Made by a program: the position numbers and the translations under genes. The notes under the pieces are model-generated. The model did not search any database. It was not told the DNA's origin and saw nothing but the letters and a program-made list of their open reading frames with translations. 64,000 bases of DNA from Desulfuromonas sp. CSMB_57 (GTDB lineage: Bacteria > Desulfobacterota > Desulfuromonadia > Desulfuromonadales > Syntrophotaleaceae), in assembly GCF_020194955.2 (NCBI RefSeq), contig NZ_JAFCIY020000023.1, positions 248,001 through 312,000 of the forward strand, in the 5' to 3' direction. Below are positions 1-64,000 of the stretch, piece after piece (position 1 is the first letter of the stretch; each line of letters begins with the position of its first letter).

Positions 1-6
1 CCGGTT

Positions 7-684
7 TCATGAAAGGATCTCGCGTAGCAGAACAAAGGGCTCGGCGGCTTTGACGCCGACCTGGCTGCCCCAGGCTTTGGCCCGCGCCTCCAGGGATTCC
101 AGGGAACGGGCGTGGGGAAAGTCGCGCAGTTCTCCATGGTAGATCGACATGGCTTCGAGCTTTTTTGCTATCACGTGGGTGATATCCAGGAAGACATTCG
201 GTACAAACGGCAGCGCCGGATCGCCCCAGCCGGTTGCGGAGGGTACTTCCATGGCCAGAATGCGTTGCACGGAACTTGCCGGCAGCGGCCGGCAGGCGGT
301 CAGGACGGCCATGGCGGTGCGCTGATGATCGATGTTGAGGTCACCAGGGTGGTGGGTGTAGACGATTCCTGGTTGAACATCGCCGATAACCGCCTCGATG
401 GCTTTGACGATATCGAGCAGGTCCACCCCGTCAAAGCGGTTATCGGGGAAATCGAGCAAACGCAGATCGGTAACGCCGAGGATGGCCGAGGCTTGCTCGG
501 CATGCCGGCGCAGGGCGGCCAAGTCACGCTGATCCATTTCTTGCGGATTGGCCAGCCGGGAAGACAGGCCGCTGCCGAGGATCAGCACGCTGACCCTGTC
601 GCCCTTCGCAACATGGCGAACGATGGCCCCGCCGGCGCCGAGAACTTCGTCATCGGGATGGGCGGCAATCACCAATACGTTCAT
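7..684 (-). CDS. PIG-L (LmbE-like) family deacetylase
   Basis: This 225-residue protein carries the N-terminal zinc motif AHPDDEVLGAGG and a second metal-ligand region THHPGDLNIDH near residue 110, both hallmarks of PIG-L/LmbE N-deacetylases. Family members remove N-acetyl groups from GlcNAc-containing lipids or sugars, or from small thiol precursors. The ATG overlaps the stop of the upstream ATP-grasp gene as ATGA, so the two are probably translationally coupled. It is the last gene of the sugar cassette visible here. I infer deacetylation of a sugar precursor, probably in the cytoplasm because no signal peptide is visible. The exact substrate cannot be read from sequence. Confidence 0.9.
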   Translation of the reverse strand: MNVLVIAAHPDDEVLGAGGAIVRHVAKGDRVSVLILGSGLSSRLANPQEMDQRDLAALRRHAEQASAILGVTDLRLLDFPDNRFDGVDLLDIVKAIEAVIGDVQPGIVYTHHPGDLNIDHQRTAMAVLTACRPLPASSVQRILAMEVPSATGWGDPALPFVPNVFLDITHVIAKKLEAMSIYHGELRDFPHARSLESLEARAKAWGSQVGVKAAEPFVLLREILS

Positions 685-1916
685 AGGCCCTCGGTTTTTA
701 CGGTGATAGCATTCACCGCCTTTTCGGCACGGCGAATTGCCTCTTCCCTGTTGTCCGCGACGGCGATAACCAATCCGGCCGAGGCGTTGGAATCAGTCGG
801 CAAGCGCACGATGTCACCCGGGTTGACCGTCAGACGTACCATGGCTATGCCCGGCAAGGCGCGGGCCGTATTTTCGCCCTCGATGGCGATAACGCGTCCC
901 GGTTCCGGGAAAATCAGCCGCAAGGCCACCCCCTGTTCGAATTGCGGTTGCAAAGCCTTTTCCTCTACGGATAATCCCAGTGACAGGCGGATCATGGCCA
1001 GAACCAGATCGACACCGACATTGAGGGGGATTTCATGGGTACAGAACCAGCCACCGGAAAGCCGTGCCGCCAGTTCGATAACGTAGGGCTTGCCGTCGCT
1101 GAGCACCATATCGCCCTTGACCACGCCTCGGGTAACGCCAAGACTGGTCGCCGCCTTTTGCACCAGATCGCGCACCGATTCACGCGCTTCACCCGGTAAA
1201 AAGCTCGGCATGGTGCCGCCGTTTTCGATGAAATGGGGGGCGTAACGATCGATAAATTCGTAGTTGCGATCGGCAAAACCCGGCGTATGACAGATGCCGT
1301 CCAGTACGATGCTTTCGGTGCTGATCTGCGGTCCCGGAAGGTACTGCTCGACCATGACCCGACCGCCTGGCGATTGAACGATGGCACGTTCATAGGCAGA
1401 AACCAAATTGACCTCCGGGGTCAAACGCTGTACCCCGCGCCCCCCGCGGCTGTCGACCGGTTTAAGCACCAACGGCAAGCCCCGTTCCTTCACCAGGGTT
1501 TGCAGGTGCTCTGCCGATTCCACCGCACTGAACCAGGGGATGGACACGCCGTCGGTGGCAAATTTTTCCTTCATGGCCAATTTGTCCATGGCGCGGGCCG
1601 CCACTTCGACGGGGATGCCGGGCAAGCCGAGGTCGGCGGCGACCGCGGCGACGGTCAACGGTACATCGGTGGCCAGACACATGACACCGTCGATCGGCCG
1701 GACTTCCCGGTTATAGCGCCGGGCTTCGGTAAGGGTGGCCCCGACGTCGTAGGTGCTGGCGATCAAACGCCCATCGGCCGCCTGCAGTCCCGGCGCCTGC
1801 GGATTCATGTCGCTGACCACCACGTGCAAACCGAGTTCACGGGCTTTTTCGATCCCCGGCAGAGCTTCCATGCCACCGCCGACAAAAAGCAACGTTTTGC
1901 CTGCATATTCAGACAA
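681..1916 (-). CDS. ATP-grasp domain protein, carboxylate-amine ligase type
   Basis: The protein has 411 residues and begins with a Rossmann-like preATP-grasp domain (KTLLFVGGGMEALPGIEKA). A central ATP-grasp fold follows, with LVLKPVDSRGGRGV (about residues 150-165), VEQYLPG and the Mg-binding stretch YVIELAARLSGG (about 275-287). The C-terminal domain resembles biotin carboxylase/PurK-type lids. Members join a carboxylate to an amine or thiol using ATP. The start is TTG, overlapping the stop of the preceding SDR by eight bases (TTGTCTGA) with a GGGGGA Shine-Dalgarno upstream. Its place in a sugar cassette suggests amide formation on a sugar or amino acid, which is inference. PylC and CarB share the fold, but no pyl genes are present. 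Confidence 0.87.
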   Translation of the reverse strand: MSEYAGKTLLFVGGGMEALPGIEKARELGLHVVVSDMNPQAPGLQAADGRLIASTYDVGATLTEARRYNREVRPIDGVMCLATDVPLTVAAVAADLGLPGIPVEVAARAMDKLAMKEKFATDGVSIPWFSAVESAEHLQTLVKERGLPLVLKPVDSRGGRGVQRLTPEVNLVSAYERAIVQSPGGRVMVEQYLPGPQISTESIVLDGICHTPGFADRNYEFIDRYAPHFIENGGTMPSFLPGEARESVRDLVQKAATSLGVTRGVVKGDMVLSDGKPYVIELAARLSGGWFCTHEIPLNVGVDLVLAMIRLSLGLSVEEKALQPQFEQGVALRLIFPEPGRVIAIEGENTARALPGIAMVRLTVNPGDIVRLPTDSNASAGLVIAVADNREEAIRRAEKAVNAITVKTEGL

Positions 1917-2652
1917 AGTACATTCCCCCGTTAAGGTTTAAAGTTTGTCCGGTAATATACCCGGCTTCGTCGGAGGCAAGAAACGCAACCGCGGCAGCGA
2001 CCTCTTCCACGTTGCCGAGACGGCGGGATGGGATCAGTTTGACCTTTTCCTGGCCAGCAAGGGTCGCCAGTTCCGAGGAGGACATGTCCGTCTCAACCAA
2101 GCCGGGAGCGATCGCATTGCTGGTGATGCCATCGGCAGAATAAATTTTGGCCATGGAACGGGTAAAACTGATTAGTCCCGCCTTGGCCGCCGCGTAATGC
2201 ACTTGGTTGAATCCTCCCCATTGGCCACCGATAGAACTGATGTTGATAATTCTTCCCCAGCCGGCTTCTATCATGGATGGCAATGTCTCTTGTGTTAGGG
2301 CGAAGGGGCCTGCCAGATTGATCTTTAGCATCCGGTCCCAGTCCTCATCGGTAATGGTCAAAAACGGCTTTTCCTGTGCGATAGCGCCATTGTTGACTAA
2401 AATCCCGACTTGCGCTCGGAAATGTTCGCGAATGCGAGCCAGAGCGGAGCGAATGCTTTTGCGTTCTTCAAGATCGATCTGTACAGGGAGGGCGTTAGGG
2501 AATTCAAGCGCAAGTTTCTCCGCTCCCTCCGGATGATGGCAATAACCCACTGCAACGGAAAACCCATCCTGTAGGAAGCGTCGGCTAATACCATAACCTA
2601 TTCCCCTACTGCCGCCAGTTACTAGGACAATGTGGTTACGTTTATTGTTCAT
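1909..2652 (-). CDS. SDR family oxidoreductase, FabG-like
   Basis: This 247-residue short-chain dehydrogenase has the cofactor motif VTGGSRGIGYG near residue 12, the NNGA motif, an active-site Ser in INISSIGG, the catalytic YAAAK around residue 160 and PGLVETDM after it. It looks complete and of classical length. The ATG overlaps the transketolase C stop as ATGA. Although it resembles 3-oxoacyl-ACP reductases, no fatty-acid genes are nearby. Between transketolase and ATP-grasp genes it more likely reduces or oxidises a sugar keto group. The Thr/Ser-Arg sequence after the glycine motif is more typical of NADP(H) preference, which is inference. Confidence 0.9.
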   Translation of the reverse strand: MNNKRNHIVLVTGGSRGIGYGISRRFLQDGFSVAVGYCHHPEGAEKLALEFPNALPVQIDLEERKSIRSALARIREHFRAQVGILVNNGAIAQEKPFLTITDEDWDRMLKINLAGPFALTQETLPSMIEAGWGRIINISSIGGQWGGFNQVHYAAAKAGLISFTRSMAKIYSADGITSNAIAPGLVETDMSSSELATLAGQEKVKLIPSRRLGNVEEVAAAVAFLASDEAGYITGQTLNLNGGMYFV

Positions 2653-3623
2653 TGAGGGCTCTTCTTGTGCTTGAGTAATTCTTTGGCAGCTGATGTCAGG
2701 TGGCGGGCGGTAAGACCGAATCGTTCGGCTAATTCCTCTGGTTCACCAGACTTGCCGAATTGATCCTGAACGCCTACGATTTTCATCGGGACCGGAATTG
2801 TCTGGCAAAGCAACTCGGCTACAGCACTGCCCATGCCTCCAAGCATGTTGTGGTCTTCCGCAGTCAAAATCGCTCCAGTTTCACGAGCCGCAGCAAATAA
2901 TTCATTGCGGTCCAGCGGCTTGATGGTCGCCAGATTGATAACTCGCGCTGTGATACCCTCCTGTTGGAGCCTTTCGGCTGCTTCAAGGGCTCTGGCTACC
3001 ATGACGCCGGTGGCCACCAAAGTTAGATCATTTCCTTCTTTGATTCGGTAGGCTTTGCCTATGGCAAAGCCTGCGGCAGGTTCGGTAATAATTGGTGCCG
3101 GGCTGCGCCCGATACGCATATATACGGGGCCTTTGTGATCCAGTATGGCAGGCAATGCCTGCATCAACTGATTGGCATCTGCCGGCACAACGACGGTTAC
3201 ATTCGGGATGGCTCGCATGGTAGCCAAGTCTTCCAACATCTGCGCGGTGGCGCCGTCCGGACCGACATCAAGTCCCAAGTGTGAACAGCACAGTTTGACG
3301 TTGCGCTCCGCGTAGGCAATGGCGGTGCGAAACTGCTCGTGCGCCCTCATGACGCCAAACGCGGCAAAGGTTGTCACCACCGGAATGATACCTGTATCGG
3401 CGAAACCGGCGGCTGCTGCCACCATGTTCTGTTCGGCAATGCCGAATTGGATGGTTTTCTCCGGGAACGCATTTACGAAGGGTTTGGCACCGGTACCCCC
3501 CGCAACGTCAGCATCGAATAGGACGAAATCGTCCCGTTTCCCGGCCAGATGCGTCAATCCACGGCCAAAGGCGTCACGTAGGGAGATGGATTCACCCAGG
3601 TTCCAATAGGACAATTCAGACAT
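2649..3623 (-). CDS. transketolase C-terminal subunit (split transketolase)
   Basis: The protein corresponds to the pyrimidine-binding and C-terminal domains of transketolase. It contains FGIAEQNMVAAAAGFA, whose Glu activates thiamine diphosphate, and the HLGLDVGPDGATAQ segment, and ends with a transketolase C domain. Together with the next upstream gene it makes one full enzyme that transfers two-carbon ketol units. The start is ATG at 3623, seven bases after GGAGG; a GTG one codon earlier would overlap the upstream stop by one base. Split transketolases also occur in central metabolism. The sugar-modification neighbours here suggest a specialised ketose or chain-extended sugar, which is inference. 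Confidence 0.93.
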   Translation of the reverse strand: MSELSYWNLGESISLRDAFGRGLTHLAGKRDDFVLFDADVAGGTGAKPFVNAFPEKTIQFGIAEQNMVAAAAGFADTGIIPVVTTFAAFGVMRAHEQFRTAIAYAERNVKLCCSHLGLDVGPDGATAQMLEDLATMRAIPNVTVVVPADANQLMQALPAILDHKGPVYMRIGRSPAPIITEPAAGFAIGKAYRIKEGNDLTLVATGVMVARALEAAERLQQEGITARVINLATIKPLDRNELFAAARETGAILTAEDHNMLGGMGSAVAELLCQTIPVPMKIVGVQDQFGKSGEPEELAERFGLTARHLTSAAKELLKHKKSPQ

Positions 3624-3625
3624 CA

Positions 3626-4432
3626 CTAAGCCTCCAAAGCGTGCAGCGATTGATGCAATTGCTCATCGGTGAGGGTGGAACTGCCATGCCATATCTGTTG
3701 ATTTTCCATAAAAGGTACACCCTTGCCCTTGGTTGTGTGGGCCAGGATGAACGATGGCTTATCCGCAGATTCTCTGGCGCTGTCAAGAGCGGAGCAAAGC
3801 TGCCCCATGTCGTGCCCGTCTACTTCCAGGACCTGCCATCCAAAGCAGGATAACTTGGGGGCTAGCGGAGAAAAGTTCATCTGGTTTGCCACCGTATCTT
3901 CTCCCTGTAGGCCATTTGAATCGAGGATAGCGGTTAGTGACCCTACCTTGTGATGGCCGGCCGCCATGAAGGCTTCCCAAGTGCTGCCTTCTTGCATGTC
4001 TCCATCTCCTAAAATGACATAGGTGCGGAAATTCCTCCCCGTATAGCGAGACCCGAGCGCCATGCCCAATCCCTGTGATAGGCCCATGCCTAGAGACCCA
4101 GAAGGAGCATCAACTCCGGGAATGCGTACATCTGGGTGTCCTTCAAGAAAGTGATCGATCTTTCGCAAACCGATGGTTTCTTTTGGGGGAAAAAAACCCT
4201 TAAGCGCCAAGGCTGCATAGAGAGCGGGGCAGGCGTGGCCTTTTGCCAGCACAAGTCGATCTCGTTCCGGCCAGAAAGGATTGGCGGGATCTACCTGCAT
4301 TTCACGGAAATAGAGTACGGCAAGGATATCTGCTACGGACAGACTGCCACCGGGGTGGCCGGAGCGGGCATGATAAATTGCCTCAATGGCTAGTTTACGA
4401 ATCTTTCGGGCGCAATTATGCAAATCAATCAT
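3626..4432 (-). CDS. transketolase N-terminal subunit (split transketolase)
   Basis: This is the thiamine-diphosphate-binding half of transketolase, about 268 residues. Visible motifs are ARSGHPGGSLSVAD near the N-terminus, KGHACPALYAAL, and the ThDP/Mg motif GDGDMQEGSTWEAF followed about 20 residues later by DSNG. I chose ATG at 4432 rather than the in-frame TTG at 4453 because GAGAGAGGGATC lies directly before it. Its stop touches the C-subunit gene, so the subunits are made together. It is the first gene of a five-gene coupled cassette following an AT-rich gap. No promoter could be assigned with confidence. Confidence 0.93.
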   Translation of the reverse strand: MIDLHNCARKIRKLAIEAIYHARSGHPGGSLSVADILAVLYFREMQVDPANPFWPERDRLVLAKGHACPALYAALALKGFFPPKETIGLRKIDHFLEGHPDVRIPGVDAPSGSLGMGLSQGLGMALGSRYTGRNFRTYVILGDGDMQEGSTWEAFMAAGHHKVGSLTAILDSNGLQGEDTVANQMNFSPLAPKLSCFGWQVLEVDGHDMGQLCSALDSARESADKPSFILAHTTKGKGVPFMENQQIWHGSSTLTDEQLHQSLHALEA

Positions 4433-4735
4433 GATCCCTCTCTCTTTTATCAATTGTTAAAAAATCACGAAAACGAAAATTATTCGACAAAAAATAATTC
4501 AATAAAATTCAATTTAGGTTACCCTCTAGTGAGCAACTTGTTCCGCATATTTTTTATATCAGTACAGACCATCTAGGTTTAATCCAAATTTCACTGGCTT
4601 CTGCCTCATAAATTACTACTTTAAAAATATTAAAGAGCAGAAACATCGGAAACGAACGAAGTGTGAGGAAGCTACTAGGGTAGTTTGAAAAAATAAAAAA
4701 ATATAAATTATTTAAAAATTTTTGTTTTAAGTTTC
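4433..4735. other. AT-rich intergenic region
   Basis: About 300 bases with long A/T runs lie between the pyruvyl transferase gene and the transketolase pair. I see no convincing ORF, hairpin terminator or well-spaced promoter, although TTGAAT sequences occur near 4495-4515. The base composition differs sharply from the GC-rich genes on either side and continues into the next two genes, consistent with a horizontally acquired segment. Confidence 0.6.
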
Positions 4736-5929
4736 TTATATTATATCTCTGGTAACTTCTGCTTCACAGAATAACCAATTTGCGTAGCGCTCTTGTAGAT
4801 TAAAGGAGGAATTATTTAATGCCATGTCCTGTCTAAGCAAGTGTTGATCTAAGTTATCGAGAAAAATGTCCAGGTTTTTTGGAAGAATTTCTAAGTCACA
4901 ATCTAACGAAAGCGGCTTTATGGTGTCAAGTTCTTCGCAAACTCTCGAAGCATTTGGGTTTTCTGAAAAAGGAAAAATTGGAACACCGGCTAGTGCTGCG
5001 AATACGAAAGAGTGACGTCGAATACCTACCAAAAGCCTTAAACTTCGATATAATTTTTCGTAATCTCTAATATCTAAAATTTCATAATCAATATACTGAA
5101 ACGAAATTAGCTTGTTTATTTTTTCAAAAATTGTTCGATCATCATAGTTGGGATTATCTATGCCATAGTATTGGTGTGGAATGCCAATCACTTCCACGTT
5201 CCGTTCTTGAAGCAAACGGACTACCGTTGCCATATTTTTAAGATATACTTCCTCAGGCACCCCTCCCCATCGGTTGTTGATTAATCTGACGGTAAGTCCC
5301 GCACGCATGGTGGTGTTGGGCTCTTCGTTTCTTCTCCAATCCAGACCGTAGGCAGGGTCAGGTAAAATTGTAATGTTTTTTTGATTGCAACCAGCCAACA
5401 GCAGGCATTTTGATGAACCTTCATCCCTTACTGCTACGCGTACGGAATTGTCGACAATATACCGAAGCCACATCTCGCCTTCGCGCGTTTTGTTAGGCAC
5501 GATGGTCATCGCATAGATATAAACGGGAATATTTAAAAACCGACACAAAGTTACCAAGGTGGCGAAGTACATCAATGGGCCCCGCATTACATCAAGGCTG
5601 AAGTCGATAAGTAATCTTCCACCGCCGATAATTAAACCCTTCGACCCTTCCAATTGCTGGCGCAACCTGTGAAGATGCTCTGGGTTGTCCGCATAGTTGA
5701 ATCCATTGAAAAATTTTCCCAGGCTTTCGGCACGGGTATTAAACTCAAAATTATCAATCAATTCTGATGCGCTATAAGTATCAACTAGGTGTTGATGGCG
5801 GTGGCGTGAAAGAATTTTTACATCGTATCCACGATTATCAAGGATACTTTGCAAAAAGGATAACATGGCGTAGTCGCCAACGTTTTTGGTATCATATCCA
5901 CCGGCCAAGACGAAATAAGGCCTACTCAT
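4736..5929 (-). CDS. polysaccharide pyruvyl transferase family protein
   Basis: The 397-residue protein starts with YFVLAGGYDTKNVGDYAMLSFL, typical of the CsaB/WcaK polysaccharide pyruvyl transferase family (GGxxxxNxGD). It also has the internal GLIIGGGRLLIDFS and VGIRRHSFVFAALAGVPIFPF, which resemble the family's donor-binding region. Members add pyruvate ketals to sugars or act as related glycan transferases. A GGAGAAGATCGAC leader precedes the ATG. The gene is markedly more AT-rich than the pse genes and the transketolase cassette, suggesting recent transfer. It could be a divergent family member acting as a glycosyltransferase, so pyruvylation is not certain. Confidence 0.85.
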   Translation of the reverse strand: MSRPYFVLAGGYDTKNVGDYAMLSFLQSILDNRGYDVKILSRHRHQHLVDTYSASELIDNFEFNTRAESLGKFFNGFNYADNPEHLHRLRQQLEGSKGLIIGGGRLLIDFSLDVMRGPLMYFATLVTLCRFLNIPVYIYAMTIVPNKTREGEMWLRYIVDNSVRVAVRDEGSSKCLLLAGCNQKNITILPDPAYGLDWRRNEEPNTTMRAGLTVRLINNRWGGVPEEVYLKNMATVVRLLQERNVEVIGIPHQYYGIDNPNYDDRTIFEKINKLISFQYIDYEILDIRDYEKLYRSLRLLVGIRRHSFVFAALAGVPIFPFSENPNASRVCEELDTIKPLSLDCDLEILPKNLDIFLDNLDQHLLRQDMALNNSSFNLQERYANWLFCEAEVTRDII

Positions 5930-5998
5930 GTCGATCTTCTCCGAAGTTAGGATTGAAAAATTCCATTTCCGATTCGATTGAATTGAAATTTTTTCTGC

Positions 5999-7159
5999 TT
6001 ACAAATTATAAAGCTTTATCAATTCTATGGTATCCCCATATTGATTGTATAGGGCCTGATACACCTCTTCTTCAGAGGCGCGCGTGGAAATAACTACAAT
6101 GTCACCATTTTTAAAAATATTTAAGCTTGGTTTTCGACACTCAATGTTGGCTATTTCTTTTCCCCACTTGGTCTCGCTGTTATCAAGCATATACCTAATG
6201 TTGTAGTTTTTCTTAATATCTGTATTACATAATAGCTGGCTCGTATGGATGCCGGCCCCCCATAAAAAAATGTCTGAACCTATTTTTATGTTTTTCAATA
6301 AATGATTGTTTATCCGCAACCATTCCGACTTATCGAAATTCAAAAATCTATTAATAACTCCTGCGCTGTTTCTGTCTTGGCGATATTTATACTGAAAGTT
6401 AGGACTTTTAAATTTTTTAGCAATAACGGTCACAACGGGGTAACGACAGGCTTTGTATAATTTAGTCTGTAATTGTATCTCGAAACCGCATGCCTCGATC
6501 ATCTGAGTGAATAAGTCAGCTGTGAAATAATTTATATGTTCAAATGACAGGTATCCGGTTGGAAAATATTCTTCTTTCTCCAAAAGGGGGACTTCTGCGA
6601 GCAACCACCCACCTGGATGGAGGAACTCATTGCATTTCGTCAAAATTAATTTTGGATCATAGAGATGTTCAAGAACATGAGTAAGAATTGCAAGATCGTA
6701 GCGTTGATCTGTTTCAAATTCTTCAAACTCCATACAGACTGAATCGATGTTATAAAAAATTTTGGCTATCTTTCGGTTGAACTCACTAGGATCAATCCCT
6801 AATACAGAGTCAGCTCCTGCTTCCTGATAACGACTGAGGGTATATCCATCAGAGCATCCCACCTGAAAAACCGTTTTTGGCACGTTTCCGGCGAGTCCAA
6901 GTAGGTCGTTAATGTTGCGTGTAACGCTAATTATTTTCTCCTCAGTCGGCTTATAGTTGTCAGAAAAACAATTGTAGACTGCAGTGGTTTTATAGAAATG
7001 CGTCATTTCATCCGGAGTTACCGTTGGGCTTTGCTGTATCATACCGCAATCCGGACAGTGGGAAAATCCAATGATTTTCTTACCCAAACCAGGAATATGC
7101 CATTGATCCTGCGCAAGAATTTGAAGTGTAGATGAACATAAGGCGCAACGTCTTATCAT
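5999..7159 (-). CDS. class I SAM-dependent methyltransferase with N-terminal zinc-binding motif and C-terminal domain
   Basis: The order of parts is an N-terminal CALC...CPDC zinc-binding pair (Methyltransf_13 type), a Rossmann methyltransferase core with QVGCSDGYTLSRY and GIDPSEF, THVLEHLYDP, and a C-terminal domain starting FLWGAGIHTSQLL (Methyltransf_14 type). This architecture is that of sugar C-methyltransferases such as TylC3-type enzymes acting on NDP-sugars. I prefer ATG 7159 over TTG 7171 because GGGAAC lies at suitable distance. The gene is strongly AT-rich like its downstream neighbour. It is about 386 residues and looks complete. A role in decorating the same glycan as the pse genes is inferred. 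Confidence 0.87.
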   Translation of the reverse strand: MIRRCALCSSTLQILAQDQWHIPGLGKKIIGFSHCPDCGMIQQSPTVTPDEMTHFYKTTAVYNCFSDNYKPTEEKIISVTRNINDLLGLAGNVPKTVFQVGCSDGYTLSRYQEAGADSVLGIDPSEFNRKIAKIFYNIDSVCMEFEEFETDQRYDLAILTHVLEHLYDPKLILTKCNEFLHPGGWLLAEVPLLEKEEYFPTGYLSFEHINYFTADLFTQMIEACGFEIQLQTKLYKACRYPVVTVIAKKFKSPNFQYKYRQDRNSAGVINRFLNFDKSEWLRINNHLLKNIKIGSDIFLWGAGIHTSQLLCNTDIKKNYNIRYMLDNSETKWGKEIANIECRKPSLNIFKNGDIVVISTRASEEEVYQALYNQYGDTIELIKLYNL

Positions 7160-7484
7160 TGTAGTTCCCAATTGTCTGCAATAGTAATGGAATATTAAAA
7201 GAATTTTCTCTCCCTAAACGACACAACTTATATTTCGACTTTTTTTTGACCACAATAGTAAAAATTTGTCCCCACGTTTCAAGAACAAGTTAGCATTCTT
7301 TTTTTATAGTCCCCATATTCGTGGCATGATCTGAATCCTAATTTTTTTTTAGCCGTGTACCATCGGTTTTTTAGACACCGGAGCGACGTGATATGTAGGT
7401 ATTTAGTCTGGTAACCTTGTGTGTTGCCGCGATTCGAACAGGGACCATGGAACGTATCCACAGTGAAAATTCTGCGAAAAAGGC
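7160..7484. other. AT-rich intergenic region between two methyltransferase genes
   Basis: This stretch of about 325 bases contains several poly-T and poly-A runs and no ORF with family features. It holds a possible minus-strand sigma-70-like promoter for the downstream methyltransferase. A short stretch near 7425-7440 looks like a tRNA T-loop but has no accompanying tRNA body. I see no perfect hairpin terminator. Confidence 0.55.
7227..7255 (-). promoter_or_regulatory. possible sigma-70-type promoter for the AT-rich methyltransferase gene
   Basis: On the minus strand TTGTGG is followed after 17 bases by TATAAG (5 of 6 to the -10 consensus). It lies roughly 60 bases upstream of the ATG at 7159. 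The -35 match is weak (3 of 6) and the region is AT-rich, so chance occurrence is possible. Confidence 0.35.
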
Positions 7485-8405
7485 TTATTTTTTACGTTTT
7501 TGTCCAAATAGTACGATCTCGCGTCCCAACCCCAATTCCGCCAGAGACTGGTACATCTTCCGTTTGATACCGTTGAGACCTGCTGCTGCAAGATTACGCT
7601 CAAAGGTCATTCGTTTGACATGGCAGGCCCGTCCCAGCGTATTGTCGCCGATATAGTTGTCCCCCATCAGTAAAAACATATCGATTGGGAAGGTTGCTTC
7701 GCGCAGGAAAATCTAGAATCCATTGCGTTCCATGATGCTGTGTAGGCTGTCCAAATTAAAATAATTAATATGATATGGCGTCGTGACCCACCAAGGCTCA
7801 TAACCGCAGGTTTTGTGCAGGGCCTGTTGAAATGGACTGTAGTCGTTTGGTACGCCTACACAGAGGATGCCGTCAGGATCGAGCAAGTCGTGGCAAATAT
7901 TCAGCATTTCCGTGGGATCTGGAATATGTTCCATAACGTTGTTTAAGTGCACGACATCGTAAGGACCCAAATTTTTCGCACTGGTTTTATCCAGCATGCC
8001 TTCATAGATATCAAGGCCGAGGTTCCGAGCATGGGTAGCGGCCTCCTTTGATGGTTCGATGCCGTTTACATCCCATCCCTGCTGTTGGCCATGTTGAAGA
8101 AAAAATCCGGATCCGGCGCCGACATCCAGCAGGCGACGACGCCCGGGAGGAAGTAAGCGTTCGAATTCTTCATAACGATCCTGGAATACCAGATTCCACC
8201 ACGATAGGTCGCGTGCAATTCCTTCCAAGCACATGGGCTTTTCAATACTGTAATATTCGTTACGGTATATATTTTCAAGTTCCTCGTCGGTGGGGATAGG
8301 CACTATATGTCGGAAACCACAGGCCGAACAATCGATAATATCGAAGCCATCCTTCGTGTCTATTAAAAGACCAAGGTGTTGTTGCCACTGTCGGTGCTCA
8401 GACAT
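7485..8405 (-). pseudogene. class I SAM-dependent methyltransferase interrupted by an in-frame amber codon
   Basis: From ATG 8405 the frame encodes a methyltransferase with CSACGF, a SAM motif LLDVGAGSGFF and NNVMEHIPDP, and reaches TAG at 7713-7715 (codon 231). The same frame stays open after the TAG for 75 more codons (IFLREATFPIDMFLLMGDN onward) to a TAA at 7485. The downstream part reads like the normal C-terminus of this family, so one nonsense change splits an otherwise intact gene of about 306 codons. The start is preceded by AAAGGATC and overlaps the PseG-like stop by eight bases. It may be a true pseudogene, a sequencing error or an active shortened enzyme. No pyrrolysine system is visible. 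Confidence 0.82.
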
Positions 8406-9444
8406 GAAAATTGATCCTTTCAAAAATAATGCGGGCAATTCTCTTTGCACCTAAGCCATCCAATGTATTACAGGCTGAGGACATGCGTAATTGTCGATGT
8501 GTTGACTTTAGTAGGGAGCGTATAGTGGTCGCCAGATTTTCGGTCAATATGTGTTGGTAATATCCCATATTGATGGCCATGCCAGCATTGTCCAATGCCT
8601 CGGCTGAACGTGCATGGTCAAGCGTCAACCCAAGAAGAATGGATGGTACATTAACCGCTGCAAGTTCGTAGGCAGTGCCGCCAAATGCTGCAATGGCGAA
8701 GTCGCAACGGGCCATTAATGATGGCATGTCGGTCACATCTTTAAGGAACTCGTACTTATCCGACAACTCAGATAGCATGTGATCGAGTTCCTCATTATGC
8801 ATAAACGCTCGACCCAACACGACTTTGACACGAAACTCCTCATCCAGTTGCCTCAATGCGTTTAGGGACAATATGGTCAGCCCTCCAGGATCACTCCCTC
8901 CCATGGTAACAAGCAACACCGGAATCGGGTTCTTTGGGCGAAGCCGGGGATGGCTGAATTCTTTTCGTAGCAGAATATAGTCCCATCCGATAAAGGCTTG
9001 CCCGGTGAATGTGCTCCAATCAGCATTGGTCATTTGGGGCACCGGCGGATAGAAGGCAAGATTGGAAGCCTGACGACGGTCGCTGGGATCATCGATAACC
9101 GCGACCGTTATCCCGGAATTGCGCCAGCGAAGCAATTCGCAAGCGGAAAGTTCAGTGCGAATATCCAGGATCAAACCTTTGGGGGACTGGTTTGTCAGGA
9201 GGGAGTCGATCCACTGAGCTTCCTCAAAATCGTCCGGTTTTATAAACACGGGAAAATTTTCCCGTGTGATCAGGGTTTCGGCTACGTCGCTGCGCATCGT
9301 GGCAAACCCGATCTGCATCTGGTGCGTATCACGCAGTTCGCACGCCAGAGCTAAACAGCGAATGATATGTCCCAGACCGAGTTGGGCGGAACCATCACAC
9401 CGGATCAGGATGTCCATATTGTTTTGAGGTGTCAAAATGCACAT
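8398..9444 (-). CDS. pseG: PseG-like UDP-sugar hydrolase
   Basis: The 348-residue protein has the PseG/MurG-like GT-B features: the N-terminal RCDGSAQLGLGHIIRCLAL with the GxGHxxR element, the central VTMGGSDPGG, and FGGTAYELAAVNVPSILL in the C-terminal UDP-binding half. PseG releases UDP from UDP-2,4-diacetamido-2,4,6-trideoxy-L-altrose to give the sugar used by PseI. Its start forms a TGATG overlap with the cytidylyltransferase stop. An alternative ATG lies nine codons in, at the residue before DILIRCDG. Neighbouring pseB and pseC support the assignment, but the sugar may differ because the synthase and reductases nearby are not the canonical set. Confidence 0.85.
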   Translation of the reverse strand: MCILTPQNNMDILIRCDGSAQLGLGHIIRCLALACELRDTHQMQIGFATMRSDVAETLITRENFPVFIKPDDFEEAQWIDSLLTNQSPKGLILDIRTELSACELLRWRNSGITVAVIDDPSDRRQASNLAFYPPVPQMTNADWSTFTGQAFIGWDYILLRKEFSHPRLRPKNPIPVLLVTMGGSDPGGLTILSLNALRQLDEEFRVKVVLGRAFMHNEELDHMLSELSDKYEFLKDVTDMPSLMARCDFAIAAFGGTAYELAAVNVPSILLGLTLDHARSAEALDNAGMAINMGYYQHILTENLATTIRSLLKSTHRQLRMSSACNTLDGLGAKRIARIIFERINFHV

Positions 9445-10172
9445 CAGCCTATCGTCACCGGTTTTGATTGTTTAATAAATTGCACGGCTTCTTCCAGCGA
9501 TACGATCTTTCCGGGTTTATATAAATGCGCATAAAGGTCACGGAAGAATTCAAGATCGGCCGGAGTGTCGATGGATAATTTATATTCCCCCTGAAAGTCC
9601 GGGGCGATATGGAACGGCACGGTTTTCAACCGGTCCATGTGATCGTAAGCGTAAGCCGTGACATGTTCGTAGGTACGGGGATCGTCCGGCGCAACCTTGC
9701 GTGACCATTCCAACGCTCGGCGCGAGATGGGGCCCGCACCCTGATAGGCCGAAGGTCCATTGCAGGTCGGGCGGATGCAGTCCGCCTCCTGATCCACGAT
9801 GGCAGCCGTGGTTTGATCCATGAAATCCGGGTCGAATAGGGGCGCATCGCCGCAAATGCGAATGATGTAATCGGCGTCGGCATCATCGATGGCGAGGAAG
9901 AATCGCTGCATGACGTTGTCTTCGGAGCCTCTTACCACCTTCAACCCCATGGCCTCTGCAATTTCCACCAGCGGATCATCGATGGGTTGGTCGGTGGTGG
10001 CGAGGTAGACCGCTTGGGCGCAACGGATTTGCAAAGCGCGGGCGATAATGTGATACATGAGCGGTTGCCCCATAATCGGTTCCATCATTTTGCCCGGCAG
10101 CCGACTCGAGCCCATGCGGGCCTGAATGATGGCAACAACCTTTTTCGGAGTGGCGGTGGCAGGGTTGGTCAT
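9444..10172 (-). CDS. cytidylyltransferase, SpsF/PseF-type CMP-nonulosonate synthetase
   Basis: About 242 residues begin with VVAIIQARMGSSRLPGKMM, the nucleotide-binding signature of the CMP-KDO/SpsF cytidylyltransferase group, followed by ICGDAPLFDPDFMD for metal and sugar binding. It should activate the nonulosonic acid as its CMP derivative before transfer. The ATG at 10172 overlaps the stop of the aldo/keto reductase gene (ATGA), which fixes the start and removes a 60-codon upstream extension of non-coding character. It lies between the reductase and PseG-like genes in one coupled operon. SpsF-like enzymes are less specific by sequence than PseF, so I leave the symbol blank. Confidence 0.88.
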   Translation of the reverse strand: MTNPATATPKKVVAIIQARMGSSRLPGKMMEPIMGQPLMYHIIARALQIRCAQAVYLATTDQPIDDPLVEIAEAMGLKVVRGSEDNVMQRFFLAIDDADADYIIRICGDAPLFDPDFMDQTTAAIVDQEADCIRPTCNGPSAYQGAGPISRRALEWSRKVAPDDPRTYEHVTAYAYDHMDRLKTVPFHIAPDFQGEYKLSIDTPADLEFFRDLYAHLYKPGKIVSLEEAVQFIKQSKPVTIG

Positions 10173-11101
10173 CCGTTTATCCCCCAAAAGCGTGGGTCGA
10201 TTATTTCTTCCTCGGCTACGGCGAGTCCGGCTGCTTCGGCATGTTGCTCGGCCGACAAAGGACCACGGCCGGCCACGGCCAAGGCAGCCTGCAGCTCCGG
10301 CAGCGAGGATACGCCGATCAGCACCGAACCCGGAGCTTCTTCCGCCAGGCAAAAGCGTAGGGCCGCCTCAGGTAGGGTAAGGGCATGGTGCTCTGCCCAG
10401 TTGGCGGCGGTTTCGGCATGTTCCTTGAGCTTGTTCAATCTCTCCGGTAGATACCGGCGGCGCGAGGTCAGAGCTCCTTTCAAAAAGACCGACCGGCCCA
10501 AAACGGCAATGCCGCGGGTTTTGGCGGCAGGTAGCACCCGGTCGGCCATGCGCTGGTCCAGAAGATTGTAGGCGATCTGCAGGGTGGCGATGTCCGGATG
10601 GTTCAAAGCCGCCAGTGCCGCCTCTTCGCCATAGACCGAAGCCCCGACGGCGCCGATCGTCCCCTGTTCGCGGGCCTGCGCCAGAATCTCCAGCAGGGGC
10701 GAATTGAACAGCTGGCTTGCGGTTGCATTATGAATCTGTACCAGATCGAGGCGCTCGCGGCCCAGGTTGCGAAGACTGCGTTCCAGGCTCTGTCTCACCG
10801 CATCGGCGCGGATGGCATCCTCGCCGAAGGGGCCGATCTTGGTGGCGATATGGACTTCGGGTTGCCCCAATCCCTGTAGGGCCTTGCCCAGGAAAATTTC
10901 GCTTTCGCCGTAGGCCGGGGCCGTATCCAGAAGAGTGATGCCATGTTCCAGCGCGGTTCCGAGAATGGCTTCGGCCTCGGCCGCCTGGGGGCGGTTGATT
11001 TTGCCGGGGGCGCAGAGGCCATATTCCATGCCGAATTCCACGGTGCCCAGGGCGATGCGGGAGACGCGCAGTCCGGCTCGAGGAATTTCCAGGTATTCCA
11101 T
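10169..11101 (-). CDS. aldo/keto reductase
   Basis: The protein of about 310 residues shows the AKR barrel signatures LLDTAPAYGESEIFLGKAL (catalytic Asp and Tyr), HIATKIG (catalytic Lys) and LDLVQIHNA (catalytic His). AKRs reduce aldehydes or ketones with NADPH. ATG 11101 is five bases past the stop of the upstream SDR; an in-frame ATG at 11113 would overlap it. Its place between an SDR and a CMP-sugar synthetase suggests an extra redox step on the nonulosonic acid or its precursor. AKRs of this kind appear in several flagellin-glycosylation islands, but a defined substrate is not known to me. Confidence 0.88.
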   Translation of the reverse strand: MEYLEIPRAGLRVSRIALGTVEFGMEYGLCAPGKINRPQAAEAEAILGTALEHGITLLDTAPAYGESEIFLGKALQGLGQPEVHIATKIGPFGEDAIRADAVRQSLERSLRNLGRERLDLVQIHNATASQLFNSPLLEILAQAREQGTIGAVGASVYGEEAALAALNHPDIATLQIAYNLLDQRMADRVLPAAKTRGIAVLGRSVFLKGALTSRRRYLPERLNKLKEHAETAANWAEHHALTLPEAALRFCLAEEAPGSVLIGVSSLPELQAALAVAGRGPLSAEQHAEAAGLAVAEEEIIDPRFWGING

Positions 11102-11106
11102 GGCGG

Positions 11107-11907
11107 TCACCATGCCGTCCAACCGCCGTCCACCACGAGGTTCTGGCCGGTCACCCACGCCGATGCGTCCGAGGCCAGGAACAGGATCGCCCCTTTCAGA
11201 TCGTCGGCCCCGGCCATGCGGCCGAGGGGCGTCTTGGCTACATACTGGCCGATGAACTGCTCATCCTGGTGGTTGAACAGACCGCCGGGGGTCAGACAGT
11301 TCACCCGGATTCGGGGTGCCCAGAAGGTTGCCAGATAGCGCGTCATCTGGATGAGGGCGGCTTTGGTCATGCCGTACACCAAGGGACTGTTGGTGCCGCT
11401 CTCACCGTAAATGCGTTGGTCGGGGGCCACCACACCGTAAATGCTGGAGAGATTGACCATGACTCCACCGTCGTTTTTCAACATGTGAGGGGCGGTGGCC
11501 CGCGAGATCAGCATGGTGCCGGTCATGTTGACCGCCAGTACCTGGTTCCAGTCCTGCAGTGAAATGGTTTCGAATGATTCAAAGTGATTGCTGCAGGCGT
11601 TGTTGACCAAAATGTCGATGCGTCCGGTTTCACCGACAAGGGTCTCGACAACTTGGGCAATGCTTGGTTCACTTTCCAGATCGAGGGCCAGGCCGCGAAC
11701 ATCCAGGCCCTTGTCGCGCAGGATTGCAGCCGTTTGCTGTGCCCGGAGCTGGTCGCGGGAGGTGATGAACACCGTCGCGCCGGCCTCCGCCAGCGCAGCC
11801 ACGGCCTGGGATCCGTAGCCGTTGCCGGTGCCGCCGGTGACCAGTGCCACGCGCCCTTTAAGGCAGAAAAGATCCTTGACGGGCCTGCCTTGTTGCATTT
11901 CAGGCAT
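11107..11907 (-). CDS. SDR family oxidoreductase in the nonulosonate operon (PtmA-like)
   Basis: About 266 residues with LVTGGTGNGYGSQAV as cofactor motif, a catalytic Ser in NLSSIYG and the catalytic pair YGMTK, ending GQNLVVDGGW as in classical SDRs. I place the start at ATG 11907 because AAGGAT lies eight bases upstream and the ATGCCTGA overlap with the preceding synthase stop is typical of this operon; longer in-frame starts would overlap that gene by up to 74 bases. It resembles PtmA-type dehydrogenases of Campylobacter flagellin glycosylation, which act in legionaminic acid formation. A redox step on the nine-carbon sugar or a precursor is inferred. Confidence 0.85.
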   Translation of the reverse strand: MPEMQQGRPVKDLFCLKGRVALVTGGTGNGYGSQAVAALAEAGATVFITSRDQLRAQQTAAILRDKGLDVRGLALDLESEPSIAQVVETLVGETGRIDILVNNACSNHFESFETISLQDWNQVLAVNMTGTMLISRATAPHMLKNDGGVMVNLSSIYGVVAPDQRIYGESGTNSPLVYGMTKAALIQMTRYLATFWAPRIRVNCLTPGGLFNHQDEQFIGQYVAKTPLGRMAGADDLKGAILFLASDASAWVTGQNLVVDGGWTAW

Positions 11908-12760
11908 GACCATATCCTTGTCGAAGATGTTTGAAAGGTCGAAGGCCATCCGATGGATCGGCCCGCCATTCACGGTCCGGCAATTCGCTGGCCACCGGAT
12001 GTTTGTGGCCGTCGCCGTCCGCGCACAGACCCTGTTCCATGTCCCGGATAACTTGTCCCATCTGCTCGGGCAGCCAGCAGTGGCCGGACGAAAATTCTTC
12101 GCCCTGACTGTCCAGATCGAGATGAAATTCGATCATGGAAGCCTGCCAGCGATGTACGGCTCGGCTGATCACCCCCGGCGATACGCTGTGATCCGACCAG
12201 CCGACCTTGCAGCCAAAGGCATTACGCAGGGTCTCCATGGCCGCCAGGTTGCATTCGGCGGCGGGGGAGGGATAGCTGGAAACGCAATGCAGCAAGGTAA
12301 GGTCTGTACAGCCTGAACTTTTCAGGCATTTTACCGCATCGCCAATTTCATCCATGGTGGCCATGCCCGTGGAAAGAATCACCGGCTTGCCGGTGGCTGC
12401 ACAATTTTGCAGAAGCTCGGTCCACAGAAGTTCATAGGACGCGATCTTGAAAAAATCGACATGCGGCGCCAGGACCTCGATGGCCTGCAGGTAAAACGGC
12501 GTGCAACCGAAGGCTATGCCACGCCGGCGGCAGTGGCGGGCCAACTGGGGGATGAAGTCATCGGGGAGTTCCCAGTTACGGCGCCGGCGATGCAGTTCGC
12601 TGTTGGCCAGGATTTCCGGGGCAAACAGTTCGTCGATGCGAAACAGCTGGAACTTTACCCCCCAGCAACCTATGTCGGCCGAACAGTCGATAAAATTTAG
12701 GCAGCGCTGGAGGTCGCGGTGGTGGTTGCTTGACACCTCGGCGATGAAGGCCGGTTTCAT
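11900..12760 (-). CDS. short NeuB/PseI-family nonulosonic acid synthase lacking the SAF domain
   Basis: The 286-residue protein has the NeuB TIM-barrel hallmarks: FIAEVSSNHHRDLQRCL at the start, KFQLF, the STGMATMDEI loop, LLHCVSSYPSP and WSDHSVSP. NeuB-type enzymes condense phosphoenolpyruvate with a six-carbon sugar. The usual C-terminal SAF (antifreeze-like) domain of NeuB/PseI, which closes the active site of the partner subunit, is missing. The protein ends just after REWRADPSDGLRP. Length is about 60 residues short of canonical PseI, yet the ends are clean and operon overlaps are intact, so it is probably a natural short subfamily rather than a truncation. Confidence 0.87.
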   Translation of the reverse strand: MKPAFIAEVSSNHHRDLQRCLNFIDCSADIGCWGVKFQLFRIDELFAPEILANSELHRRRRNWELPDDFIPQLARHCRRRGIAFGCTPFYLQAIEVLAPHVDFFKIASYELLWTELLQNCAATGKPVILSTGMATMDEIGDAVKCLKSSGCTDLTLLHCVSSYPSPAAECNLAAMETLRNAFGCKVGWSDHSVSPGVISRAVHRWQASMIEFHLDLDSQGEEFSSGHCWLPEQMGQVIRDMEQGLCADGDGHKHPVASELPDREWRADPSDGLRPFKHLRQGYGHA

Positions 12761-13896
12761 GGGTTCTCCTCGGTAACAGCCGCGTACAGGGCGTTGATGA
12801 CGCGTTCCTGATCAGCGGTGCTGAGATCCGGAAAGATGGGCAGGGACAGAATTTCCTGATAGGCAGTCTCGGCGCTGGGACACAAACCTTCCCCGGTGCC
12901 GAGATGCTGCCGGTAGTAGGGGTGGAAATGGACGGGAACATAATGAACATTGGCGCCGATACCAGACTGACGCAGCCTTTGGAATACCCGGTCGCGTTGC
13001 GGTACCCGCACCACATAGAGGTGGTAACCATGTTTGGCTTCGGGCCGGCAGGTGAGAGGCCATATCTGAGAATGATCGCTAAAGGCGGCATCATAACGTG
13101 CAGCAATGTCGCGGCGCAGATTGGTGAAGCGCGGCAGTTTGGACAGTTGTGCCAGACCCAGGGCGGCCTGTATGTCCGTCAGGCGATAGTTGAACCCGAG
13201 GTGCAGCATCTGGTAGTGCCAGGCGCCGGTTGCGGCCCGTTGCCGATGATCGCTGCCGATGCCGTGATTGCGAAAGGTGCGCAGGCGTTGCGCAAGATGA
13301 GCATCGCCGGTGACGACCATGCCTCCTTCGCCCGTGGTCACCGGCTTCACGGGATGAAAGCTGAACACCGTCGCGTCGGCCAGGGCGCCGCAGGGGCGGC
13401 CGCGCCAGGCGGCACCGAGGGAATGGCAGGCATCGGCGACCAACTTCAGGCCGTAACGGTCGGCGACGGCGCGCAGGGCGTCATAGTCGCAAGGCTGGCC
13501 GGCGTAATCCACGGCGATAATGGCCCGGGTGCGGCCGGTGATAAGACTTTCCACGGCCGCGGCATCAAGAAGCAGGGTGTCGGGATGGACGTCGGCGAAT
13601 ACCGGCCGTGCACCCTGATAGAGGACGGCGTTGGCGGTGGCGGCAAAGGTCATGGGCGGGACGATCACTTCGTCGCCGGGGCAGACGCCCAAGGCAAACA
13701 TGGTGGCGTGCAGGGCCGCGGTGCCGTTGCACAGGGCCACGCCGTAAGGGGCGGAGACGGTTGCGGCCACCGCCTCCTCGAAGCGTTCCACGGCCGGGCC
13801 GGTGGTCAGCCAGTCCGAGCGCAGTACTTCGACGACGGCGGCGATGTCCTCTTCGTCTATATGCTGGCGGCCATAGGGAATGAAGGGCTGGTCCAT
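12757..13896 (-). CDS. pseC: UDP-4-amino-4,6-dideoxy-N-acetyl-beta-L-altrosamine transaminase
   Basis: This 379-residue PLP enzyme of the DegT/DnrJ/EryC1 family begins MDQPFIPYGRQHIDEEDIAAV and carries VADACHSLGA and the Schiff-base lysine in FSFHPVKPVTTGEGG. PseC transfers an amino group from glutamate to the 4-keto sugar made by PseB. The start at 13896 follows AGGAAG and lies inside the 3' end of pseB, giving a 40-base overlap. The stop of this gene overlaps the synthase start as ATGA. Immediate adjacency to pseB makes the assignment strong. Confidence 0.93.
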   Translation of the reverse strand: MDQPFIPYGRQHIDEEDIAAVVEVLRSDWLTTGPAVERFEEAVAATVSAPYGVALCNGTAALHATMFALGVCPGDEVIVPPMTFAATANAVLYQGARPVFADVHPDTLLLDAAAVESLITGRTRAIIAVDYAGQPCDYDALRAVADRYGLKLVADACHSLGAAWRGRPCGALADATVFSFHPVKPVTTGEGGMVVTGDAHLAQRLRTFRNHGIGSDHRQRAATGAWHYQMLHLGFNYRLTDIQAALGLAQLSKLPRFTNLRRDIAARYDAAFSDHSQIWPLTCRPEAKHGYHLYVVRVPQRDRVFQRLRQSGIGANVHYVPVHFHPYYRQHLGTGEGLCPSAETAYQEILSLPIFPDLSTADQERVINALYAAVTEENP

Positions 13897-14927
13897 GAGG
13901 TCGACGCTTCCTGGTCTTTTTGGCCTTTGGAGCAGATGAAGGACTGGGTCAGGGCGCGCAATTCCTCCACGCTCAGCCAGCGGGTGTTGGTGCCGCTGCA
14001 ATAGCGGAAGCCCTCCGGGCAGGGCCGGCCATTGAAATGAGCCATGAATGCATCGACGTCCCAGAGCTTCATGGAGGGCAGGATGACGAAATAATCCTCG
14101 AGTTCGATGGTGTTGTAAGCATCGGTTTCGGTGATCATTTCCTCGTGGATTTTCTCTCCGGGGCGGATGCCGACGATACGGGTAGGAAGCTCGGGGGCGA
14201 TGGCTTTGGCCACATCCGTGATGCGATAGCTGGGGATTTTGGGAACGAATATTTCGCCGCCCCACATATCCTCCAAAGCACGAAGAACCAGGTCGACGCC
14301 TTCCTGCAGGCTGATGTTGAAACGGGTCATGCGTTCATCGGTAATGGGCAAGGGCTCGCCGGCCTGCTTCTTTTTCAGAAAGAAAGGGATGACGCTGCCG
14401 CGGCTGCCCATGACATTGCCGTATCGAACCACCGAGAGGCGGATGTCTCGGCTGCCGCGCATGTTGTTGGCGGCCACGAACAGCTTGTCGGAACAAAGCT
14501 TGGTAGCGCCATACAGGTTGATGGGTCCGGCGGCCTTGTCCGTGGACAGGGCGACCACTCGTTTCACCTGAGTGTCGAAGCAGGCGTCGATAACGTTCTG
14601 GGCGCCGAGGACGTTGGTCTGGATGCACTCGAAGGGGTTATATTCGGCGGCCGGAACCTGTTTCATGGCGGCGGCGTGGACAACGATGTCAACGCCTTCC
14701 AGGGCTCGTTTCAGGCGATGGCTGTCGCGCACGTCGCCGATAAAAAACCGCAACTGCGGAAAGCGTTCGCGAGGGAAGTCTTCGGCCATTTCGAACTGTT
14801 TCAGTTCGTCCCGGGAAAGGATTACCAATCGGCGGATATCTGGGTGGCGATCCAGGATGGTGCGCGTTAACGCACGTCCGAAGGAACCTGTTCCGCCGGT
14901 GATAAGCACGCATTTGCCATTGAGCAT
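13857..14927 (-). CDS. pseB: UDP-N-acetylglucosamine 4,6-dehydratase (5-inverting)
   Basis: An extended SDR of 356 residues with LITGGTGSFGRALTRTIL at the N-terminus, VVHAAAMKQVPAAEYNPFE, the catalytic INLYGATKL and VVRYGNVMGSRGSVIPFF, all characteristic of PseB. It converts UDP-GlcNAc to UDP-2-acetamido-2,6-dideoxy-L-arabino-hexos-4-ulose, the first step of pseudaminic acid synthesis. The C-terminus is roughly 20 residues longer than usual because the frame runs into pseC. It is the first gene of the island operon, after a 420-base AT-rich gap. A homologue without inversion would start legionaminic acid synthesis, but the sequence fits PseB better. Confidence 0.94.
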   Translation of the reverse strand: MLNGKCVLITGGTGSFGRALTRTILDRHPDIRRLVILSRDELKQFEMAEDFPRERFPQLRFFIGDVRDSHRLKRALEGVDIVVHAAAMKQVPAAEYNPFECIQTNVLGAQNVIDACFDTQVKRVVALSTDKAAGPINLYGATKLCSDKLFVAANNMRGSRDIRLSVVRYGNVMGSRGSVIPFFLKKKQAGEPLPITDERMTRFNISLQEGVDLVLRALEDMWGGEIFVPKIPSYRITDVAKAIAPELPTRIVGIRPGEKIHEEMITETDAYNTIELEDYFVILPSMKLWDVDAFMAHFNGRPCPEGFRYCSGTNTRWLSVEELRALTQSFICSKGQKDQEASTSWTSPSFPMAASI

Positions 14928-15162
14928 GGGATTTTCCTTCCGGAATTAAATCGAATGATCCGATCCGGCTTTGGCGCCCGGTTGAACTGTTATTGCGAGG
15001 GTCTATTGCAATAAGGAAGCCAGGATGGCAAGAAATGCAGAAACTCTGCAGTCAAATATGCTGTCATCGGGGGTTTAGAAATTCAACGGTTCTGCTTTTT
15101 GTGGGAAAGGTAGTGGTGTTATGTCCTGCTATTGGCATTTCGTGACATGATTTGGCTATCAA

Positions 15163-15191
15163 ATACGATGAAATGGTCAATATTTTGTCAA
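15163..15191 (-). promoter_or_regulatory. weak sigma-70-like promoter candidate for the pse operon
   Basis: On the minus strand a perfect TTGACA is followed 17 bases later by TCGTAT, only 3 of 6 to the -10 consensus. It would give a leader of about 230 bases before pseB. It overlaps one copy of the 14-base direct repeat. This is a low-confidence candidate. Confidence 0.25.
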
Positions 15192-15314
15192 GAAAATGGT
15201 CGCATCACAGAGGGTCGAAAATCAAATTTATATGAAATTTTTTATATTTTAACAAGATGCTGAAATATCATAGAATCTCTGGATATTTTGCATACCTATT
15301 TGGTCAATATTTTG
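15174..15314. repeat. 14-base direct repeat pair CAAAATATTGACCA
   Basis: The same 14 bases, read on the minus strand as CAAAATATTGACCA, occur at 15174-15187 and 15301-15314, 127 bases apart, in the gap upstream of pseB. The pair could be an operator or a duplication remnant. AT-rich composition makes chance more likely than it would be elsewhere. Confidence 0.5.
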
Positions 15315-15348
15315 AAAGAATTGTTTTCCTGGTTTTTGAATGGCCACT

Positions 15349-17841
15349 CTAATTCATTGTTGCAAGAAACTCTTTGGCAATCGAGTTATGGGGATCGATC
15401 TTCAGGAGGTGTTCATAGATTGTTGAAGCAAACCGATTTTCACCTGCTTGTTGGTAAAGTTGCCCCACTTTTAGAAGAACTACAGAATCATTTGGAAAGT
15501 GCTCCAGGTAATCGGCATAAGCATCCAGGGCCACATGGGTTTTCCCCATTATTTTGGCAAGGTCACCATATTGTTTGAAATATAGAGGAGAAAAGTTCGT
15601 CAAGCAATCCAGTGCCAAAAATGAATTATCAAGATCTTCGAGTTTTAGGGACAGGGAAGCTATTCTTTTCAAGGCATCTTCTTTGATGGAATTTGAATCG
15701 AGTTCGAGTGTTTTTTGATATTTCTCCAGTGCGGTTGCATAATCTCCTTCCAGTTCAGCCAGAAAACCGGAGGATAGAAAATAGACAGGCTTCATTTCTT
15801 CTTGCTCTAAACCTTCCATACCCTTGACAAGGCCTGATAAGGTGTCGTTGTCACGATGATTAAAGAGCGATCGAATACGATGATGGGCAATTTCGGGACT
15901 GCTGCCGGCTTTTGAGCCTGCGGCAAGATATTCTGCCTTTTCGGTCAAGCTTTTCCGGAACCTGGACTCCAAATCCTTGATACGCAGTGAAATTTCATCT
16001 GATTCATTTGGCAACTCCTTCCCGCAGCGATTTTTCCAGATCAGGATGCGACCGATTTCACCACCTTTTTCCCAAGCCTTGAAGAGGGAACTTGGTACTG
16101 AATCAGGATTCTCTTCGGCTAACCGTAGTTGTAGTCGATGAGTTGCCAAAGTCAAATACTGCAGCATTGTTTCAGCACTTTCTTCATAAGCCTTATAATA
16201 TATTCGGCCGGTTTCTTCTATTTGACGGTCGTTCCATTCCTTGTCCTGATCGGGGCGTGCAATTTTGATGAAATGCTGCAATCCGACTTTTTTCAAAACA
16301 GTAGCGTAGTTGATAAACGAAGGATGTTGCAGAGTGTCTTCTATCTTTTCCATGGCGTACTTATATTTAAAATCAGATTTTATTCCTTTTCGGCCGAACA
16401 GGCCATCATTGAACTTGAGCCCACTTTGAGCCAATTTTTTGATTTTTTTAACCGCCTTTTCTGCAATATTCAGTTTTTCAAGGGTATTTTTATAGTAAGC
16501 AATACGAGTTTGGCAATCTTCATAGGGTAAAGCTTGGGTAATTATTTCCCATGCAGGTTGTTCTAAGGGGGACCAGCTCAGGTTGTCTAATGATAGATGC
16601 TCGACATTCTGAATGATTGCTGCTGTTGGAGCAGGGTTGATGGTTCTGCAACCCTTTTCCAAAGCCATTGTTGCCAGGTGGGCAAAGGATGTAACCGCTT
16701 CAGCCATGGCCCGGGTCGTAAATGCTTTTTGCCCCAGATTGGTTTCGACTTGAGTGTCATAGAGGGCGAACTGAGGGCCAGCCTGTCGCTCATAACTGCC
16801 GAGCGCGTGGGAGTCCCCCTGCGGGCTGAAACAAAGATCCACGCCGCCAAGAATGATTTGCGAAAAGCCCATTTCCACAGCAACCGCAAAAGCGGTATTG
16901 GTTACCGTGGGTCCGGGAGTGTCCAGATAAATCTCGTCGGCATCATCCGGCCAAGGCCAGCGGGGCCCGACAAAAACCGAAGGCCCCTGCCATTGGCTCA
17001 GTAATCTCGGAACGACATGGTAGCTGTTGACGAACAAGGTTCGTTCGCCCCCAAAGAGCATTTCCTTACTGACCTCATAGCTGGCTTCCTGGGGATCGAT
17101 GGAAAAAAAAATGTCCGGGATTAAACCGACATCTTTCAGGCGCCTCGCGATGCGGGAGACGGCAAGCACGACCAGTTGCGAGCGGTGTTCCTGAACCCAG
17201 GGAAGAATATGGTCCAATGAAGGTCCCCCCGCCAGCAGTACTGCAGTTTTTCCCGCGAAAAGATCAATCAGACAGGACGCCGAGTGGCGGTTGTCTGCGA
17301 GGTTTTCCAGTTGGCGGGCGATGAAGGCATCGTTCCCTAGCTGGATCTTGATTTGCCAGGCAAAGGCTTCAATGAAATCCCTGGCCGCAAAGTGCAACTC
17401 GGCATATTCGGGCAGAAAGGCGTCCAGCGCGGCAAAGGATTTCCAGATGTTGATCTTTTCCGTGTAAAGATAGTTGGCAAACTCGAACTTCTTGGCGATG
17501 GCCGGCAATTCGTCAACAGTTACGCAGGCGACGCGCTCGTGAGATGCGTCGAGCAGTCCTTCCTGCCTTAGCCGTTCCAAGGTTTTCGGCAGTTCGACTA
17601 TGACATAACGGGATGTCGGAGAAATGCCGATCCGGTGGAGGTATTGGAGGAGCAGACCTGAATCCATGCCGACCAGGATATGCAGGGTGTTTTCCTGGAA
17701 GATGCCATCGCCATACTGTTTCTTGTACAGGGTGTGGGCGTCCGTTTGCCGGAACGTGTAGCGATTGATGGAAAAAAGGTAACGATCGCCGAATTCGTTG
17801 CTGACGATGGGACCAAGATCGTTGGGCGCGATGGATTCCAC
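15349..17841 (-). CDS. Maf-type flagellin glycosyltransferase (DUF115/MptE-like) with C-terminal TPR
   Basis: About 830 residues. The middle contains the Maf/DUF115 core: GKTAVLLAGGPSLDHILPWV, FFSIDPQEASYEVS and QIILGGVDLCFSPQGDSHALG. The last 170 residues look like tetratricopeptide repeats (YATALEKYQKTLELDSNSI). Maf proteins transfer nonulosonic acids such as pseudaminic acid to flagellin. I place the start at GTG 17841, five bases after AAAGAGG; the frame remains open upstream into the two preceding genes but reads as non-coding there. The 3' half is noticeably more AT-rich than the 5' half, suggesting mosaic origin. Confidence 0.88.
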   Translation of the reverse strand: MESIAPNDLGPIVSNEFGDRYLFSINRYTFRQTDAHTLYKKQYGDGIFQENTLHILVGMDSGLLLQYLHRIGISPTSRYVIVELPKTLERLRQEGLLDASHERVACVTVDELPAIAKKFEFANYLYTEKINIWKSFAALDAFLPEYAELHFAARDFIEAFAWQIKIQLGNDAFIARQLENLADNRHSASCLIDLFAGKTAVLLAGGPSLDHILPWVQEHRSQLVVLAVSRIARRLKDVGLIPDIFFSIDPQEASYEVSKEMLFGGERTLFVNSYHVVPRLLSQWQGPSVFVGPRWPWPDDADEIYLDTPGPTVTNTAFAVAVEMGFSQIILGGVDLCFSPQGDSHALGSYERQAGPQFALYDTQVETNLGQKAFTTRAMAEAVTSFAHLATMALEKGCRTINPAPTAAIIQNVEHLSLDNLSWSPLEQPAWEIITQALPYEDCQTRIAYYKNTLEKLNIAEKAVKKIKKLAQSGLKFNDGLFGRKGIKSDFKYKYAMEKIEDTLQHPSFINYATVLKKVGLQHFIKIARPDQDKEWNDRQIEETGRIYYKAYEESAETMLQYLTLATHRLQLRLAEENPDSVPSSLFKAWEKGGEIGRILIWKNRCGKELPNESDEISLRIKDLESRFRKSLTEKAEYLAAGSKAGSSPEIAHHRIRSLFNHRDNDTLSGLVKGMEGLEQEEMKPVYFLSSGFLAELEGDYATALEKYQKTLELDSNSIKEDALKRIASLSLKLEDLDNSFLALDCLTNFSPLYFKQYGDLAKIMGKTHVALDAYADYLEHFPNDSVVLLKVGQLYQQAGENRFASTIYEHLLKIDPHNSIAKEFLATMN

Positions 17842-17852
17842 GGTAACCTCTT

Positions 17853-18140
17853 TTACTGAGTGGTTTCGGCGAGGAGTTGAAGGATTCGCAATTGTGGTAG
17901 CAATTCGTATTCCAACAGGTCGGCCAAACCGATGACATCCTGGCGGGATTGAGCCGCAAGGATCTTCTGCAGCAGGGCGGTGAAGCCGGCTTGATGACCA
18001 GGCGGAATGTCCGCCAGTTTCCGGGCGAGAATTTCGTACTGCTGCGCAAGGCGTTCGTTGCCTTCGGCCTCCAATCCCATTCGCAAGGCATCGGCGATGG
18101 CGACCAGCCCTGACGCCGTGAGTGTCAAATTTCCGTCCAT
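17853..18140 (-). CDS. small helical protein between two maf genes
   Basis: This 95-residue ORF starts at an ATG inside the end of the upstream maf gene (16-base overlap) and stops 11 bases before the GTG of the next maf gene. The sequence is almost entirely amphipathic helix (IADALRMGLEAEGNERLAQQ, GLADLLEYELLPQLRILQLL). It has no cysteines and no signal peptide. I do not recognise a family. Tight packing between two glycosylation genes and good coding character suggest a real gene, perhaps a chaperone-like partner of Maf, which is speculation. Confidence 0.7.
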   Translation of the reverse strand: MDGNLTLTASGLVAIADALRMGLEAEGNERLAQQYEILARKLADIPPGHQAGFTALLQKILAAQSRQDVIGLADLLEYELLPQLRILQLLAETTQ

Positions 18141-19450
18141 GGCGGATCCTCAAGCAGGGGCGCATGGCGGATGGCCGCGCCGCGACTGCCGGCATTGCGA
18201 AATTGAATGCCGGTTTTCCCGGCGATGAATTCCTCCAGGTCCCGCAGATAGGCGCGCAGATTGGGCAGGGTCGGAAGGCGTTCACCGTGACCGTTCAGGA
18301 CCCAATGACTGCCCTGTGCCGGGCGGGCCTGGCTGCAGCCGGCGACATGGCTCTGGCCGCCGGGGAAGGAGAAGTCGGCGCCGGCGAAAAGAACTCGCTC
18401 CACCCCCAGTCGGGTGGCCAGATCCGTGGCCGGATGGATGACGCTGCCGGATGAGAACAGCCGCTCTTTGGGGTGTCGGACCGCCAGTTCCGAATATATG
18501 GGGGCATCGGAATAGGCGGCATGGCGTTGGCCCGGCCAGTATTTCAGGAGTTCCGGTTGCACGACGGGGAAATAGACCAGGGCACTGCGGCGCAACAGGG
18601 TCAGATCCAAATCCTTGAAAAACAGGTCGAAAATATCGGCATGCCCGTCGATGCCGACCACCACGTCCGGGATGATGCCGGCGGCCAGCAGGGGACGGAC
18701 CGCGGCGTCGACGGCGATGAGCGGTCCCGGTTTGCTGTCTCTCAGCCAGCCGTAATGGTCGCTGAGGGTCGGACCGGCACCGGCGACCACCGCCGTCCGA
18801 CCCGGGAAGGTACCGCACAGGGCCTCGATGGACGGGTCTTGCGCCACATAAGCGGCATTGTCCGTCAGACGTTGCCGCAGGTGCGGATTGTCCGGTTGAT
18901 GGCGTTTGCGAATAAAGGGGGTGGCCAGATCCAGGCAGATCAGGTCGCGCAGTCGGCTGGCAGCATCGTCGGCCAGGTGCAGGCAGGCGGGCAGGGCGGC
19001 ATAGGGTTGCTGCAGGGTATCGTCGGGTCCGGCAACCACCAGGCTGACGCGCGGATCGTCCAGCCAGTCGCGATGGTCGAAAAAGTACAGGCTCAGGGCA
19101 GCCACGCCGGGGTTGAACAGCACGACCTGCAAATCCCGGAGTTCCGGGCGTTGCAACAGCAACCGGGGCACGTCCCCCAAGGCCATGCCGTAGACCCGGG
19201 CGCTGCGGCTTCCGGCGGGTATCCGCGTGGCCTGCAGCGTCGCCTCCTTGTCGCGATCATGGGCGCTGGTCAGTTGGATGCCCTCAATCACCAGGGTCGG
19301 ACACGGCTTCTCCAGCCACGCAAACTCCGGCAGGTTGCCGATGGCCGCTTCGACGGCGGCGGCCACGCGCGGCCAACGGCGGGCGAGGGAGGCATAGTTG
19401 GCTGCCAGGTAATCGGTGGTCGGCGCGGACCCGGGTGCCGTCGGCGGCAT
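18125..19450 (-). CDS. Maf-type flagellin glycosyltransferase (DUF115/MptE-like)
   Basis: About 441 residues with the complete DUF115 signature: GRTAVVAGAGPTLSDHYGWL, LIAVDAAVRPLLAAGIIPD, VVGIDGHAD and VERVLFAGADFSFPGGQSHVAG. Its length is close to a single-domain Maf. ATG 19450 is preferred to ATG 19459 because GAGGGG directly abuts the latter, leaving no spacing. It follows fliW by 13 bases and is probably cotranscribed from the flgM promoter. Two Maf copies beside a nonulosonate operon suggest glycosylation of more than one flagellin or with more than one sugar, which is inference. Confidence 0.88.
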   Translation of the reverse strand: MPPTAPGSAPTTDYLAANYASLARRWPRVAAAVEAAIGNLPEFAWLEKPCPTLVIEGIQLTSAHDRDKEATLQATRIPAGSRSARVYGMALGDVPRLLLQRPELRDLQVVLFNPGVAALSLYFFDHRDWLDDPRVSLVVAGPDDTLQQPYAALPACLHLADDAASRLRDLICLDLATPFIRKRHQPDNPHLRQRLTDNAAYVAQDPSIEALCGTFPGRTAVVAGAGPTLSDHYGWLRDSKPGPLIAVDAAVRPLLAAGIIPDVVVGIDGHADIFDLFFKDLDLTLLRRSALVYFPVVQPELLKYWPGQRHAAYSDAPIYSELAVRHPKERLFSSGSVIHPATDLATRLGVERVLFAGADFSFPGGQSHVAGCSQARPAQGSHWVLNGHGERLPTLPNLRAYLRDLEEFIAGKTGIQFRNAGSRGAAIRHAPLLEDPPWTEI

Positions 19451-19463
19451 CGTCAACATCCCC

Positions 19464-19886
19464 TCACGCCGGCAGCGGCTGCCGGGTCTGCCACGGACTG
19501 TTTTCCAGCACCACCTGGATGGCGCGGTTGGTGGCCGGGGCGAACAGGATGGGCGCCATGAGATTCAGGGTCACCTTGTGATCGGGGGGCACGGTGACCA
19601 CGGCCAGGGAGTGGACCTCGTCGCCGTCGGCGATATCCAATTTGGCCCGCTCGCGGCGATCCGGCAGCACCCGGTAATCGAGGAAGAAGTTGGTCGGATC
19701 CGTGAGGACGAAGGCGATGTCCGGGTCGTCGACGCTCTGGATCCAGAACAACGGCCCCTGCTTCTGGTTGGGCATGACGATGAAGTCCCGCAGGTTTTCA
19801 AAGCCGATGAGCCCTTCCGGAAAGTGCAGGGTGTTGGCCGGGTCATATTCGATGTCGCCAAAGCGGCTTTTGATGATGCGCTTCAC
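19464..19886 (-). CDS. fliW: flagellar assembly factor FliW
   Basis: About 140 residues with the FliW pattern: [29 protein letters not shown], then [14 protein letters not shown] and [20 protein letters not shown]. FliW binds flagellin, and when flagellin is exported it instead binds and antagonises CsrA. The start is GTG, overlapping the csrA stop as GTGA and preceded by AAAAGGAGC. An upstream ATG at 19943 would run far into csrA and is rejected. Direct coupling to csrA is the expected arrangement for this partner-switch pair. Confidence 0.95.
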
Positions 19887-20122
19887 GGTTGCTCCTTTTT
19901 CGCCATGGCATGGGTCAAAATGTCCAGATCGGCAAGGTTCCACTGGCTGGCCTCCCGGTTTTCGCTGCAGATGCGTTGATAGATTTCCTGGCGGAAGATC
20001 TTCTTGTCGTTCGGCGCGTCGATGCCGATACGAATGCCGCCGCCCTTGACTTCGATGATGGTGATGGTGATGTCGTCCCCGATGACGATGCCTTCACCGG
20101 GTTTTCTGGTCAGAACCAGCAT
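19883..20122 (-). CDS. csrA: carbon storage regulator CsrA
   Basis: 79 residues starting [20 protein letters not shown], with the RNA-binding [11 protein letters not shown] core and a C-terminal extension of about 20 residues beyond the E. coli form, as in many flagellar-linked CsrA proteins. It represses flagellin translation by binding GGA motifs and is antagonised by FliW. It follows flgL after an 80-base gap. Its own Shine-Dalgarno AGGGAGGGC contains a GGA, so self-regulation is possible but unproven. Confidence 0.96.
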
Positions 20123-20203
20123 GGCGCCCTCCCTGGCAGATGAAACGCTGGTATGGGGATATTCTTGATGGCGGTTAAAAACCGAGGTCCGGAACGTCTC
20201 CCC

Positions 20204-21094
20204 TTACAGGTAGTCGAGAATGGAAAGTTGACTGATTTTGCCCGTGACGCTGAGGGCGGCCGTAAAGGCCTGCTCCTGCTGCGCCAGTTGGGAATAGGTT
20301 TCGATGAGATCGGCGTCTCGGTAATTGGACAGCAGTGCCGTCATGTCGTCCTTGTAATCCGCCATGCGGTCGCCGGCCCGTTCCACCCGCTGCGCCAGGG
20401 TGCCCATCAGACTGCGCTGGCTGCGGACCTGGTCGGCGGCCTGGTCGAGACGGTCGAGTTGGTTGCTCAGGGCGCTCGCATCGCCGGCGGTGATGTTCTG
20501 CTCCAGTTCCGCCAGCACGGCAAGCAGATTGACGCCGCCGCCCGCGCCTTGAAACAGTTCGGCGCCGGTCAGGTTGGTGCGGACCTTTTCCCCGGGCCCG
20601 ATCTCCATCTCGATGATGCCGTCGTCGCCGGCATAGGTCAGCGGGTCGTCGGCATCCGGAAAGGGCTTGCTGCCCTGGGCATAACCGGCGAACAGGTACT
20701 TGCCGTCCTCCTGGGCATTGGCCAGATGGTACACCTCCTCGCGCAGCAACTGAATCTGTTGGGCGTAGCTGGCGCGGTCGGATTCGCTGGCCGAACCGTT
20801 GCCGGCGGCGATGGCAATCTCCTTGGCCTGGACCATGAGATTTTCCAGTTGCTCCATGCGGCTGTCTAGATTGTCCATGCGCCCCAGGGTGGTGCTGATG
20901 GTGGACTGGTAGCGCCCGGCGGCGCGCAGGCGATCCTGGGTCTGCAGCATGGGCGCGATGGCCGCCGGGTCGTCCGAGGGGCGGTTGATCCTGCGGCCGC
21001 TGGCCGCCATCAGGCGCAGATCCTGGAGTCGCACGCCGGAGCGGTTCAGGTTGGCCTGCAGGGAGCGGTAGGTGGCGGTCAGGGTGGTTCGCAT
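20204..21094 (-). CDS. flgL: flagellar hook-associated protein 3
   Basis: 296 residues with flagellin-like N-terminus (TYRSLQANLNRSGVRLQDL, GRRINRPSDDPAA) and a C-terminal helical region ending AFTAALSVTGKISQLSILDYL. FlgL is the second hook-filament junction protein and is exported without a signal peptide. It begins three bases after flgK, so coexpression is certain. The size matches short FlgL proteins of related bacteria. Confidence 0.95.
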   Translation of the reverse strand: MRTTLTATYRSLQANLNRSGVRLQDLRLMAASGRRINRPSDDPAAIAPMLQTQDRLRAAGRYQSTISTTLGRMDNLDSRMEQLENLMVQAKEIAIAAGNGSASESDRASYAQQIQLLREEVYHLANAQEDGKYLFAGYAQGSKPFPDADDPLTYAGDDGIIEMEIGPGEKVRTNLTGAELFQGAGGGVNLLAVLAELEQNITAGDASALSNQLDRLDQAADQVRSQRSLMGTLAQRVERAGDRMADYKDDMTALLSNYRDADLIETYSQLAQQEQAFTAALSVTGKISQLSILDYL

Positions 21095-21097
21095 GGC

Positions 21098-22477
21098 TTA
21101 CCTCTTGATGGACAGCACCGTTTCCATCATTTCGTCCACGGTGGTCAAAAGTTTGGCCGAGGCTTCGAAGCCGCGCTGAAACTGGATCAGGTTGATCATC
21201 TCTTCTTCCAGGGAGACGCCGACCTTGCTGTCGCGCAGGTTCTGCAGCTGCACCAGGGTATCTTCCAGGCCGGTCTGGGAGAGCCGGTTCTGGGCGCCGG
21301 CCAGGCCGACCCGCGAGGCCAGGTTGCCGTAGAAGGTGGTAAAGGTGTCCGTGCCTCCCAGTACCTTGCTTTCCGCCAGGGCGGCCATGGCCAGAGCGTT
21401 GCGGTTGTCGCCCTCGCCGGCGTTCTGACCGGCGGCCAGCTGCCGGCTGTCGGTAATGGCGACGCCGATGCCGGCCGCCGCACCGGAAGCATTGGTCAGG
21501 TTCCGGAAAAACAGCACGCCCGTGGAGCCGTCCTGGCCGGTACCGGCGGCATGCAGAGCGTTGACCTCTGTGACCAGGGCATGGGCCAGTTGGTCGAGCT
21601 GCCCCTGAACCTGGGGAATCAGTTCGTCCCGCAGGGACAGCAGGCCCTTGAATTCGCCCCCCAGACTGTTGCCGTCCAGGGGTCGAGTGGTGCTGCCGAG
21701 ATTGACGGCGAAGGTCATCTTGTCGCCATCCTGGCCGGCTTCGAGGGACATGGCCCGATTGCCTTCCACCAGTGGCAGGCCGTTGCCCAGTTGCACGGAA
21801 ACGGTACCGTTGCTGTTCTCGTAGGCCTGGACGCCGAGGGTATAGGACAGTTCCTGCAGCAGCAGATCCCGTTGATCGCGGTCGCTGTTGGCACTCACGC
21901 CGGTCGCTTCGACGGTGCTGATGCGCTGGTTGAAGTCGGCGACTTGCTGCAGCTTGAGGTTGATGTCGCCGAGTTTGGCAGCCAGGGTGTCATCGATCTG
22001 GCTGCCGAGGCGCTGCAGATCCTTCTGGGCGGTTTGGAAACCGTCGGCCACCAGGGCGCCCTGCTGCAAAACGGCATTGCGTTCCACAGAGCCGCCGGGA
22101 TTGGCCGACAATTGCTGCCAGGCATCGAAAAACTCGTTGATGCGGCCGCTCAGACTATTGTCGCCGATATCGAAGATGCGTTCCAGCTCAGTCAGATGGG
22201 AGGTCTTGGCGGCCTGCTCGCCCAGGGCGGCGTTCTTGTCCCGCAACTGGCGGGTCAAAAACACGTCCTGCTCGCGCTGTACGGAACTGACCGTGACCCC
22301 TTGGCCGACCAGAAAGCCGCGCATGTTCAGGGCCGGTACCGTAGCCAGGTTGGCGACCTGGCGGGAGTAGCCGGGGGTGTTGACGTTGGCGATGTTGTTG
22401 CCCGCCACCTCGATGAGCTTCTGATGGGTGGCGAGACTGCTTTTGCCCAGGTTGAGGGCGCTGGAGAGCCCGCTCAT
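21098..22477 (-). CDS. flgK: flagellar hook-associated protein 1
   Basis: 459 residues from ATG 22477, which is preceded by GGGAGGATCTGAT and lies one base past the flgN stop. The N-terminus SGLSSALNLGKSSLATHQKLIEVAGNNIANVNTPGYSRQ carries the rod/hook helix shared by axial proteins. The C-terminus EEMINLIQFQRGFEASAKLL is diagnostic. FlgK is the first junction protein between hook and filament. The longer frame upstream of 22477 overlaps flgN and is not used. Confidence 0.96.
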   Translation of the reverse strand: MSGLSSALNLGKSSLATHQKLIEVAGNNIANVNTPGYSRQVANLATVPALNMRGFLVGQGVTVSSVQREQDVFLTRQLRDKNAALGEQAAKTSHLTELERIFDIGDNSLSGRINEFFDAWQQLSANPGGSVERNAVLQQGALVADGFQTAQKDLQRLGSQIDDTLAAKLGDINLKLQQVADFNQRISTVEATGVSANSDRDQRDLLLQELSYTLGVQAYENSNGTVSVQLGNGLPLVEGNRAMSLEAGQDGDKMTFAVNLGSTTRPLDGNSLGGEFKGLLSLRDELIPQVQGQLDQLAHALVTEVNALHAAGTGQDGSTGVLFFRNLTNASGAAAGIGVAITDSRQLAAGQNAGEGDNRNALAMAALAESKVLGGTDTFTTFYGNLASRVGLAGAQNRLSQTGLEDTLVQLQNLRDSKVGVSLEEEMINLIQFQRGFEASAKLLTTVDEMMETVLSIKR

Positions 22478-22478
22478 A

Positions 22479-22838
22479 TCAGATCCTCCCGGACAGCAGC
22501 AAACCGGGATTGTCGGCGCGCACCGGCACGGCACCGCAGCCATAGGCAGGCGGCGCGGCCTGCTGGCGGAAAAATCCCATCAGCTCCCGCAGCCAGTTCA
22601 GGGCGGCCCAGAACAGATAGGCGTTACGGCGGTTTTCCTCGCGCACCGTCGTGGCCAGTTGCCGCACCTCGCCATCCAGTTCGTCGGGCTCGGCCAACTC
22701 GATCCGCTGCAGCAATTGTTCCTTGACCTCGGCGACGGCCAGCATCTCGGTGACGCGCAGCGCTTTGGCGTGCTCGCGCTCCTCGAGGATCAGCTCATGC
22801 AGCTGCTGCAGTTGCCGGGTCAGGGCCGAGGCGTTCAT
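22479..22838 (-). CDS. flgN: flagellar export chaperone FlgN
   Basis: A 119-residue, highly helical acidic protein (LTRQLQQLHELILEEREHAKAL, VTEMLAVAEVKEQLLQRIEL) of the FlgN family, the export chaperone for FlgK and FlgL. Its ATG overlaps the flgM stop by one base (TGATG), and flgK follows directly. Position between flgM and flgK is typical and supports the call more than the weakly conserved sequence. Confidence 0.9.
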   Translation of the reverse strand: MNASALTRQLQQLHELILEEREHAKALRVTEMLAVAEVKEQLLQRIELAEPDELDGEVRQLATTVREENRRNAYLFWAALNWLRELMGFFRQQAAPPAYGCGAVPVRADNPGLLLSGRI

Positions 22839-23128
22839 CAGCTTTGACTTTCAGCCAGGAATTTGAGCAGACTGGCGGCGACTTTGTTGGCATCGGGCTT
22901 ATAACTGCCTTCGGCAATCTGCTCTTTGAGGGATTGCAGTTTTTCCGAGCGCCGGCTTTCCTGGGTCGGCGCCGCTTCGCGGGCGCGCAGGGTCTCGTTG
23001 ATGACCGAGGAGAACTGCACCCGGTCGGTGCTCTGGCTCTCCGTCTGCGAACTGCCCTGGGCCTTCTTGCCGTGTTTGATCTGCTGGATGGGGCCCAAGC
23101 CGTTATTGCCGTAAATTTTAATCGTCAT
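22838..23128 (-). CDS. flgM: anti-sigma-28 factor FlgM
   Basis: 96 residues with the FlgM pattern: MTIKIYGNNGLGPIQQIKHGKK at the disordered N-terminus, DRVQFSSV in the middle and the sigma-binding helices LKEQIAEGSYKPDANKVAASLL at the C-terminus. FlgM holds FliA inactive until it is exported through the completed hook. A sigma-28 promoter about 100 bases upstream would place flgM under control of the factor it inhibits, the usual feedback loop. Confidence 0.95.
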   Translation of the reverse strand: MTIKIYGNNGLGPIQQIKHGKKAQGSSQTESQSTDRVQFSSVINETLRAREAAPTQESRRSEKLQSLKEQIAEGSYKPDANKVAASLLKFLAESQS

Positions 23129-23223
23129 GTTCGTCCCCTGCGGTTTGAACTTCCATGTTCAGCTGCCATCTGCCGGGGCAGCGAAGGGCGAATCCTTACG
23201 GAAGAAATTCCCCCTTAGGCACC

Positions 23224-23251
23224 ATATCGGCGGGTATGCCGGGAAAGTTTA
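23224..23251 (-). promoter_or_regulatory. sigma-28 (FliA) promoter for flgM-flgN-flgK-flgL-csrA-fliW
   Basis: On the minus strand TAAACTTT is separated by 12 bases from GCCGATAT, matching the enterobacterial sigma-28 consensus TAAAGTTT-N11-GCCGATAA at 7 of 8 and 7 of 8 positions. It lies about 96 bases upstream of the flgM ATG. fliA itself is in this window. The spacer is one base longer than the textbook value. Confidence 0.8.
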
Positions 23252-23338
23252 GAAGTTTTTTGGATGGGCTGTCCAGAGATAATATCCCGGCAGGCTGCAC
23301 GGCGAGCGGCGCCAATGCGGTATCTGATCAAGCTGCGA

Positions 23339-23683
23339 TTATTTATCCTTTGGGGAGTCGGCGGGCGGCAGGGTGGCCGGTTGCGGCGCCGTCGCGCCGA
23401 GGTGGCGCCGGAAGGTTTCGTAAAGACGGTCGCCGATGCCGATGCCCTGGGTGCGGGCCATCTGCAGTGCCACTTCCTGGTCCATCAGATCCTGCATCAT
23501 CTCGCGGCCGCTGTCGGTGCCCAGCAGACCGTCCTGGGGCACGCTGGCGCGCATCTCCTTGAGAAGGCTTTTGAGCATGATGGCTTCAAAATCCTGACAG
23601 GCTTTTTGCAGCCGCTCCTTTTCGGTGTTGCGTTCGCTGGCAGCGGGGGCGGTGGTAAGGGTGGGTCGGATAGGGGAGTTCAT
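23339..23683 (-). CDS. flgJ: rod-binding protein FlgJ, single-domain form
   Basis: 114 residues corresponding only to the N-terminal rod-binding domain of FlgJ: QDFEAIMLKSLLKEMR, GLLGTDSGREMMQDLMDQEVALQMARTQGIGIGD. The C-terminal peptidoglycan hydrolase domain of enterobacterial FlgJ is absent, as in many bacteria where a separate hydrolase cuts the wall. It is the last gene of the stator/export/ring operon, 23 bases after flgI. Confidence 0.93.
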   Translation of the reverse strand: MNSPIRPTLTTAPAASERNTEKERLQKACQDFEAIMLKSLLKEMRASVPQDGLLGTDSGREMMQDLMDQEVALQMARTQGIGIGDRLYETFRRHLGATAPQPATLPPADSPKDK

Positions 23684-23706
23684 GGCATTTCCTTGTAAAA
23701 AGCTTT

Positions 23707-24804
23707 TTACAAAATCACCAGTTCCGCATGCAGGGCGCCTGCGGCCTTGATGGCCTGAAAGATGGCGATGAGGTCGCGGGGGGTGGCGCCGATGGCGTTC
23801 AGGGCCTTGGCGACGTCGCCGATGTTGACGCCCATCTCCATCACCACCAGGTTGCCCGCCTCCTCCGTCATTTCGATCTCCGTATCCGGCACCACCACGG
23901 TCTGCCCCTTGGACAGGGGGGCCGGCTGGGAGACCTGATCCCGCTCGCTGATCACCAGATTCAGGTTGCTGTGGGAGACGGCCACCGTGGCGATGCGAAC
24001 CCCTTCGCCCATGACGATGGTCCCGGTTTTTTCGTTCACCACGATACGGGCCACGGCATCCGGCTGCACCGGCAGATTCTCGAGGCCGGCGATGAAGTTG
24101 ACCAACTGGCCGCGAAACTGCTCCGGTACCTGGATGCGCAGGCTGCTGCTGTCCTGGGGCTGGGCCAGGGGGGCGCGGAAATGGTTGTTGATGGCCGCGC
24201 TCATGCGGCTGATGGTGGTGAAGTCGGGGCTGGTCAGCTGGTAGATGAGATCCTGCCCCGGATCCAGGGCGAAGGCCACCTCGCGCTCGACCATGGCGCC
24301 GCCCGGGATGCGGGCCGAAGTGGGATGGTTCTTCTGCACCGTGGCCGCCTTGCCGCCAAAGGCCAAAGAGCCGACGATGAGGGAACCCTGGGCGACGGCG
24401 TAGGTGCTGCCGTCGGGAGCTTTGAGGGGCGTCATGAGCAGGGTGCCGCCGGCCAGGCTGTCGGCATCGCCGATGGAGGAAACCAGCACGTCGATGTTGG
24501 AACCGGCCTTGGCGAAAGGCGGCAACTCGGCAGTAACGATGACCGCCGCCACATTGTCGACCTTGACGTTGCCATCCACATTGACCCCCAGCCGTTCCAT
24601 CATGCTGACCAGGGAGCGGGTGGTGAACTGGGTGCTGGCGCTGTCACCGGTGCCGTTCAGACCCACCACCAGGCCGTAGCCCACCAGCTGGTTGCTGCGC
24701 ACCCCCTGCAATTGGGCGATATCCTTGATGCGTGTGGCTTGGGCCGAGAAGGGCAGGGCCATCAGGAGTAAAGCGAAGATTATGGTCAGAACGCGTTGCA
24801 GCAT
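23707..24804 (-). CDS. flgI: flagellar P-ring protein FlgI
   Basis: 365 residues with an N-terminal signal peptide (LTIIFALLLMALPFSAQA) and FlgI motifs TRIKDIAQLQGVRSNQLVGYGLVVGLNGTGD, MTPLKAPDG and the C-terminal IGATPRDLIAIFQAIKAAGALHAELVIL. It forms the ring around the rod in the peptidoglycan layer. The Shine-Dalgarno is AAAGGAATTTTCC. The gap to flgH holds a heptamer repeat with a 20-bp inverted repeat. Confidence 0.96.
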   Translation of the reverse strand: MLQRVLTIIFALLLMALPFSAQATRIKDIAQLQGVRSNQLVGYGLVVGLNGTGDSASTQFTTRSLVSMMERLGVNVDGNVKVDNVAAVIVTAELPPFAKAGSNIDVLVSSIGDADSLAGGTLLMTPLKAPDGSTYAVAQGSLIVGSLAFGGKAATVQKNHPTSARIPGGAMVEREVAFALDPGQDLIYQLTSPDFTTISRMSAAINNHFRAPLAQPQDSSSLRIQVPEQFRGQLVNFIAGLENLPVQPDAVARIVVNEKTGTIVMGEGVRIATVAVSHSNLNLVISERDQVSQPAPLSKGQTVVVPDTEIEMTEEAGNLVVMEMGVNIGDVAKALNAIGATPRDLIAIFQAIKAAGALHAELVIL

Positions 24805-24822
24805 GGAAAATTCCTTTAAAGG

Positions 24823-24938
24823 GAAGGCTGAAGTCCGAAGGCTGAAGACTGAAGAAAAATCTTTAAAATCAAAGCATTTGACCTACCTTCAGCCTTCGGA
24901 CTTCAGTCTTCAGCCTGTCTTTTATCCGCCTTCAGCCT
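24823..24938. repeat. heptamer (CTGAAGG-type) repeat cluster with 20-bp inverted repeat
   Basis: The flgH-flgI gap contains repeated GGCTGAAG/GACTGAAG units in both orientations. CTGAAGTCCGAAGGCTGAAG at 24828-24847 pairs perfectly with its reverse complement at 24887-24906, leaving a 39-base loop. The same unit recurs in two other intergenic gaps of the window. It would form a long hairpin in the flgH-flgI transcript. Confidence 0.9.
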
Positions 24939-24944
24939 GCTTTT

Positions 24945-25637
24945 CTAGAACGGCCACACGTGATCGAGGATGCGGGTCATCCAGCCGGGATGCTGCTTGT
25001 CGCTGATCACCCCCTTGCCACGGTAGCTGATGTCGGCGTCGAGGATGTGCCGGGAGTTCACGATGTTCTGGGCGCTGATGTCCGTAGGCCGGACGATGCC
25101 GGACAGGACGATGATCTGGTCCTCGTTGTTGACGGTGACGGTTTTGCCGCCCTCGATGCGGAAGGTGCCGTTGGGCAGTTCCTCCACGATCTGGGCGGTG
25201 AGGGTGGCGACCAGGTCCTCTTTGCGCGAGGTGCTGCCGCTGCCGTCGAAACTGTTGCTGTAGCTGGTATTGACAAGTTTCGTCGGATCGATGGCGCCGC
25301 CCAGGTTGCTCAGGTTGCTTTCCAGCCCGAAGAAATTGGTAATGCCGGCGGCATTGCTGCTGTTGCGGGCGCTGGAGGTGGCGGCCTGCTTGCTGGCGCT
25401 GGCCTGCTCATAGATGGCGACGGTAACCAGGTCGCCGATTTGGCGGGCCTTGGTATCCCGGAACAGGCTGCCGCGATTCTCCGTCCACAGGGAGCCGGCG
25501 GTGGCCGGCCGCTCGATGGGTACCTGCCGGGCGATGGCCGCCGACGCGGCCGGATCGCGGGTTTTGGGAGGAATGGCGGTGCAGCCCGTGGGCAGCAGGC
25601 CGACTGTCAGAGTCAAAAACAGGAAGCCTCGGATCAT
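24945..25637 (-). CDS. flgH: flagellar L-ring protein FlgH
   Basis: 230 residues with a lipoprotein signal (LFLTLTVGLLPTGC, lipobox LPTGC) and FlgH motifs GSLWTENRGSLFRDTKARQIGDLVTV, SNSFDGSGSTSRKEDL and VRPTDISAQNIVNSRHILDADISYRGKGVI. FlgH forms the outer-membrane ring. It begins one base after the flgA stop and precedes flgI, the conventional order. Confidence 0.96.
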   Translation of the reverse strand: MIRGFLFLTLTVGLLPTGCTAIPPKTRDPAASAAIARQVPIERPATAGSLWTENRGSLFRDTKARQIGDLVTVAIYEQASASKQAATSSARNSSNAAGITNFFGLESNLSNLGGAIDPTKLVNTSYSNSFDGSGSTSRKEDLVATLTAQIVEELPNGTFRIEGGKTVTVNNEDQIIVLSGIVRPTDISAQNIVNSRHILDADISYRGKGVISDKQHPGWMTRILDHVWPF

Positions 25638-25638
25638 G

Positions 25639-26370
25639 TCAGAACTCCACCTGCACGGCCAATGGGGCGGTAACCGTGGCGATGATTTCCTTGTTGGAAG
25701 AAAGGTTTTTCACCCGGATGGCATCCCCGTCACGGCCGTTTTCCTGGGCCTGGCCCCGGGCCGTGAGCAGCAGCGGGCCTTTGCGGGCCTGGATGGTGAC
25801 CATTTCGCCGCGTTTGACCAGGGGCGGGATTTCCAACATGGCTTGGGAAAAGACACTGCCCATGGTCATGCCGCGGCGCAGTTTCTTGCCCACCAAGGCA
25901 TCTTCATCCAGGCAGGGTTGGCGCAGACTGCCGATTTCCATGGTGACCATGTCGAAATCGTCGGGGCCGATGATGGCGCCGCGGGGCAGGTCGGTACGGG
26001 CCACCGCCACCGGCGCCAGGGCTTCCAGCACCGCCCGCAGGGAGATGTTTTTTACTACTTGGCCGTCGGCCCGCAGGATCACGTTGAAGCGTTGGCTGCT
26101 GAGGATGTTGGGGTGGCCGGGGGTCACTTCCCAACTCAAACGGCCGGCCGGAACGGTGAAGGGCGGCAGGGTCTGTATCTCCCGAAACCGCAGGTCGGCG
26201 CCGGGAAAGCGGGGCTGCTGCTGCCGCAGGTAATTGTTCAGAACCTGACGGATGCGTTCCGGCCCGATGGTCGTGGTGCCGCCGGTGGCGCCGGCCGCCT
26301 GGCTCAAAGCCAGCACCAGCAGCAGGGACAGCAGGCCGCGGCGCAGAATCCGGTGCAGGGGGGTATTCAT
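25639..26370 (-). CDS. flgA: P-ring assembly chaperone FlgA
   Basis: About 243 residues with an N-terminal signal segment (LLSLLLVLALSQAAGA) and a C-terminal SAF/ChapFlgA domain: VARTDLPRGAIIGPDDFDMV, LVGKKLRRGMTMGSVFSQAML and KRGEMVTIQARKGPLLL. FlgA is a periplasmic chaperone for FlgI. ATG 26370 is preferred over the TTG codon just before it. It sits between flgG and flgH, ten bases after the flgG stop region. Confidence 0.93.
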   Translation of the reverse strand: MNTPLHRILRRGLLSLLLVLALSQAAGATGGTTTIGPERIRQVLNNYLRQQQPRFPGADLRFREIQTLPPFTVPAGRLSWEVTPGHPNILSSQRFNVILRADGQVVKNISLRAVLEALAPVAVARTDLPRGAIIGPDDFDMVTMEIGSLRQPCLDEDALVGKKLRRGMTMGSVFSQAMLEIPPLVKRGEMVTIQARKGPLLLTARGQAQENGRDGDAIRVKNLSSNKEIIATVTAPLAVQVEF

Positions 26371-26379
26371 CAATTCGTC

Positions 26380-27165
26380 CTAGACCAGGTTGTTGGTCAT
26401 CTGCAGCATTTCGTCGGCGGTCTTGATGGCCTTGGAATTGATTTCATAGGCTCGTTGACCGGCGATCATGTTGACCATTTCCTCCATGATGCTGACGTTG
26501 GAGCCTTCCAGGTAGCCCTGGGCAAGGCTGCCGAAACCCTCCTCGCCGGGATTTCCCGTCACCGGCGCTCCGGTGGTGGGCGTCTCGGTGTAGAGGTTGC
26601 TGCCCTGGGCCATGAGGCCGGCGGGGTTGGCGAAGCGGGTCAGGGTGATGGTGCCGACCTGAGTCGGTTCGCTCTGGCCGTCGAGCAGCACCTCGACGGT
26701 GCCGTAGCGGCCGATGGCGATGCTGGTGGCGTTTTCCGGAATCACGATCTCCGGTTCCAGGGGGTAGCCGTTGGAGGTCACCAGGCGGCCGGTACCGTCC
26801 TTTTTGAAGGCCCCGGCGCGGGTATAGGCCAGTTCGCCGTCGGGCATGCGCACCTGGAAGAAGCCCGCGCCTTCGATGGCCAGATCCAGGCTGTTGCCGG
26901 TCTGCTGAATATCGCCGGTGGAAAAAACCTTCTGGATGGCGGCCACGCGCGAACCCAAACCGACCTGGATGGTGGTCGGTTGCTCGGCCCCGCCCGCGGC
27001 GTCCGTGCCCGCCACCTTGATGGTCTGGTAGAGGACATCCTGGAAGTCGGCCCGGCTCTTTTTGAAGCCGACGCTGTTGACGTTGGCCAGGTTGTTGGCG
27101 ATGACGTCCATGTTGATCTGCTGGGCTTCCATTCCGGTTGCGGCGGTCCACAGTGCCCTGATCAT
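26380..27165 (-). CDS. flgG: distal rod protein FlgG
   Basis: 261 residues, the canonical FlgG length, with [47 protein letters not shown] and the C-terminus [35 protein letters not shown]. FlgG forms the distal rod crossing the P and L rings. Preceded by GGAGCAG. The pair flgF-flgG followed by flgA-flgH-flgI is conserved in many Proteobacteria. Confidence 0.96.
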
Positions 27166-27202
27166 GATTTATCTGCTCCTTGCTGCGGGGTAAGGTAAAA
27201 GG

Positions 27203-27940
27203 TCAGCTCAAGGTGCCAAGCTGGTTGGCCTTTTCGGCCAGGGCATGGTAGGTCTTGAGCATTTTCTGACAGGCTTCGAAAACCCGGGTCGCTTCGACCA
27301 TGCGGCTCATTTCCTCCATGAGGTTGATATTGGCGTTTTCCAGGTGAGCCTGATGGATTTGCGGATCCGCGACCCGCACCTCGAGCTGGTCTTCCCGGCC
27401 GTTCTCAACCTGAAACAGGTTGCCGCCGTTGCGCTGCAGCACGGACATGTCCTCGAAGGTGTAAAGGGGGATGCGGCGGGTCTGGCCGTCGGCCAGCAGG
27501 ACCGTGCCGTCCTGGCCGATGGTGACCTCCGGATCGGGCAGCACGATGGGCCGCTGATCCTCGCCGAGCAGCAGCATGCCCTGGCTGTTGATCATCCGGC
27601 CCTGGTCGTCGAGGCGCATGTTTCCCTGCCGGGTGTAATAGAGGTTGCCCGCTTCGTCCTGCACCTTGAAAAAGCCCGGCCCGTCGATGCCCAAGTGGGT
27701 CGAGATCTGGGTCGGCATCAGGGTGCCCTGGGAGAAGTCGGTAAAGCCCTCCACGATTTCCGCCAGATTGATGCGCTCGATGGTGCGGCCGTTGCTGGCC
27801 TGTTCGAGCACCGTTTTGAAAACCGCCTGGCCTTTTTTGAAACCGACCGTCTGGTTGTTGGCCAGGTTGTGACTGATGGTATCCATCAGCCGCTCCCGAA
27901 CCAGGGCCCCGGAAAGGGCGGTGTAAGTACCTGAGCTCAT
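27203..27940 (-). CDS. flgF: proximal rod protein FlgF
   Basis: 245 residues with the axial-protein N-terminus SSGTYTALSGALVRERLMDTISHNLANNQTVGFKKGQAVF and C-terminal NINLMEEMSRMVEATRVFEACQKMLKTYHAL. Internal VTIGQDGTVLLADGQ and FFKVQDEAGNLYYTRQGN are typical of FlgF/FlgG. Position directly before flgG supports FlgF. A 75-base gap separates it from the membrane-anchored gene upstream. Confidence 0.92.
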   Translation of the reverse strand: MSSGTYTALSGALVRERLMDTISHNLANNQTVGFKKGQAVFKTVLEQASNGRTIERINLAEIVEGFTDFSQGTLMPTQISTHLGIDGPGFFKVQDEAGNLYYTRQGNMRLDDQGRMINSQGMLLLGEDQRPIVLPDPEVTIGQDGTVLLADGQTRRIPLYTFEDMSVLQRNGGNLFQVENGREDQLEVRVADPQIHQAHLENANINLMEEMSRMVEATRVFEACQKMLKTYHALAEKANQLGTLS

Positions 27941-28015
27941 GCTGAACCTCGTCGGTGGAATTTCGCTACAGTTCCCATGTCGGCAGGCGGAGGATTTATC
28001 TTTAGCCCGGATTGT

Positions 28016-28390
28016 TCAGGTCCGCTCCGGGCCGGAGCTCAAATGCCGCCGCAGTCGCACCACCTGACGGGCCTGTTCCGCAGGCAACTGCAGCAATTCG
28101 CTGATGCGCTCCGCCGACAGACCCCGGCCTGCCAGTTCGGCGGCCTGACGGTAGATTTCCGGCGGCTGCCGCTGTTCGCCATTCTGCTGCAGTCGTTGTT
28201 GCAGGGCCGCCTGCAGCAGGGGACCGTCAAAGGCCCGGAGGTCGTGAACGGCGGAGCGGGCCTCCTTGCCAGCCATGGAAGCCGGCTGCAGGCGGGTCAG
28301 GTGCTTTTCCAGCTGCCGCAGCCGCAGGGCCAGCAGCAGGGTCGCCACCGCGAAAAAAGCGGCCAGGATAGAGGTCAGATGCAGGCTCAT
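28016..28390 (-). CDS. small membrane-anchored protein between fliA and flgF
   Basis: 124 residues with one N-terminal transmembrane helix (LTSILAAFFAVATLLLALRL), a short coiled linker and a C-terminal helical part (IYRQAAELAGRGLSAERISELLQLPAEQARQVVRLRRHL) that looks like a small helix-turn-helix. It resembles the DUF2802/DUF6115 kind of flagellar-operon proteins found beside fliA, though I cannot confirm the family. It starts nine bases after the fliA stop. Function unknown. Confidence 0.75.
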   Translation of the reverse strand: MSLHLTSILAAFFAVATLLLALRLRQLEKHLTRLQPASMAGKEARSAVHDLRAFDGPLLQAALQQRLQQNGEQRQPPEIYRQAAELAGRGLSAERISELLQLPAEQARQVVRLRRHLSSGPERT

Positions 28391-28399
28391 GGCGAAACC

Positions 28400-29167
28400 T
28401 CAGCGCTGGTTGCGGCCGGCGGCGGCCCGTTTGCGTTCGCGTCCCAAGCCGACCTTCAGCTTCAGCAGGGCCTGGCTGTGGAGTTGGGAGACCCGGCCTT
28501 CCGACAGTTCCAGCACCTCGGCGATCTCTTTCTGGCTGAGTTCCTCGTAATAATAGAGGGAGACCACCAGCCGCTCCTTTTCCGTCAGACGTTCGATCTG
28601 GGCCGCCAGTTCCCGGGTCAGCTCGCTTTCTTCCAGCATCTCGAAGGCGTTTTTGCTCTGCTGATCGACCATGCTGTCCATCAGGGTCGGACTGCTGTCG
28701 CTGTCGTCGATGGTTTCATGCAGGCTGATGCAGCCCAGGCAGCTGACCTCCGCGAGCAGGTCGCGGTACTCCTCCAGGCGCATCTGCATGGCGGCGGCCA
28801 CTTCCTCCTCTTCGGCGGGCCGGCCGAGCTTGCCCTCCAGGTCTTCCATGACGGCGGCCAGGCGGGACTGCTTCTGTCGCAGGGTGCGGGAAAACCAGTC
28901 CATGCGCCGCACCTCGTCCAGTACCGCGCCGCGCATGCGTTTTTCGGCAAAGGTCTTGAACAGGATGCCGAGGCTCGGCCGGAAACGGTTGGCCGCGTCC
29001 ACCAGGCCGACCATGGCGGCGCTGGCAATATCCTCGCGATTCATGAAGGACGGCACCTGGCTGACCATGCGCTCACTGATGAAGCTGACCATGTACAGAT
29101 GGCTTTTGATCAGGCGGTCCTTGTCGTCCCCGCGCAGGGTTTCGTATACCGGCAGCTGATTCATCAT
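28400..29167 (-). CDS. fliA: RNA polymerase sigma-28 factor FliA
   Basis: 255 residues containing sigma region 2 (VSFISERMVSQVPSFMNREDI, RMRGAVLDEVRRMDWFSRTLR), region 3 and region 4 (LTEKERLVVSLYYYEELSQKEIAEVLELSEGRVSQLHSQAL). FliA directs late flagellar and chemotaxis genes; a matching promoter lies upstream of flgM. The start codons ATGATG overlap the flhG stop. It is transcribed from the sigma-54 dependent operon, consistent with a hierarchy of sigma-54 before sigma-28. Confidence 0.97.
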   Translation of the reverse strand: MMNQLPVYETLRGDDKDRLIKSHLYMVSFISERMVSQVPSFMNREDIASAAMVGLVDAANRFRPSLGILFKTFAEKRMRGAVLDEVRRMDWFSRTLRQKQSRLAAVMEDLEGKLGRPAEEEEVAAAMQMRLEEYRDLLAEVSCLGCISLHETIDDSDSSPTLMDSMVDQQSKNAFEMLEESELTRELAAQIERLTEKERLVVSLYYYEELSQKEIAEVLELSEGRVSQLHSQALLKLKVGLGRERKRAAAGRNQR

Positions 29168-30072
29168 GTGTCCTTGGAATTGAAGGAGAGCAGTCGCTTC
29201 CAGAAAAATTGCAAGGTTCCCTTGGCTTGCGGCTCGTTGCCCTGACTGATGAAGTTCTTGGCGAAGCTGATGAAGGACTCCCCGACCTTGCTGGCCGGAT
29301 AGAGCTGCATCATCGGGCTCTGTCGCTGAATGGCTTCGCGCATGCGCTTGTCGAAGGGAATGCAGCCCAGATATTCGATGGAAATGGACAGGTAGCGGTT
29401 GGCCACCGTGGTCAGCTTCTGGTAGATGTCGAGCCCTTCCTCCACATTGGCAACCGAATTGACCACCAGCAGGAACCGGTTCTGGTGATAGCGGGTCGAC
29501 AGCAGCTTCATCAGGGCATAGGCGTCGGTGATGGCCGTCGGTTCCGGGCTGGTGATGATGACGATATCCTGCGCCGCCACGGTAAAGTAGGTGACGTTTT
29601 CGGAGATGCCGGCTTCGGTATCGATGAGCACGACGTCGAAGTCTTCATGCAGGGCATCCAGGTCCTCGATGAACCGCATGCGCTGCATGGGTTCGAGTTG
29701 GGTGAACTGCTGAACGCCGGAACCGGCGGGCAGAATCTTGATGCCGTGGGGACCTTCCACCATGATTTCCGGCAGGCTTTTCTGACCGCCGAAAAAATGA
29801 TTCAGGTTGAAGGGCGGGTTGAGTCCGAACACCACGTCGATATTGGCCAGGCCCAGGTCGGCATCGATGATCAGTACCCGTTTGCCCATTTGCGCCAGGG
29901 CCATGGCGACATTGGCCACCATGGCGGTTTTGCCCACGCCGCCCTTGCCGCTGGAAACGGCGATGACCCGGCACGGCGCTTCGGCCGCGGCCGACACCCT
30001 CGGTTGGCCGGCCGGATCCTGCATGGTGCGAAGGGTTTCGGCTTGGTCGGTTTGATCGAATTGGACATTCAT
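29164..30072 (-). CDS. flhG: MinD-like ATPase FlhG (FleN), flagellar number regulator
   Basis: 302 residues. The deviant Walker A motif VIAVSSGKGGVGKTAMVANVA, VLIIDADLGLANIDVVFGL and LIDTEAGISENV identify a MinD/ParA ATPase of the FlhG type. FlhG works with FlhF to set flagellar number and position. ATG 30072 is chosen because the upstream extension overlaps flhF out of frame. The C-terminal end overlaps the fliA start. The pair flhF-flhG indicates polar flagella. Confidence 0.95.
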   Translation of the reverse strand: MNVQFDQTDQAETLRTMQDPAGQPRVSAAAEAPCRVIAVSSGKGGVGKTAMVANVAMALAQMGKRVLIIDADLGLANIDVVFGLNPPFNLNHFFGGQKSLPEIMVEGPHGIKILPAGSGVQQFTQLEPMQRMRFIEDLDALHEDFDVVLIDTEAGISENVTYFTVAAQDIVIITSPEPTAITDAYALMKLLSTRYHQNRFLLVVNSVANVEEGLDIYQKLTTVANRYLSISIEYLGCIPFDKRMREAIQRQSPMMQLYPASKVGESFISFAKNFISQGNEPQAKGTLQFFWKRLLSFNSKDT

Positions 30073-30083
30073 GGCAGATTCTC

Positions 30084-31385
30084 TCACTGGGCTCCGGTGA
30101 TGAATTGGGCGATGGCGCCCGGTTCCGCTACCAGCAGGTCTTCCGGCACCCGCTGGCCATTGGTCAGAAACGACAGAGGCAAACGCTGCTGCACCGCGAT
30201 GTTGAGCAGGGTGCCGCACTGTTCGCACTCATCCAATTTGGTGAAAATCAGGCTGTGCAGGGGCAGACGGCCGAACCGGCGGACGGTCTCCCGCAGTTCC
30301 AGATCGCGGGTGGTGGCGGACAGGACCAGGCAGTTTTCCGTGCCCCGTTCAGGGCCGAGAAACAGTTCCAGTTCCGCCAGGCTGGCTTCGTCCCGGGGGC
30401 TGCGGCCGGCGGTATCGATGAGGATCAGATCCTTGTCCGCATGGCGCAGCAAGGCCTGCTGCAATTGCTCGGGGTTGAGGATCACCTCGACGGGCAGGCC
30501 CATGATCTCGCCGTACACCTTCAGTTGCTCCACCGCCGCGATGCGATAGGTGTCGATGGTCAGCAGGGCGATGCGCTGCAGCCCGGCCATGCGCTGTCCG
30601 GCGGCGATCTTGGCAATGGTGGTGGTTTTGCCGACCCCCGTCGGTCCCACCAGGGCGATGCAGCGCTGACGGCCGGGACGTGACTGCAATGGGCCGGTGA
30701 CCCGGATCAGCTGGGCCACGGCACCGGCCAGGAACTCTTCGATGCGCTGGGGATCGGCCAGCTGCCGGGGGGAGAGCTGCTCCCAGGCGAACTGCTCCAA
30801 TTGCGCCGCCGCCTCGCCGCTGATGCCGAGCCGCGCCAGTGTCCCCTGCAGCAGGGCCATCTCCTGGACCTCGGCGCCGCTGCGGGACGCCGGGCGCGGG
30901 ATATCAACCGGAGCGGCCGGTGAGGCGGTTTCGGCCGGGACATGGGTGCGCGCCAATTGGCTGAGCATGGCCTTGAGTTCGTCGATTTCACTGCGCACCG
31001 CCGCCAGACCGTTGCCGTTCACCTGTTGCTTGAGTTCCCGGACCTCCTCTTCCAAGGGGTCGATGACCCGGCGCTGCCGCCACAGATCCTGGTAGGTCAG
31101 GGTGTCTTCCGGGGCCTCGGCATCCGCTCTGGTCGCCAGATTCACCGGCGGGACGGCCGCTTGCGGGCCGCCCGGCGATTCCGGTTGCGGCGTACCTGCG
31201 GCCCGGCCTGCTTCGGCGGGATCGTCGATGGCGGCGGTAATTTCGCAGATCGGTTTGCGAAACATGCCCAGGCCGTTTTTCCGCACCGTGCGGGTGGAGA
31301 GGATCAGGGCATCGGGGCCAAGGGCCTCCTTGACCTTCTTCAGCGCCGCGGTCATGGTGTCGGCTTCAAAGACTCTAACCAGCAT
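30084..31385 (-). CDS. flhF: SRP-type GTPase FlhF, polar flagellum placement
   Basis: 433 residues: an N-terminal basic segment (MLVRVFEADTMTAALKKVKEALGPDALILSTRTV), a variable middle region and a C-terminal SRP54/FtsY-like NG domain with P-loop ALVGPTGVGKTTTIAKIA, DTYRIAAVEQLKVYGEI, LILIDTAGRSPRD and LIFTKLDE. FlhF recruits early basal-body parts to the pole. Its ATG overlaps the flhA stop by 11 bases. Confidence 0.96.
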   Translation of the reverse strand: MLVRVFEADTMTAALKKVKEALGPDALILSTRTVRKNGLGMFRKPICEITAAIDDPAEAGRAAGTPQPESPGGPQAAVPPVNLATRADAEAPEDTLTYQDLWRQRRVIDPLEEEVRELKQQVNGNGLAAVRSEIDELKAMLSQLARTHVPAETASPAAPVDIPRPASRSGAEVQEMALLQGTLARLGISGEAAAQLEQFAWEQLSPRQLADPQRIEEFLAGAVAQLIRVTGPLQSRPGRQRCIALVGPTGVGKTTTIAKIAAGQRMAGLQRIALLTIDTYRIAAVEQLKVYGEIMGLPVEVILNPEQLQQALLRHADKDLILIDTAGRSPRDEASLAELELFLGPERGTENCLVLSATTRDLELRETVRRFGRLPLHSLIFTKLDECEQCGTLLNIAVQQRLPLSFLTNGQRVPEDLLVAEPGAIAQFITGAQ

Positions 31386-33459
31386 GGATGCTCACAGTTC
31401 CCGTGGAACGCACTTTGAGATGCGGCGCGATTTCGTTGTGGGACAGGCAGATCAGGTTGGGCAGGTAACGCTCGGTCAATCGCTTGACATGCGGACGAAT
31501 CGTTGGCGGACAGAGCAGGATGGGCGCCGTGCCGCCGTGGCCGTTCTGCAGGGTGCGCGCCAGGCTCTCCAGAAACGCCTGGGCGGTGGCCGGATTCAGG
31601 GCCAGATAACTGCCGTCGCTGGTGCGGTGGACCGATTCTTCGATGGTTTCCTCCAGGGAACGCTCCAGGGTCAGCAGTTCCAAGGTCTCGCCGTCAGCTG
31701 CCAGGCGGCTGCTGATGCCGCGGGCCAGGGATTGCCGAACCTGTTCGGTCAGCAGATCGGCATCCTGGGTGGCGCCGGCCCAGTCGGCCAGGGTTTCCAG
31801 GATGCTCCGCAAGTCGCGGATGGAAACCTGTTCTCGCAGCAGATTCTGCAGTACTTTCATGATGATACCCAGGGGCAACAGGTTCGGCGTCAATTCTTCG
31901 ACCAGCTTCGGATAGTTCTTGCCAAGCTGTGATAGCAAGTTCTGTACCTCTTGTCGGCCAATCAGCTCGTAAGCGTGCCGTTTTATGATTTCGCTGATAT
32001 GGGTGGTGACCACGGTGGTGCCGTCGACCACGGTGTAACCCGCGATCTGGGCACGTTCCTTCTGATCCTCGGTGATCCAGGTGGCCGGCAGACCGAAGGC
32101 CGGTTCCGTGGTCGCCACCCCCTTCAACGGCTCCGTGGCGATGCCCGGATTCATGGCCAGGTGATAGCCGGGCATGATCTCACCGCCGGCGATGCGCGTG
32201 CCCTTGAGCAGCACCGCGTATTCGTTGGGTCGCAGCTGCAGGTTGTCCTTGATGTGAATGGGCGGAATGATGAAGCCCATGTCCAGGGCGAACTGCTTGC
32301 GGATGGAGCGGATGCGCGGCAGCATTTCGCCGTTCTGATTGGCGTCCACCATGGGAATCAGGCCGTAGCCGACCTCCAGTTCCAGCAGATCGACGGACAG
32401 CATTTCCTCGTAATTGTCTTCGTTCGGCGTCTGGGCCCGGGCCGCCTCGAGGCTTTGGTCGTCGGCGGCCGCCGTCTGTTGTTTCTGCACCACATGGGCC
32501 AGCCAGGCCAGAACGCCGGACAGCAGAAAGAAGGGGATGTGCGGCAGGCCGGGAATCAGGGCGAACAGCAGCAGGATGCCGGACACCACCCACAAGGCCC
32601 GCGGATGAACCGTGAACTGGTTTTTCAGGGCACTGCCGAAATCCTCCTGCCCGGCGGTGCGGGTCACCAGGATGCCGGCGGCGGTGGAGATGATGAGGGC
32701 CGGAATCTGGCCCACCAGACCGTCTCCGACGGTCAGGATGGTGTAGGTCTCCGCCGCCTGGCCGGCGGCCATGCCCTTTTGCACCACGCCGATGATGAAG
32801 CCGGCGCCGATATTGATGACGGTGATGATGATGCCGGCGATGGCGTCGCCCTTGACAAATTTGCTGGCGCCGTCCATGGCGCCGTAGAAACTGGCCTCGC
32901 CGGCGATTTCCTGACGACGGGTGCGGGCCTCGCTTTCGTTGATCAATCCCGAGTTGAGATCGGCGTCGATGGCCATCTGCTTGCCGGGCATGGCGTCCAG
33001 GGTGAAGCGTGCCGCCACCTCGGCAACCCGGCCGGCGCCCTTGGTGATGACCATGAAGTTGATGATGACCAGGATGACGAACACCACCACGCCGACCACG
33101 TAATTGCCGCCGACCACGAACTGGCCGAAGGACTGGATGACGGACCCGGCCGCCGCCGGTCCCTCGTTGCCGCGCAGCAGGATGAGGCGGGTGGAGGAGA
33201 CGTTGAGGGACAGCCGGAACAGGGTGGTGGCCAGCAGCACCGACGGAAACATGGCGAAATCGAGGGCCTTGGCCGTATACAGGGAGATGACCAGAATCAG
33301 CAGGGAGACGGTGATGTTGAGTGACAGAAATATGTCCAGCAGAAAGGACGGCATGGGCAAAATCATGACCATCAGGATGGCCACCAGGCCCACGGCGACC
33401 ACGACGTCGCTGCGCAGCAGGAGGGATTTCCAATCGTTGGGCAGGCTGGTGGTCGGCAT
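31375..33459 (-). CDS. flhA: flagellar type III export gate protein FlhA
   Basis: 694 residues: about eight transmembrane helices in the first 330 residues, the FHIPEP-type loop (GAGRVAEVAARFTLDAMPGKQMAIDADLNSG) and a cytoplasmic C-terminal domain that docks substrates and chaperones (GLPATWITEDQKERAQIAGYTVVD). It forms the nonameric export gate driven by proton flow. The Shine-Dalgarno is AAAGGAC. The gap to flhB contains an inverted heptamer repeat. Confidence 0.97.
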   Translation of the reverse strand: MPTTSLPNDWKSLLLRSDVVVAVGLVAILMVMILPMPSFLLDIFLSLNITVSLLILVISLYTAKALDFAMFPSVLLATTLFRLSLNVSSTRLILLRGNEGPAAAGSVIQSFGQFVVGGNYVVGVVVFVILVIINFMVITKGAGRVAEVAARFTLDAMPGKQMAIDADLNSGLINESEARTRRQEIAGEASFYGAMDGASKFVKGDAIAGIIITVINIGAGFIIGVVQKGMAAGQAAETYTILTVGDGLVGQIPALIISTAAGILVTRTAGQEDFGSALKNQFTVHPRALWVVSGILLLFALIPGLPHIPFFLLSGVLAWLAHVVQKQQTAAADDQSLEAARAQTPNEDNYEEMLSVDLLELEVGYGLIPMVDANQNGEMLPRIRSIRKQFALDMGFIIPPIHIKDNLQLRPNEYAVLLKGTRIAGGEIMPGYHLAMNPGIATEPLKGVATTEPAFGLPATWITEDQKERAQIAGYTVVDGTTVVTTHISEIIKRHAYELIGRQEVQNLLSQLGKNYPKLVEELTPNLLPLGIIMKVLQNLLREQVSIRDLRSILETLADWAGATQDADLLTEQVRQSLARGISSRLAADGETLELLTLERSLEETIEESVHRTSDGSYLALNPATAQAFLESLARTLQNGHGGTAPILLCPPTIRPHVKRLTERYLPNLICLSHNEIAPHLKVRSTGTVSIHAG

Positions 33460-33475
33460 TGTAAGTCCTTTAATG

Positions 33476-33603
33476 GAGGCTGAAGGCTGAAGACCGAAGG
33501 CTGAAGTTAAGGACTTAGAACTGCCCTTTATGTCGAAAGCAGGACGTCTGCCTGGGGATTTCCTTCAGTCTTCAGCCTTCAGCCTTCAGCCTTCAGTCTT
33601 CTA
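33476..33603. repeat. heptamer repeat clusters in inverted orientation between flhB and flhA
   Basis: AGGCTGAAGGCTGAAGAC at 33477-33494 is repeated as its exact reverse complement at 33568-33585, within a longer tract of CTTCAGC units running to about 33603. The 18-bp arms flank a 73-base loop. The unit is the same as in the flgH-flgI gap and the fliF-fliG gap. Confidence 0.9.
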
Positions 33604-33610
33604 TCTGCAG

Positions 33611-34666
33611 TTATCTTTTCTTCAAGCCGTACACATAGGCCAGAATCTGGGCCACGGCCTGGAACATCTCTTCGGGCACTTCCCGGCCCAGGTCGACCTT
33701 GAACAGGGCGCGGGCCACGGGGACGTTCTCGACCAGGGGCACCCGGTTTTCGCGGGCGATTTCCCGGATGCGCAGAGCGACGGCGTCGGCGCCCTTGGCC
33801 ACCACCTGCGGGGCGTTCATGCGCGAGCGATCGTAGGCCAGGGCCACGGACAGGTGCGTGGGGTTGGTAATGATCACGTCCGCCTTGGGTACCTCGGCCA
33901 TCATCCGTCGTCGGGCGGCCTGTTGCTGCAGGGAGCGGATGCGGGACTTGACCATGGGGTCCCCTTCGCTCTCCTTGAATTCCTCTTTTTGCTCCTGTTT
34001 GGTCATTTTCATTTTCTGTTCCATTTCCCAGCGCACGAACAGAAAATCGAACAGGCCGAGCAGAATCATGATGCCGCAGGTCTGCATCAGGATGCGCAGC
34101 GCCACCCGGCCGAGGAAGGCCACGGTATCGGGCACATCCATGGCCACCAGGTCCAGGGCCTGGTCGAAATTGGCCGCCACCACCTTGTAGGCGGCGACGC
34201 CGACCAGCAATACCTTGAGCACGGACTTGGTCGCTTCGACCAGGGAGCGCTTGGAAAACAGCCGGGCCATGCCCGGCAGGGGATTGAGTTTGGTGAAATC
34301 CGGCTCCAGGGGTTTGCTGGTCAGCAGCCAGCCGATCTGCAGGTAACTGGCGAAGAAGCCCACCACCAGGGTCATGAGCAGCACCGGCGCCAGCAGCAGG
34401 GCCATTTCGCTCACCAGGTCGACGGTCAGGCGCACCACGGAGACGGCGGTCACCTCGAAAAAGGCCGCGCGCCGCCACCAGCCGGCCATGAAGCTGCTCA
34501 GCCGCCGCCAGAAGATGGGGCCGTAAAACAGCCACAGCAGGACCGTGGCGGTCATGAGTGCGGCGCTGTTGATCTCCTTGCTCTGGGCCACCTGGCCTTT
34601 TTCGCGAAAATCCTGTCGTCGCTTGGCGGTGGCCTGTTCGGTTCTTTCCTGGTCGGTATCCGCCAT
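33611..34666 (-). CDS. flhB: flagellar type III export switch protein FlhB
   Basis: 351 residues with the basic N-terminus DQERTEQATAKRRQDFREKGQVAQSKE, four transmembrane helices, and a C-terminal cytoplasmic domain containing the self-cleavage motif NPTH (VIITNPTHLSVALAYD). FlhB switches export from hook to filament substrates after cleavage between Asn and Pro. It follows fliR by nine bases. The conserved motif is intact. Confidence 0.97.
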   Translation of the reverse strand: MADTDQERTEQATAKRRQDFREKGQVAQSKEINSAALMTATVLLWLFYGPIFWRRLSSFMAGWWRRAAFFEVTAVSVVRLTVDLVSEMALLLAPVLLMTLVVGFFASYLQIGWLLTSKPLEPDFTKLNPLPGMARLFSKRSLVEATKSVLKVLLVGVAAYKVVAANFDQALDLVAMDVPDTVAFLGRVALRILMQTCGIMILLGLFDFLFVRWEMEQKMKMTKQEQKEEFKESEGDPMVKSRIRSLQQQAARRRMMAEVPKADVIITNPTHLSVALAYDRSRMNAPQVVAKGADAVALRIREIARENRVPLVENVPVARALFKVDLGREVPEEMFQAVAQILAYVYGLKKR

Positions 34667-34675
34667 GGCCTCTCC

Positions 34676-35452
34676 CTACAGGAGGCTCAGCAGCTGCAGA
34701 AAGCGATTCTGCAGCGCGGCGAACTCCACGGTCAGCATCTGCGCCATGAGATGCATGGTCAAGCCCATGACAACCAGGGCCATACCGATGTTGACGGGAA
34801 AGGAGAGCATGAAGACGTTGAGCTGGGGAAACACCCGGGCCATGAGACCCAGCACCAGGCCCGACAGCAGCAGTACCGTCAGAACCGGGGCGCTGAAGCG
34901 GATGGCAAGGCTGAACATGGCGCCCGTCAGATTGATCATGAAGGGCACCGCGCCGCCCCCCAGGGACAGGGTGCCGGCCGGCAACAGCCGATAGGAATCG
35001 GCAATCACCCGCAAGAACAGGTGGTGCATGTCCAGGGCCAGGAAGATGAGCAGGGCGAGAACATTCTGGAACTGGGCAATCAGGGGCGATTGCTGCTGGT
35101 TCTGGGGATCGAGGACGTTGGCGGCGGCGAAGCCCATCTGGTAGCCGATGACGGAGCCGCCCAGTTCCACGGCGCTGAAAACCAGGCGGGCGACAAAGCC
35201 GATCATCAAACCCACCAGACTTTCCTGGGCTACCAGCAGGGACAGGCCGAAGGGGGGCAGGGGGCCTGTCGGCAGACCTGGCGCCAGTACCGGAAAGATC
35301 GCCAGGGCCACGGCCAGGGCCAGGCCGATGCGCATGCGAATCGGTATTTGCGGGCTGCCGAACACCGGCATGGTGCCGATCAGGGAGGCGATGCGGGTGG
35401 CGCAGACCAGAAAACCCTGGATGCTGCCGATCTCGAACAATTCGATGCGCAT
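34676..35452 (-). CDS. fliR: flagellar export gate protein FliR
   Basis: 258 residues, strongly hydrophobic with about six membrane segments (IASLIGTMPVFGSPQIPIRMRIGLALAVAL; VGLMIGFVARLVFSAVELGGSVIGYQMGF). FliR joins FliP and FliQ in the export gate core. The true ATG at 35452 overlaps the fliQ stop as TGATG; the preceding TTG is not needed. Confidence 0.95.
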   Translation of the reverse strand: MRIELFEIGSIQGFLVCATRIASLIGTMPVFGSPQIPIRMRIGLALAVALAIFPVLAPGLPTGPLPPFGLSLLVAQESLVGLMIGFVARLVFSAVELGGSVIGYQMGFAAANVLDPQNQQQSPLIAQFQNVLALLIFLALDMHHLFLRVIADSYRLLPAGTLSLGGGAVPFMINLTGAMFSLAIRFSAPVLTVLLLSGLVLGLMARVFPQLNVFMLSFPVNIGMALVVMGLTMHLMAQMLTVEFAALQNRFLQLLSLL

Positions 35453-35721
35453 CAACCGCCAACCGTGGCGATGCCCCGGAAGATCTGGGCGGTGAAATTG
35501 ACCATGACCCGGATCATCCAGGGGGCGAAAATGATCAGAGTGACGAACACGGCGACGATCTTTGGAATGAAGGTCATGGTCTGTTCGTTGATCTGGGTGG
35601 CGGCCTGGAAGATGCTTACCACCAGGCCGACCACCAAGCCGGACAGCAGCAGGGGGGCAGACAGGAGCAGGACCGTTTCCACCGCCTGGCGGCCCAGGGT
35701 GACGACGAATTCAGGGGACAT
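35452..35721 (-). CDS. fliQ: flagellar export gate protein FliQ
   Basis: 89 residues with two transmembrane hairpins (VETVLLLSAPLLLSGLVVGLVVSIFQAATQINEQTM and IVAVFVTLIIFAPWMIRVMV), the standard FliQ size and pattern. ATG 35721 is used; upstream sequence overlaps fliP. It lies between fliP and fliR in the conserved order. Confidence 0.96.
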   Translation of the reverse strand: MSPEFVVTLGRQAVETVLLLSAPLLLSGLVVGLVVSIFQAATQINEQTMTFIPKIVAVFVTLIIFAPWMIRVMVNFTAQIFRGIATVGG

Positions 35722-35731
35722 GGTCTCTTTC

Positions 35732-36475
35732 CTAACCGAAGCTCTGCACCAGGGAACTGACAATCAGGGTCCAGCCATCCACCAGTACGAACAGCAGCAA
35801 TTTGAAGGGCAGGGAGATGATGACCGGCGGCAGCATCATCATGCCCATGGACATGAGTACTGAGGCCACGATCATGTCCAGGACCAAAAAGGGGATGTAG
35901 ACCATGAAGCCGATCATGAAGGCCCGCTTCAGTTCCGACAGCATGAAGGCCGGAATCAGGGTCATGGTCGGTACGTCCTCGCGGCCGTTGGGTTCCGGTT
36001 GCCCGGAGATTTCCATCAGCAGGGCCAATTCCTTTTCCTGGGTCTGGCGGAACATGAATTCGCGCAGGGGCACGACCGCCCGTTCCAGGGCCTGCTGCTG
36101 GTTGATCTGCTGGGCGAAAAAAGGCTTGAGGGCGGTTTCATGAACCTGGTTGAAAACCGGCGCCATGATGAAAAAGGTCAGAAACAGGGCCAGCCCGACC
36201 ACCACCTGATTGGGCGGCATCTGCTGGGTGCCCATGGCCTGACGCAGGAAGGACAGCACCACGATGAGACGGATGAAGGCCGTGGTCATGAGCAGGATGG
36301 CCGGCGCGACGGAGAGGATGGTCAGCGCCAGCAGAATCTGCATGGTGGTGGAGAGTTGGCCCGGACCGGCGGCATCGCCGACGCCGATGGAGATGGTGGC
36401 CAGGCTCTGGCCCCAGGCCGTGGCGGGCAGCAGGAGCAGCAGCGAAAGCAGGCTGTAGAAAAATGAGCGTTTCAC
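35732..36475 (-). CDS. fliP: flagellar export gate protein FliP
   Basis: 247 residues with a signal peptide (SLLSLLLLLPATAWGQ), helices TILSVAPAILLMTTAFIRLIVVLSFLRQAMG, MPPNQVVVGLALFLTFFIMAP and the C-terminal PFLVLDMIVASVLMSMGMMMLPPVIISLPFKLLLF. FliP is the central gate protein. The start is GTG at 36475, coupled to the fliO stop as GTGA. Confidence 0.97.
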   Translation of the reverse strand: MKRSFFYSLLSLLLLLPATAWGQSLATISIGVGDAAGPGQLSTTMQILLALTILSVAPAILLMTTAFIRLIVVLSFLRQAMGTQQMPPNQVVVGLALFLTFFIMAPVFNQVHETALKPFFAQQINQQQALERAVVPLREFMFRQTQEKELALLMEISGQPEPNGREDVPTMTLIPAFMLSELKRAFMIGFMVYIPFLVLDMIVASVLMSMGMMMLPPVIISLPFKLLLFVLVDGWTLIVSSLVQSFG

Positions 36476-36855
36476 GATGGCAGGTCCAGGTGTTGTTGCA
36501 GGGTCTGATCAAAGGAACCCGGCTGGGAGTCGTCCAGCCGACAGAGCAACTCGATGCGCTCGGCGGTTACCCCCAGCAGCAGTTCCCGGCCGCGAACTTC
36601 CACCAGGCAGAGGGCCTTGCGCGGTCCCAGGGGGCGGGTCTCGCGGATCCGGATGGTCGCTTCCCGATTGCCGGGCAGCCATTTCATCCAGCGGCGACTG
36701 GCGGCGTAGAGCAGCAGGATCAGGGCCAGTACCAGGAGCATGGCGCCCCAGAGGCGCAGACCGGCGGACAGGGTGCCGCCGCCGGCCGACTCGACGGCGG
36801 CCCGGGCCGGTGTCGGCACCAGCAGCAGAAACAGTAACAGACATCTCGCCATCAT
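36472..36855 (-). CDS. fliO: flagellar biosynthetic protein FliO
   Basis: 127 residues: a signal-like segment (MARCLLLFLLLVPTPARA), one transmembrane helix (LRLWGAMLLVLALILLLYA) and a soluble tail with IRIRETRPLGPRKALCLVEVRGRELLLGVT, typical of FliO. FliO helps assemble FliP. ATG 36855 follows GAGGACGCCG; the large upstream extension overlaps fliN and is not coding. Confidence 0.92.
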   Translation of the reverse strand: MMARCLLLFLLLVPTPARAAVESAGGGTLSAGLRLWGAMLLVLALILLLYAASRRWMKWLPGNREATIRIRETRPLGPRKALCLVEVRGRELLLGVTAERIELLCRLDDSQPGSFDQTLQQHLDLPS

Positions 36856-36863
36856 CGGCGTCC

Positions 36864-37172
36864 TCAGCCCAGGTTTTCCAGGCGCTCGGCCGGGCTGACC
36901 ACGTCCGTCAGGCGCAGGCCGTAGCGGTCCTTGACCATGACCGCTTCGCCGCGGGCAATGAGGCGCGAATTGACGTAGAGATCGAGGGGTTCCCCGGCCA
37001 GCTTGTCCAGTTCGATGATGGTGCCCTCCTGCAACTGCAGCAGGTCCTTGATGAGAATGCGGGTCCGGCCGATTTCGATGGACACCTCCAGGGGAATGTC
37101 CAGCAGAAAACCCAGCTCGCGGACTTCGCGATCCTGGGCGGCGGTTTTGGTTTGGTCCGGGCTGTTGGTCAT
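36864..37172 (-). CDS. fliN: C-ring protein FliN
   Basis: 102 residues containing one SpoA (FliN/FliMc) domain: LLDIPLEVSIEIGRTRILIKDLLQLQEGTIIELDKLAGEPLDLYVN and LIARGEAVMVKDRYGLRLTDVVSP. FliN forms the base of the switch ring and the docking site for FliH/FliI. The gap to fliM upstream is 215 bases, unusually long here, and holds a large palindromic element. Confidence 0.96.
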   Translation of the reverse strand: MTNSPDQTKTAAQDREVRELGFLLDIPLEVSIEIGRTRILIKDLLQLQEGTIIELDKLAGEPLDLYVNSRLIARGEAVMVKDRYGLRLTDVVSPAERLENLG

Positions 37173-37255
37173 GAGTACCTCGTTGGATGAAAATACCCGT
37201 CAGGGGCATCCGGGGAAAACAATGAATCCGAGCAACTGTTCAGCAACCTGAGAGC

Positions 37256-37360
37256 AGGGTCTCGCGACCCCCACGCCGAGGGCCGCATGAACCCATCCCT
37301 GGGGCTTGACCGGCGCCATCCGGGCGCCAGACACCCTCGGTGCGGGGGCCCCGAGACCCT
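37256..37360. repeat. large imperfect inverted repeat between fliM and fliN
   Basis: A 27-base arm beginning AGGGTCTCGCGACCCCCACG (37256-37282) matches the reverse complement of 37334-37360 at 23 of 27 positions. The 51-base loop contains an inner perfect GGCGCC-atccg-GGCGCC hairpin near 37311-37327. The gap has no credible ORF. The structure resembles a dispersed intergenic palindrome (REP/MITE-like), but only one copy is visible in this window. Confidence 0.8.
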
Positions 37361-37387
37361 TTGCCGAACAGGTACCAAGCCGAAGCA

Positions 37388-38386
37388 TCAGGTCGGACCG
37401 TTGAGGCCGGCGCGGCCGATGATGCGCACCGCCTTTTTACCCTGGTGGGCACCGGCGGCCGCGAGAAACTTTTTCTGGCCCTCGGCAAGAACCTGCAGGG
37501 GCGCGTTCACCGTGCATCCCAGGTCCAGCACGTCGCCTTCCTGGAAATTGAGGATATCCCGCACGGTCAGATTCAGAGTGGTCAGGCGCGCCGAAAGGCC
37601 GATGTCCATCTGTTTGATTTCCTGTTCCAGGTGCAGTTGCCAGGGCCGATCCTGGGTTTCGGGAAAGGCGGCATTGCGGGCGCGCATCTTTTCCTTCAGG
37701 GGTTCCATGGCGGCCTGGGGAATGAGCAGGGTCAGGCCGTCGGTGCGGAACTCCCCGGAGACGCTGAACCGCAAAGCCAGTACCGCGGCGTCGGCCGGCA
37801 CGATGTTGACCAGGCGCGGCGAGCTTTCGATCTTCACCACCGAGCACTCCAGGTTTTCCAGGGGATGGAAGGCCTTGTCCAGGTCCAGGCAGGCATCGGT
37901 GATGGCGCCGCGCAGCAGGTTGGTTTCAATTACCGTCAAGGGCCGTCCCGGCAGGATGGGTCCCGAATCCCGGACCCCTCCCAGAAGGTGCTCGATGATG
38001 TAGAAGGACAGGTTTTCGCTGAGAATGATCAGGCCACGCCAGCGCAGGGGATCGAGGCGGATGACGGCCAGCGCTTCCCTTCCGGACAGTTGGTCCAGAT
38101 AGGCATCGAAGTCATGCACCTCGATGCCGTCGCGGCGTACCGCAACGCTGCGCTGCAGGCGATTGGTCAGGGAAATGCCGAAATTGCGGGCAAATGCGTC
38201 CAGGGTCAGATCGAGGTTTTCGAGCTTGTAGTGACGCGGCCCCTGTTGCGAAACCAGGTCGAGGCGGGTGATGCGGCGCTCGCCGGCCTGGCTTGGCGAC
38301 GGTTCTTCGGTCTTGGCGGGGAGGTCCCCGCCATGCACCGCCGACAGCAGTTCGGCAATCTCTTCCCGGGACAGAATACGTTCCAC
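37388..38386 (-). CDS. fliM: flagellar motor switch protein FliM
   Basis: 332 residues. The N-terminal CheY-binding segment is RILSREEIAELLSAVHGG (resembling the LSQxEIDALL consensus), followed by a CheC-like middle domain (LENLDLTLDAFARNFGISLTNRLQRSV) and a C-terminal SpoA domain. The start is GTG 38386 preceded by GGGAGCC, ten bases after the fliL stop. FliM forms the switch ring that receives phospho-CheY. Confidence 0.95.
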   Translation of the reverse strand: MERILSREEIAELLSAVHGGDLPAKTEEPSPSQAGERRITRLDLVSQQGPRHYKLENLDLTLDAFARNFGISLTNRLQRSVAVRRDGIEVHDFDAYLDQLSGREALAVIRLDPLRWRGLIILSENLSFYIIEHLLGGVRDSGPILPGRPLTVIETNLLRGAITDACLDLDKAFHPLENLECSVVKIESSPRLVNIVPADAAVLALRFSVSGEFRTDGLTLLIPQAAMEPLKEKMRARNAAFPETQDRPWQLHLEQEIKQMDIGLSARLTTLNLTVRDILNFQEGDVLDLGCTVNAPLQVLAEGQKKFLAAAGAHQGKKAVRIIGRAGLNGPT

Positions 38387-38396
38387 GACGGGCTCC

Positions 38397-38885
38397 CTAC
38401 TGGACGACGAACTCCGTGAAATAGATTTTCTGCACCTTGCCCCGGCGCAGCGCGCTGTTGACCTCGTTGATGAGTTCCGCACGCAGCTGCAGCTTGCCCT
38501 GCAGGTCGCTGACTTCGCCAAAGGTCTTGTTGCTGACCAGCAGCAGGATGCCGTCGCGGATCTGCGGCATGCGCTCGTTGGCTTCCTTGATGGCCTCGTT
38601 GCCGTCCACCTCCAGGGTGATGGCCGCCTTCAGATAGCGGGTACCCTCGATATCCAGGATATTGACGATGAAGGGTTCGATTTCCACCATCAGGCCGGAG
38701 CGGGTTTTGCCCGACTTACCTGTTGCGCCGGCCTCCTCGCCCTCCGTTGGGGTTTTGGAACGGGTGTAGAAGAACACGCCGGCCCCGATGCCGGCCAACA
38801 GCAGCAGGCCGATGACGACGAACAGCAGTATTTTCTTCTTGCCGCGGCCGGCGGCGTCCTCAGCTAAGGGGTTTTTTTCCGCCAT
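38397..38885 (-). CDS. fliL: flagellar basal body protein FliL
   Basis: About 162 residues with a lysine-rich N-terminus, one transmembrane helix (KKILLFVVIGLLLLAGIGAGVFFY) and a periplasmic FliL domain (VEIEPFIVNILDIEGTRYLKAAITLEV). FliL stabilises stators. ATG 38885 is 17 bases after the motB stop; an in-frame ATG at 38906 would overlap motB. Located between motB and fliM. Confidence 0.93.
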   Translation of the reverse strand: MAEKNPLAEDAAGRGKKKILLFVVIGLLLLAGIGAGVFFYTRSKTPTEGEEAGATGKSGKTRSGLMVEIEPFIVNILDIEGTRYLKAAITLEVDGNEAIKEANERMPQIRDGILLLVSNKTFGEVSDLQGKLQLRAELINEVNSALRRGKVQKIYFTEFVVQ

Positions 38886-38902
38886 GGTATTTTCCCTCTC
38901 TG

Positions 38903-39658
38903 TCAAAATGGCATCTGATCGGCAGCGTCGATGAGATAAGGCAGTTTTTCCCGGTAATCATTGAGGTTTTCCAGAACAAATTCGACCCGTCGGTTCACGG
39001 CCCGATCGCCGGGACCGGTATTGGGGACCACGGGTCGCTGGTCGCCATAGCCGACGGCGGACAGCCGATCCAGGGGCAGCAGGCCCTCCGCGGCAAAAAA
39101 CTTGAGGGTCGAAACGGCCCGCTGCACCGATATGTCCCAGTTGGTGAGCTGGGGGTTGCCGGTGGGCAGATCGTCCGTGTGGCCTTCGATGCGCAGCAGC
39201 ATGGGCAAAGGTCGCACCAGATTGGCGATTTCCCGGAGGACGGGATGGGCCTCGGGTTTAAGTTGGGTTTGTCCCAGGTCGAAGAGCACCGAGTCCTTGA
39301 CCCGTAAGACCACGGCGCCCCGATCCTTGACCAGGTCGATATCCCGATCGATGCGCAGCCGGGTCAGCATGGTCTGGATTCGGTTGTAGAGGCGGCTGAC
39401 ATAGTCGTCGTCCATGGGCGCGTAGCTGATCAGCTGTGGTTTGTTGACCTCGCTGACGGAGGAACTCTGCAGGAAGCCAAAAGCGCCTTTCAAAGAGCCG
39501 AGGGCATCGAAGAATTTGCGTTTGTCGAGGTTGGCCATGGACAACAGCAGCACGAAAAAGGTCAGCAGCAGGGTGACCATGTCGCTGTAGGTGACCATCC
39601 AGGCCGGGGCTCCGGCATCCGCTTTCTTTTTGGGTCTGCGACGAGGGGTGTCGGCCAT
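38903..39658 (-). CDS. motB: flagellar stator protein MotB
   Basis: 251 residues with the N-terminal plug and transmembrane helix containing the essential Asp (TYSDMVTLLLTFFVLLLSMANL) and a C-terminal OmpA-like peptidoglycan-binding domain (LLRIEGHTDDLPTGNPQLTNWDISVQRAVSTLKFF). An alanine/lysine basic N-terminus precedes. It follows motA by nine bases and forms the ion channel with it. Confidence 0.96.
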   Translation of the reverse strand: MADTPRRRPKKKADAGAPAWMVTYSDMVTLLLTFFVLLLSMANLDKRKFFDALGSLKGAFGFLQSSSVSEVNKPQLISYAPMDDDYVSRLYNRIQTMLTRLRIDRDIDLVKDRGAVVLRVKDSVLFDLGQTQLKPEAHPVLREIANLVRPLPMLLRIEGHTDDLPTGNPQLTNWDISVQRAVSTLKFFAAEGLLPLDRLSAVGYGDQRPVVPNTGPGDRAVNRRVEFVLENLNDYREKLPYLIDAADQMPF

Positions 39659-39667
39659 GATCGGTTC

Positions 39668-40438
39668 CTAACGCTTGCCGAAGTGGGAATGACGTTCCTT
39701 GGGGGCAACATAGGCGTGCAGCCGCTGCTCGAGGATGCGCGGATTTTCGCCCTCGAGGATGGAACGCAGACCTTCGGCAATCAGGGTTTTGTCCAGGCGT
39801 TCCTGCTGGGAACGAGACTTTAGCTTGCCGGACAGGGGCAGGCACAGCACGTTGGCGATGACCGAACCGTAAAAGGTGGTCAGCAGGGCGACGGCCATGG
39901 CCGGGCCGATGGTGGATGGGTCGTTCATGGTCTGCAGCATCTGCACCAGGCCGATGAGGGTGCCGATCATGCCCATGGCCGGCGCATAGGTGCCCATGGC
40001 CACCATGATGTCCGCCCCCTGATCGTGGCGGTCCTCCAGATATTCGATTTCCCGATCCAGGACCTCTTTGAGCTTCTCCGGTTCATGGCCGTCGACGGCC
40101 ATCTGCAGGCCCTTGAGAAAGAACGGGTCGCTGACCTCCTGGGTTACGCTCTGCAGGGACAGGATGCCTTCCTTGCGGGCCTTGCCGGCATAGCGGATGA
40201 GCTGCTCGATGCGTTCGGCGGCGGAAAAGTGATGGGTGAAAAACGCCTTCTTGATGACGTTGATGGTGCCCAGCATCTCCTTGAAGGGATAATGCACCAG
40301 AGTGGCGCCGATGGTGCCACCGATGACGATGACCGCGGACGGGATGTTGACGAAAATGAAAAAGGCGCCGCCCTGCATGATGGCGATACTCATGAGAGCG
40401 AAAGCGGCCAGTATGCCGACTATGGTTGACAGGTCCAT
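39668..40438 (-). CDS. motA: flagellar stator protein MotA
   Basis: 256 residues starting MDLSTIVGILAAFALMSIAI, four membrane helices and the MotA/TolQ core (MGTYAPAMGMIGTLIGLVQML, PAMAVALLTTFYGSVIANVLCLPLSGKL). Ion selectivity (H+ or Na+) cannot be assigned. The ATG follows GAGGACACCC. It is the first gene of a long operon with a sigma-54 promoter about 65 bases upstream. Confidence 0.96.
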   Translation of the reverse strand: MDLSTIVGILAAFALMSIAIMQGGAFFIFVNIPSAVIVIGGTIGATLVHYPFKEMLGTINVIKKAFFTHHFSAAERIEQLIRYAGKARKEGILSLQSVTQEVSDPFFLKGLQMAVDGHEPEKLKEVLDREIEYLEDRHDQGADIMVAMGTYAPAMGMIGTLIGLVQMLQTMNDPSTIGPAMAVALLTTFYGSVIANVLCLPLSGKLKSRSQQERLDKTLIAEGLRSILEGENPRILEQRLHAYVAPKERHSHFGKR

Positions 40439-40503
40439 GGGTGTCCTCGAAATCAAGCAGCTGTTGATTCGCTATGGGGTTGTTCCGTCGGTGCCTAGGA
40501 TTG

Positions 40504-40518
40504 GCAAGGATTGTGCCA
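40504..40518 (-). promoter_or_regulatory. sigma-54 promoter for the motA-motB-fliL... operon
   Basis: The minus strand reads TGGCACAATCCTTGC, an exact match to the -24/-12 pattern TGGCAC-N5-TTGC (GG-N10-GC). It is about 66 bases upstream of the motA ATG and downstream of a terminator, exactly where a promoter is needed. Sigma-54 control of early flagellar genes through an enhancer-binding protein is established in many polar-flagellate bacteria. Confidence 0.92.
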
Positions 40519-40712
40519 TGTTTGCCAACCGTCGCGGGTAATTGTCCGGAGGCCGTGATAAGGCCGTTTCGCAGGCTTCGAGCAGGGCCCATAAAGAGAG
40601 TCCTGTTTCTTGCAAGCCGGCAGAAGGTGGCATTTGTCGAAAAATTGACTCATGGAATTGGGGATTGAACCACGAATGGGGAAGTGGCGCCGGAAATGGC
40701 CTCTGATTATAA

Positions 40713-40741
40713 AAAAATGCCCCGAAAATCGGGGCATTTTT
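40713..40741 (-). terminator. intrinsic terminator after flgE
   Basis: A perfect 13-bp stem, AAAAATGCCCCGA with its complement, and a three-base loop are followed on the minus strand by a run of seven T. It ends about 36 bases after the flgE stop. The A-rich other side means it could also work in the opposite direction. It separates the flgB-flgE operon from motA. Confidence 0.92.
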
Positions 40742-40776
40742 ATGAGGCAATATTTTGACTGATCCAGCTTGGGACA

Positions 40777-42018
40777 CTAACGCTTGAGATTGATCAGTTC
40801 CGCCAGCATTTCATCGGTGGTGGTGATGACTTTGGAGTTGGCCTGGAAACCGCGCTGGGTGGTGATCATCTTGACGAATTCCGCCGCCAGATCCACCGTC
40901 GACTGCTCCAGGGCGTTGGTGAAGATGTTGCCCAGTTCGCTGCCGGGCAGGCCGATGCGCGGCGAACCCGATTCGGTGGTGGCCGAGTAGAGGTTGTTGC
41001 CTTCCTTCTGCAGGCCGCCGAAGTTGGAGAACTTGGCCAGCACCATGCGCGCCACGCTGACCTGCTGGCCGTTGGAATACTTGGCCAGCACGTTGCCCGA
41101 ATTGTCGATGCTGATGTTGGTCAGATTGCCCGCACCATAGCCGTCCTGGGAATGGGAAATGACTTGCGAATCGTTGGCGTACTGGGTGGTGTTCTGCAGG
41201 GCGAAATTGATGCTCTGGGGGGCGGTGCCGGCACCGAGGCTGAGGGGGCCGAGGGTGGTGGTGCCGCCGGCGGCTTGCCGGCCGCTGGTGTCGAACACCA
41301 GGGAGCCGCCGTCCGTAGCGGAGGAGAACACCGTGGTGTTGTTCGCGTCCACCACGTGCCAGTCCCAATTATTGTCCGCCGTTTTCGAAAAGTAGGTGGT
41401 CAGCAGATGGGTGTTGCCCAGAGAATCGTAGACGTCCGTCGAGTGGGCATAGTTGTAGGTACTCGGATCGGCGGGATCGAAGGTTCCGGTAACGGTGGCG
41501 GCATTGGCGTCGAGATTGGTGGACAGATTGATGGTGCCGGTCATCTTGGCCGGGATACCATCATTGATATCCACCCGGATGTCGGTGGAACCGCCGGTGG
41601 AGAGCACCCCGTTGTTGTAGGGTTTGCCCTGCATCCGGTAGCCTTCCGGGGTGATCAGGTAGCCATTGCCGTCGAAACGAAAGGAACCGGCCCGGGTAAA
41701 GAGCAGGTTTTCGCTGCCCGCTTCCCGCACCACGAACAGGCCTTCTCCCTCGATGGCCAGGTCCGTATCCGATTTGGTGGTTTCGAAGGTGCCTTGGGCA
41801 AAGAGGGTGTCGACCTTGGCCAAGCCGGTGCCGCGACCGACCTGGGAGGCGCCGCCGGAACCGTTGACGGAACTGGCCAGCAGGTCCGAAAAGATGGTGC
41901 GGCTGGACTTGAAGCCGACCGTGTTGGTGTTGGCGATGTTGTTGCCGATGACGGACATGGCGGTGCCGTTGGTGTTCATGCCGCTGATGCCGCTGTACAG
42001 TGCGCTGGAAAGGGACAT
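40777..42018 (-). CDS. flgE: flagellar hook protein FlgE
   Basis: 413 residues with the axial N-terminus LSSALYSGISGMNTNGTAMSVIGNNIANTNTVGFKSSRTIFSDLL and C-terminal STVDLAAEFVKMITTQRGFQANSKVITTTDEMLAELINLKR. The middle region is Thr/Asn/Gly rich. FlgE is the hook subunit. AAGGAGCGAAC precedes the ATG. It is the last gene before the intrinsic terminator. Confidence 0.96.
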   Translation of the reverse strand: MSLSSALYSGISGMNTNGTAMSVIGNNIANTNTVGFKSSRTIFSDLLASSVNGSGGASQVGRGTGLAKVDTLFAQGTFETTKSDTDLAIEGEGLFVVREAGSENLLFTRAGSFRFDGNGYLITPEGYRMQGKPYNNGVLSTGGSTDIRVDINDGIPAKMTGTINLSTNLDANAATVTGTFDPADPSTYNYAHSTDVYDSLGNTHLLTTYFSKTADNNWDWHVVDANNTTVFSSATDGGSLVFDTSGRQAAGGTTTLGPLSLGAGTAPQSINFALQNTTQYANDSQVISHSQDGYGAGNLTNISIDNSGNVLAKYSNGQQVSVARMVLAKFSNFGGLQKEGNNLYSATTESGSPRIGLPGSELGNIFTNALEQSTVDLAAEFVKMITTQRGFQANSKVITTTDEMLAELINLKR

Positions 42019-42090
42019 GTCGTTCGCTCCTTGTGGGGACCGCGTCGGTCGGTCGGCGGTCCGCGAACCTCCTCGAGAGGACCGGTTCGG

Positions 42091-42465
42091 CTAGGCAATA
42101 ATGGCGCTGTCGATATGGGTAAAAACGTTTTCTTTGAGCTGGGTCGAGTCCAACACGGTTACCACCTGGCGATGTTTGACGCTGACGATCAGGGCCTTGT
42201 CGTCCAGCAGTACCAGTGCCTCCCGCCCGCCCTTGGCCGCCACCCGGTCCACGGCTCCGTCCAGGCGGGCCAGGTCCGTGTCGTTCAGGTGGATGCCGCG
42301 ACCATCCATGCGCTCCCGGGCATGGCGGGAGAATCCCACGGCCTTGCTTTCCAGTTGCCGCTCCAAGATTTCGGCAAAGCCGCCGTTCTTCTGGTTGCCG
42401 CCTGCGGTCGGTTTGGCGGCGGTCGGCAGCAGCGGCTGCGGCAGGATGCGGATGGGACCGGTCAT
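42091..42465 (-). CDS. flagellar operon protein, TIGR02530 type
   Basis: 124 residues with the conserved core FSRHARERMDGRGIHLNDTDLARLDGAVDRVAAKGGREALVLLDDKALIVSVKHRQVVTVLD, which matches the TIGR02530 flagellar operon protein family found between flgD and flgE in Firmicutes and Deltaproteobacteria. Function is poorly known; a link to hook assembly is inferred from position. The ATG overlaps the flgD stop (ATGA). Confidence 0.9.
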   Translation of the reverse strand: MTGPIRILPQPLLPTAAKPTAGGNQKNGGFAEILERQLESKAVGFSRHARERMDGRGIHLNDTDLARLDGAVDRVAAKGGREALVLLDDKALIVSVKHRQVVTVLDSTQLKENVFTHIDSAIIA

Positions 42466-43118
42466 TGGCTCACTGCACTGACGGTGGCCAGGGCACTCAT
42501 GCTGAAGGCGCCGGCGGCGGTGGTGAGTTGGCCGTCGAGACCGGTCAGGTCGACCCCGCTCACCGTGGTTCGCACCAGGGGGGCACCGCCGCTGACCCGC
42601 TCGCCGCCCAGCCAGGCTTGGAGTTCGAGTTGGTAATTGCCCGCGGCCAGGGGTTTGCCGTTGCCGTCGGTGCCGTCCCAGGAGAAAAAGTGCTGGCCGG
42701 CTTTGAGATTGCTGCCTTCGAGAACCGCAACGATTTGATCATGGCTGTTGCGCACCACCAACTCCACCTGGTCCACCGCACCGGTCAGATAGTAGCCGAG
42801 CCGGGTATCGGCGGCGCCCAGGGTAACCTGGCCGGTCTCAACCGCCACCTGTTTGCCGATCATGGACAGCGCGGACATCTGCAGCATGTTGGCCTGGCCG
42901 CTTTCCAGGCTTTGCAACTGGCTGTTAACGGCGAACAGCTGTTCCAGGGTGCTGAATTGGGCCAGTTGCGCCGTGAACTCCGTGGGATCGTTGGGGTTCA
43001 GGGGATCCTGGTTCTGCAGTTGGGTGACCAGCAGCAGCAGGAAATCGTCCTTGCCCAGGGCGCTGACGCTGCTGGTGAGGGCATTGGATGTGCTGGTCAC
43101 GGAATTGATGGCTGTCAT
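42462..43118 (-). CDS. flgD: hook cap protein FlgD
   Basis: 218 residues with the FlgD N-terminal signature DFLLLLVTQLQNQDPLNPNDPTEFTAQLAQFSTLEQL and a C-terminal FLG_Ig-like part (HFFSWDGTDGNGKPLAAGNYQLEL). FlgD caps the growing hook. It lies between fliK and the TIGR02530 gene. Complete length. Confidence 0.95.
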   Translation of the reverse strand: MTAINSVTSTSNALTSSVSALGKDDFLLLLVTQLQNQDPLNPNDPTEFTAQLAQFSTLEQLFAVNSQLQSLESGQANMLQMSALSMIGKQVAVETGQVTLGAADTRLGYYLTGAVDQVELVVRNSHDQIVAVLEGSNLKAGQHFFSWDGTDGNGKPLAAGNYQLELQAWLGGERVSGGAPLVRTTVSGVDLTGLDGQLTTAAGAFSMSALATVSAVSQ

Positions 43119-43136
43119 GGCTTTGACGACCTTTCT

Positions 43137-44984
43137 CTAGATTCGCAGGCTCAGCCCGCTGACGGTCGAAGAGGGGTTGGCGGCCGCCGCAACCGGTGCG
43201 AGCGCCTGTAGGTTCCCCTCGCTTTGTTCTCGGGACCCGCGGCCTTGGCCGTGGGCGGAGCCCTGCTGCTGGAATTGCTGCTGAAACTGCTGCTGGCCGT
43301 GGGCGCTGGCCTGCCGCTGATCGATGCCGATCTGAATGCTGTCCAGGCGCAGCCCCTGTTGTTGCAAGGCTTCCTGCAATTGCGGCAGGGAGCGTTCGAG
43401 GACGCCCTGGACCTCGCTGCTCTGGGCCAGCAGACGGACCTGGATGCGATCCTGCTCCTGAATCAGCTCCAGGTGCACCTGGCCCAGTTCCGCCGGTTGC
43501 AGGTCCATGGTCAATCTCTGGCCGCCCTGGAAAGAACGCAGGGAAAGACGCTGAACGACCTGATCCAGGATTTCCTGTTCGGCCATGAAAGGGGTTCCTG
43601 CCGATGGGGGCGGTACGGATTCACGGGTTGGAACCGGACCGTCGGCCTGGCGGAGGCCGGTCGGCAGCGGCCAGGCCACATCCCCCCTGGGAGAGGCGGC
43701 GGCAACGGAACCCGTCGTTTCGCCGAGTTCCTGCTCCATGGCAGCTGAGACCTGGAGAGAACCCGCTTCGGTCATTAAAGCCGGGGCGGCGCTGCTACCC
43801 GGGAACATGGGGGACGGCTGCAGATCCGTTGCTGCCGGTCCTGAGTTGCCTCTGGCCGCCTCGGGGCGGGAGACCTGCAGGAGTTGCTCAAAACGGGTCT
43901 CGGACAACTCCGATGGACGGGTCCCGGGGCGGGCCGGTTGCGACGGCGCCGGGTTGTTGACCATGATCGTCATGACCGCCGGCGGGGGTTCTGCTGCCGT
44001 AGTTTGGGGCGCGGCGGGGCTTGCGTCCGTGTGAAGGTGCGTGACCGAGGTGTCGCGGGAGATGGCGGATCCGGTGTCGCTCAGACCCACGGATTGCGGT
44101 GCGACAGGCCGGGAGTTGCTGCCGCTGCTTTCCAAAGCTGCGGCCTGTTTGGTGCCGGCGGCCTGATCTTGAAATGCGGGAGGGGCGGCAACGGCGCCCG
44201 CTGCCCGGGAAGTCGGCCAATGCTGGGCGGTTGCGCCCATCGCGGCGCCGGACCGGCCCTCGGCGAGGGAGGGTGCTGTCGGGGGTGTTGTGGACGTTGT
44301 GGACGCTGTGGCCTCCGTTGTGGACTCCGTTGTGGACTCCGTTGTGGCAGAGGGCGGTCCGATTGCCGGCGCGGCGATAGGTTCGGCGGCTCGTGGCCGG
44401 ACTTCGGCGACAGCCGGTATGGACGGCATGCTATGGGATTCGTCCAAGGTGGAGAACGACTGGTCGGCGGTTGGCGGGGCGGTCGCGACATCCGGTGCCG
44501 GATAGTTGTTTTCTACCCAGGTCGGGGCGAGAGTCTGTCCCTCAGGCAGGTGGAGACGTTCCGGATCGCCGTTTTTGGTGGCGGTCCATGCTTCCTCTTC
44601 GGGCAGAGTGGCCGTCGGCGCCGGTGCGGGCGACGGAGGGAACAGGCCGAAAGCCATCTCGCCGGCCGATTCCGGAGAAGGGGGTTGCTTGTTTGTTCGG
44701 GCTTGCGCGGGGAGAGCTTGCGACAGCCGCTGATCGTTGTCGGACGAGGTGCCGGTCGGATTTTTCCGGAATCCATGGGACCCCGCGTCAGGAACCGCAC
44801 CAGATGGGAAATCGGCGGCCACCGGCCTCTGCTCCGCCTGCAGAGTCGGCTCAGGAGTTGTTTCCTGCTGTATCCCGTTCAGCAGCGCGCCGAAATCGAC
44901 GGCGGCCTCCGCTGCAGCGGCAGGCTGGGCGCCTTGGGAAACCGGGTTGGCAACGGGCGCCAGGATGGCGGATAGCATCTGCAT
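43137..44984 (-). CDS. fliK: flagellar hook-length control protein FliK
   Basis: 615 residues. The first 450 residues are low-complexity, rich in Pro, Ala, Thr and Ser, including a short TTES repeat. The C-terminal Flg_hook domain is clear: GGQRLTMDLQPAELGQVHLELIQEQDRIQVRLLAQSSEVQGVLERSLPQLQEAL. FliK acts as a molecular ruler that triggers FlhB switching. A glutamine-rich stretch (GQQQFQQQFQQQG) follows the domain. Length is above average. Confidence 0.92.
   Translation of the reverse strand: MQMLSAILAPVANPVSQGAQPAAAAEAAVDFGALLNGIQQETTPEPTLQAEQRPVAADFPSGAVPDAGSHGFRKNPTGTSSDNDQRLSQALPAQARTNKQPPSPESAGEMAFGLFPPSPAPAPTATLPEEEAWTATKNGDPERLHLPEGQTLAPTWVENNYPAPDVATAPPTADQSFSTLDESHSMPSIPAVAEVRPRAAEPIAAPAIGPPSATTESTTESTTEATASTTSTTPPTAPSLAEGRSGAAMGATAQHWPTSRAAGAVAAPPAFQDQAAGTKQAAALESSGSNSRPVAPQSVGLSDTGSAISRDTSVTHLHTDASPAAPQTTAAEPPPAVMTIMVNNPAPSQPARPGTRPSELSETRFEQLLQVSRPEAARGNSGPAATDLQPSPMFPGSSAAPALMTEAGSLQVSAAMEQELGETTGSVAAASPRGDVAWPLPTGLRQADGPVPTRESVPPPSAGTPFMAEQEILDQVVQRLSLRSFQGGQRLTMDLQPAELGQVHLELIQEQDRIQVRLLAQSSEVQGVLERSLPQLQEALQQQGLRLDSIQIGIDQRQASAHGQQQFQQQFQQQGSAHGQGRGSREQSEGNLQALAPVAAAANPSSTVSGLSLRI
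44287..44350. repeat. short tandem repeat inside fliK
   Basis: On the plus strand two gttgtggac units, one variant and two gttgtggactcc units plus a partial copy occur in a row. On the coding strand they encode Thr-Thr-Glu-Ser repeats in the ruler region of FliK. All units are multiples of three bases, so copy-number change keeps the frame and would alter ruler length. Confidence 0.85.
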
Positions 44985-45057
44985 GGATCGATCACCTTCG
45001 CAAAACGGAGTTGGCAGGTGAAAATCCAGGCAGCAGGCGGGTGCTCGGCTCGGCCTC

Positions 45058-45576
45058 CTAATCCCGCGCCAGAGCGGGGAAGGAGCGGCTCAGGGTCACG
45101 GCGGAGGCGGGGTCCATGTTGTCCAGGATCCGGCCCGCGGCCTTGACCTTCATGCCCTGCAGGATTTCCACGGCGAGCTGTTGTTCGAGTTTGGCCAGCA
45201 CGGCGGCGGCGTTGGCCGGCTCCATGCGTTCGTACATCTGGCTGAGAAGTTTGATTTTGCCGGCTTCCTGCTCATCTTTGCGCTGGGTCAACCGGGACAC
45301 TTCCTCTCGAACCTTTTCCAGCTCGCTTAACCTCTTATCGACTTCGGCGGATAAAGTCTTTAGCTCTAATTCGCGTTGATCGAGGGCCTGTTCACGCTGG
45401 CGGAGGCGTTCCAGTTCGGTGCGGATGGCGACATCCATGCGGCGCTCGGCCACGGCGGTGTTGGCGATGCCGCCGGCGGTACCGGGAGCGGCATTGTCCG
45501 CCTGCAAGGCGGTGGTGCGGGCGCTCAGCAACAGGGCGCCGGCCAACATGAGGACTGCCAGGGGACGGTGGTTCAT
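45058..45576 (-). CDS. motE: MotE-like flagellar protein (MgtE N-type domain)
   Basis: 172 residues: an N-terminal signal or anchor helix (PLAVLMLAGALLLSARTTA), a long coiled coil (LERLRQREQALDQRELELKTLSAEVDKRLSELEKVREEV) and a C-terminal MgtE_N-like domain (MYERMEPANAAAVLAKLEQQLAVEILQGM). This layout fits MotE, described as a stator chaperone that helps MotC or MotB. Its ATG overlaps the fliJ stop as ATGA. MotE was defined in other bacteria, so the symbol is by similarity only. Confidence 0.8.
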   Translation of the reverse strand: MNHRPLAVLMLAGALLLSARTTALQADNAAPGTAGGIANTAVAERRMDVAIRTELERLRQREQALDQRELELKTLSAEVDKRLSELEKVREEVSRLTQRKDEQEAGKIKLLSQMYERMEPANAAAVLAKLEQQLAVEILQGMKVKAAGRILDNMDPASAVTLSRSFPALARD

Positions 45577-46013
45577 AATACCTCCTTGTCGCGGCGCAGG
45601 GCCAGTTCGTCCAGTTGCACCATTTCCTGCCGCAGCAATTCCTGCCGATGTTCTGCTGCCTTTTTTTCCCGGAGCTTCTCCAACAGCTTGCGATCCTTGC
45701 TGGCTTCCACCAGGGATTGGCGCCGCTGTTCGATGGTGTGGCGCAATTTTTCGGCCTGGCCCAGCAATTTTTTCAGCTGTTCGGCCTGGCGCCGCAGGCT
45801 GTTTTCATACAGCAGCAGTTCCTGCAGCCCGATACCGTCATCCCGCCGGGTTTCAAATTCCGCCTGCTGTGCCGTCAGAGCGTGCCGGCCGGCACTGATG
45901 GTGCGCTCCAGTTCCGCTTCCTGGGCGAGGGTTTCCAGCAATTCCTGCCGGGCGCGATTTTCCAGCAGAACACGGTAGTTGAGCAGGGGTTGGAGTTTGA
46001 ATGCCGGGGTCAT
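45573..46013 (-). CDS. fliJ: flagellar export protein FliJ
   Basis: 146 residues, almost wholly coiled coil (LQPLLNYRVLLENRARQELLETLAQEAELERTI; NSLRRQAEQLKKLLGQAEKLRHTIEQRRQSLVEASKDRKLLEKL). FliJ sits in the FliI ring and links it to FlhA. Sequence conservation is low, but size, coiled coil and position after fliI support the call. Confidence 0.9.
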   Translation of the reverse strand: MTPAFKLQPLLNYRVLLENRARQELLETLAQEAELERTISAGRHALTAQQAEFETRRDDGIGLQELLLYENSLRRQAEQLKKLLGQAEKLRHTIEQRRQSLVEASKDRKLLEKLREKKAAEHRQELLRQEMVQLDELALRRDKEVL

Positions 46014-46058
46014 GACGCAAGCCTCATGTTGCAGGGAATCGAAAGGTCCAAACCGTCG

Positions 46059-47360
46059 TTACAGGTCCAAGCCGCGCAGCTGCTCGACGGTGCCGGCCAG
46101 ATCGACGGTTTCGTCGACGCTCTGCCGCAAAAAGGCGTTGACCGCATCGATGCGGGACAGGGCGAAGTCGATGCGGGGATTGCTGCCGTTTTTGTAAGCC
46201 CCGATGTTGATGAGTTCCTCGGCCTCCTGGTAGGTGGCGAGCACCTCCCGGAATCGGCCGCTCAGATCGCGATGGTCCGGATCCACGACGGCGTTCATGA
46301 CTCGGCTGGCCGAATGCAGAATGTCGATGCAGGGATAGTGATTGCGGGCCGCCAGGCGACGGGACAGCACGATATGGCCGTCGAGAATGGAGCGGACCGC
46401 GTCGGCGATGGGCTCGTTCATGTCGTCCCCCTCCACCAGCACCGTGTACAGGCCGGTGATGCTGCCGGCCTCCCGAAACCGGCCGGCCCGCTCCAGCAGC
46501 TTGGGCAGGCTGGCGAACACCGAGGGGGTGTAGCCCTTGGTGGTCGGCGGCTCGCCGATGGCCAGGCCGACCTCGCGCATGGCCATGGCAAAGCGGGTGA
46601 CGGAGTCCATCATCAACAGCACGTTTTGCCCCTGGCCGCAGAAATATTCGGCGATGGTGGTGGCGACGAAGGCGCCGCGCATGCGCAGCAGGGGGGACTG
46701 GTCGGAGGTGGCCACCACCACCACGGAACGGGCCAGCCCTTCCGGGCCCAGATCCCGCTCGATGAATTCCCGCACCTCCCGGCCCCGTTCGCCGATGAGG
46801 GCGATAACATTGATGTCCGCCCGGGTGTGGCGGGCAATCATCCCCAGCAGAGTGCTTTTGCCCACGCCGCTGCCGGCCATGATGCCCATGCGCTGCCCCA
46901 GGCCGCAGGTCAACAGGCCGTTCATGGCACGGACGCCGAGATCCAGGGGGGCATCGATATTGTCCCGTTCCATGGGACCGGCCGGCAACGCATAGAGGGG
47001 CAGTTCCGTGTCCATGACCGGCACCTCCCCGGTGTCGAGGGGCTGACCCATGGCATCCACCACCCGCCCCAGCAGCGCATTGCCGACGGGCAGGGAGGCG
47101 CAGTTGCGGACCACCCGGATGCGGCTGCCGGGTCCGAGTCCGCGCAGTTCTCCGAGGGGCATGAGCAGAGCCCGGGAATCGCGGAAACCGACCACCTCGG
47201 CCGGAATCGGCAGGCCGCCGTCCCGGGGGAAAAGTTCGCACAGGGTACCGACGGTCGCCGCCGGACAATAGCCTTCCACCACCAGGCCGACGATCTGGGT
47301 GATCTTGCCGCTGACCTGAAAGGAACTGAGATTGTCGAAGCAGCGCAGCAGGCGATCCAT
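46059..47360 (-). CDS. fliI: flagellum-specific ATP synthase FliI
   Basis: 433 residues with Walker A GIMAGSGVGKSTLLGMIARH, ALIGERGREVREFIERDLG, DSVTRFAMAMREVGLAIGEPP and SRRLAARNHYPCIDIL, all typical of type III export ATPases. It forms a ring with FliJ at the export gate. Its start overlaps the fliH stop by one base (TGATGG). Confidence 0.97.
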   Translation of the reverse strand: MDRLLRCFDNLSSFQVSGKITQIVGLVVEGYCPAATVGTLCELFPRDGGLPIPAEVVGFRDSRALLMPLGELRGLGPGSRIRVVRNCASLPVGNALLGRVVDAMGQPLDTGEVPVMDTELPLYALPAGPMERDNIDAPLDLGVRAMNGLLTCGLGQRMGIMAGSGVGKSTLLGMIARHTRADINVIALIGERGREVREFIERDLGPEGLARSVVVVATSDQSPLLRMRGAFVATTIAEYFCGQGQNVLLMMDSVTRFAMAMREVGLAIGEPPTTKGYTPSVFASLPKLLERAGRFREAGSITGLYTVLVEGDDMNEPIADAVRSILDGHIVLSRRLAARNHYPCIDILHSASRVMNAVVDPDHRDLSGRFREVLATYQEAEELINIGAYKNGSNPRIDFALSRIDAVNAFLRQSVDETVDLAGTVEQLRGLDL

Positions 47361-48052
47361 CAGGGCTGGTCCAGGGTAGCGAGAAGATTGCGGCGGATTT
47401 CTTCCAGTTGACTGTCGATGGTGGCATCCACCTCGCCGAACTCCGATTCGACCAGGCAGCCGCCCCGGGCGATGGCGGGATCGCCCTGCATGGTCAGATT
47501 TTGCAGGCCGCTGATGCCCGCCAGAAACAGGGGTTTGTGTTCGGCCACCCGGGCCAGATCGTCCGGATGCACCCGGAGGTGATAGCTGTCGGCCTGCACG
47601 GCGGCACGCATGGCGCGCTCGATGGTGGTCAGAATGATCTGTGGATCGGAGCGGACTTCGCAGTGGATGACCTGCCGTGCCACGGACATGACCAGGCGCA
47701 GCATGTCGTGACTGCTGTTGCGCAGCAGAGAACCTCGCAGCCGGGTGACCTCGTCCAGGACCTGGGCCAGCATGTCCGCCGCGCTGCCGAGGCGTTCCCG
47801 CTCCTCCTGCAGTGCTGCTTCGCGGCCCTGGCGGTAGGCGACGGCCAGCTGTTCCTCCAGATCCGGCGGGGTTGCCACGGGCACTGCATCCTGGGCCGGA
47901 AAAGCCTCCTCGGCGGTTTCCGGATGACCGGCGCCGGCCGGTTCGGCGACCACCCAGGATTGCTCGTCCGCGCCTTCGCTGCCGAATTCGCGGAACTGGA
48001 TGCGCTTGAGATCCTGCAGGTCGTTGATGCGCAGCACTTTAGACGAGAGCAT
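47360..48052 (-). CDS. fliH: flagellar assembly protein FliH
   Basis: 230 residues. The middle is Glu/Gln-rich coiled coil (LEEQLAVAYRQGREAALQEERERLGSAADML) and the C-terminal half is FliH/V-ATPase E-like (MLRLVMSVARQVIHCEVRSDPQIILTTIERAMRAA). FliH regulates FliI and tethers it to FliN. Its ATG overlaps fliG by 14 bases with GGAGGACAGG before it. Confidence 0.93.
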   Translation of the reverse strand: MLSSKVLRINDLQDLKRIQFREFGSEGADEQSWVVAEPAGAGHPETAEEAFPAQDAVPVATPPDLEEQLAVAYRQGREAALQEERERLGSAADMLAQVLDEVTRLRGSLLRNSSHDMLRLVMSVARQVIHCEVRSDPQIILTTIERAMRAAVQADSYHLRVHPDDLARVAEHKPLFLAGISGLQNLTMQGDPAIARGGCLVESEFGEVDATIDSQLEEIRRNLLATLDQP

Positions 48053-49061
48053 CCTGTCCTCCGCGTCCGGGGATCATGATCTTGCCTTCCTCCTCCAGCT
48101 TCAGGGCCAGCTTGACGATTTCCTGCTGAACCATCTCCACCTCGGACAATTTGACCGGCCCCATGGCTTCCAGGTCGTCCTGGATCATTTCCGCAGCACG
48201 TTCGGAAATGTTGTCGAATATCTTTTCCTTTAGCAATTCTGATGCCGATTTCAGGGCCAGGGTCAGCTGGCTGTTGTTGACCTCCCGCAGCAGCAACTGC
48301 AGGGTGCGGCCGTCCATTTTCGCCATGTCCTCGAAGGTGAACATCTGCTTGCGGATGTTTTCCGCCAGTTCGAGATCGTTTTTCTCGATGTTGGACAGGA
48401 TGGTGCGGTCGGCGCCCCGACCAAGATGGTTGATGATGTCCACGGCTCGACCGATGCCGCCGATTTTATGCTGTTCCTTGTGCGCCACGACCCGGATTTC
48501 CTGCTGCAGGGCGCTCTCGATCTGGGTGAAGATTTCCGGCGAAACCTTGTCGATTTTGGCCACCCGGTACATGATGTCGGATTGGGCGTCCTCGGGCAGG
48601 AAACTGAGGATCTTGGCTGCATGGTCGACGCGCTGGGTGGACAGGATCACGGCGATGGTCTGGGGATGCTCGCTGCCGAGCAGACTGGCCACCATGCGCG
48701 GTTCCATCATGGTGATGGTTTCCAGGGGGCGGTAGCCGGATTCCGCGCCGTCGAGGCCGAGGGCCATCTGCTCCATGAGTTTTTGCACCCGGTCCTGGGA
48801 GCCGCTGTTGGCGATGGCCTTTTTGACAAACTCGTTGCTGCGGACGAAAATCCCGGAATTTTGCTGTTGGGCCTGGGAAAACTCCTCCAGCACCTGACGG
48901 GAAATATCCGCCGGAATATGCTCGATGGCCAACATGCAGCGGCTGATTTCCCGCACTTCACCATCCGAGAGGGTTTCGAAAGCCTTGGCCGTCGCCTCCT
49001 CGCCCAGACAGAGCAGCAGAACGGCGGCTTTTTCCGGTCCGGTCATTTTACTGAAATTCAT
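48039..49061 (-). CDS. fliG: flagellar motor switch protein FliG
   Basis: 340 residues with the three-domain FliG layout: MTGPEKAAVLLLCLGEEATAKAFETL, GSEHPQTIAVILSTQRVDHAAKIL and a C-terminal torque helix (TFEDMAKMDGRTLQLLLREVNNSQLTLALKSASELLKEKIFDNISERAAEMI). It couples MotA to the MS ring. The gap to fliF contains heptamer repeats. Confidence 0.97.
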   Translation of the reverse strand: MNFSKMTGPEKAAVLLLCLGEEATAKAFETLSDGEVREISRCMLAIEHIPADISRQVLEEFSQAQQQNSGIFVRSNEFVKKAIANSGSQDRVQKLMEQMALGLDGAESGYRPLETITMMEPRMVASLLGSEHPQTIAVILSTQRVDHAAKILSFLPEDAQSDIMYRVAKIDKVSPEIFTQIESALQQEIRVVAHKEQHKIGGIGRAVDIINHLGRGADRTILSNIEKNDLELAENIRKQMFTFEDMAKMDGRTLQLLLREVNNSQLTLALKSASELLKEKIFDNISERAAEMIQDDLEAMGPVKLSEVEMVQQEIVKLALKLEEEGKIMIPGRGGQDALV

Positions 49062-49082
49062 AATGGCAAAACCAGTAACTTC

Positions 49083-49106
49083 AGACTGAAGGCTGAAGGC
49101 TGAAGG
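49083..49106. repeat. heptamer (CTGAAGG-type) repeat in the fliF-fliG gap
   Basis: Three consecutive CTGAAGG units occur here in a single orientation, with no inverted partner. They are the same units found in the flgH-flgI and flhB-flhA gaps. They lie directly upstream of the fliG start on the coding strand side. Confidence 0.85.
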
Positions 49107-49144
49107 GGAGTATATGGGCAGAGAAGGTATTCATGCCGAGTTCC

Positions 49145-50695
49145 TCAGTTCTGTTTCAGCCAGGCCTTGATGATTTGGGCCGGATCGGTCTGGGCCATGC
49201 CCGGTGCGCCGGGCAGCTGCAAGGGTGGTGTTTGTCCTTCCAGGCCGGCTATTTCCGATTCCAATTGTTCGACGGTTTTGTAATGCTCCACCAACCGGCC
49301 GTCCTGTCGCAGAATCTGCAGCAGGGGCCGGAACACCAGGAAATAGAACAGGGCCAGGGCCAGGATCATGAGCAGATACTTGATGAAGGGCAAGGCCTGA
49401 TAGACGCGATTCCAGGTCGGCACCGTCATGGGCGGTTCGCTGCTGAAGGCCGCCTCGAAGGGACGCGAGACCACGGCAATCTGGTCGCCGCGCTCCCGAT
49501 CGATGCCCAAAGCGTTGCTGACCATCTTTTCAATGGCGGCCAGTTCCGCGGCGTTGCGCGGCACATAGGCCGGAGTGTCGGCTTTACTTTCGGGATTCGG
49601 TTTGTCCGCCACCAGGACCGCTACGGACAGGTTTTTCAGCCGGCCCACGGGATCGATCTGCTTGCTGACCACCTTGCTGATTTCATAGCTGACACTTTCC
49701 TCCGAGCGGTTGCTGGGAGTGGTGGTGGCGGTGGCCGGATTGCCCTGCAGGTTGGCCTGGACGCCGGGCACGCCCTGGGTAGAACTGCTGCTGCCCCGCT
49801 CGGAAACCGTATGTTCGCTGCGCACCGCCGTGGTATTGGGATCGAAGGTTTCCTCCACCCGTTCCCGCTGGGAAAAATCCACGCTGGCGGTCACCTGCAC
49901 CATGGAGTTGCCCATGCCCAGGGCGCGGTCCAGCATGGCCTGGGCGCGCAGTTCGAGGTTGCGCTCGATGTTCTGCTGGTAGGTCAGCATGTCCGGCGAA
50001 AGTCCTCCGGCGGCCGGTTCGCCCGTCGGGCTGGAGAGCACCCGGCCGCTCGAATCGATGACGGCGACCTGTTCGGCGTCGAGACCTTCGACGCTGCCGG
50101 CGACCAGGTTGAGAATGCCGGTGATCTGGCTGTCACGCAGATTCTGGCCGGGCGCCAGTTGCAGGATGACGGAGGCGCTGGCCTTCTGCTGCTGTTCGCG
50201 GAACAGGCGTTTTTCCGGCAACACCAAGTGAACCCGGGCCGCCTCCACGGGTTCGAGGGAAGCAATGGTTCGTGCCAGTTCCCCCTGCAGGGCGCGCTGG
50301 TAATTGATTTTCTGGGCGAAGTCGGTCATGCCGAAACTTTGCTTGTCGAACACCTCAAAGCCGATGCCGCCACCGCGGGGCAGACCGGATCCGGCCAGAT
50401 TGAGGCGGGTTTCATGGACCTGGTTGGCGGGGATGAGAATGGCTTGGCCGCCCTTTTCCAGGCGATAAGGGATCTTTTGTTCCTTCAGGCGTTCGATGAC
50501 GGTGGCCGCGTCGGCACTGTCCAGGTTGCCGAACAGCAGTTGGTAATCGGCCTGTCGGGACTGAAGAATGATGGCGGCGAAAAAGGCCACGCTGACCAGG
50601 GTCGCCGCCGCCAGGGTCAGTTGCCGTTTGCGGGGCCATTGGCGGACCGCGTCGACCATATGCTTTACCGAAGTTGCCGAAGGTTTTTCAGCCAT
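49145..50695 (-). CDS. fliF: flagellar MS-ring protein FliF
   Basis: 516 residues with the first transmembrane helix (QLTLAAATLVSVAFFAAIILQ), the periplasmic ring-building motifs (YQLLFGNLDSADAATVIERLKEQKIPYRL, GGIGFEVFDKQSFGMTDFAQKINYQRALQGELARTI) and a second helix (LMILALALFYFLVFRPLLQIL), then a FliG-binding tail. ATG 50695 is chosen over 50713 since GGAAAGG lies upstream of it. Confidence 0.96.
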   Translation of the reverse strand: MAEKPSATSVKHMVDAVRQWPRKRQLTLAAATLVSVAFFAAIILQSRQADYQLLFGNLDSADAATVIERLKEQKIPYRLEKGGQAILIPANQVHETRLNLAGSGLPRGGGIGFEVFDKQSFGMTDFAQKINYQRALQGELARTIASLEPVEAARVHLVLPEKRLFREQQQKASASVILQLAPGQNLRDSQITGILNLVAGSVEGLDAEQVAVIDSSGRVLSSPTGEPAAGGLSPDMLTYQQNIERNLELRAQAMLDRALGMGNSMVQVTASVDFSQRERVEETFDPNTTAVRSEHTVSERGSSSSTQGVPGVQANLQGNPATATTTPSNRSEESVSYEISKVVSKQIDPVGRLKNLSVAVLVADKPNPESKADTPAYVPRNAAELAAIEKMVSNALGIDRERGDQIAVVSRPFEAAFSSEPPMTVPTWNRVYQALPFIKYLLMILALALFYFLVFRPLLQILRQDGRLVEHYKTVEQLESEIAGLEGQTPPLQLPGAPGMAQTDPAQIIKAWLKQN

Positions 50696-50763
50696 CGGGA
50701 GGTGCCTTTCCATCGCAGAAGATTAAGCCTCGAAGCGTAACATCAACCTGAGCGGCAGGGCGC

Positions 50764-51060
50764 TTAGACCTGCATGCGCATCACTTCCTGATAGGCTTCG
50801 ATGACCTTGTTGCGCATCTGCACCATGAGGCGCATGGAGATATCGGCCTTTTCCAGGGCGATCATGACCTCGTGAATATTGCGGGCCTCGCCGGTTTGGA
50901 GCTTTTCGACGGCCCGGTCGGCTTGCACCTGATTCTCGTTGACCTGTTGAATGGCGTCGCCGAGCATTTTGCCGAAACCTCCGGCGGCATTCTGGCGGGG
51001 GCCGGTTGCCGCGGTGGCGGCGGCGGAGTTCAGGGACGAAAGGGGAGCGATTGGTTTCAT
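50764..51060 (-). CDS. fliE: MS-ring/rod junction protein FliE
   Basis: 98 residues with the FliE core GFGKMLGDAIQQVNENQVQADRAVEKLQTGEARNIHEVMIALEKADISMRLMVQMRNKVIEAYQEVMRMQV. FliE links MS ring and rod. ATG 51060 follows GAGGATTATC and lies just after the flgC stop; an upstream TTG would overlap flgC. Confidence 0.96.
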   Translation of the reverse strand: MKPIAPLSSLNSAAATAATGPRQNAAGGFGKMLGDAIQQVNENQVQADRAVEKLQTGEARNIHEVMIALEKADISMRLMVQMRNKVIEAYQEVMRMQV

Positions 51061-51068
51061 GATAATCC

Positions 51069-51500
51069 TCAACGCCCGATTTCCAGGGCTTTCAGAGCCA
51101 TGCGCTGGGCGGATTTGATGGCGGAAACGTTGGCTTCATAGGTACGGGTGGCTGTCATCATGTCGACCACCTCTTCCATCACATTGATGTTTGGCAGGAC
51201 CAGCATGCCGTTGGCGTCGGCGTCAGGGTGGCCGGGTTGGTAGATGGTCCGGAAGCTGCGGTCGTTGGGCCGGATTTCAGCGACCTCCACGCCCTTGACG
51301 CCCGCTTGCATGGCGCCCTGCAACTGGCGGTCGAAGATGTTTTCGCTGCTGCGGAAGACCACGTCCTGCTTGCGGTAGGGGCCGCCTTCCGGGGTGCGGG
51401 TGGTGCCGACGTTGGCCAGGTTGGAACTGATGACGTTGAGCCGGGTGCGCTGGGCCGACAGGGCCGAAGCACTGACCTGGATGGCGGTGAATATGTCCAT
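51069..51500 (-). CDS. flgC: proximal rod protein FlgC
   Basis: 143 residues with DIFTAIQVSASALSAQRTRLNVISSNLANVGTTRTPEGGPYRKQDVVF and C-terminal NINVMEEVVDMMTATRTYEANVSAIKSAQRMALKALEIGR. The first ATG is taken as 51500, after GAGGAGGAGATTC. Canonical length and order flgB-flgC-fliE. Confidence 0.96.
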   Translation of the reverse strand: MDIFTAIQVSASALSAQRTRLNVISSNLANVGTTRTPEGGPYRKQDVVFRSSENIFDRQLQGAMQAGVKGVEVAEIRPNDRSFRTIYQPGHPDADANGMLVLPNINVMEEVVDMMTATRTYEANVSAIKSAQRMALKALEIGR

Positions 51501-51552
51501 GAATCTCCTCCTCAATCCATCGGTTCAGAACGGATGGAATGCCGACGGCGGG

Positions 51553-51960
51553 TCAGCGACCATCCTGGGATACGTACTTGAGCAGGCCCAGTTTTTTGTT
51601 GAGCATCTGCGCGGCGGCTTCGTAAAGCAACTGGTTCTCGGCTTGGGCAATGAGTTCCCGATCCAGATCGACACCGTTTTCGTCGGCGCGAACGGCACGA
51701 TCGGGTGCTTCCCGCAGGCGACCCTCGACCCGCGCCAGGGCCGTCCGGGGTCCGCTGCCGCCGGTCACGCGGTGGCCTGCACCGGCGGGCGTCTGCAGAG
51801 CCTGGCGCAGGTCCGCTTCGAACTCGAGGCGTTGCGGCTTGTAGCCCGGGGTTTCGGCATTGGCGATATTGGAAGCCAGGACGGTCTGCTGCCGGTGGCG
51901 CAGGTCCAGAGCTTTGCCGAGGACCGCAATGGTGCGGTCGAAAATCATCATTTCGGACAT
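51553..51960 (-). CDS. flgB: proximal rod protein FlgB
   Basis: 135 residues starting MSEMMIFDRTIAVLGKALDLRHRQQTVLASNIANAETPGYKPQRLEFEADLRQ, typical of FlgB. It ends LLYEAAAQMLNKKLGLLKYVSQDGR. ATG 51960 follows GGAGGAAC, 34 bases after the TPR gene stop. Upstream extension overlaps that gene and is rejected. Confidence 0.95.
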   Translation of the reverse strand: MSEMMIFDRTIAVLGKALDLRHRQQTVLASNIANAETPGYKPQRLEFEADLRQALQTPAGAGHRVTGGSGPRTALARVEGRLREAPDRAVRADENGVDLDRELIAQAENQLLYEAAAQMLNKKLGLLKYVSQDGR

Positions 51961-51994
51961 GGCTGAATGTTCCTCCTCCGGTATCCGGACCTTT

Positions 51995-54373
51995 TCAGCG
52001 GCCGGCGGCCGATTCCGCCAGGGCATCCTGCGCCAGGCGCCGCCAGCGGGCATTGGTCCCCTTATCGACCAGTTGTTGGAAAAATTCACGAGCGGCCCGC
52101 CGGTCGCCGAGGGCCAGTTTGATCTGCCCGCAGCGGAACAGGGCCTGTTCCCGGTGTGTGGTATCGTTCAACAACTGTTCGTAAAGGGGCAGGGCCCGTT
52201 GTGTCTGCCCGGTGCCATAAAGTGCTTCCGCCTGCAGCAGCATGCCTTGCGCGGGCAGCGCTTGGCCGGTTTTGTCGAGCCGCTCCGCTTCCCGGATGAC
52301 CTGGGATAGGTCCTGGCGCTGCCAGCCGATATGGGTTGCAACCTGCGCAATTTCCTGATCCGTGGGCTGACCCGGCTGTTTCATCAAGGCGTCCGCATCA
52401 TCCAGTCGCCCGGCTCTTTGCAACGCCGCCAATTGCAACCGGTAAAGGTCGAAGCGATCTTCGCCGCGGGGGAAACGCTGCCGGTAACGGCCGGCAAATT
52501 CGGCGGCCATGTCGTATTGCGCCCGATCGTAGAGCAGTTGGACCAGGGGCAGGTAATAATGCTGTTCGGTGTCCCGGCCGCGCTGCTGGTCGAGCAGGAA
52601 CAGGTAGCTGTTGCAGGCCTTGTCCCACAAACCGAGGCGGACGAAGGCACCGGCCAGATCGGGCAGGAAGGCCCAGTTCATGGTGCCGTTCAGCAGCAAA
52701 TGGCGGTTGATCTCCACCAAGGCGGCGGCCTTGCGGTCGTCGCCGGCGGCGATGAGTTGCCCGATCAACGGCGGCAACAGTTCCACCAGCAGGGCATCGG
52801 CTTCGGGTCGCAGCGGCCCGGCGGAAAAGTTCCGGCGAAAAGCGCTGAGCAGTTCCGCGGCTTGGCTCTGTTCCCCGTGCAAGTAATGGACCAGCGCCTG
52901 CTTGAAGGCGGCTTCCTCACGCAAGGACCGCAGCGGCGCGCGGCGCGCGATATGCCCGTAGCCGTCGGCGATTTCCTGCCGAGCCTCGGCTTCATCCTGC
53001 AGCATGCGGTGATCGAGGATTTTGCCCCCGGCCCGAAACCCGGCCTCGCTGACGGCCGCATCGCTCTGGAGTTCCTCCCAGATCAGCATGGCGTCCTGGT
53101 GTTTACCCTGGCGATAGGCGGCCAGAGCCGCACTGAACCGGGCTTTGTTCTGATCGCCGGGTTGCGGCAGTTGCTCCGCCAGTTGGGAAAACAGCTGCTC
53201 GGCGGCGGCAAAATCGCCGGCGGCAAACAGGGACTGAGCGGCCCGCAGGCGCGATGCCGGATGTCTTGCCGGATGAAAGTCGCGGTCAAGAAACTGACGG
53301 AACGCCGGTGCCGCCTGTGGCCCGCGACCCAGGCGGGTGTGGATCTCGGCCTGGCGCAAGGCCGCGATGTTCCGCAGGGGCGTCGGCCAGGGGTGCTCGG
53401 CCAGCAGCTTGCCGGCCGCTTCCGGTTTGCCGATGGTCAGCATGAGTTCGGCCGCCAGCAGACGGGCTGCCGGACCCATGGGGCCCTGGGCGGCCGGTGC
53501 GGCCAGCAGGGGAGTCAGGGTGATGCGCGCCTGGTAGGGTTGCTGCAGAGTGGCCTGGGCGAGGCCGCGCAAATAGGCGCTGCGCTGCAGCAGTTCCGGA
53601 TGCAGGTCTGCGCCGGCGGGAGGCAGGGCCGACAGGCCGCGGCGAACCTGACCCAGGCGTAGCAGCGCTTCGGCGCGCAGAGTCCGTTCCAGGTTCTGGG
53701 AGAGGGCCCCCGGACGGGCTTCGAGCCAGGCCATGGCAGCTTGCCAGTGTCCGGCAGCGGCCAGTCGCAGGGCCGGTTGGCGATTCTCCGTTGCATTTTC
53801 TCCCCGCGGCGGCGGCAAAACCGGAAAGGAATAACGCAGCGGAATGCGAATTTCGACCGGCACCTCAAAGTCGCTGAAAAAGTCCCTCCAACGTCCGGTA
53901 TAAGCGGAAGTCTGGCGAGGAGTGGCGCGCCAGGCTTCGCTGCCGGGCAGCGGCTGACCGCTCAGTTGCCGGGCGATGGCCGGTCGCCGAGGACCCCGCT
54001 CCTGCCAGGTGATTTCCAACTCGATCTCCGAGAGGGCCGTCTTGGGGGTCGCCACGACCCGATGGGGTATTCTGTGCACCAGGATGGAAATCAGCAGTTC
54101 CCCGGGTTTGTTGGCGAGCAGAACCCGGACAATTTTGTCGTCTTCCGGAGGCAGGGACAGGTTGGGTGCCAGGGAAGTTCCCATCAGCAAAACGTCGATC
54201 CGCTGGCCGTTGGTCTCGACGCGGAATTCCGGCAAGGCGGAGCATTGCAGGCGGATGCGGCTGACCGCCAGTTCGTCCTTTTTGGTCATACGCTGCAGTT
54301 GCGGCGTTGCCGCTTCGACCTGGCCGAGACCGGTCAACAATAGCAACATGATCAGCAAGGCACCAATGCGCAT
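51995..54373 (-). CDS. large exported tetratricopeptide-like protein heading the flgB operon
   Basis: 792 residues. An N-terminal signal peptide (ALLIMLLLLTGLGQVEA) suggests export to the periplasm. Residues about 35-120 look beta-rich (VSRIRLQCSALPEFRVETNGQRIDVLLMG), reminiscent of AMIN-like domains, though unverified. From about residue 200 to the end the sequence is a helical solenoid with TPR-like units (FAAGDFAAAEQLFSQLAEQLPQ; YGTGQTQRALPLYEQLLND). It starts 62 bases downstream of a sigma-54 promoter and is followed by flgB after 34 bases. I infer a periplasmic assembly or scaffold role in basal-body building. Exact function is unknown. Confidence 0.88.
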   Translation of the reverse strand: MRIGALLIMLLLLTGLGQVEAATPQLQRMTKKDELAVSRIRLQCSALPEFRVETNGQRIDVLLMGTSLAPNLSLPPEDDKIVRVLLANKPGELLISILVHRIPHRVVATPKTALSEIELEITWQERGPRRPAIARQLSGQPLPGSEAWRATPRQTSAYTGRWRDFFSDFEVPVEIRIPLRYSFPVLPPPRGENATENRQPALRLAAAGHWQAAMAWLEARPGALSQNLERTLRAEALLRLGQVRRGLSALPPAGADLHPELLQRSAYLRGLAQATLQQPYQARITLTPLLAAPAAQGPMGPAARLLAAELMLTIGKPEAAGKLLAEHPWPTPLRNIAALRQAEIHTRLGRGPQAAPAFRQFLDRDFHPARHPASRLRAAQSLFAAGDFAAAEQLFSQLAEQLPQPGDQNKARFSAALAAYRQGKHQDAMLIWEELQSDAAVSEAGFRAGGKILDHRMLQDEAEARQEIADGYGHIARRAPLRSLREEAAFKQALVHYLHGEQSQAAELLSAFRRNFSAGPLRPEADALLVELLPPLIGQLIAAGDDRKAAALVEINRHLLLNGTMNWAFLPDLAGAFVRLGLWDKACNSYLFLLDQQRGRDTEQHYYLPLVQLLYDRAQYDMAAEFAGRYRQRFPRGEDRFDLYRLQLAALQRAGRLDDADALMKQPGQPTDQEIAQVATHIGWQRQDLSQVIREAERLDKTGQALPAQGMLLQAEALYGTGQTQRALPLYEQLLNDTTHREQALFRCGQIKLALGDRRAAREFFQQLVDKGTNARWRRLAQDALAESAAGR

Positions 54374-54921
54374 GGGTCGGGAACCTGGGACAAAGAGTTG
54401 AAGGAGGTGTCAAAAAACTCGGATACTGAGATGTGCGATTAGCGTGCCAATGAGCATCCATTTGAAATTAGGGAAAGAAATATCCCTGAAAGGGTTCAGG
54501 AGGCGGTCCGGACAAGGTTTTGACATGGAAACAGCGGCGGTTCGGAACAGTCGTGTCGCCGCGGGGGAGGCGTTGGCTCCGGGCATCACCAGCTGGGGGA
54601 GGGCGTCAGCTGGCCTGCAATGGGGCGTTGTCGCGGACCGGCCGGATCGGACATCAAAAAAAACCGCTATGGGTCCGGATGTGGCTTGAAAATTGAAATA
54701 GGTTGCAGGGACAGCCGCACCGTCGCATTGGTCCATTGCGATGAAGGATGGTTGTGCGCCTGATGGGGCGGGCGACGCCGAGCCCGGATGGCAGGAACGT
54801 CATTAATTTCTCGGCCGGGCCGGTTTCTGGCTGAATTGACGAAGAATCGGGCCGGCGCGGCATGAACGGCCCGCTGCGCAGCAACCGGCGGCATGTGTAC
54901 CACCAAATCAAAGGGGCACCG
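54374..54921. other. divergent intergenic region between the flgB-operon TPR gene and cheA
   Basis: This 548-base region separates the minus-strand flagellar operon from the plus-strand chemotaxis operon. It contains the sigma-54 promoter at 54435-54449. I found no convincing plus-strand sigma-54, sigma-28 or sigma-70 promoter for cheA. A short ORF at 54444-54689 has no recognisable features and starts at a weak site, so it is not called. Confidence 0.65.
54435..54449 (-). promoter_or_regulatory. sigma-54 promoter for the TPR-flgB-...-flgE operon
   Basis: The minus strand reads TGGCACGCTAATCGC. The GG-N10-GC spacing is exact and the -24 box TGGCACG is perfect; the -12 box has one change (TCGC for TTGC). 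It lies about 62 bases upstream of the TPR gene start. It heads about 13 genes that end at the terminator after flgE. Confidence 0.85.
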
Positions 54922-57561
54922 ATGAGTATGGATTTGATGTCCGAACAGGCTGAAATCATCAATGAATTCCTCCTGGAAAGCCGGGAAATGCTGGATCAGT
55001 TGGAGCCGGCGATAATCGAGTTGGGCCAGAGTTGTCAAAATGTCGACTGTTGGGCCACGACGGGATGCGGTAATGTTGACTGTTCGCGGCATGGTCAATC
55101 CCTTGAAATGCCTTGCTGGCTGGAGATCGGCTATATCGAGAACGGTCTGCAGACCTGTGTGCATGCCTCCTCCGCCGAGGAGTGCCGGTCCTGTCAGGTT
55201 TTCCAGTGCACCAATGGCAACGGGGAAACCATGAACGCCATTTTTCGGCTGTTCCATTCCATGAAAGGCAGTGCCGGATTTCTCGAACTGGACAACATCT
55301 CCCGGGTGGCTCATGCCGCCGAAAGCCTCCTCGATCTGATTCGCTCCGGAAAAATCGCCCTGCGTTCCGAACATGTCAATTTGTTGTGCCAGAGTTGCGA
55401 CTTTGCCCGCGAAGCCATGGAACAGGTTGAAAACAGCCTGGAAGATACGGCCATGCAGGAAGCCGCCGACAACATCGCCGGAATGCTGGCTGAAGCCGCC
55501 GATGCGGCCTTGGCCCGCCTGCTGGGGCAGGTGGCCGGGGGGACAGAGCCGGCCGCCAAAGCGGAGGCCCCGGCCGCGGAGCCAGCCGTCGACGACGATG
55601 CTTTTTTGAAGATGCTGGTCTCGCCGGAGATGCTGGAGCGTTTCGTTCAGGAAGCCGATGAATTGCTGCAGCATGCCGAACAGGCTTTGCTGGCCTGGAC
55701 CAGCGGTCCCCTGGAAGCCGAGGGCATCGGAGAATTGTTTCGCCATGTTCACAGTTTCAAGGGCAATTGCGGATTTTTTGGCTACAAGGCCATGGAAAAG
55801 CTCAGTCACCAGATGGAAACGGTGCTCGACTGGGCCAAGGAAGAGCGCCCCTTTCGCGGCGGGCACCCGGCGGAGACCCTGCTGCAGTGCGTCGATCTTC
55901 TGCGCGATGCGGTAGCCGAGGTCGCCCAGGGCGGCGCCGGAACCATCGCCGATCTGGACCAGCGCCTGGCCGACCTGGCGGCGCATCTGCTCGATGCCGG
56001 CAACGAGGAGGCGACGGAGGTCGCACCGACCGGGACCGGCCCGGCCGCGGCTTTCGACAGTGCTCCGCCATCGGAGCCGGCTCCGGGAGGAATACCGATG
56101 GAGTCGGACGGGGCGGATCCGGCGGTCGAGGAAGCGGCGGAACTCGATGATCGACTGCTGGGGGAGATTCTGGTCGAGGAGGGCATGGTGGATGCTGCTG
56201 CGGTGGATGCCGCCCTGGCATGCCAGCGCAAACCCATCGGCGAACTTCTGGTGGAGCAGGGCAAGGTCCAGCCGGAGCAGTTAAACGAAGCCCTGGCACG
56301 GCAGAAACGTTCCCCGGTGCCGGTCAAGCCCGCCGGCGGCGAAGCCGCCAAGAACACGGCTGCGGTCAACCGTCAGGATATCCGGGTCGAGTTGAGCAAA
56401 CTGGACGATCTCATCAACCTCATCGGCGAGATGGTCATCGCTGAAAACATGTTGTTGCGCAGCCCGGATCTGGAAGGGCTGCAGCTGGACAACTTCAACA
56501 AGGCCGCTCAGCAGATGAGCAAGCTGGTGCGGGATCTACAGGAAATGGCTATGGTCATCCGCATGGTCCCGGTATCGGGCCTGTTCCGGCGTATGATCCG
56601 ACTGGTGCACGATCTGTCCCTGAAATCGGGCAAGAAGGTCGACCTGCAGCTGTTCGGCCAGGATACGGAGATGGACAAGACGGTCATCGAGCAGATCTCC
56701 GACCCTCTGGTTCATCTGCTGCGCAACTCCCTCGACCACGGCCTGGAGCCGCCCCAGGAGCGGCTGGCGGCCGGCAAGCCCGAAAAGGGGACGGTCAAGT
56801 TGTCGGCACGCCACCAGGAGGGCGAGGTCTGGATCGAAGTCGAGGATGACGGCCGAGGTCTGAACCGCGAAAAAATCATTGCCAAGGCCAGGAGCAAGGG
56901 GTTGATTCGGGGCACCGGCGAGCAGCTCAGCGACAAGGAGGTTTACAACCTGATCTTTCAGCCCGGGTTCTCCACTGCCGATCAGATCACCGACGTATCC
57001 GGTCGCGGCGTCGGCATGGACGTGGTCAAAAAGAACCTGGAAAAGATCAAGGGCAAAATCGAAGTGACCAGCGTGCCGGGGCGCGGTACCCGTATTCTGC
57101 TGCGCATTCCCCTGACCCTGGCCATCATCGACGGCATGCTGGTGCGCATCGGTACAGCCAAATGCATCGTGCCGTTGCTGTCCATCCGCGAGATTTTCCG
57201 GCCCAGCCCCGATGCCGTCACCATCATGCCCGACGGCCAGGAACTGGTCCGGGTTCGGGACAATTTCTACCCCGTGCGCTATCTGGACCGGATCCTGCAG
57301 GAGCCTGCCGATTATCAGGGCATTACCGACGGGGTGCTGGTGGTCCTTGAATATCAGAACAATCATCTCTGTCTGCTGGTGGATGAAATCCTCGGCCAGC
57401 AGCAGACCGTGGTCAAGGGGCTGTCCGACTTTATCGGCACCGTACGTATCGCATCGGGCTGCACCATTCTCGGCAACGGGGAGGTGTGTCTGATCCTGGA
57501 TGTGGCGACCCTGGTGGAGGAATCCGCCGGACGGGTCATGCTGCAGGCCCAGGGAGCTTAA
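54922..57561 (+). CDS. cheA: chemotaxis histidine kinase CheA with Cys-rich insert in Hpt1 and MshEN-like linker
   Basis: 879 residues. Order: Hpt1 (residues about 8-200, phosphorylated His112 in RLFHSMKGSAGF) interrupted at about 37-101 by a nine-cysteine insert (C38, C43, C49, C54, C65, C79, C88, C91, C96); Hpt2 (about 225-360, His277 in FRHVHSFKG); tandem MshEN-like helices (LLGEILVEEGMVDAAAVDAAL, IGELLVEQGKVQPEQLNEAL) at about 409-463; dimerisation and kinase domains (NSLDHGLEPP, VEDDGRGLN, GRGVGMDVV); and a CheW-like C-terminus. ATG 54922 follows AAAGGGGC; the longer frame from 54862 has no ribosome site. The insert resembles two-CW metal-binding motifs and could sense redox or metals, which is inference. 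Confidence 0.93.
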   Translation: MSMDLMSEQAEIINEFLLESREMLDQLEPAIIELGQSCQNVDCWATTGCGNVDCSRHGQSLEMPCWLEIGYIENGLQTCVHASSAEECRSCQVFQCTNGNGETMNAIFRLFHSMKGSAGFLELDNISRVAHAAESLLDLIRSGKIALRSEHVNLLCQSCDFAREAMEQVENSLEDTAMQEAADNIAGMLAEAADAALARLLGQVAGGTEPAAKAEAPAAEPAVDDDAFLKMLVSPEMLERFVQEADELLQHAEQALLAWTSGPLEAEGIGELFRHVHSFKGNCGFFGYKAMEKLSHQMETVLDWAKEERPFRGGHPAETLLQCVDLLRDAVAEVAQGGAGTIADLDQRLADLAAHLLDAGNEEATEVAPTGTGPAAAFDSAPPSEPAPGGIPMESDGADPAVEEAAELDDRLLGEILVEEGMVDAAAVDAALACQRKPIGELLVEQGKVQPEQLNEALARQKRSPVPVKPAGGEAAKNTAAVNRQDIRVELSKLDDLINLIGEMVIAENMLLRSPDLEGLQLDNFNKAAQQMSKLVRDLQEMAMVIRMVPVSGLFRRMIRLVHDLSLKSGKKVDLQLFGQDTEMDKTVIEQISDPLVHLLRNSLDHGLEPPQERLAAGKPEKGTVKLSARHQEGEVWIEVEDDGRGLNREKIIAKARSKGLIRGTGEQLSDKEVYNLIFQPGFSTADQITDVSGRGVGMDVVKKNLEKIKGKIEVTSVPGRGTRILLRIPLTLAIIDGMLVRIGTAKCIVPLLSIREIFRPSPDAVTIMPDGQELVRVRDNFYPVRYLDRILQEPADYQGITDGVLVVLEYQNNHLCLLVDEILGQQQTVVKGLSDFIGTVRIASGCTILGNGEVCLILDVATLVEESAGRVMLQAQGA

Positions 57562-57648
57562 TCCTTTCACGATGCACCCCAATGCATGACCCGGGTCCGA
57601 TGGATACCGAAGGGGTTGAAAAATAAAACATCCAGAAAGAGGTGGATT

Positions 57649-58128
57649 ATGAGCATTCCGTACAGCACCGGGCTGGCCGTTGACGACAGCCAGATGTCCG
57701 AAGATACCATGCAGGGCAAGCACCTGATCTTTCAGGTTGGCAATGAACAGTACGGCATCGAGATCCGGTTCGTGACGGAGATCGTCGGTATTCAGAAAAT
57801 CAACGAGGTCCCCGATCTGCCCGGCTATATGAAGGGCATCATCAACCTGCGCGGGCGGGTGATTCCGGTGATGGACATCCGCGCCCGGTTCCGTCTGCCG
57901 GCGCGCGAATACGATGAGCGGACCTGCATCATCGTCGTGCAGGTCGGCGAGCAGACCTCCGGTCTGATTATCGACCAAGTCAAGGAAGTGACGGAAATTC
58001 CCCAGGCCGACATCGAGCCGCCGCCGGCCCGCACCGCCGGACAAGCCGGGAATTTTGTGCAGGGCATCGGCAAGGTCGGCGACGAAGTCAAAATTCTGCT
58101 CGATGTCGGACGGTTGTTCCATGCCTGA
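57649..58128 (+). CDS. cheW: chemotaxis coupling protein CheW
   Basis: 159 residues with the CheW fold motifs HLIFQVGNEQYGIEIRFVTEIV, PGYMKGIINLRGRVIPVMDIRARF and IIDQVKEVTEIP. CheW links receptors to CheA. AGAGGTGG precedes the ATG. It follows cheA after 87 bases and overlaps cheR by eight bases. No receptor gene is present in the window. Confidence 0.95.
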   Translation: MSIPYSTGLAVDDSQMSEDTMQGKHLIFQVGNEQYGIEIRFVTEIVGIQKINEVPDLPGYMKGIINLRGRVIPVMDIRARFRLPAREYDERTCIIVVQVGEQTSGLIIDQVKEVTEIPQADIEPPPARTAGQAGNFVQGIGKVGDEVKILLDVGRLFHA

Positions 58129-58996
58129 GTCCCTGCCGACGATGCCGAAAGCCTTCCCCGACAGCGGGGTGATGATGGCGATCAGCGACGAGGAGTTCGA
58201 CCTTCTGCGACGGTTGATCTACGATCGGTTCGGCATCAATCTGACGGATCAGAAACGTTCCCTGCTGGTAGGGCGGCTGCAAAAGGTTCTGCGCCAGGCG
58301 GGGGTCCAGTCCTTTCGGCACTACTACGAAAGCCTGATCAGCGATCCGACGGAAACGGCTCTCAGCAAACTGGTGGATCGGATATCCACCAACCATACCT
58401 ATTTTTACCGGGAAAAATCGCATTTCGATTTCTTTTCCCAAACCGTCCTGCCGGCCGTATCCGCCCGTTTACGCACGGCCAACAGTCGCGATCTGCGGGT
58501 CTGGTGCGCGGGGTGCTCCAGCGGCGAAGAAGCCTACATGCTGCTGATGCTGATGCATGAATTTTTCGGACCCGAGTACGCCCGCTGGGATGCCGGCGTG
58601 CTGGCCACGGATATTTCTTCCCGGGTGCTGGATATCGCGCGCCAGGGGACTTATCCCGACGAGCGGGTGCGGATGCTCCCGGAATCCTTGAGGCAACGCT
58701 ATTTTCGGCGACTTGCGGACGGGACCTGGTCGGTTGTGGATGGATTGCGTCAGGAAGCGACCTTTCGCCGCTTCAACCTGATGAACGAAACCTTTCCCTT
58801 CAAAAAACCCTTTGACGTGATCTTCTGCCGCAACGTCATGATTTACTTCGACGAACCGACGCGTCGCCGGTTGGTGGAAAAGTTTCATCGACATCTGGCG
58901 CCGAACGGTTACTTTTTCCTCGGTCACTCCGAAACCCTGGGCCGGGCCCAGAGCCTGTTCCATTATCTGGGTCCGGCTGTGTACCAGAAGAAATGA
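58121..58996 (+). CDS. cheR: chemotaxis protein methyltransferase CheR
   Basis: 291 residues: N-terminal helical domain (FDLLRRLIYDRFGINLTDQKRSLLVGRLQKVLR), STNHTYFYREKSHF, the SAM motif RVWCAGCSSGEEAYML, and FDVIFCRNVMIYFDEPTRRRLVEKF near the end. CheR methylates receptor glutamates. The ATG lies in an ATGCCTGA overlap with the cheW stop. Confidence 0.95.
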   Translation: MPESLPTMPKAFPDSGVMMAISDEEFDLLRRLIYDRFGINLTDQKRSLLVGRLQKVLRQAGVQSFRHYYESLISDPTETALSKLVDRISTNHTYFYREKSHFDFFSQTVLPAVSARLRTANSRDLRVWCAGCSSGEEAYMLLMLMHEFFGPEYARWDAGVLATDISSRVLDIARQGTYPDERVRMLPESLRQRYFRRLADGTWSVVDGLRQEATFRRFNLMNETFPFKKPFDVIFCRNVMIYFDEPTRRRLVEKFHRHLAPNGYFFLGHSETLGRAQSLFHYLGPAVYQKK

Positions 58997-59008
58997 TTTG
59001 ATACGCCT

Positions 59009-60070
59009 ATGACAGCCAAGATAAAAGTTCTGGTCATCGATGATTCGGCTCTGGTGCGGCAGATCCTCACCCAGGGGCTGGCCCTGGATCCGGCCATCGA
59101 GGTGGTCGGCAGTGCCGGAGATCCCTATATCGCCCGGGACAAAATCGTTCGCCTGCAGCCCGACGTGCTGACCCTGGACGTGGAGATGCCGCGCATGGAC
59201 GGCGTGGATTTTCTGCGACGCTTGATGCCTCAGTATCCTCTGCCCGTGGTGATGGTCAGTTCCCTGACCCAGAAGGGCAAGCAGATCACTTTGGATGCCC
59301 TGGATGCCGGCGCGGTCGATTTCGTTTCCAAGCCCACCACCGATATGGCTCAGGGCCTCAAAAACATGCTGCAGGAACTGCGGGCCAAGATCAAAATGGC
59401 GGCAACGGCCAATGTTGCTCACTGGAAGGCGGATCGGCGCGCCGTCACCTCCCAGTTGCGCACCATCGAGCGGCGGGCCCTGGCCGAATCCACGGACAAG
59501 GTTGTCGTCATCGGGGCTTCCACGGGGGGTACCGAGGCGATTCGAAAAATCATTACCCGCTTTCCGGAGACCATGCCCGGGGTGGTGATCGTTCAGCACA
59601 TGCCCGCCGGCTTCACCCGCATGTTCGCCGAGCGCCTCAACCAGTTGTGCGCCATGGAAGTCAAGGAAGCGGTTTCCGGGGATCGGATCATGCCCGGCCG
59701 GATTCTCATCGGCCCGGGCGGCCTGCATATGGAGGTGACGCGTTCCGGGGGCCATTACCAGGTGCGCTGCGAAGCGGGCCCGACGGTCAAGGGCCACTGT
59801 CCGTCGGTGGATGTGCTGATGCACTCGGCGGCCCGTCATGTCGGCGCCAACGCCGTGGGGGTGATGTTGACCGGTATGGGTTCGGACGGCGCCGAAGGCA
59901 TGCTGGCCATGCGCAAGGCCGGCGCCCGCAACATCGCCCAGGACGAAGCCAGTTGCGTGGTGTTCGGCATGCCGCGGGTCGCTTATGAACTGGGCGGCGC
60001 GGAGAGCCTGGTGTCTCTCGACCATATGGCTGGACGTATCGTCGATTTGCTTGGGGAGCGAAAGATATGA
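59009..60070 (+). CDS. cheB: chemotaxis methylesterase/deamidase CheB
   Basis: 353 residues: N-terminal receiver (KVLVIDDSALVRQIL, phosphoacceptor Asp in LTLDVEMPRMDG), a linker and a C-terminal methylesterase with the catalytic Ser in VIGASTGGTEA, His in VVIVQHMPAGF and Asp in GMGSDGAEGM. CheB removes methyl groups from receptors. It overlaps cheD by four bases (ATGA). Confidence 0.96.
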   Translation: MTAKIKVLVIDDSALVRQILTQGLALDPAIEVVGSAGDPYIARDKIVRLQPDVLTLDVEMPRMDGVDFLRRLMPQYPLPVVMVSSLTQKGKQITLDALDAGAVDFVSKPTTDMAQGLKNMLQELRAKIKMAATANVAHWKADRRAVTSQLRTIERRALAESTDKVVVIGASTGGTEAIRKIITRFPETMPGVVIVQHMPAGFTRMFAERLNQLCAMEVKEAVSGDRIMPGRILIGPGGLHMEVTRSGGHYQVRCEAGPTVKGHCPSVDVLMHSAARHVGANAVGVMLTGMGSDGAEGMLAMRKAGARNIAQDEASCVVFGMPRVAYELGGAESLVSLDHMAGRIVDLLGERKI

Positions 60071-60555
60071 GACAGGTCGTCCTGGGCATCGGCGATTTGG
60101 GGGCTTCCAACACCCCGGGCGAGGTGGTCAAAACCTATGCCTTGGGGTCCTGCGTTGCGGTGATGATGCTCTACCCCAAGACGCGGGCCGTCGGCATGGT
60201 ACATGTCGCCTTGCCCGAGTCCAGCATCAATCCGGCCAAGGGGCAGTCCTGTCCCGGGTATTTTGCCGATTTGGGGGTACCCCTGTTGTTGCGGGAAATG
60301 GTGCGCCTGGGTTGCCCCGGCAATGGGCGGGGAATCATCGTCAAGCTCGCCGGGGGTGCCTCCGTCATGGGCCACAACGATACCTTCAATATCGGCAAGC
60401 GCAATATCCTGGCGGTGAAACGCTCCCTCTGGTCCCTGGGCATGGGTGCCATCGCCGAAGATGTGGGGGCCAATTACAGTCGTACCGTAACCATGTCCGT
60501 CGACAGCGGACTCATCACCATATCCTGTCCGGGGCGCGGGCAGTGGGAAATATAG
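60067..60555 (+). CDS. cheD: chemoreceptor glutamine deamidase CheD
   Basis: 162 residues with the active-site Cys in YALGSCVAV, His in VGMVHVALPES and the GGASVMGHNDTFNIGKRN segment. CheD deamidates receptor glutamines and, in Bacillus, interacts with CheC. Its presence with CheX/CheC proteins here fits that kind of adaptation system. Confidence 0.95.
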   Translation: MRQVVLGIGDLGASNTPGEVVKTYALGSCVAVMMLYPKTRAVGMVHVALPESSINPAKGQSCPGYFADLGVPLLLREMVRLGCPGNGRGIIVKLAGGASVMGHNDTFNIGKRNILAVKRSLWSLGMGAIAEDVGANYSRTVTMSVDSGLITISCPGRGQWEI

Positions 60556-60563
60556 AGGTGCCT

Positions 60564-61430
60564 ATGACCCCCAAGGTGGATAGCCAGGCCGTGCGGCAGG
60601 CCATCGAAGTTCTGCCGCTGCTCTCGCCGAGCGTGACCCAACTGCTGCAGACTCTGGCCCGGGACGGTTATGAGATTGACGACGTGGTTCAGATCATCAA
60701 ATACGACGCGGCTCTGACCGCCAGGGTCTTGCGTACGGTGAACTCCCCGGTCTTCGGCTTGTTGAATCCGGTCACCTCCCTGGAGCGGGCCATCTCCTAT
60801 CTGGGGGAACGGGTCATCATCAGCATCGTGCTGGCGGATCAGTGCGGTGACATGTTCACCCGCCCGCTGCCCGGCTATGATGCGCAGCAGAGCGCCCTGT
60901 GGCGTCATGATCTGTTTTGTGCCTTTGCCTCCCGGGAGATGGCGGGACACGCACGGTTGGCCTGCGAACCGGGACTTGCCTTCACTGCCGGTCTTCTGCA
61001 TGATATCGGCAAGTTTGTCTTCTCCCCCTTTTGGGCGGCGGCGTCCGGTGAGGCGTTGGAGCGCATCGAGCAGGGCCAGGTGACCGATTATCTGCAGGCC
61101 GAACAGTTGCTGGCCGGCCTGGATCATGCGGAAGTGGGCTTCGCCATGGCGCGGCACTGGCAATTTCCCGAGGCCCTGCAGGCCGCCATACGCTATCATC
61201 ATGCTCCCGGGCTTGCTCCGGAACAGTTCCGAATGCTGAGCTACGCGGTCCATCTGGGCGACATGCTGGCCATGATGGCCGGTGCCGATACGGGCAGCGA
61301 CGGCATGCAATATCAGCTGGACGGCGATTATGCCCAATATTTCGATGTTTCTTCCCAGGATCTGGCGGTTATCATGCTGGATGCCGAGGAACACTTCAAA
61401 AAAGCGGAAGCATCGCTTGCCGTTGAATAA
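60564..61430 (+). CDS. HDOD domain protein in the chemotaxis operon
   Basis: 288 residues with the HDOD domain (LPLLSPSVTQLLQTLARDGYEIDDVVQIIKYDAALTARVLRTVNSPVFGL; TAGLLHDIGKFVFSPF). The metal-binding HD appears as LLHDIGK. HDOD proteins act in signalling but their output is usually unclear. ATG 60564 follows AGAGGTGC; an upstream frame overlapping cheD is not used. Position suggests a link to chemotaxis or motility control. Confidence 0.9.
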   Translation: MTPKVDSQAVRQAIEVLPLLSPSVTQLLQTLARDGYEIDDVVQIIKYDAALTARVLRTVNSPVFGLLNPVTSLERAISYLGERVIISIVLADQCGDMFTRPLPGYDAQQSALWRHDLFCAFASREMAGHARLACEPGLAFTAGLLHDIGKFVFSPFWAAASGEALERIEQGQVTDYLQAEQLLAGLDHAEVGFAMARHWQFPEALQAAIRYHHAPGLAPEQFRMLSYAVHLGDMLAMMAGADTGSDGMQYQLDGDYAQYFDVSSQDLAVIMLDAEEHFKKAEASLAVE

Positions 61431-61444
61431 AGGAGGTTGCGCAC

Positions 61445-61816
61445 GTGAAACGCATCGTCATTGCCGATGATTCGGCTACGGCCCGGATGGTCATTCGACG
61501 CTGCCTGGAAATCATCGGGTTGGGTGAGGCCGACATGGTCGAGGCTCCCAACGGCCGCGAAGCATTGAATCGCCTCAAGGAAGAACCGACGGATTTGCTG
61601 GTCACCGATCTGAATATGCCGGTCATGGACGGCGAAACCCTGTTGAAATGGGTCAAGGGCAGCCCGCGCCTGACGGATCTGCCGGTGGTCATCGTGACCA
61701 GCGCCGGCAATCCGGCCAAAGAGGTGGAGTTGACCACCATTGGCGCCTTCGCCGTGCTGAACAAACCCATTTCTCCGGCAACCTTGTTGAAAACACTCGA
61801 ACCGTTGATGCAGTGA
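61445..61816 (+). CDS. cheY: CheY-like response regulator (first copy)
   Basis: 123 residues, one receiver domain: ADDSATARMV with the acidic pair, the phosphoacceptor Asp in LLVTDLNMPVMDG, Thr/Ser in VVIVTSAG and Lys in LNKPISP. It starts at GTG preceded by AAAGGAGG. It has no output domain, as expected for a motor-binding CheY. The next gene encodes a CheX-type phosphatase, pairing regulator and eraser. Confidence 0.93.
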   Translation: MKRIVIADDSATARMVIRRCLEIIGLGEADMVEAPNGREALNRLKEEPTDLLVTDLNMPVMDGETLLKWVKGSPRLTDLPVVIVTSAGNPAKEVELTTIGAFAVLNKPISPATLLKTLEPLMQ

Positions 61817-61827
61817 CAGAGGGGGGC

Positions 61828-62292
61828 ATGATGGCAGACAGATTGAACCAGGTGGTCGGGCAGGCGATTGCCGTGACCCTGGAAAACATGGCTTTCATGG
61901 AAATCGCACCCGTGCAGGCCGATACCGAGGTGCCGACCTCGGACAACGGCATGATGGCCAGGATGCTGGTGCTCGAGCCTTTCCAGGGTGAAGTTCAGTT
62001 GGCGGCGACTACGGCGTTGCTGCGCAATGTCATTGAAGTGGTCCATGCCTTTCCCGACGAGGCGGTCGTCGAGGCGATGCTGTCCGACATGCTCGGCGAA
62101 TTGCTGAACACCATCGGCGGGCGGTTGCTGACGGAATATCTGCCGGAGAGTCAGTCCTATCGGTTGGGATTGCCTGAAGTCGGTTGGGACCTGCCGGATT
62201 GCTCCGAGGGGCAAAGCCGCGCCTGGAACTTGCAGATCGAGGACCAGGGCCTGGTTCTGACCTTGGTGGGTGACGGTTTTTTCGCCGGCTAG
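61828..62292 (+). CDS. cheX: CheX/CheC-type phosphatase (first copy)
   Basis: About 154 residues. The signature D-x3-E-x2-N-x3-G of CheC/CheX/FliY phosphatases is complete in DMLGELLNTIGG. CheX removes phosphate from CheY. Either ATG at 61828 or 61831 may start; GAGGGGGG precedes both. It lies between two cheY genes. The symbol is by family. Confidence 0.85.
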   Translation: MMADRLNQVVGQAIAVTLENMAFMEIAPVQADTEVPTSDNGMMARMLVLEPFQGEVQLAATTALLRNVIEVVHAFPDEAVVEAMLSDMLGELLNTIGGRLLTEYLPESQSYRLGLPEVGWDLPDCSEGQSRAWNLQIEDQGLVLTLVGDGFFAG

Positions 62293-62307
62293 GCTTGGAT
62301 ATCTTGT

Positions 62308-62325
62308 TGCGGACCCAGGTCCGCA
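62308..62325 (+). repeat. intercistronic hairpin between cheX and cheY
   Basis: TGCGGAC and GTCCGCA form a perfect 7-bp stem with a four-base loop in the gap after the first cheX gene. There is no T-run, so it is not a terminator. It may affect mRNA stability or attenuate downstream expression. Confidence 0.4.
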
Positions 62326-62345
62326 GTTCCTTGGAGGTTTAACAG

Positions 62346-62717
62346 ATGGAAAAAAAAGTTCTGATAGTCGATGATTCGAACACCATGCGGAAAATCGTCG
62401 CCCGCTCCCTGCGGCAGGCTGGTTTTGAATTTGAAAAAGTTCTGGAGGCGCCCGACGGCCAGGCGGCGCTGGATCTGCTGGCCGGAGAAGCCGTGGATAT
62501 CGTGCTGAGCGACATCAATATGCCGGTCATGGACGGCATCGAATTTTTGCGCCAGAAAAATGCCGATGCCCAAATCAAGGGCATCCCGGTGGTCATGATC
62601 ACCACCGAAGCGGGGACCGACGTGCTGCGGGAGGCGATGGAACTCGGCGCGGTCGGAACCATCAAAAAGCCCTTCACCGCCGAGCAGGTGCAGGAAGTCC
62701 TGGGGAAATTTTTATAA
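62346..62717 (+). CDS. cheY: CheY-like response regulator (second copy)
   Basis: 123 residues, single receiver: VDDSNTMRKIV, Asp in VLSDINMPVMDG, VVMITTEAG and Lys in TIKKPFTAEQ. TTGGAGG precedes the ATG. It differs from the first CheY at many positions, so the two are diverged paralogues, probably with different partners or kinetics. Confidence 0.93.
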   Translation: MEKKVLIVDDSNTMRKIVARSLRQAGFEFEKVLEAPDGQAALDLLAGEAVDIVLSDINMPVMDGIEFLRQKNADAQIKGIPVVMITTEAGTDVLREAMELGAVGTIKKPFTAEQVQEVLGKFL

Positions 62718-62732
62718 GAAGGAGCCTTTATC

Positions 62733-63188
62733 ATGGACCTCATGAATTGTATTTCCGAAGCGACCCAGGAGATCTTCCAATCGATGCTGGCCTTCGAGGT
62801 GCAGCCCGGCGCGCCCTTGGTCGAGCGACAGAAGATGTTTCGCGACACGGTCAGCGGCATGGTGGGCATGGCCGGTCTGTATCGCGGCATGCTGGCCATT
62901 CATGTCCCCAACGCCATCGCCAAAAACATCACCAGCACCTTCCTTTGCATCGAGGTCGAGGACATTGACGATGATGTCAAGGATGCCATCGGAGAACTGG
63001 CCAATATGTTGGCCGGCAGCGTAAAATCCATGCTGACGGATAACGGTAAAGATGTTAAACTCGCCATTCCGTCGGCCGTCTGCGGCCGCGAATACGAGGT
63101 CGAGTGCCTGGCCGATGGTGACGGTGTCGTGGTGCCCTTCCAGTTGGAGGGGGGTGAATTTCTCGTGGAGTGCTTTTTGCAAAAATAG
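62733..63188 (+). CDS. cheX: CheX/CheC-type phosphatase (second copy)
   Basis: 151 residues with the complete phosphatase signature DAIGELANMLAG and surrounding CheX features (GLYRGMLAIHVPNAIAKNITSTFL). AAGGAGCC precedes the ATG. An intrinsic terminator follows about 70 bases downstream, closing the operon. Confidence 0.87.
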   Translation: MDLMNCISEATQEIFQSMLAFEVQPGAPLVERQKMFRDTVSGMVGMAGLYRGMLAIHVPNAIAKNITSTFLCIEVEDIDDDVKDAIGELANMLAGSVKSMLTDNGKDVKLAIPSAVCGREYEVECLADGDGVVVPFQLEGGEFLVECFLQK

Positions 63189-63260
63189 CCTCCTTGACCA
63201 GAGCCGGAATCATCCCCGATTGAAAACCGGGAATTTCGGGCTGAAAAATACCGGGATGAC

Positions 63261-63290
63261 AATGGGGCCGCTCTGTGCGGCCCCATTTTT
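63261..63290 (+). terminator. intrinsic terminator closing the chemotaxis operon
   Basis: AATGGGGCCGC and GCGGCCCCATT form a perfect 11-bp stem with loop TCTGT, followed by a T-run. It ends about 100 bases after the second cheX stop and before the partial CheC-like gene. Confidence 0.93.
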
Positions 63291-63468
63291 CACTGGTGCG
63301 GGACCACAAAGATTGCTTTCCGAAGGCTTTCTCCGATAGAATTCCGGTGCAGAGCACCGGCCTGGGGAAGATGGAATAATCCCAAAGTGGATCGGTATGG
63401 AATTATGGGCCGGTGTTCGGTCTATGATTATCGTTTGAAAACCATGTCACAGCATTACCGGATTGGCG
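63291..63468. other. leader region of the partial CheC-like gene
   Basis: This short gap contains a perfect 7-bp hairpin (CCGGTGC-aga-GCACCGG, 63344-63360) and near-repeats ATGGAATAAT and ATGGAATTAT. A TCCGATAG sequence recalls a sigma-28 -10 box but lacks a well-spaced -35. No recognised riboswitch motif was found. Confidence 0.5.
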
Positions 63469-64000
63469 ATGTATTCAAAGCCCATCATTGACAGACTCCT
63501 GGAAAACCTCGGCGAGCGCATCGGCACCGGTCTGAGCGAGTTGCTGGGCTGTTCCATTACGACGACACCGGTTCGGTGGCAACTGACCACCAAGCAGGAC
63601 TTTTTCCTCCACTGTCGCAAGAAGCAGGTCATGACCGACATGGCTCTCAGCGGCAGCAAGGAAGGGACCCTGTATATCTTCTGCCACCTGAAGGATGCCA
63701 TTCTTCTGGGCGGCACCCTGATCATGCTGCCGCCGGGAGAACTGGAGAAAAAGGTCGCCAAGGAGGAGTTCGCCGAAGACGAGGCCGATGCCTACAATGA
63801 AATCGGCAACATTGTCTCCGGCGAATTGAACGCTGCCTTCGAAGAGGGATTTCCGGATAAGCTGCATTTCCGCAAACTCGGGCAGCAGGTGGTGGTCCCC
63901 GGAAAGGTCGATCCGGACAGTGCCGAGCCGATTCCCGCCGCCGACTATTTTCAGCTGTCCTATGTTCTCGGGATGGATGGCCAGGATCTGCAGAGTCTCG
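63469..64000 (+). CDS. CheC-like phosphatase, partial (3' end beyond the window)
   Basis: The frame from ATG 63469 stays open for 177 codons to the window end. It contains the complete CheC/CheX signature in DAYNEIGNIVSG (D-x3-E-x2-N-x3-G), about 105 residues in, and reads like a CheC-family or chemotaxis-linked protein. The ribosome site before the ATG is weak. It is separated from the upstream operon by a terminator. Whether it is a full CheC with two active sites cannot be judged. Confidence 0.8.
   Translation, partial: MYSKPIIDRLLENLGERIGTGLSELLGCSITTTPVRWQLTTKQDFFLHCRKKQVMTDMALSGSKEGTLYIFCHLKDAILLGGTLIMLPPGELEKKVAKEEFAEDEADAYNEIGNIVSGELNAAFEEGFPDKLHFRKLGQQVVVPGKVDPDSAEPIPAADYFQLSYVLGMDGQDLQSL

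Follow-up and report, generated by a model that had tools for sequence, protein, structure and literature searches.

Input to the chemotaxis kinase CheA, whose P1 domain is of the Hpt type (PF01627), is normally thought to arrive via receptors and CheW. Two papers (PMC6715182, PMC13370339) describe how redox signals are coupled to chemotaxis through CZB (PF13682), a cysteine-zinc domain with a 3His/1Cys site in the helical bundle of receptors, and this redox input serves here as a working analogy. CheA proteins that carry a c-di-GMP-binding MshEN domain have also been noted already, in a passage of PMC5013675 whose text makes no mention of a cysteine module. The two-CW domain (NCBIfam NF045718), whose cysteines run CW–C–C–CW–C–C–C and end in a CxxC, is a known but little-studied module: the term "two-CW domain" is absent from the literature searched, which also gave no account of its function.

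Here, we analyze a CheA encoded in a window of 64,000 nucleotides from Desulfuromonas sp. CSMB_57 (contig NZ_JAFCIY020000023.1). This protein has a c-di-GMP-binding domain in common with the MshEN-CheA fusions and, unlike anything in the passage that describes those, bears a cysteine module in the first of its two Hpt domains. The placement of the module in CheA is real, conserved, and apparently previously uncommented: our literature search, which misses most subscription papers, returned no report of the module in CheA or in HAMP domains, the main text of a Geobacter chemotaxis paper (PMC2577667) contains neither "cysteine" nor "insertion," and the portions of the Pelobacter carbinolicus genome paper (PMC3543383) that describe che systems do so without a cysteine insert.

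RESULTS

A cysteine insert interrupts the first Hpt domain of CheA

The product of cheA (Table 1) is a CheA histidine kinase of the flagellar type, in which Pfam recognizes two Hpt stretches together with H-kinase_dim, HATPase_c, and CheW domains, and its start site is common to the orthologues. The HxxKG phosphoacceptor motif is present twice, at His112 (which, from the known Hpt/CheA P1 signature, we take to be the phosphoacceptor) and at residue 277. P1b comes after the insert-bearing P1a, and most CheA orthologues likewise have two such motifs. In a BLAST comparison of 46 CheA rows, 29 have the MshEN-like stretch: 21 of the 35 that carry the insert, all 8 that lack it, and 0 of 3 in the outgroup.

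Table 1. Features of cheA and its surroundings, with positions in the window
Feature	Position	Strand	Remarks
cheA, 879 aa	54922..57561	+	order P1a (with insert)–P1b–MshEN-like linker–P3–P4–P5
Helix A of first Hpt, residues 3-39	54928..55038	+	AlphaFold model
Cysteine module, residues 38-97	55033..55212	+	core Cys 43, 49, 54, 65, 79, 88, and 91, plus Trp44 and Trp66
Nine cysteines, residues 38, 43 (CW), 49, 54, 65 (CW), 79, 88, 91, and 96	55033..55207		
Helix B of first Hpt, residues 92-120, carries His112	55195..55281	+	AlphaFold model
His112 codon, putative phosphoacceptor within FHSMKGSAGF	55255..55257	+	invariant in aligned rows
Second Hpt (P1b), without insert, HxxKG at residue 277	55627..55926	+	Pfam Hpt at residues 236-335, profile 1-82 of 84
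MshEN-related c-di-GMP-binding motif, residues 413-461, where a P2 linker would be	56158..56304	+	NF053729, 48.2 bits (cut-off 38)
cheW, cheR, cheB, cheD, downstream of cheA	57649..60555	+	named from reading the sequences
CheX-like protein, downstream of the che genes	62733..63188		recognized by eye

Half of the cysteines of this CheA (9 of 18) fall within 60 residues, whereas none of 20,000 random placements of 18 cysteines put nine into any 60-residue stretch. The sequence-only reading had described a nine-cysteine insert between the first Hpt helix and the helix that carries His112, and its cysteine spacings, coordinates, and histidine number are all confirmed; the extent that it gave (positions 55030 to 55224, equal to residues 37 to 101) is slightly wider than the insert proper, residues 38 to 97.

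An AlphaFold model of P1 built from three sequences keeps the Hpt bundle, with helices A and B (Table 1) followed by helices at residues 124 to 141, 149 to 172, and 179 to 195, and the solved structures closest to it are the CheA P1 domains 2lp4, 1i5n, and 3kyi. The Pfam Hpt profile matches P1a from position 22 to 77 of 84 (48.3 bits) when the insert is present and from 1 to 79 (59.7 bits) once residues 38 to 97 are removed. From the helices of the model, the matches to CheA P1 structures, and the longer Hpt match without the insert, it follows that a whole Hpt bundle bears the module in its A-B loop; that is, the insert interrupts an otherwise intact Hpt domain, in the loop just ahead of the His112 helix. 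P1a thus has both its Pfam Hpt match and its structural neighbors in common with known CheA P1 domains but differs from an ordinary P1 in the 60-residue cysteine module of the A-B loop and in the second, uninterrupted Hpt domain that comes next. Within the P1 model, pLDDT falls below 50 at residues 40 to 82 and 92 to 98, and the insert modeled alone from two sequences reaches a mean pLDDT of 58.6 and a pTM of 0.42; since both models are of low confidence over the insert, we claim neither a fold nor a metal-site geometry from them.

The insert is a separable part with a fixed cysteine core

When the first 198 residues of CheA were searched against 58 related genomes, 28 of these (that of the window included) gave a match across the insert, 7 matched in the two flanks only (the same cheA with the insert cleanly absent), and the other 23 matched CheA more weakly, save for one genome that had no match. 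Reading the genes showed the insert at 27 of the 28 loci, and the remaining one (L028) was confirmed by its own sequence. The same architecture, which the sequence-only reading proposed to look for in other genomes, therefore recurs in 27 further genomes of the 58, as well as in two CheAs from another class (L134 and L135) found in the phylum-wide search described below. All seven insert-less genomes belong to the order of the window organism, and an eighth insert-less orthologue (L043, Desulfobulbaceae) came from the genome collection. In these eight proteins, helix A continues into the His helix, with approximately residues 38 to 97 gone and the flanks kept (in L043, a few different residues occupy the joint). 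Being cleanly present or absent among matching orthologues, the insert behaves as a separable part.

Conservation was assessed in 35 insert-bearing orthologues, which include the CheA of the window and exclude the duplicates L003 and L042. Seven cysteines (43, 49, 54, 65, 79, 88, and 91) and both tryptophans (44 and 66) are invariant in all 35, as are Arg56, Leu67, and Gly70 of the insert. The sequence-only reading had taken all nine cysteines as the motif, and these seven bear it out, but the outer two do not: Cys38 is present in 30 of the 35, with Val in its place in the other 5, and only 2 retain Cys96. The same reading had named random cysteine positions among homologues as an argument against it; instead, seven positions are fixed. 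Both TGC and TGT are used at each of the seven core positions (Cys65 is TGC in 34 of 35), and mean identity to the CheA of the window is 56% over the insert, versus 75% in the flank before it and 71% in the flank after. The five proteins with Val in place of Cys38 form family f14 (L027, L029, L101, L102, and L133), and in them the next residue is His, a possible ligand swap that may go back to a single inherited event.

With the insert columns removed, a tree of 46 CheAs groups the eight insert-less orthologues into a single clade (95/95; recovered in 96% of 200 bootstrap trees). This topology implies one change among the orthologues, in which the insert was either gained or lost; with branches of length 10 leading to the outgroup CheAs, the root is unsure, and the tree does not decide between the two.

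The insert is related to the two-CW domain

One NCBIfam family, NF045718, matches the insert alone, at 17.9 and 16.6 bits against a cut-off of 35. It matches all 17 inserts scanned (best E 7e-06), with every score shown under that cut-off. A scan of the 58 genomes with NF045718 at E up to 0.1 gave 30 matches, 5 of which pass the cut-off; of the other 25, 13 fall on the CheA insert, at 15.1 to 22.4 bits and so below it, and the CheA insert is the only match in the genome of the window (11.1 bits). The ordered cysteine core, the two CW pairs, and the final CxxC are present in the CheA insert as in the two-CW domain, and across the 13 rows of a mixed alignment, six cysteines and one tryptophan never vary.

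Profile comparisons strengthen the link to two-CW proteins that the sequence-only reading had drawn. In hhalign, the CheA inserts (alignment A1) match an alignment of 14 HAMP-nested modules (A5) with a probability of 98.6 and E of 1.1e-15, and seven chemoreceptors with a probability of 97.0 and E of 1.1e-10; NF045718 in turn matches all 14 rows of A5, the first at 43 bits, which is over the cut-off. It also matches 10 of the 13 rows of alignment A3, with none listed for whole chemoreceptor-type proteins, so three chemoreceptor-type modules apparently miss this family and are linked to it through the CheA inserts. What sets the CheA insert apart from the two-CW domain and its relatives is its host (an Hpt domain), its scores below 35 bits, and the position of its fifth cysteine, 14 residues after the CW cysteine versus 8 in many relatives. 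On sequence grounds, the CheA insert is best described as a divergent cysteine module of the two-CW type.

Comparisons with known metal-binding folds gave little. With the A1, A3, and A5 profiles, searches of solved chains at E up to 10 returned 2, 0, and 12 matches, none of them convincing (best E 0.25), and the matches to Pfam metal domains are scattered, weak, and confined to single rows of A5. A match to the small subunit of 4-hydroxyphenylacetate decarboxylase (E 5.6) was dropped as chance. CZB has no Pfam match in CheA or in the insert at E up to 1, and no sequence relation between CZB and the CheA module was found.

Relatives of the module are nested in HAMP domains

Relatives were sought with a profile of 17 inserts in 277 genomes of the class and in 395 genomes sampled from the phylum. 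In the class, 53 of the 277 genomes between them contained 33 CheA-type matches and 29 others, and the phylum sample had matches in 75 of its 395 genomes; the same profile found no second copy of the module in the genome of the window at E 0.001, and scans of viral contigs gave no relative. We examined all 29 of these other class loci and 20 loci from the phylum. Of 50 proteins read (L104 to L153, three of them CheA), 49 fit the pattern C-x4-6-C-x3-8-C ... C[WFY] ... CxxC, which, for rows chosen by their similarity to the insert, is a description rather than an independent test; the exception, L119, has a sequence that begins within the module. In the same 50, the distance from the CW cysteine to the next-to-last cysteine is 22 to 24 in 47 and 26 in two, and the fifth cysteine of the relatives lies at +8, +11, +13/14, or +17 and is missing in two.

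Twenty module-bearing proteins were scanned with Pfam. In half of them (10 of 20), the HAMP match is limited to the start of the profile: it ends at position 23 to 31 of 53, with 2 to 12 residues left before the module; in three, it covers only the last part, starting where the module ends; and in two, only a second, downstream HAMP is matched. With the module removed, the match spans nearly the whole profile in all four proteins tested, and the scores rise (from 24.2 to 26.9, 31.1 to 37.9, 27.7 to 28.8, and 32.7 to 40.3 bits). HAMP matches that are interrupted at the module and extended without it place the module between the two HAMP helices, just as it lies between helices A and B of Hpt. 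The module is not peculiar to CheA: many relatives are nested in the HAMP domains of chemoreceptors and kinases, so that one cysteine module occupies the helix-helix loops of two unrelated signaling folds, Hpt and HAMP. The connector position within a signaling bundle is common to both, but the HAMP hosts are membrane-proximal parts of a receptor or kinase, whereas the host in CheA is a phosphotransfer domain.

The remaining five of the 20 proteins are without a HAMP match (L104, L108, L118, L131, and L142). Among these, L104 is a PAS histidine kinase, and GGDEF domains occur in the proteins L108, L118, and L142: in L108 and L118, a two-CW-like module stands ahead of GGDEF, between two predicted-looking helical stretches, and in L142, GGDEF follows a module with CF replacing the second CW. 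Two chemoreceptors (L105 and L125) combine a CZB zinc-binding domain with a HAMP-nested cysteine module in one protein, and even there CZB stays a separate domain.

DISCUSSION

The earlier interpretation, that phosphotransfer by this CheA may respond directly to redox state or metal, is partly supported, in that the comparisons point to a conserved, separable, two-CW-related module in the loop before the His112 helix, with relatives in sensor proteins. CheA is cytoplasmic and HAMP lies after a membrane helix, so the module has a cytoplasmic position in both; strictly conserved beside His112, and with relatives inside many membrane sensors of the phylum, it is a candidate for a built-in metal or redox sensor. 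We propose that the core thiolates would bind a cytoplasmic metal center, either zinc or an iron-sulfur cluster; that loss, oxidation, or exchange of this center would alter the packing of helices A and B, or the docking of P1a on the ATP-binding domain or CheY; and that redox state or metal supply could in this way tune phosphotransfer through P1a within the kinase itself, with P1b, which is without the module, staying unaffected. Of these steps, metal binding is the likelier, and the module probably binds metal. Its sensing role is the weaker step, one that we favor only tentatively, and the same hesitancy attaches to the reading as a whole, in which a two-CW-type module in P1a would act as a metal or redox input to phosphotransfer, although it is the best explanation overall. 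The odd number of core cysteines and the shifting or missing fifth cysteine do not point to any one known metal site, and the insert's score below the NF045718 cut-off, the lack of a second copy in its own genome at the threshold used, and the seven genomes of the same order without the insert all count against a metal or redox sensor.

A serious rival is that the module is a structural metal knot, whose tightly bound zinc holds the long loop or forms a docking surface (for CheY, CheX, or the array) and senses nothing. Strict cysteine conservation is equally expected of a structural zinc site, and the module comes and goes without visible change in the flanking Hpt domain, as a passive decoration would. 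A similar module, however, also turns up in HAMP connectors and next to GGDEF and kinase domains, which are input parts of sensors and suit a signaling role better than mere support, and we consider a purely structural knot rather unlikely. We regard as improbable a thiol-disulfide switch that dispenses with metal, in which core cysteines would pair under oxidative stress and the loop would open on reduction: so many conserved cysteines in a small domain beside the phosphoacceptor helix would fit such a switch, but stable disulfides are unlikely in what is taken to be a cytoplasmic setting, seven core cysteines cannot all pair, and the fixed spacing with its final CxxC (in 49 of 50 relatives, chosen by homology) looks like the spacing of ligands. 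The lower conservation of the insert relative to its flanks could suggest neutral or decaying sequence, or even an artefact of assembly or reading; with seven cysteines and two tryptophans unchanged across 35 orthologues that come from many unrelated assemblies, and a reading frame open throughout, such explanations are extremely improbable, and conservation rules out artefact and decay unless all 35 genes share one error.

If the module in P1a is indeed a metal or redox input, a cysteine module in the phosphotransfer domain would bypass the receptors. Its presence in HAMP connectors too points to a general route by which helical signaling bundles in this phylum could acquire a metal or redox input. 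More speculatively, and with greater doubt than attaches to the reading for CheA itself, a mobile cysteine-metal module might plug such an input into the helix-helix loops of unrelated bundles: in HAMP, it would act on receptors and kinases, and in CheA, on the phosphotransfer domain, where it would gate signaling downstream of all receptors and perhaps shift phosphate between P1a and P1b.

Module-bearing and module-less orthologues that share a gene neighborhood are natural controls for a direct test. Both cheR and cheB adjoin cheA at all six insert-less loci examined, and cheR also does so at the insert-bearing locus L133. Of 10 loci compared, some of them too short to tell, 6 have a relative of the divergent upstream gene next to cheA.
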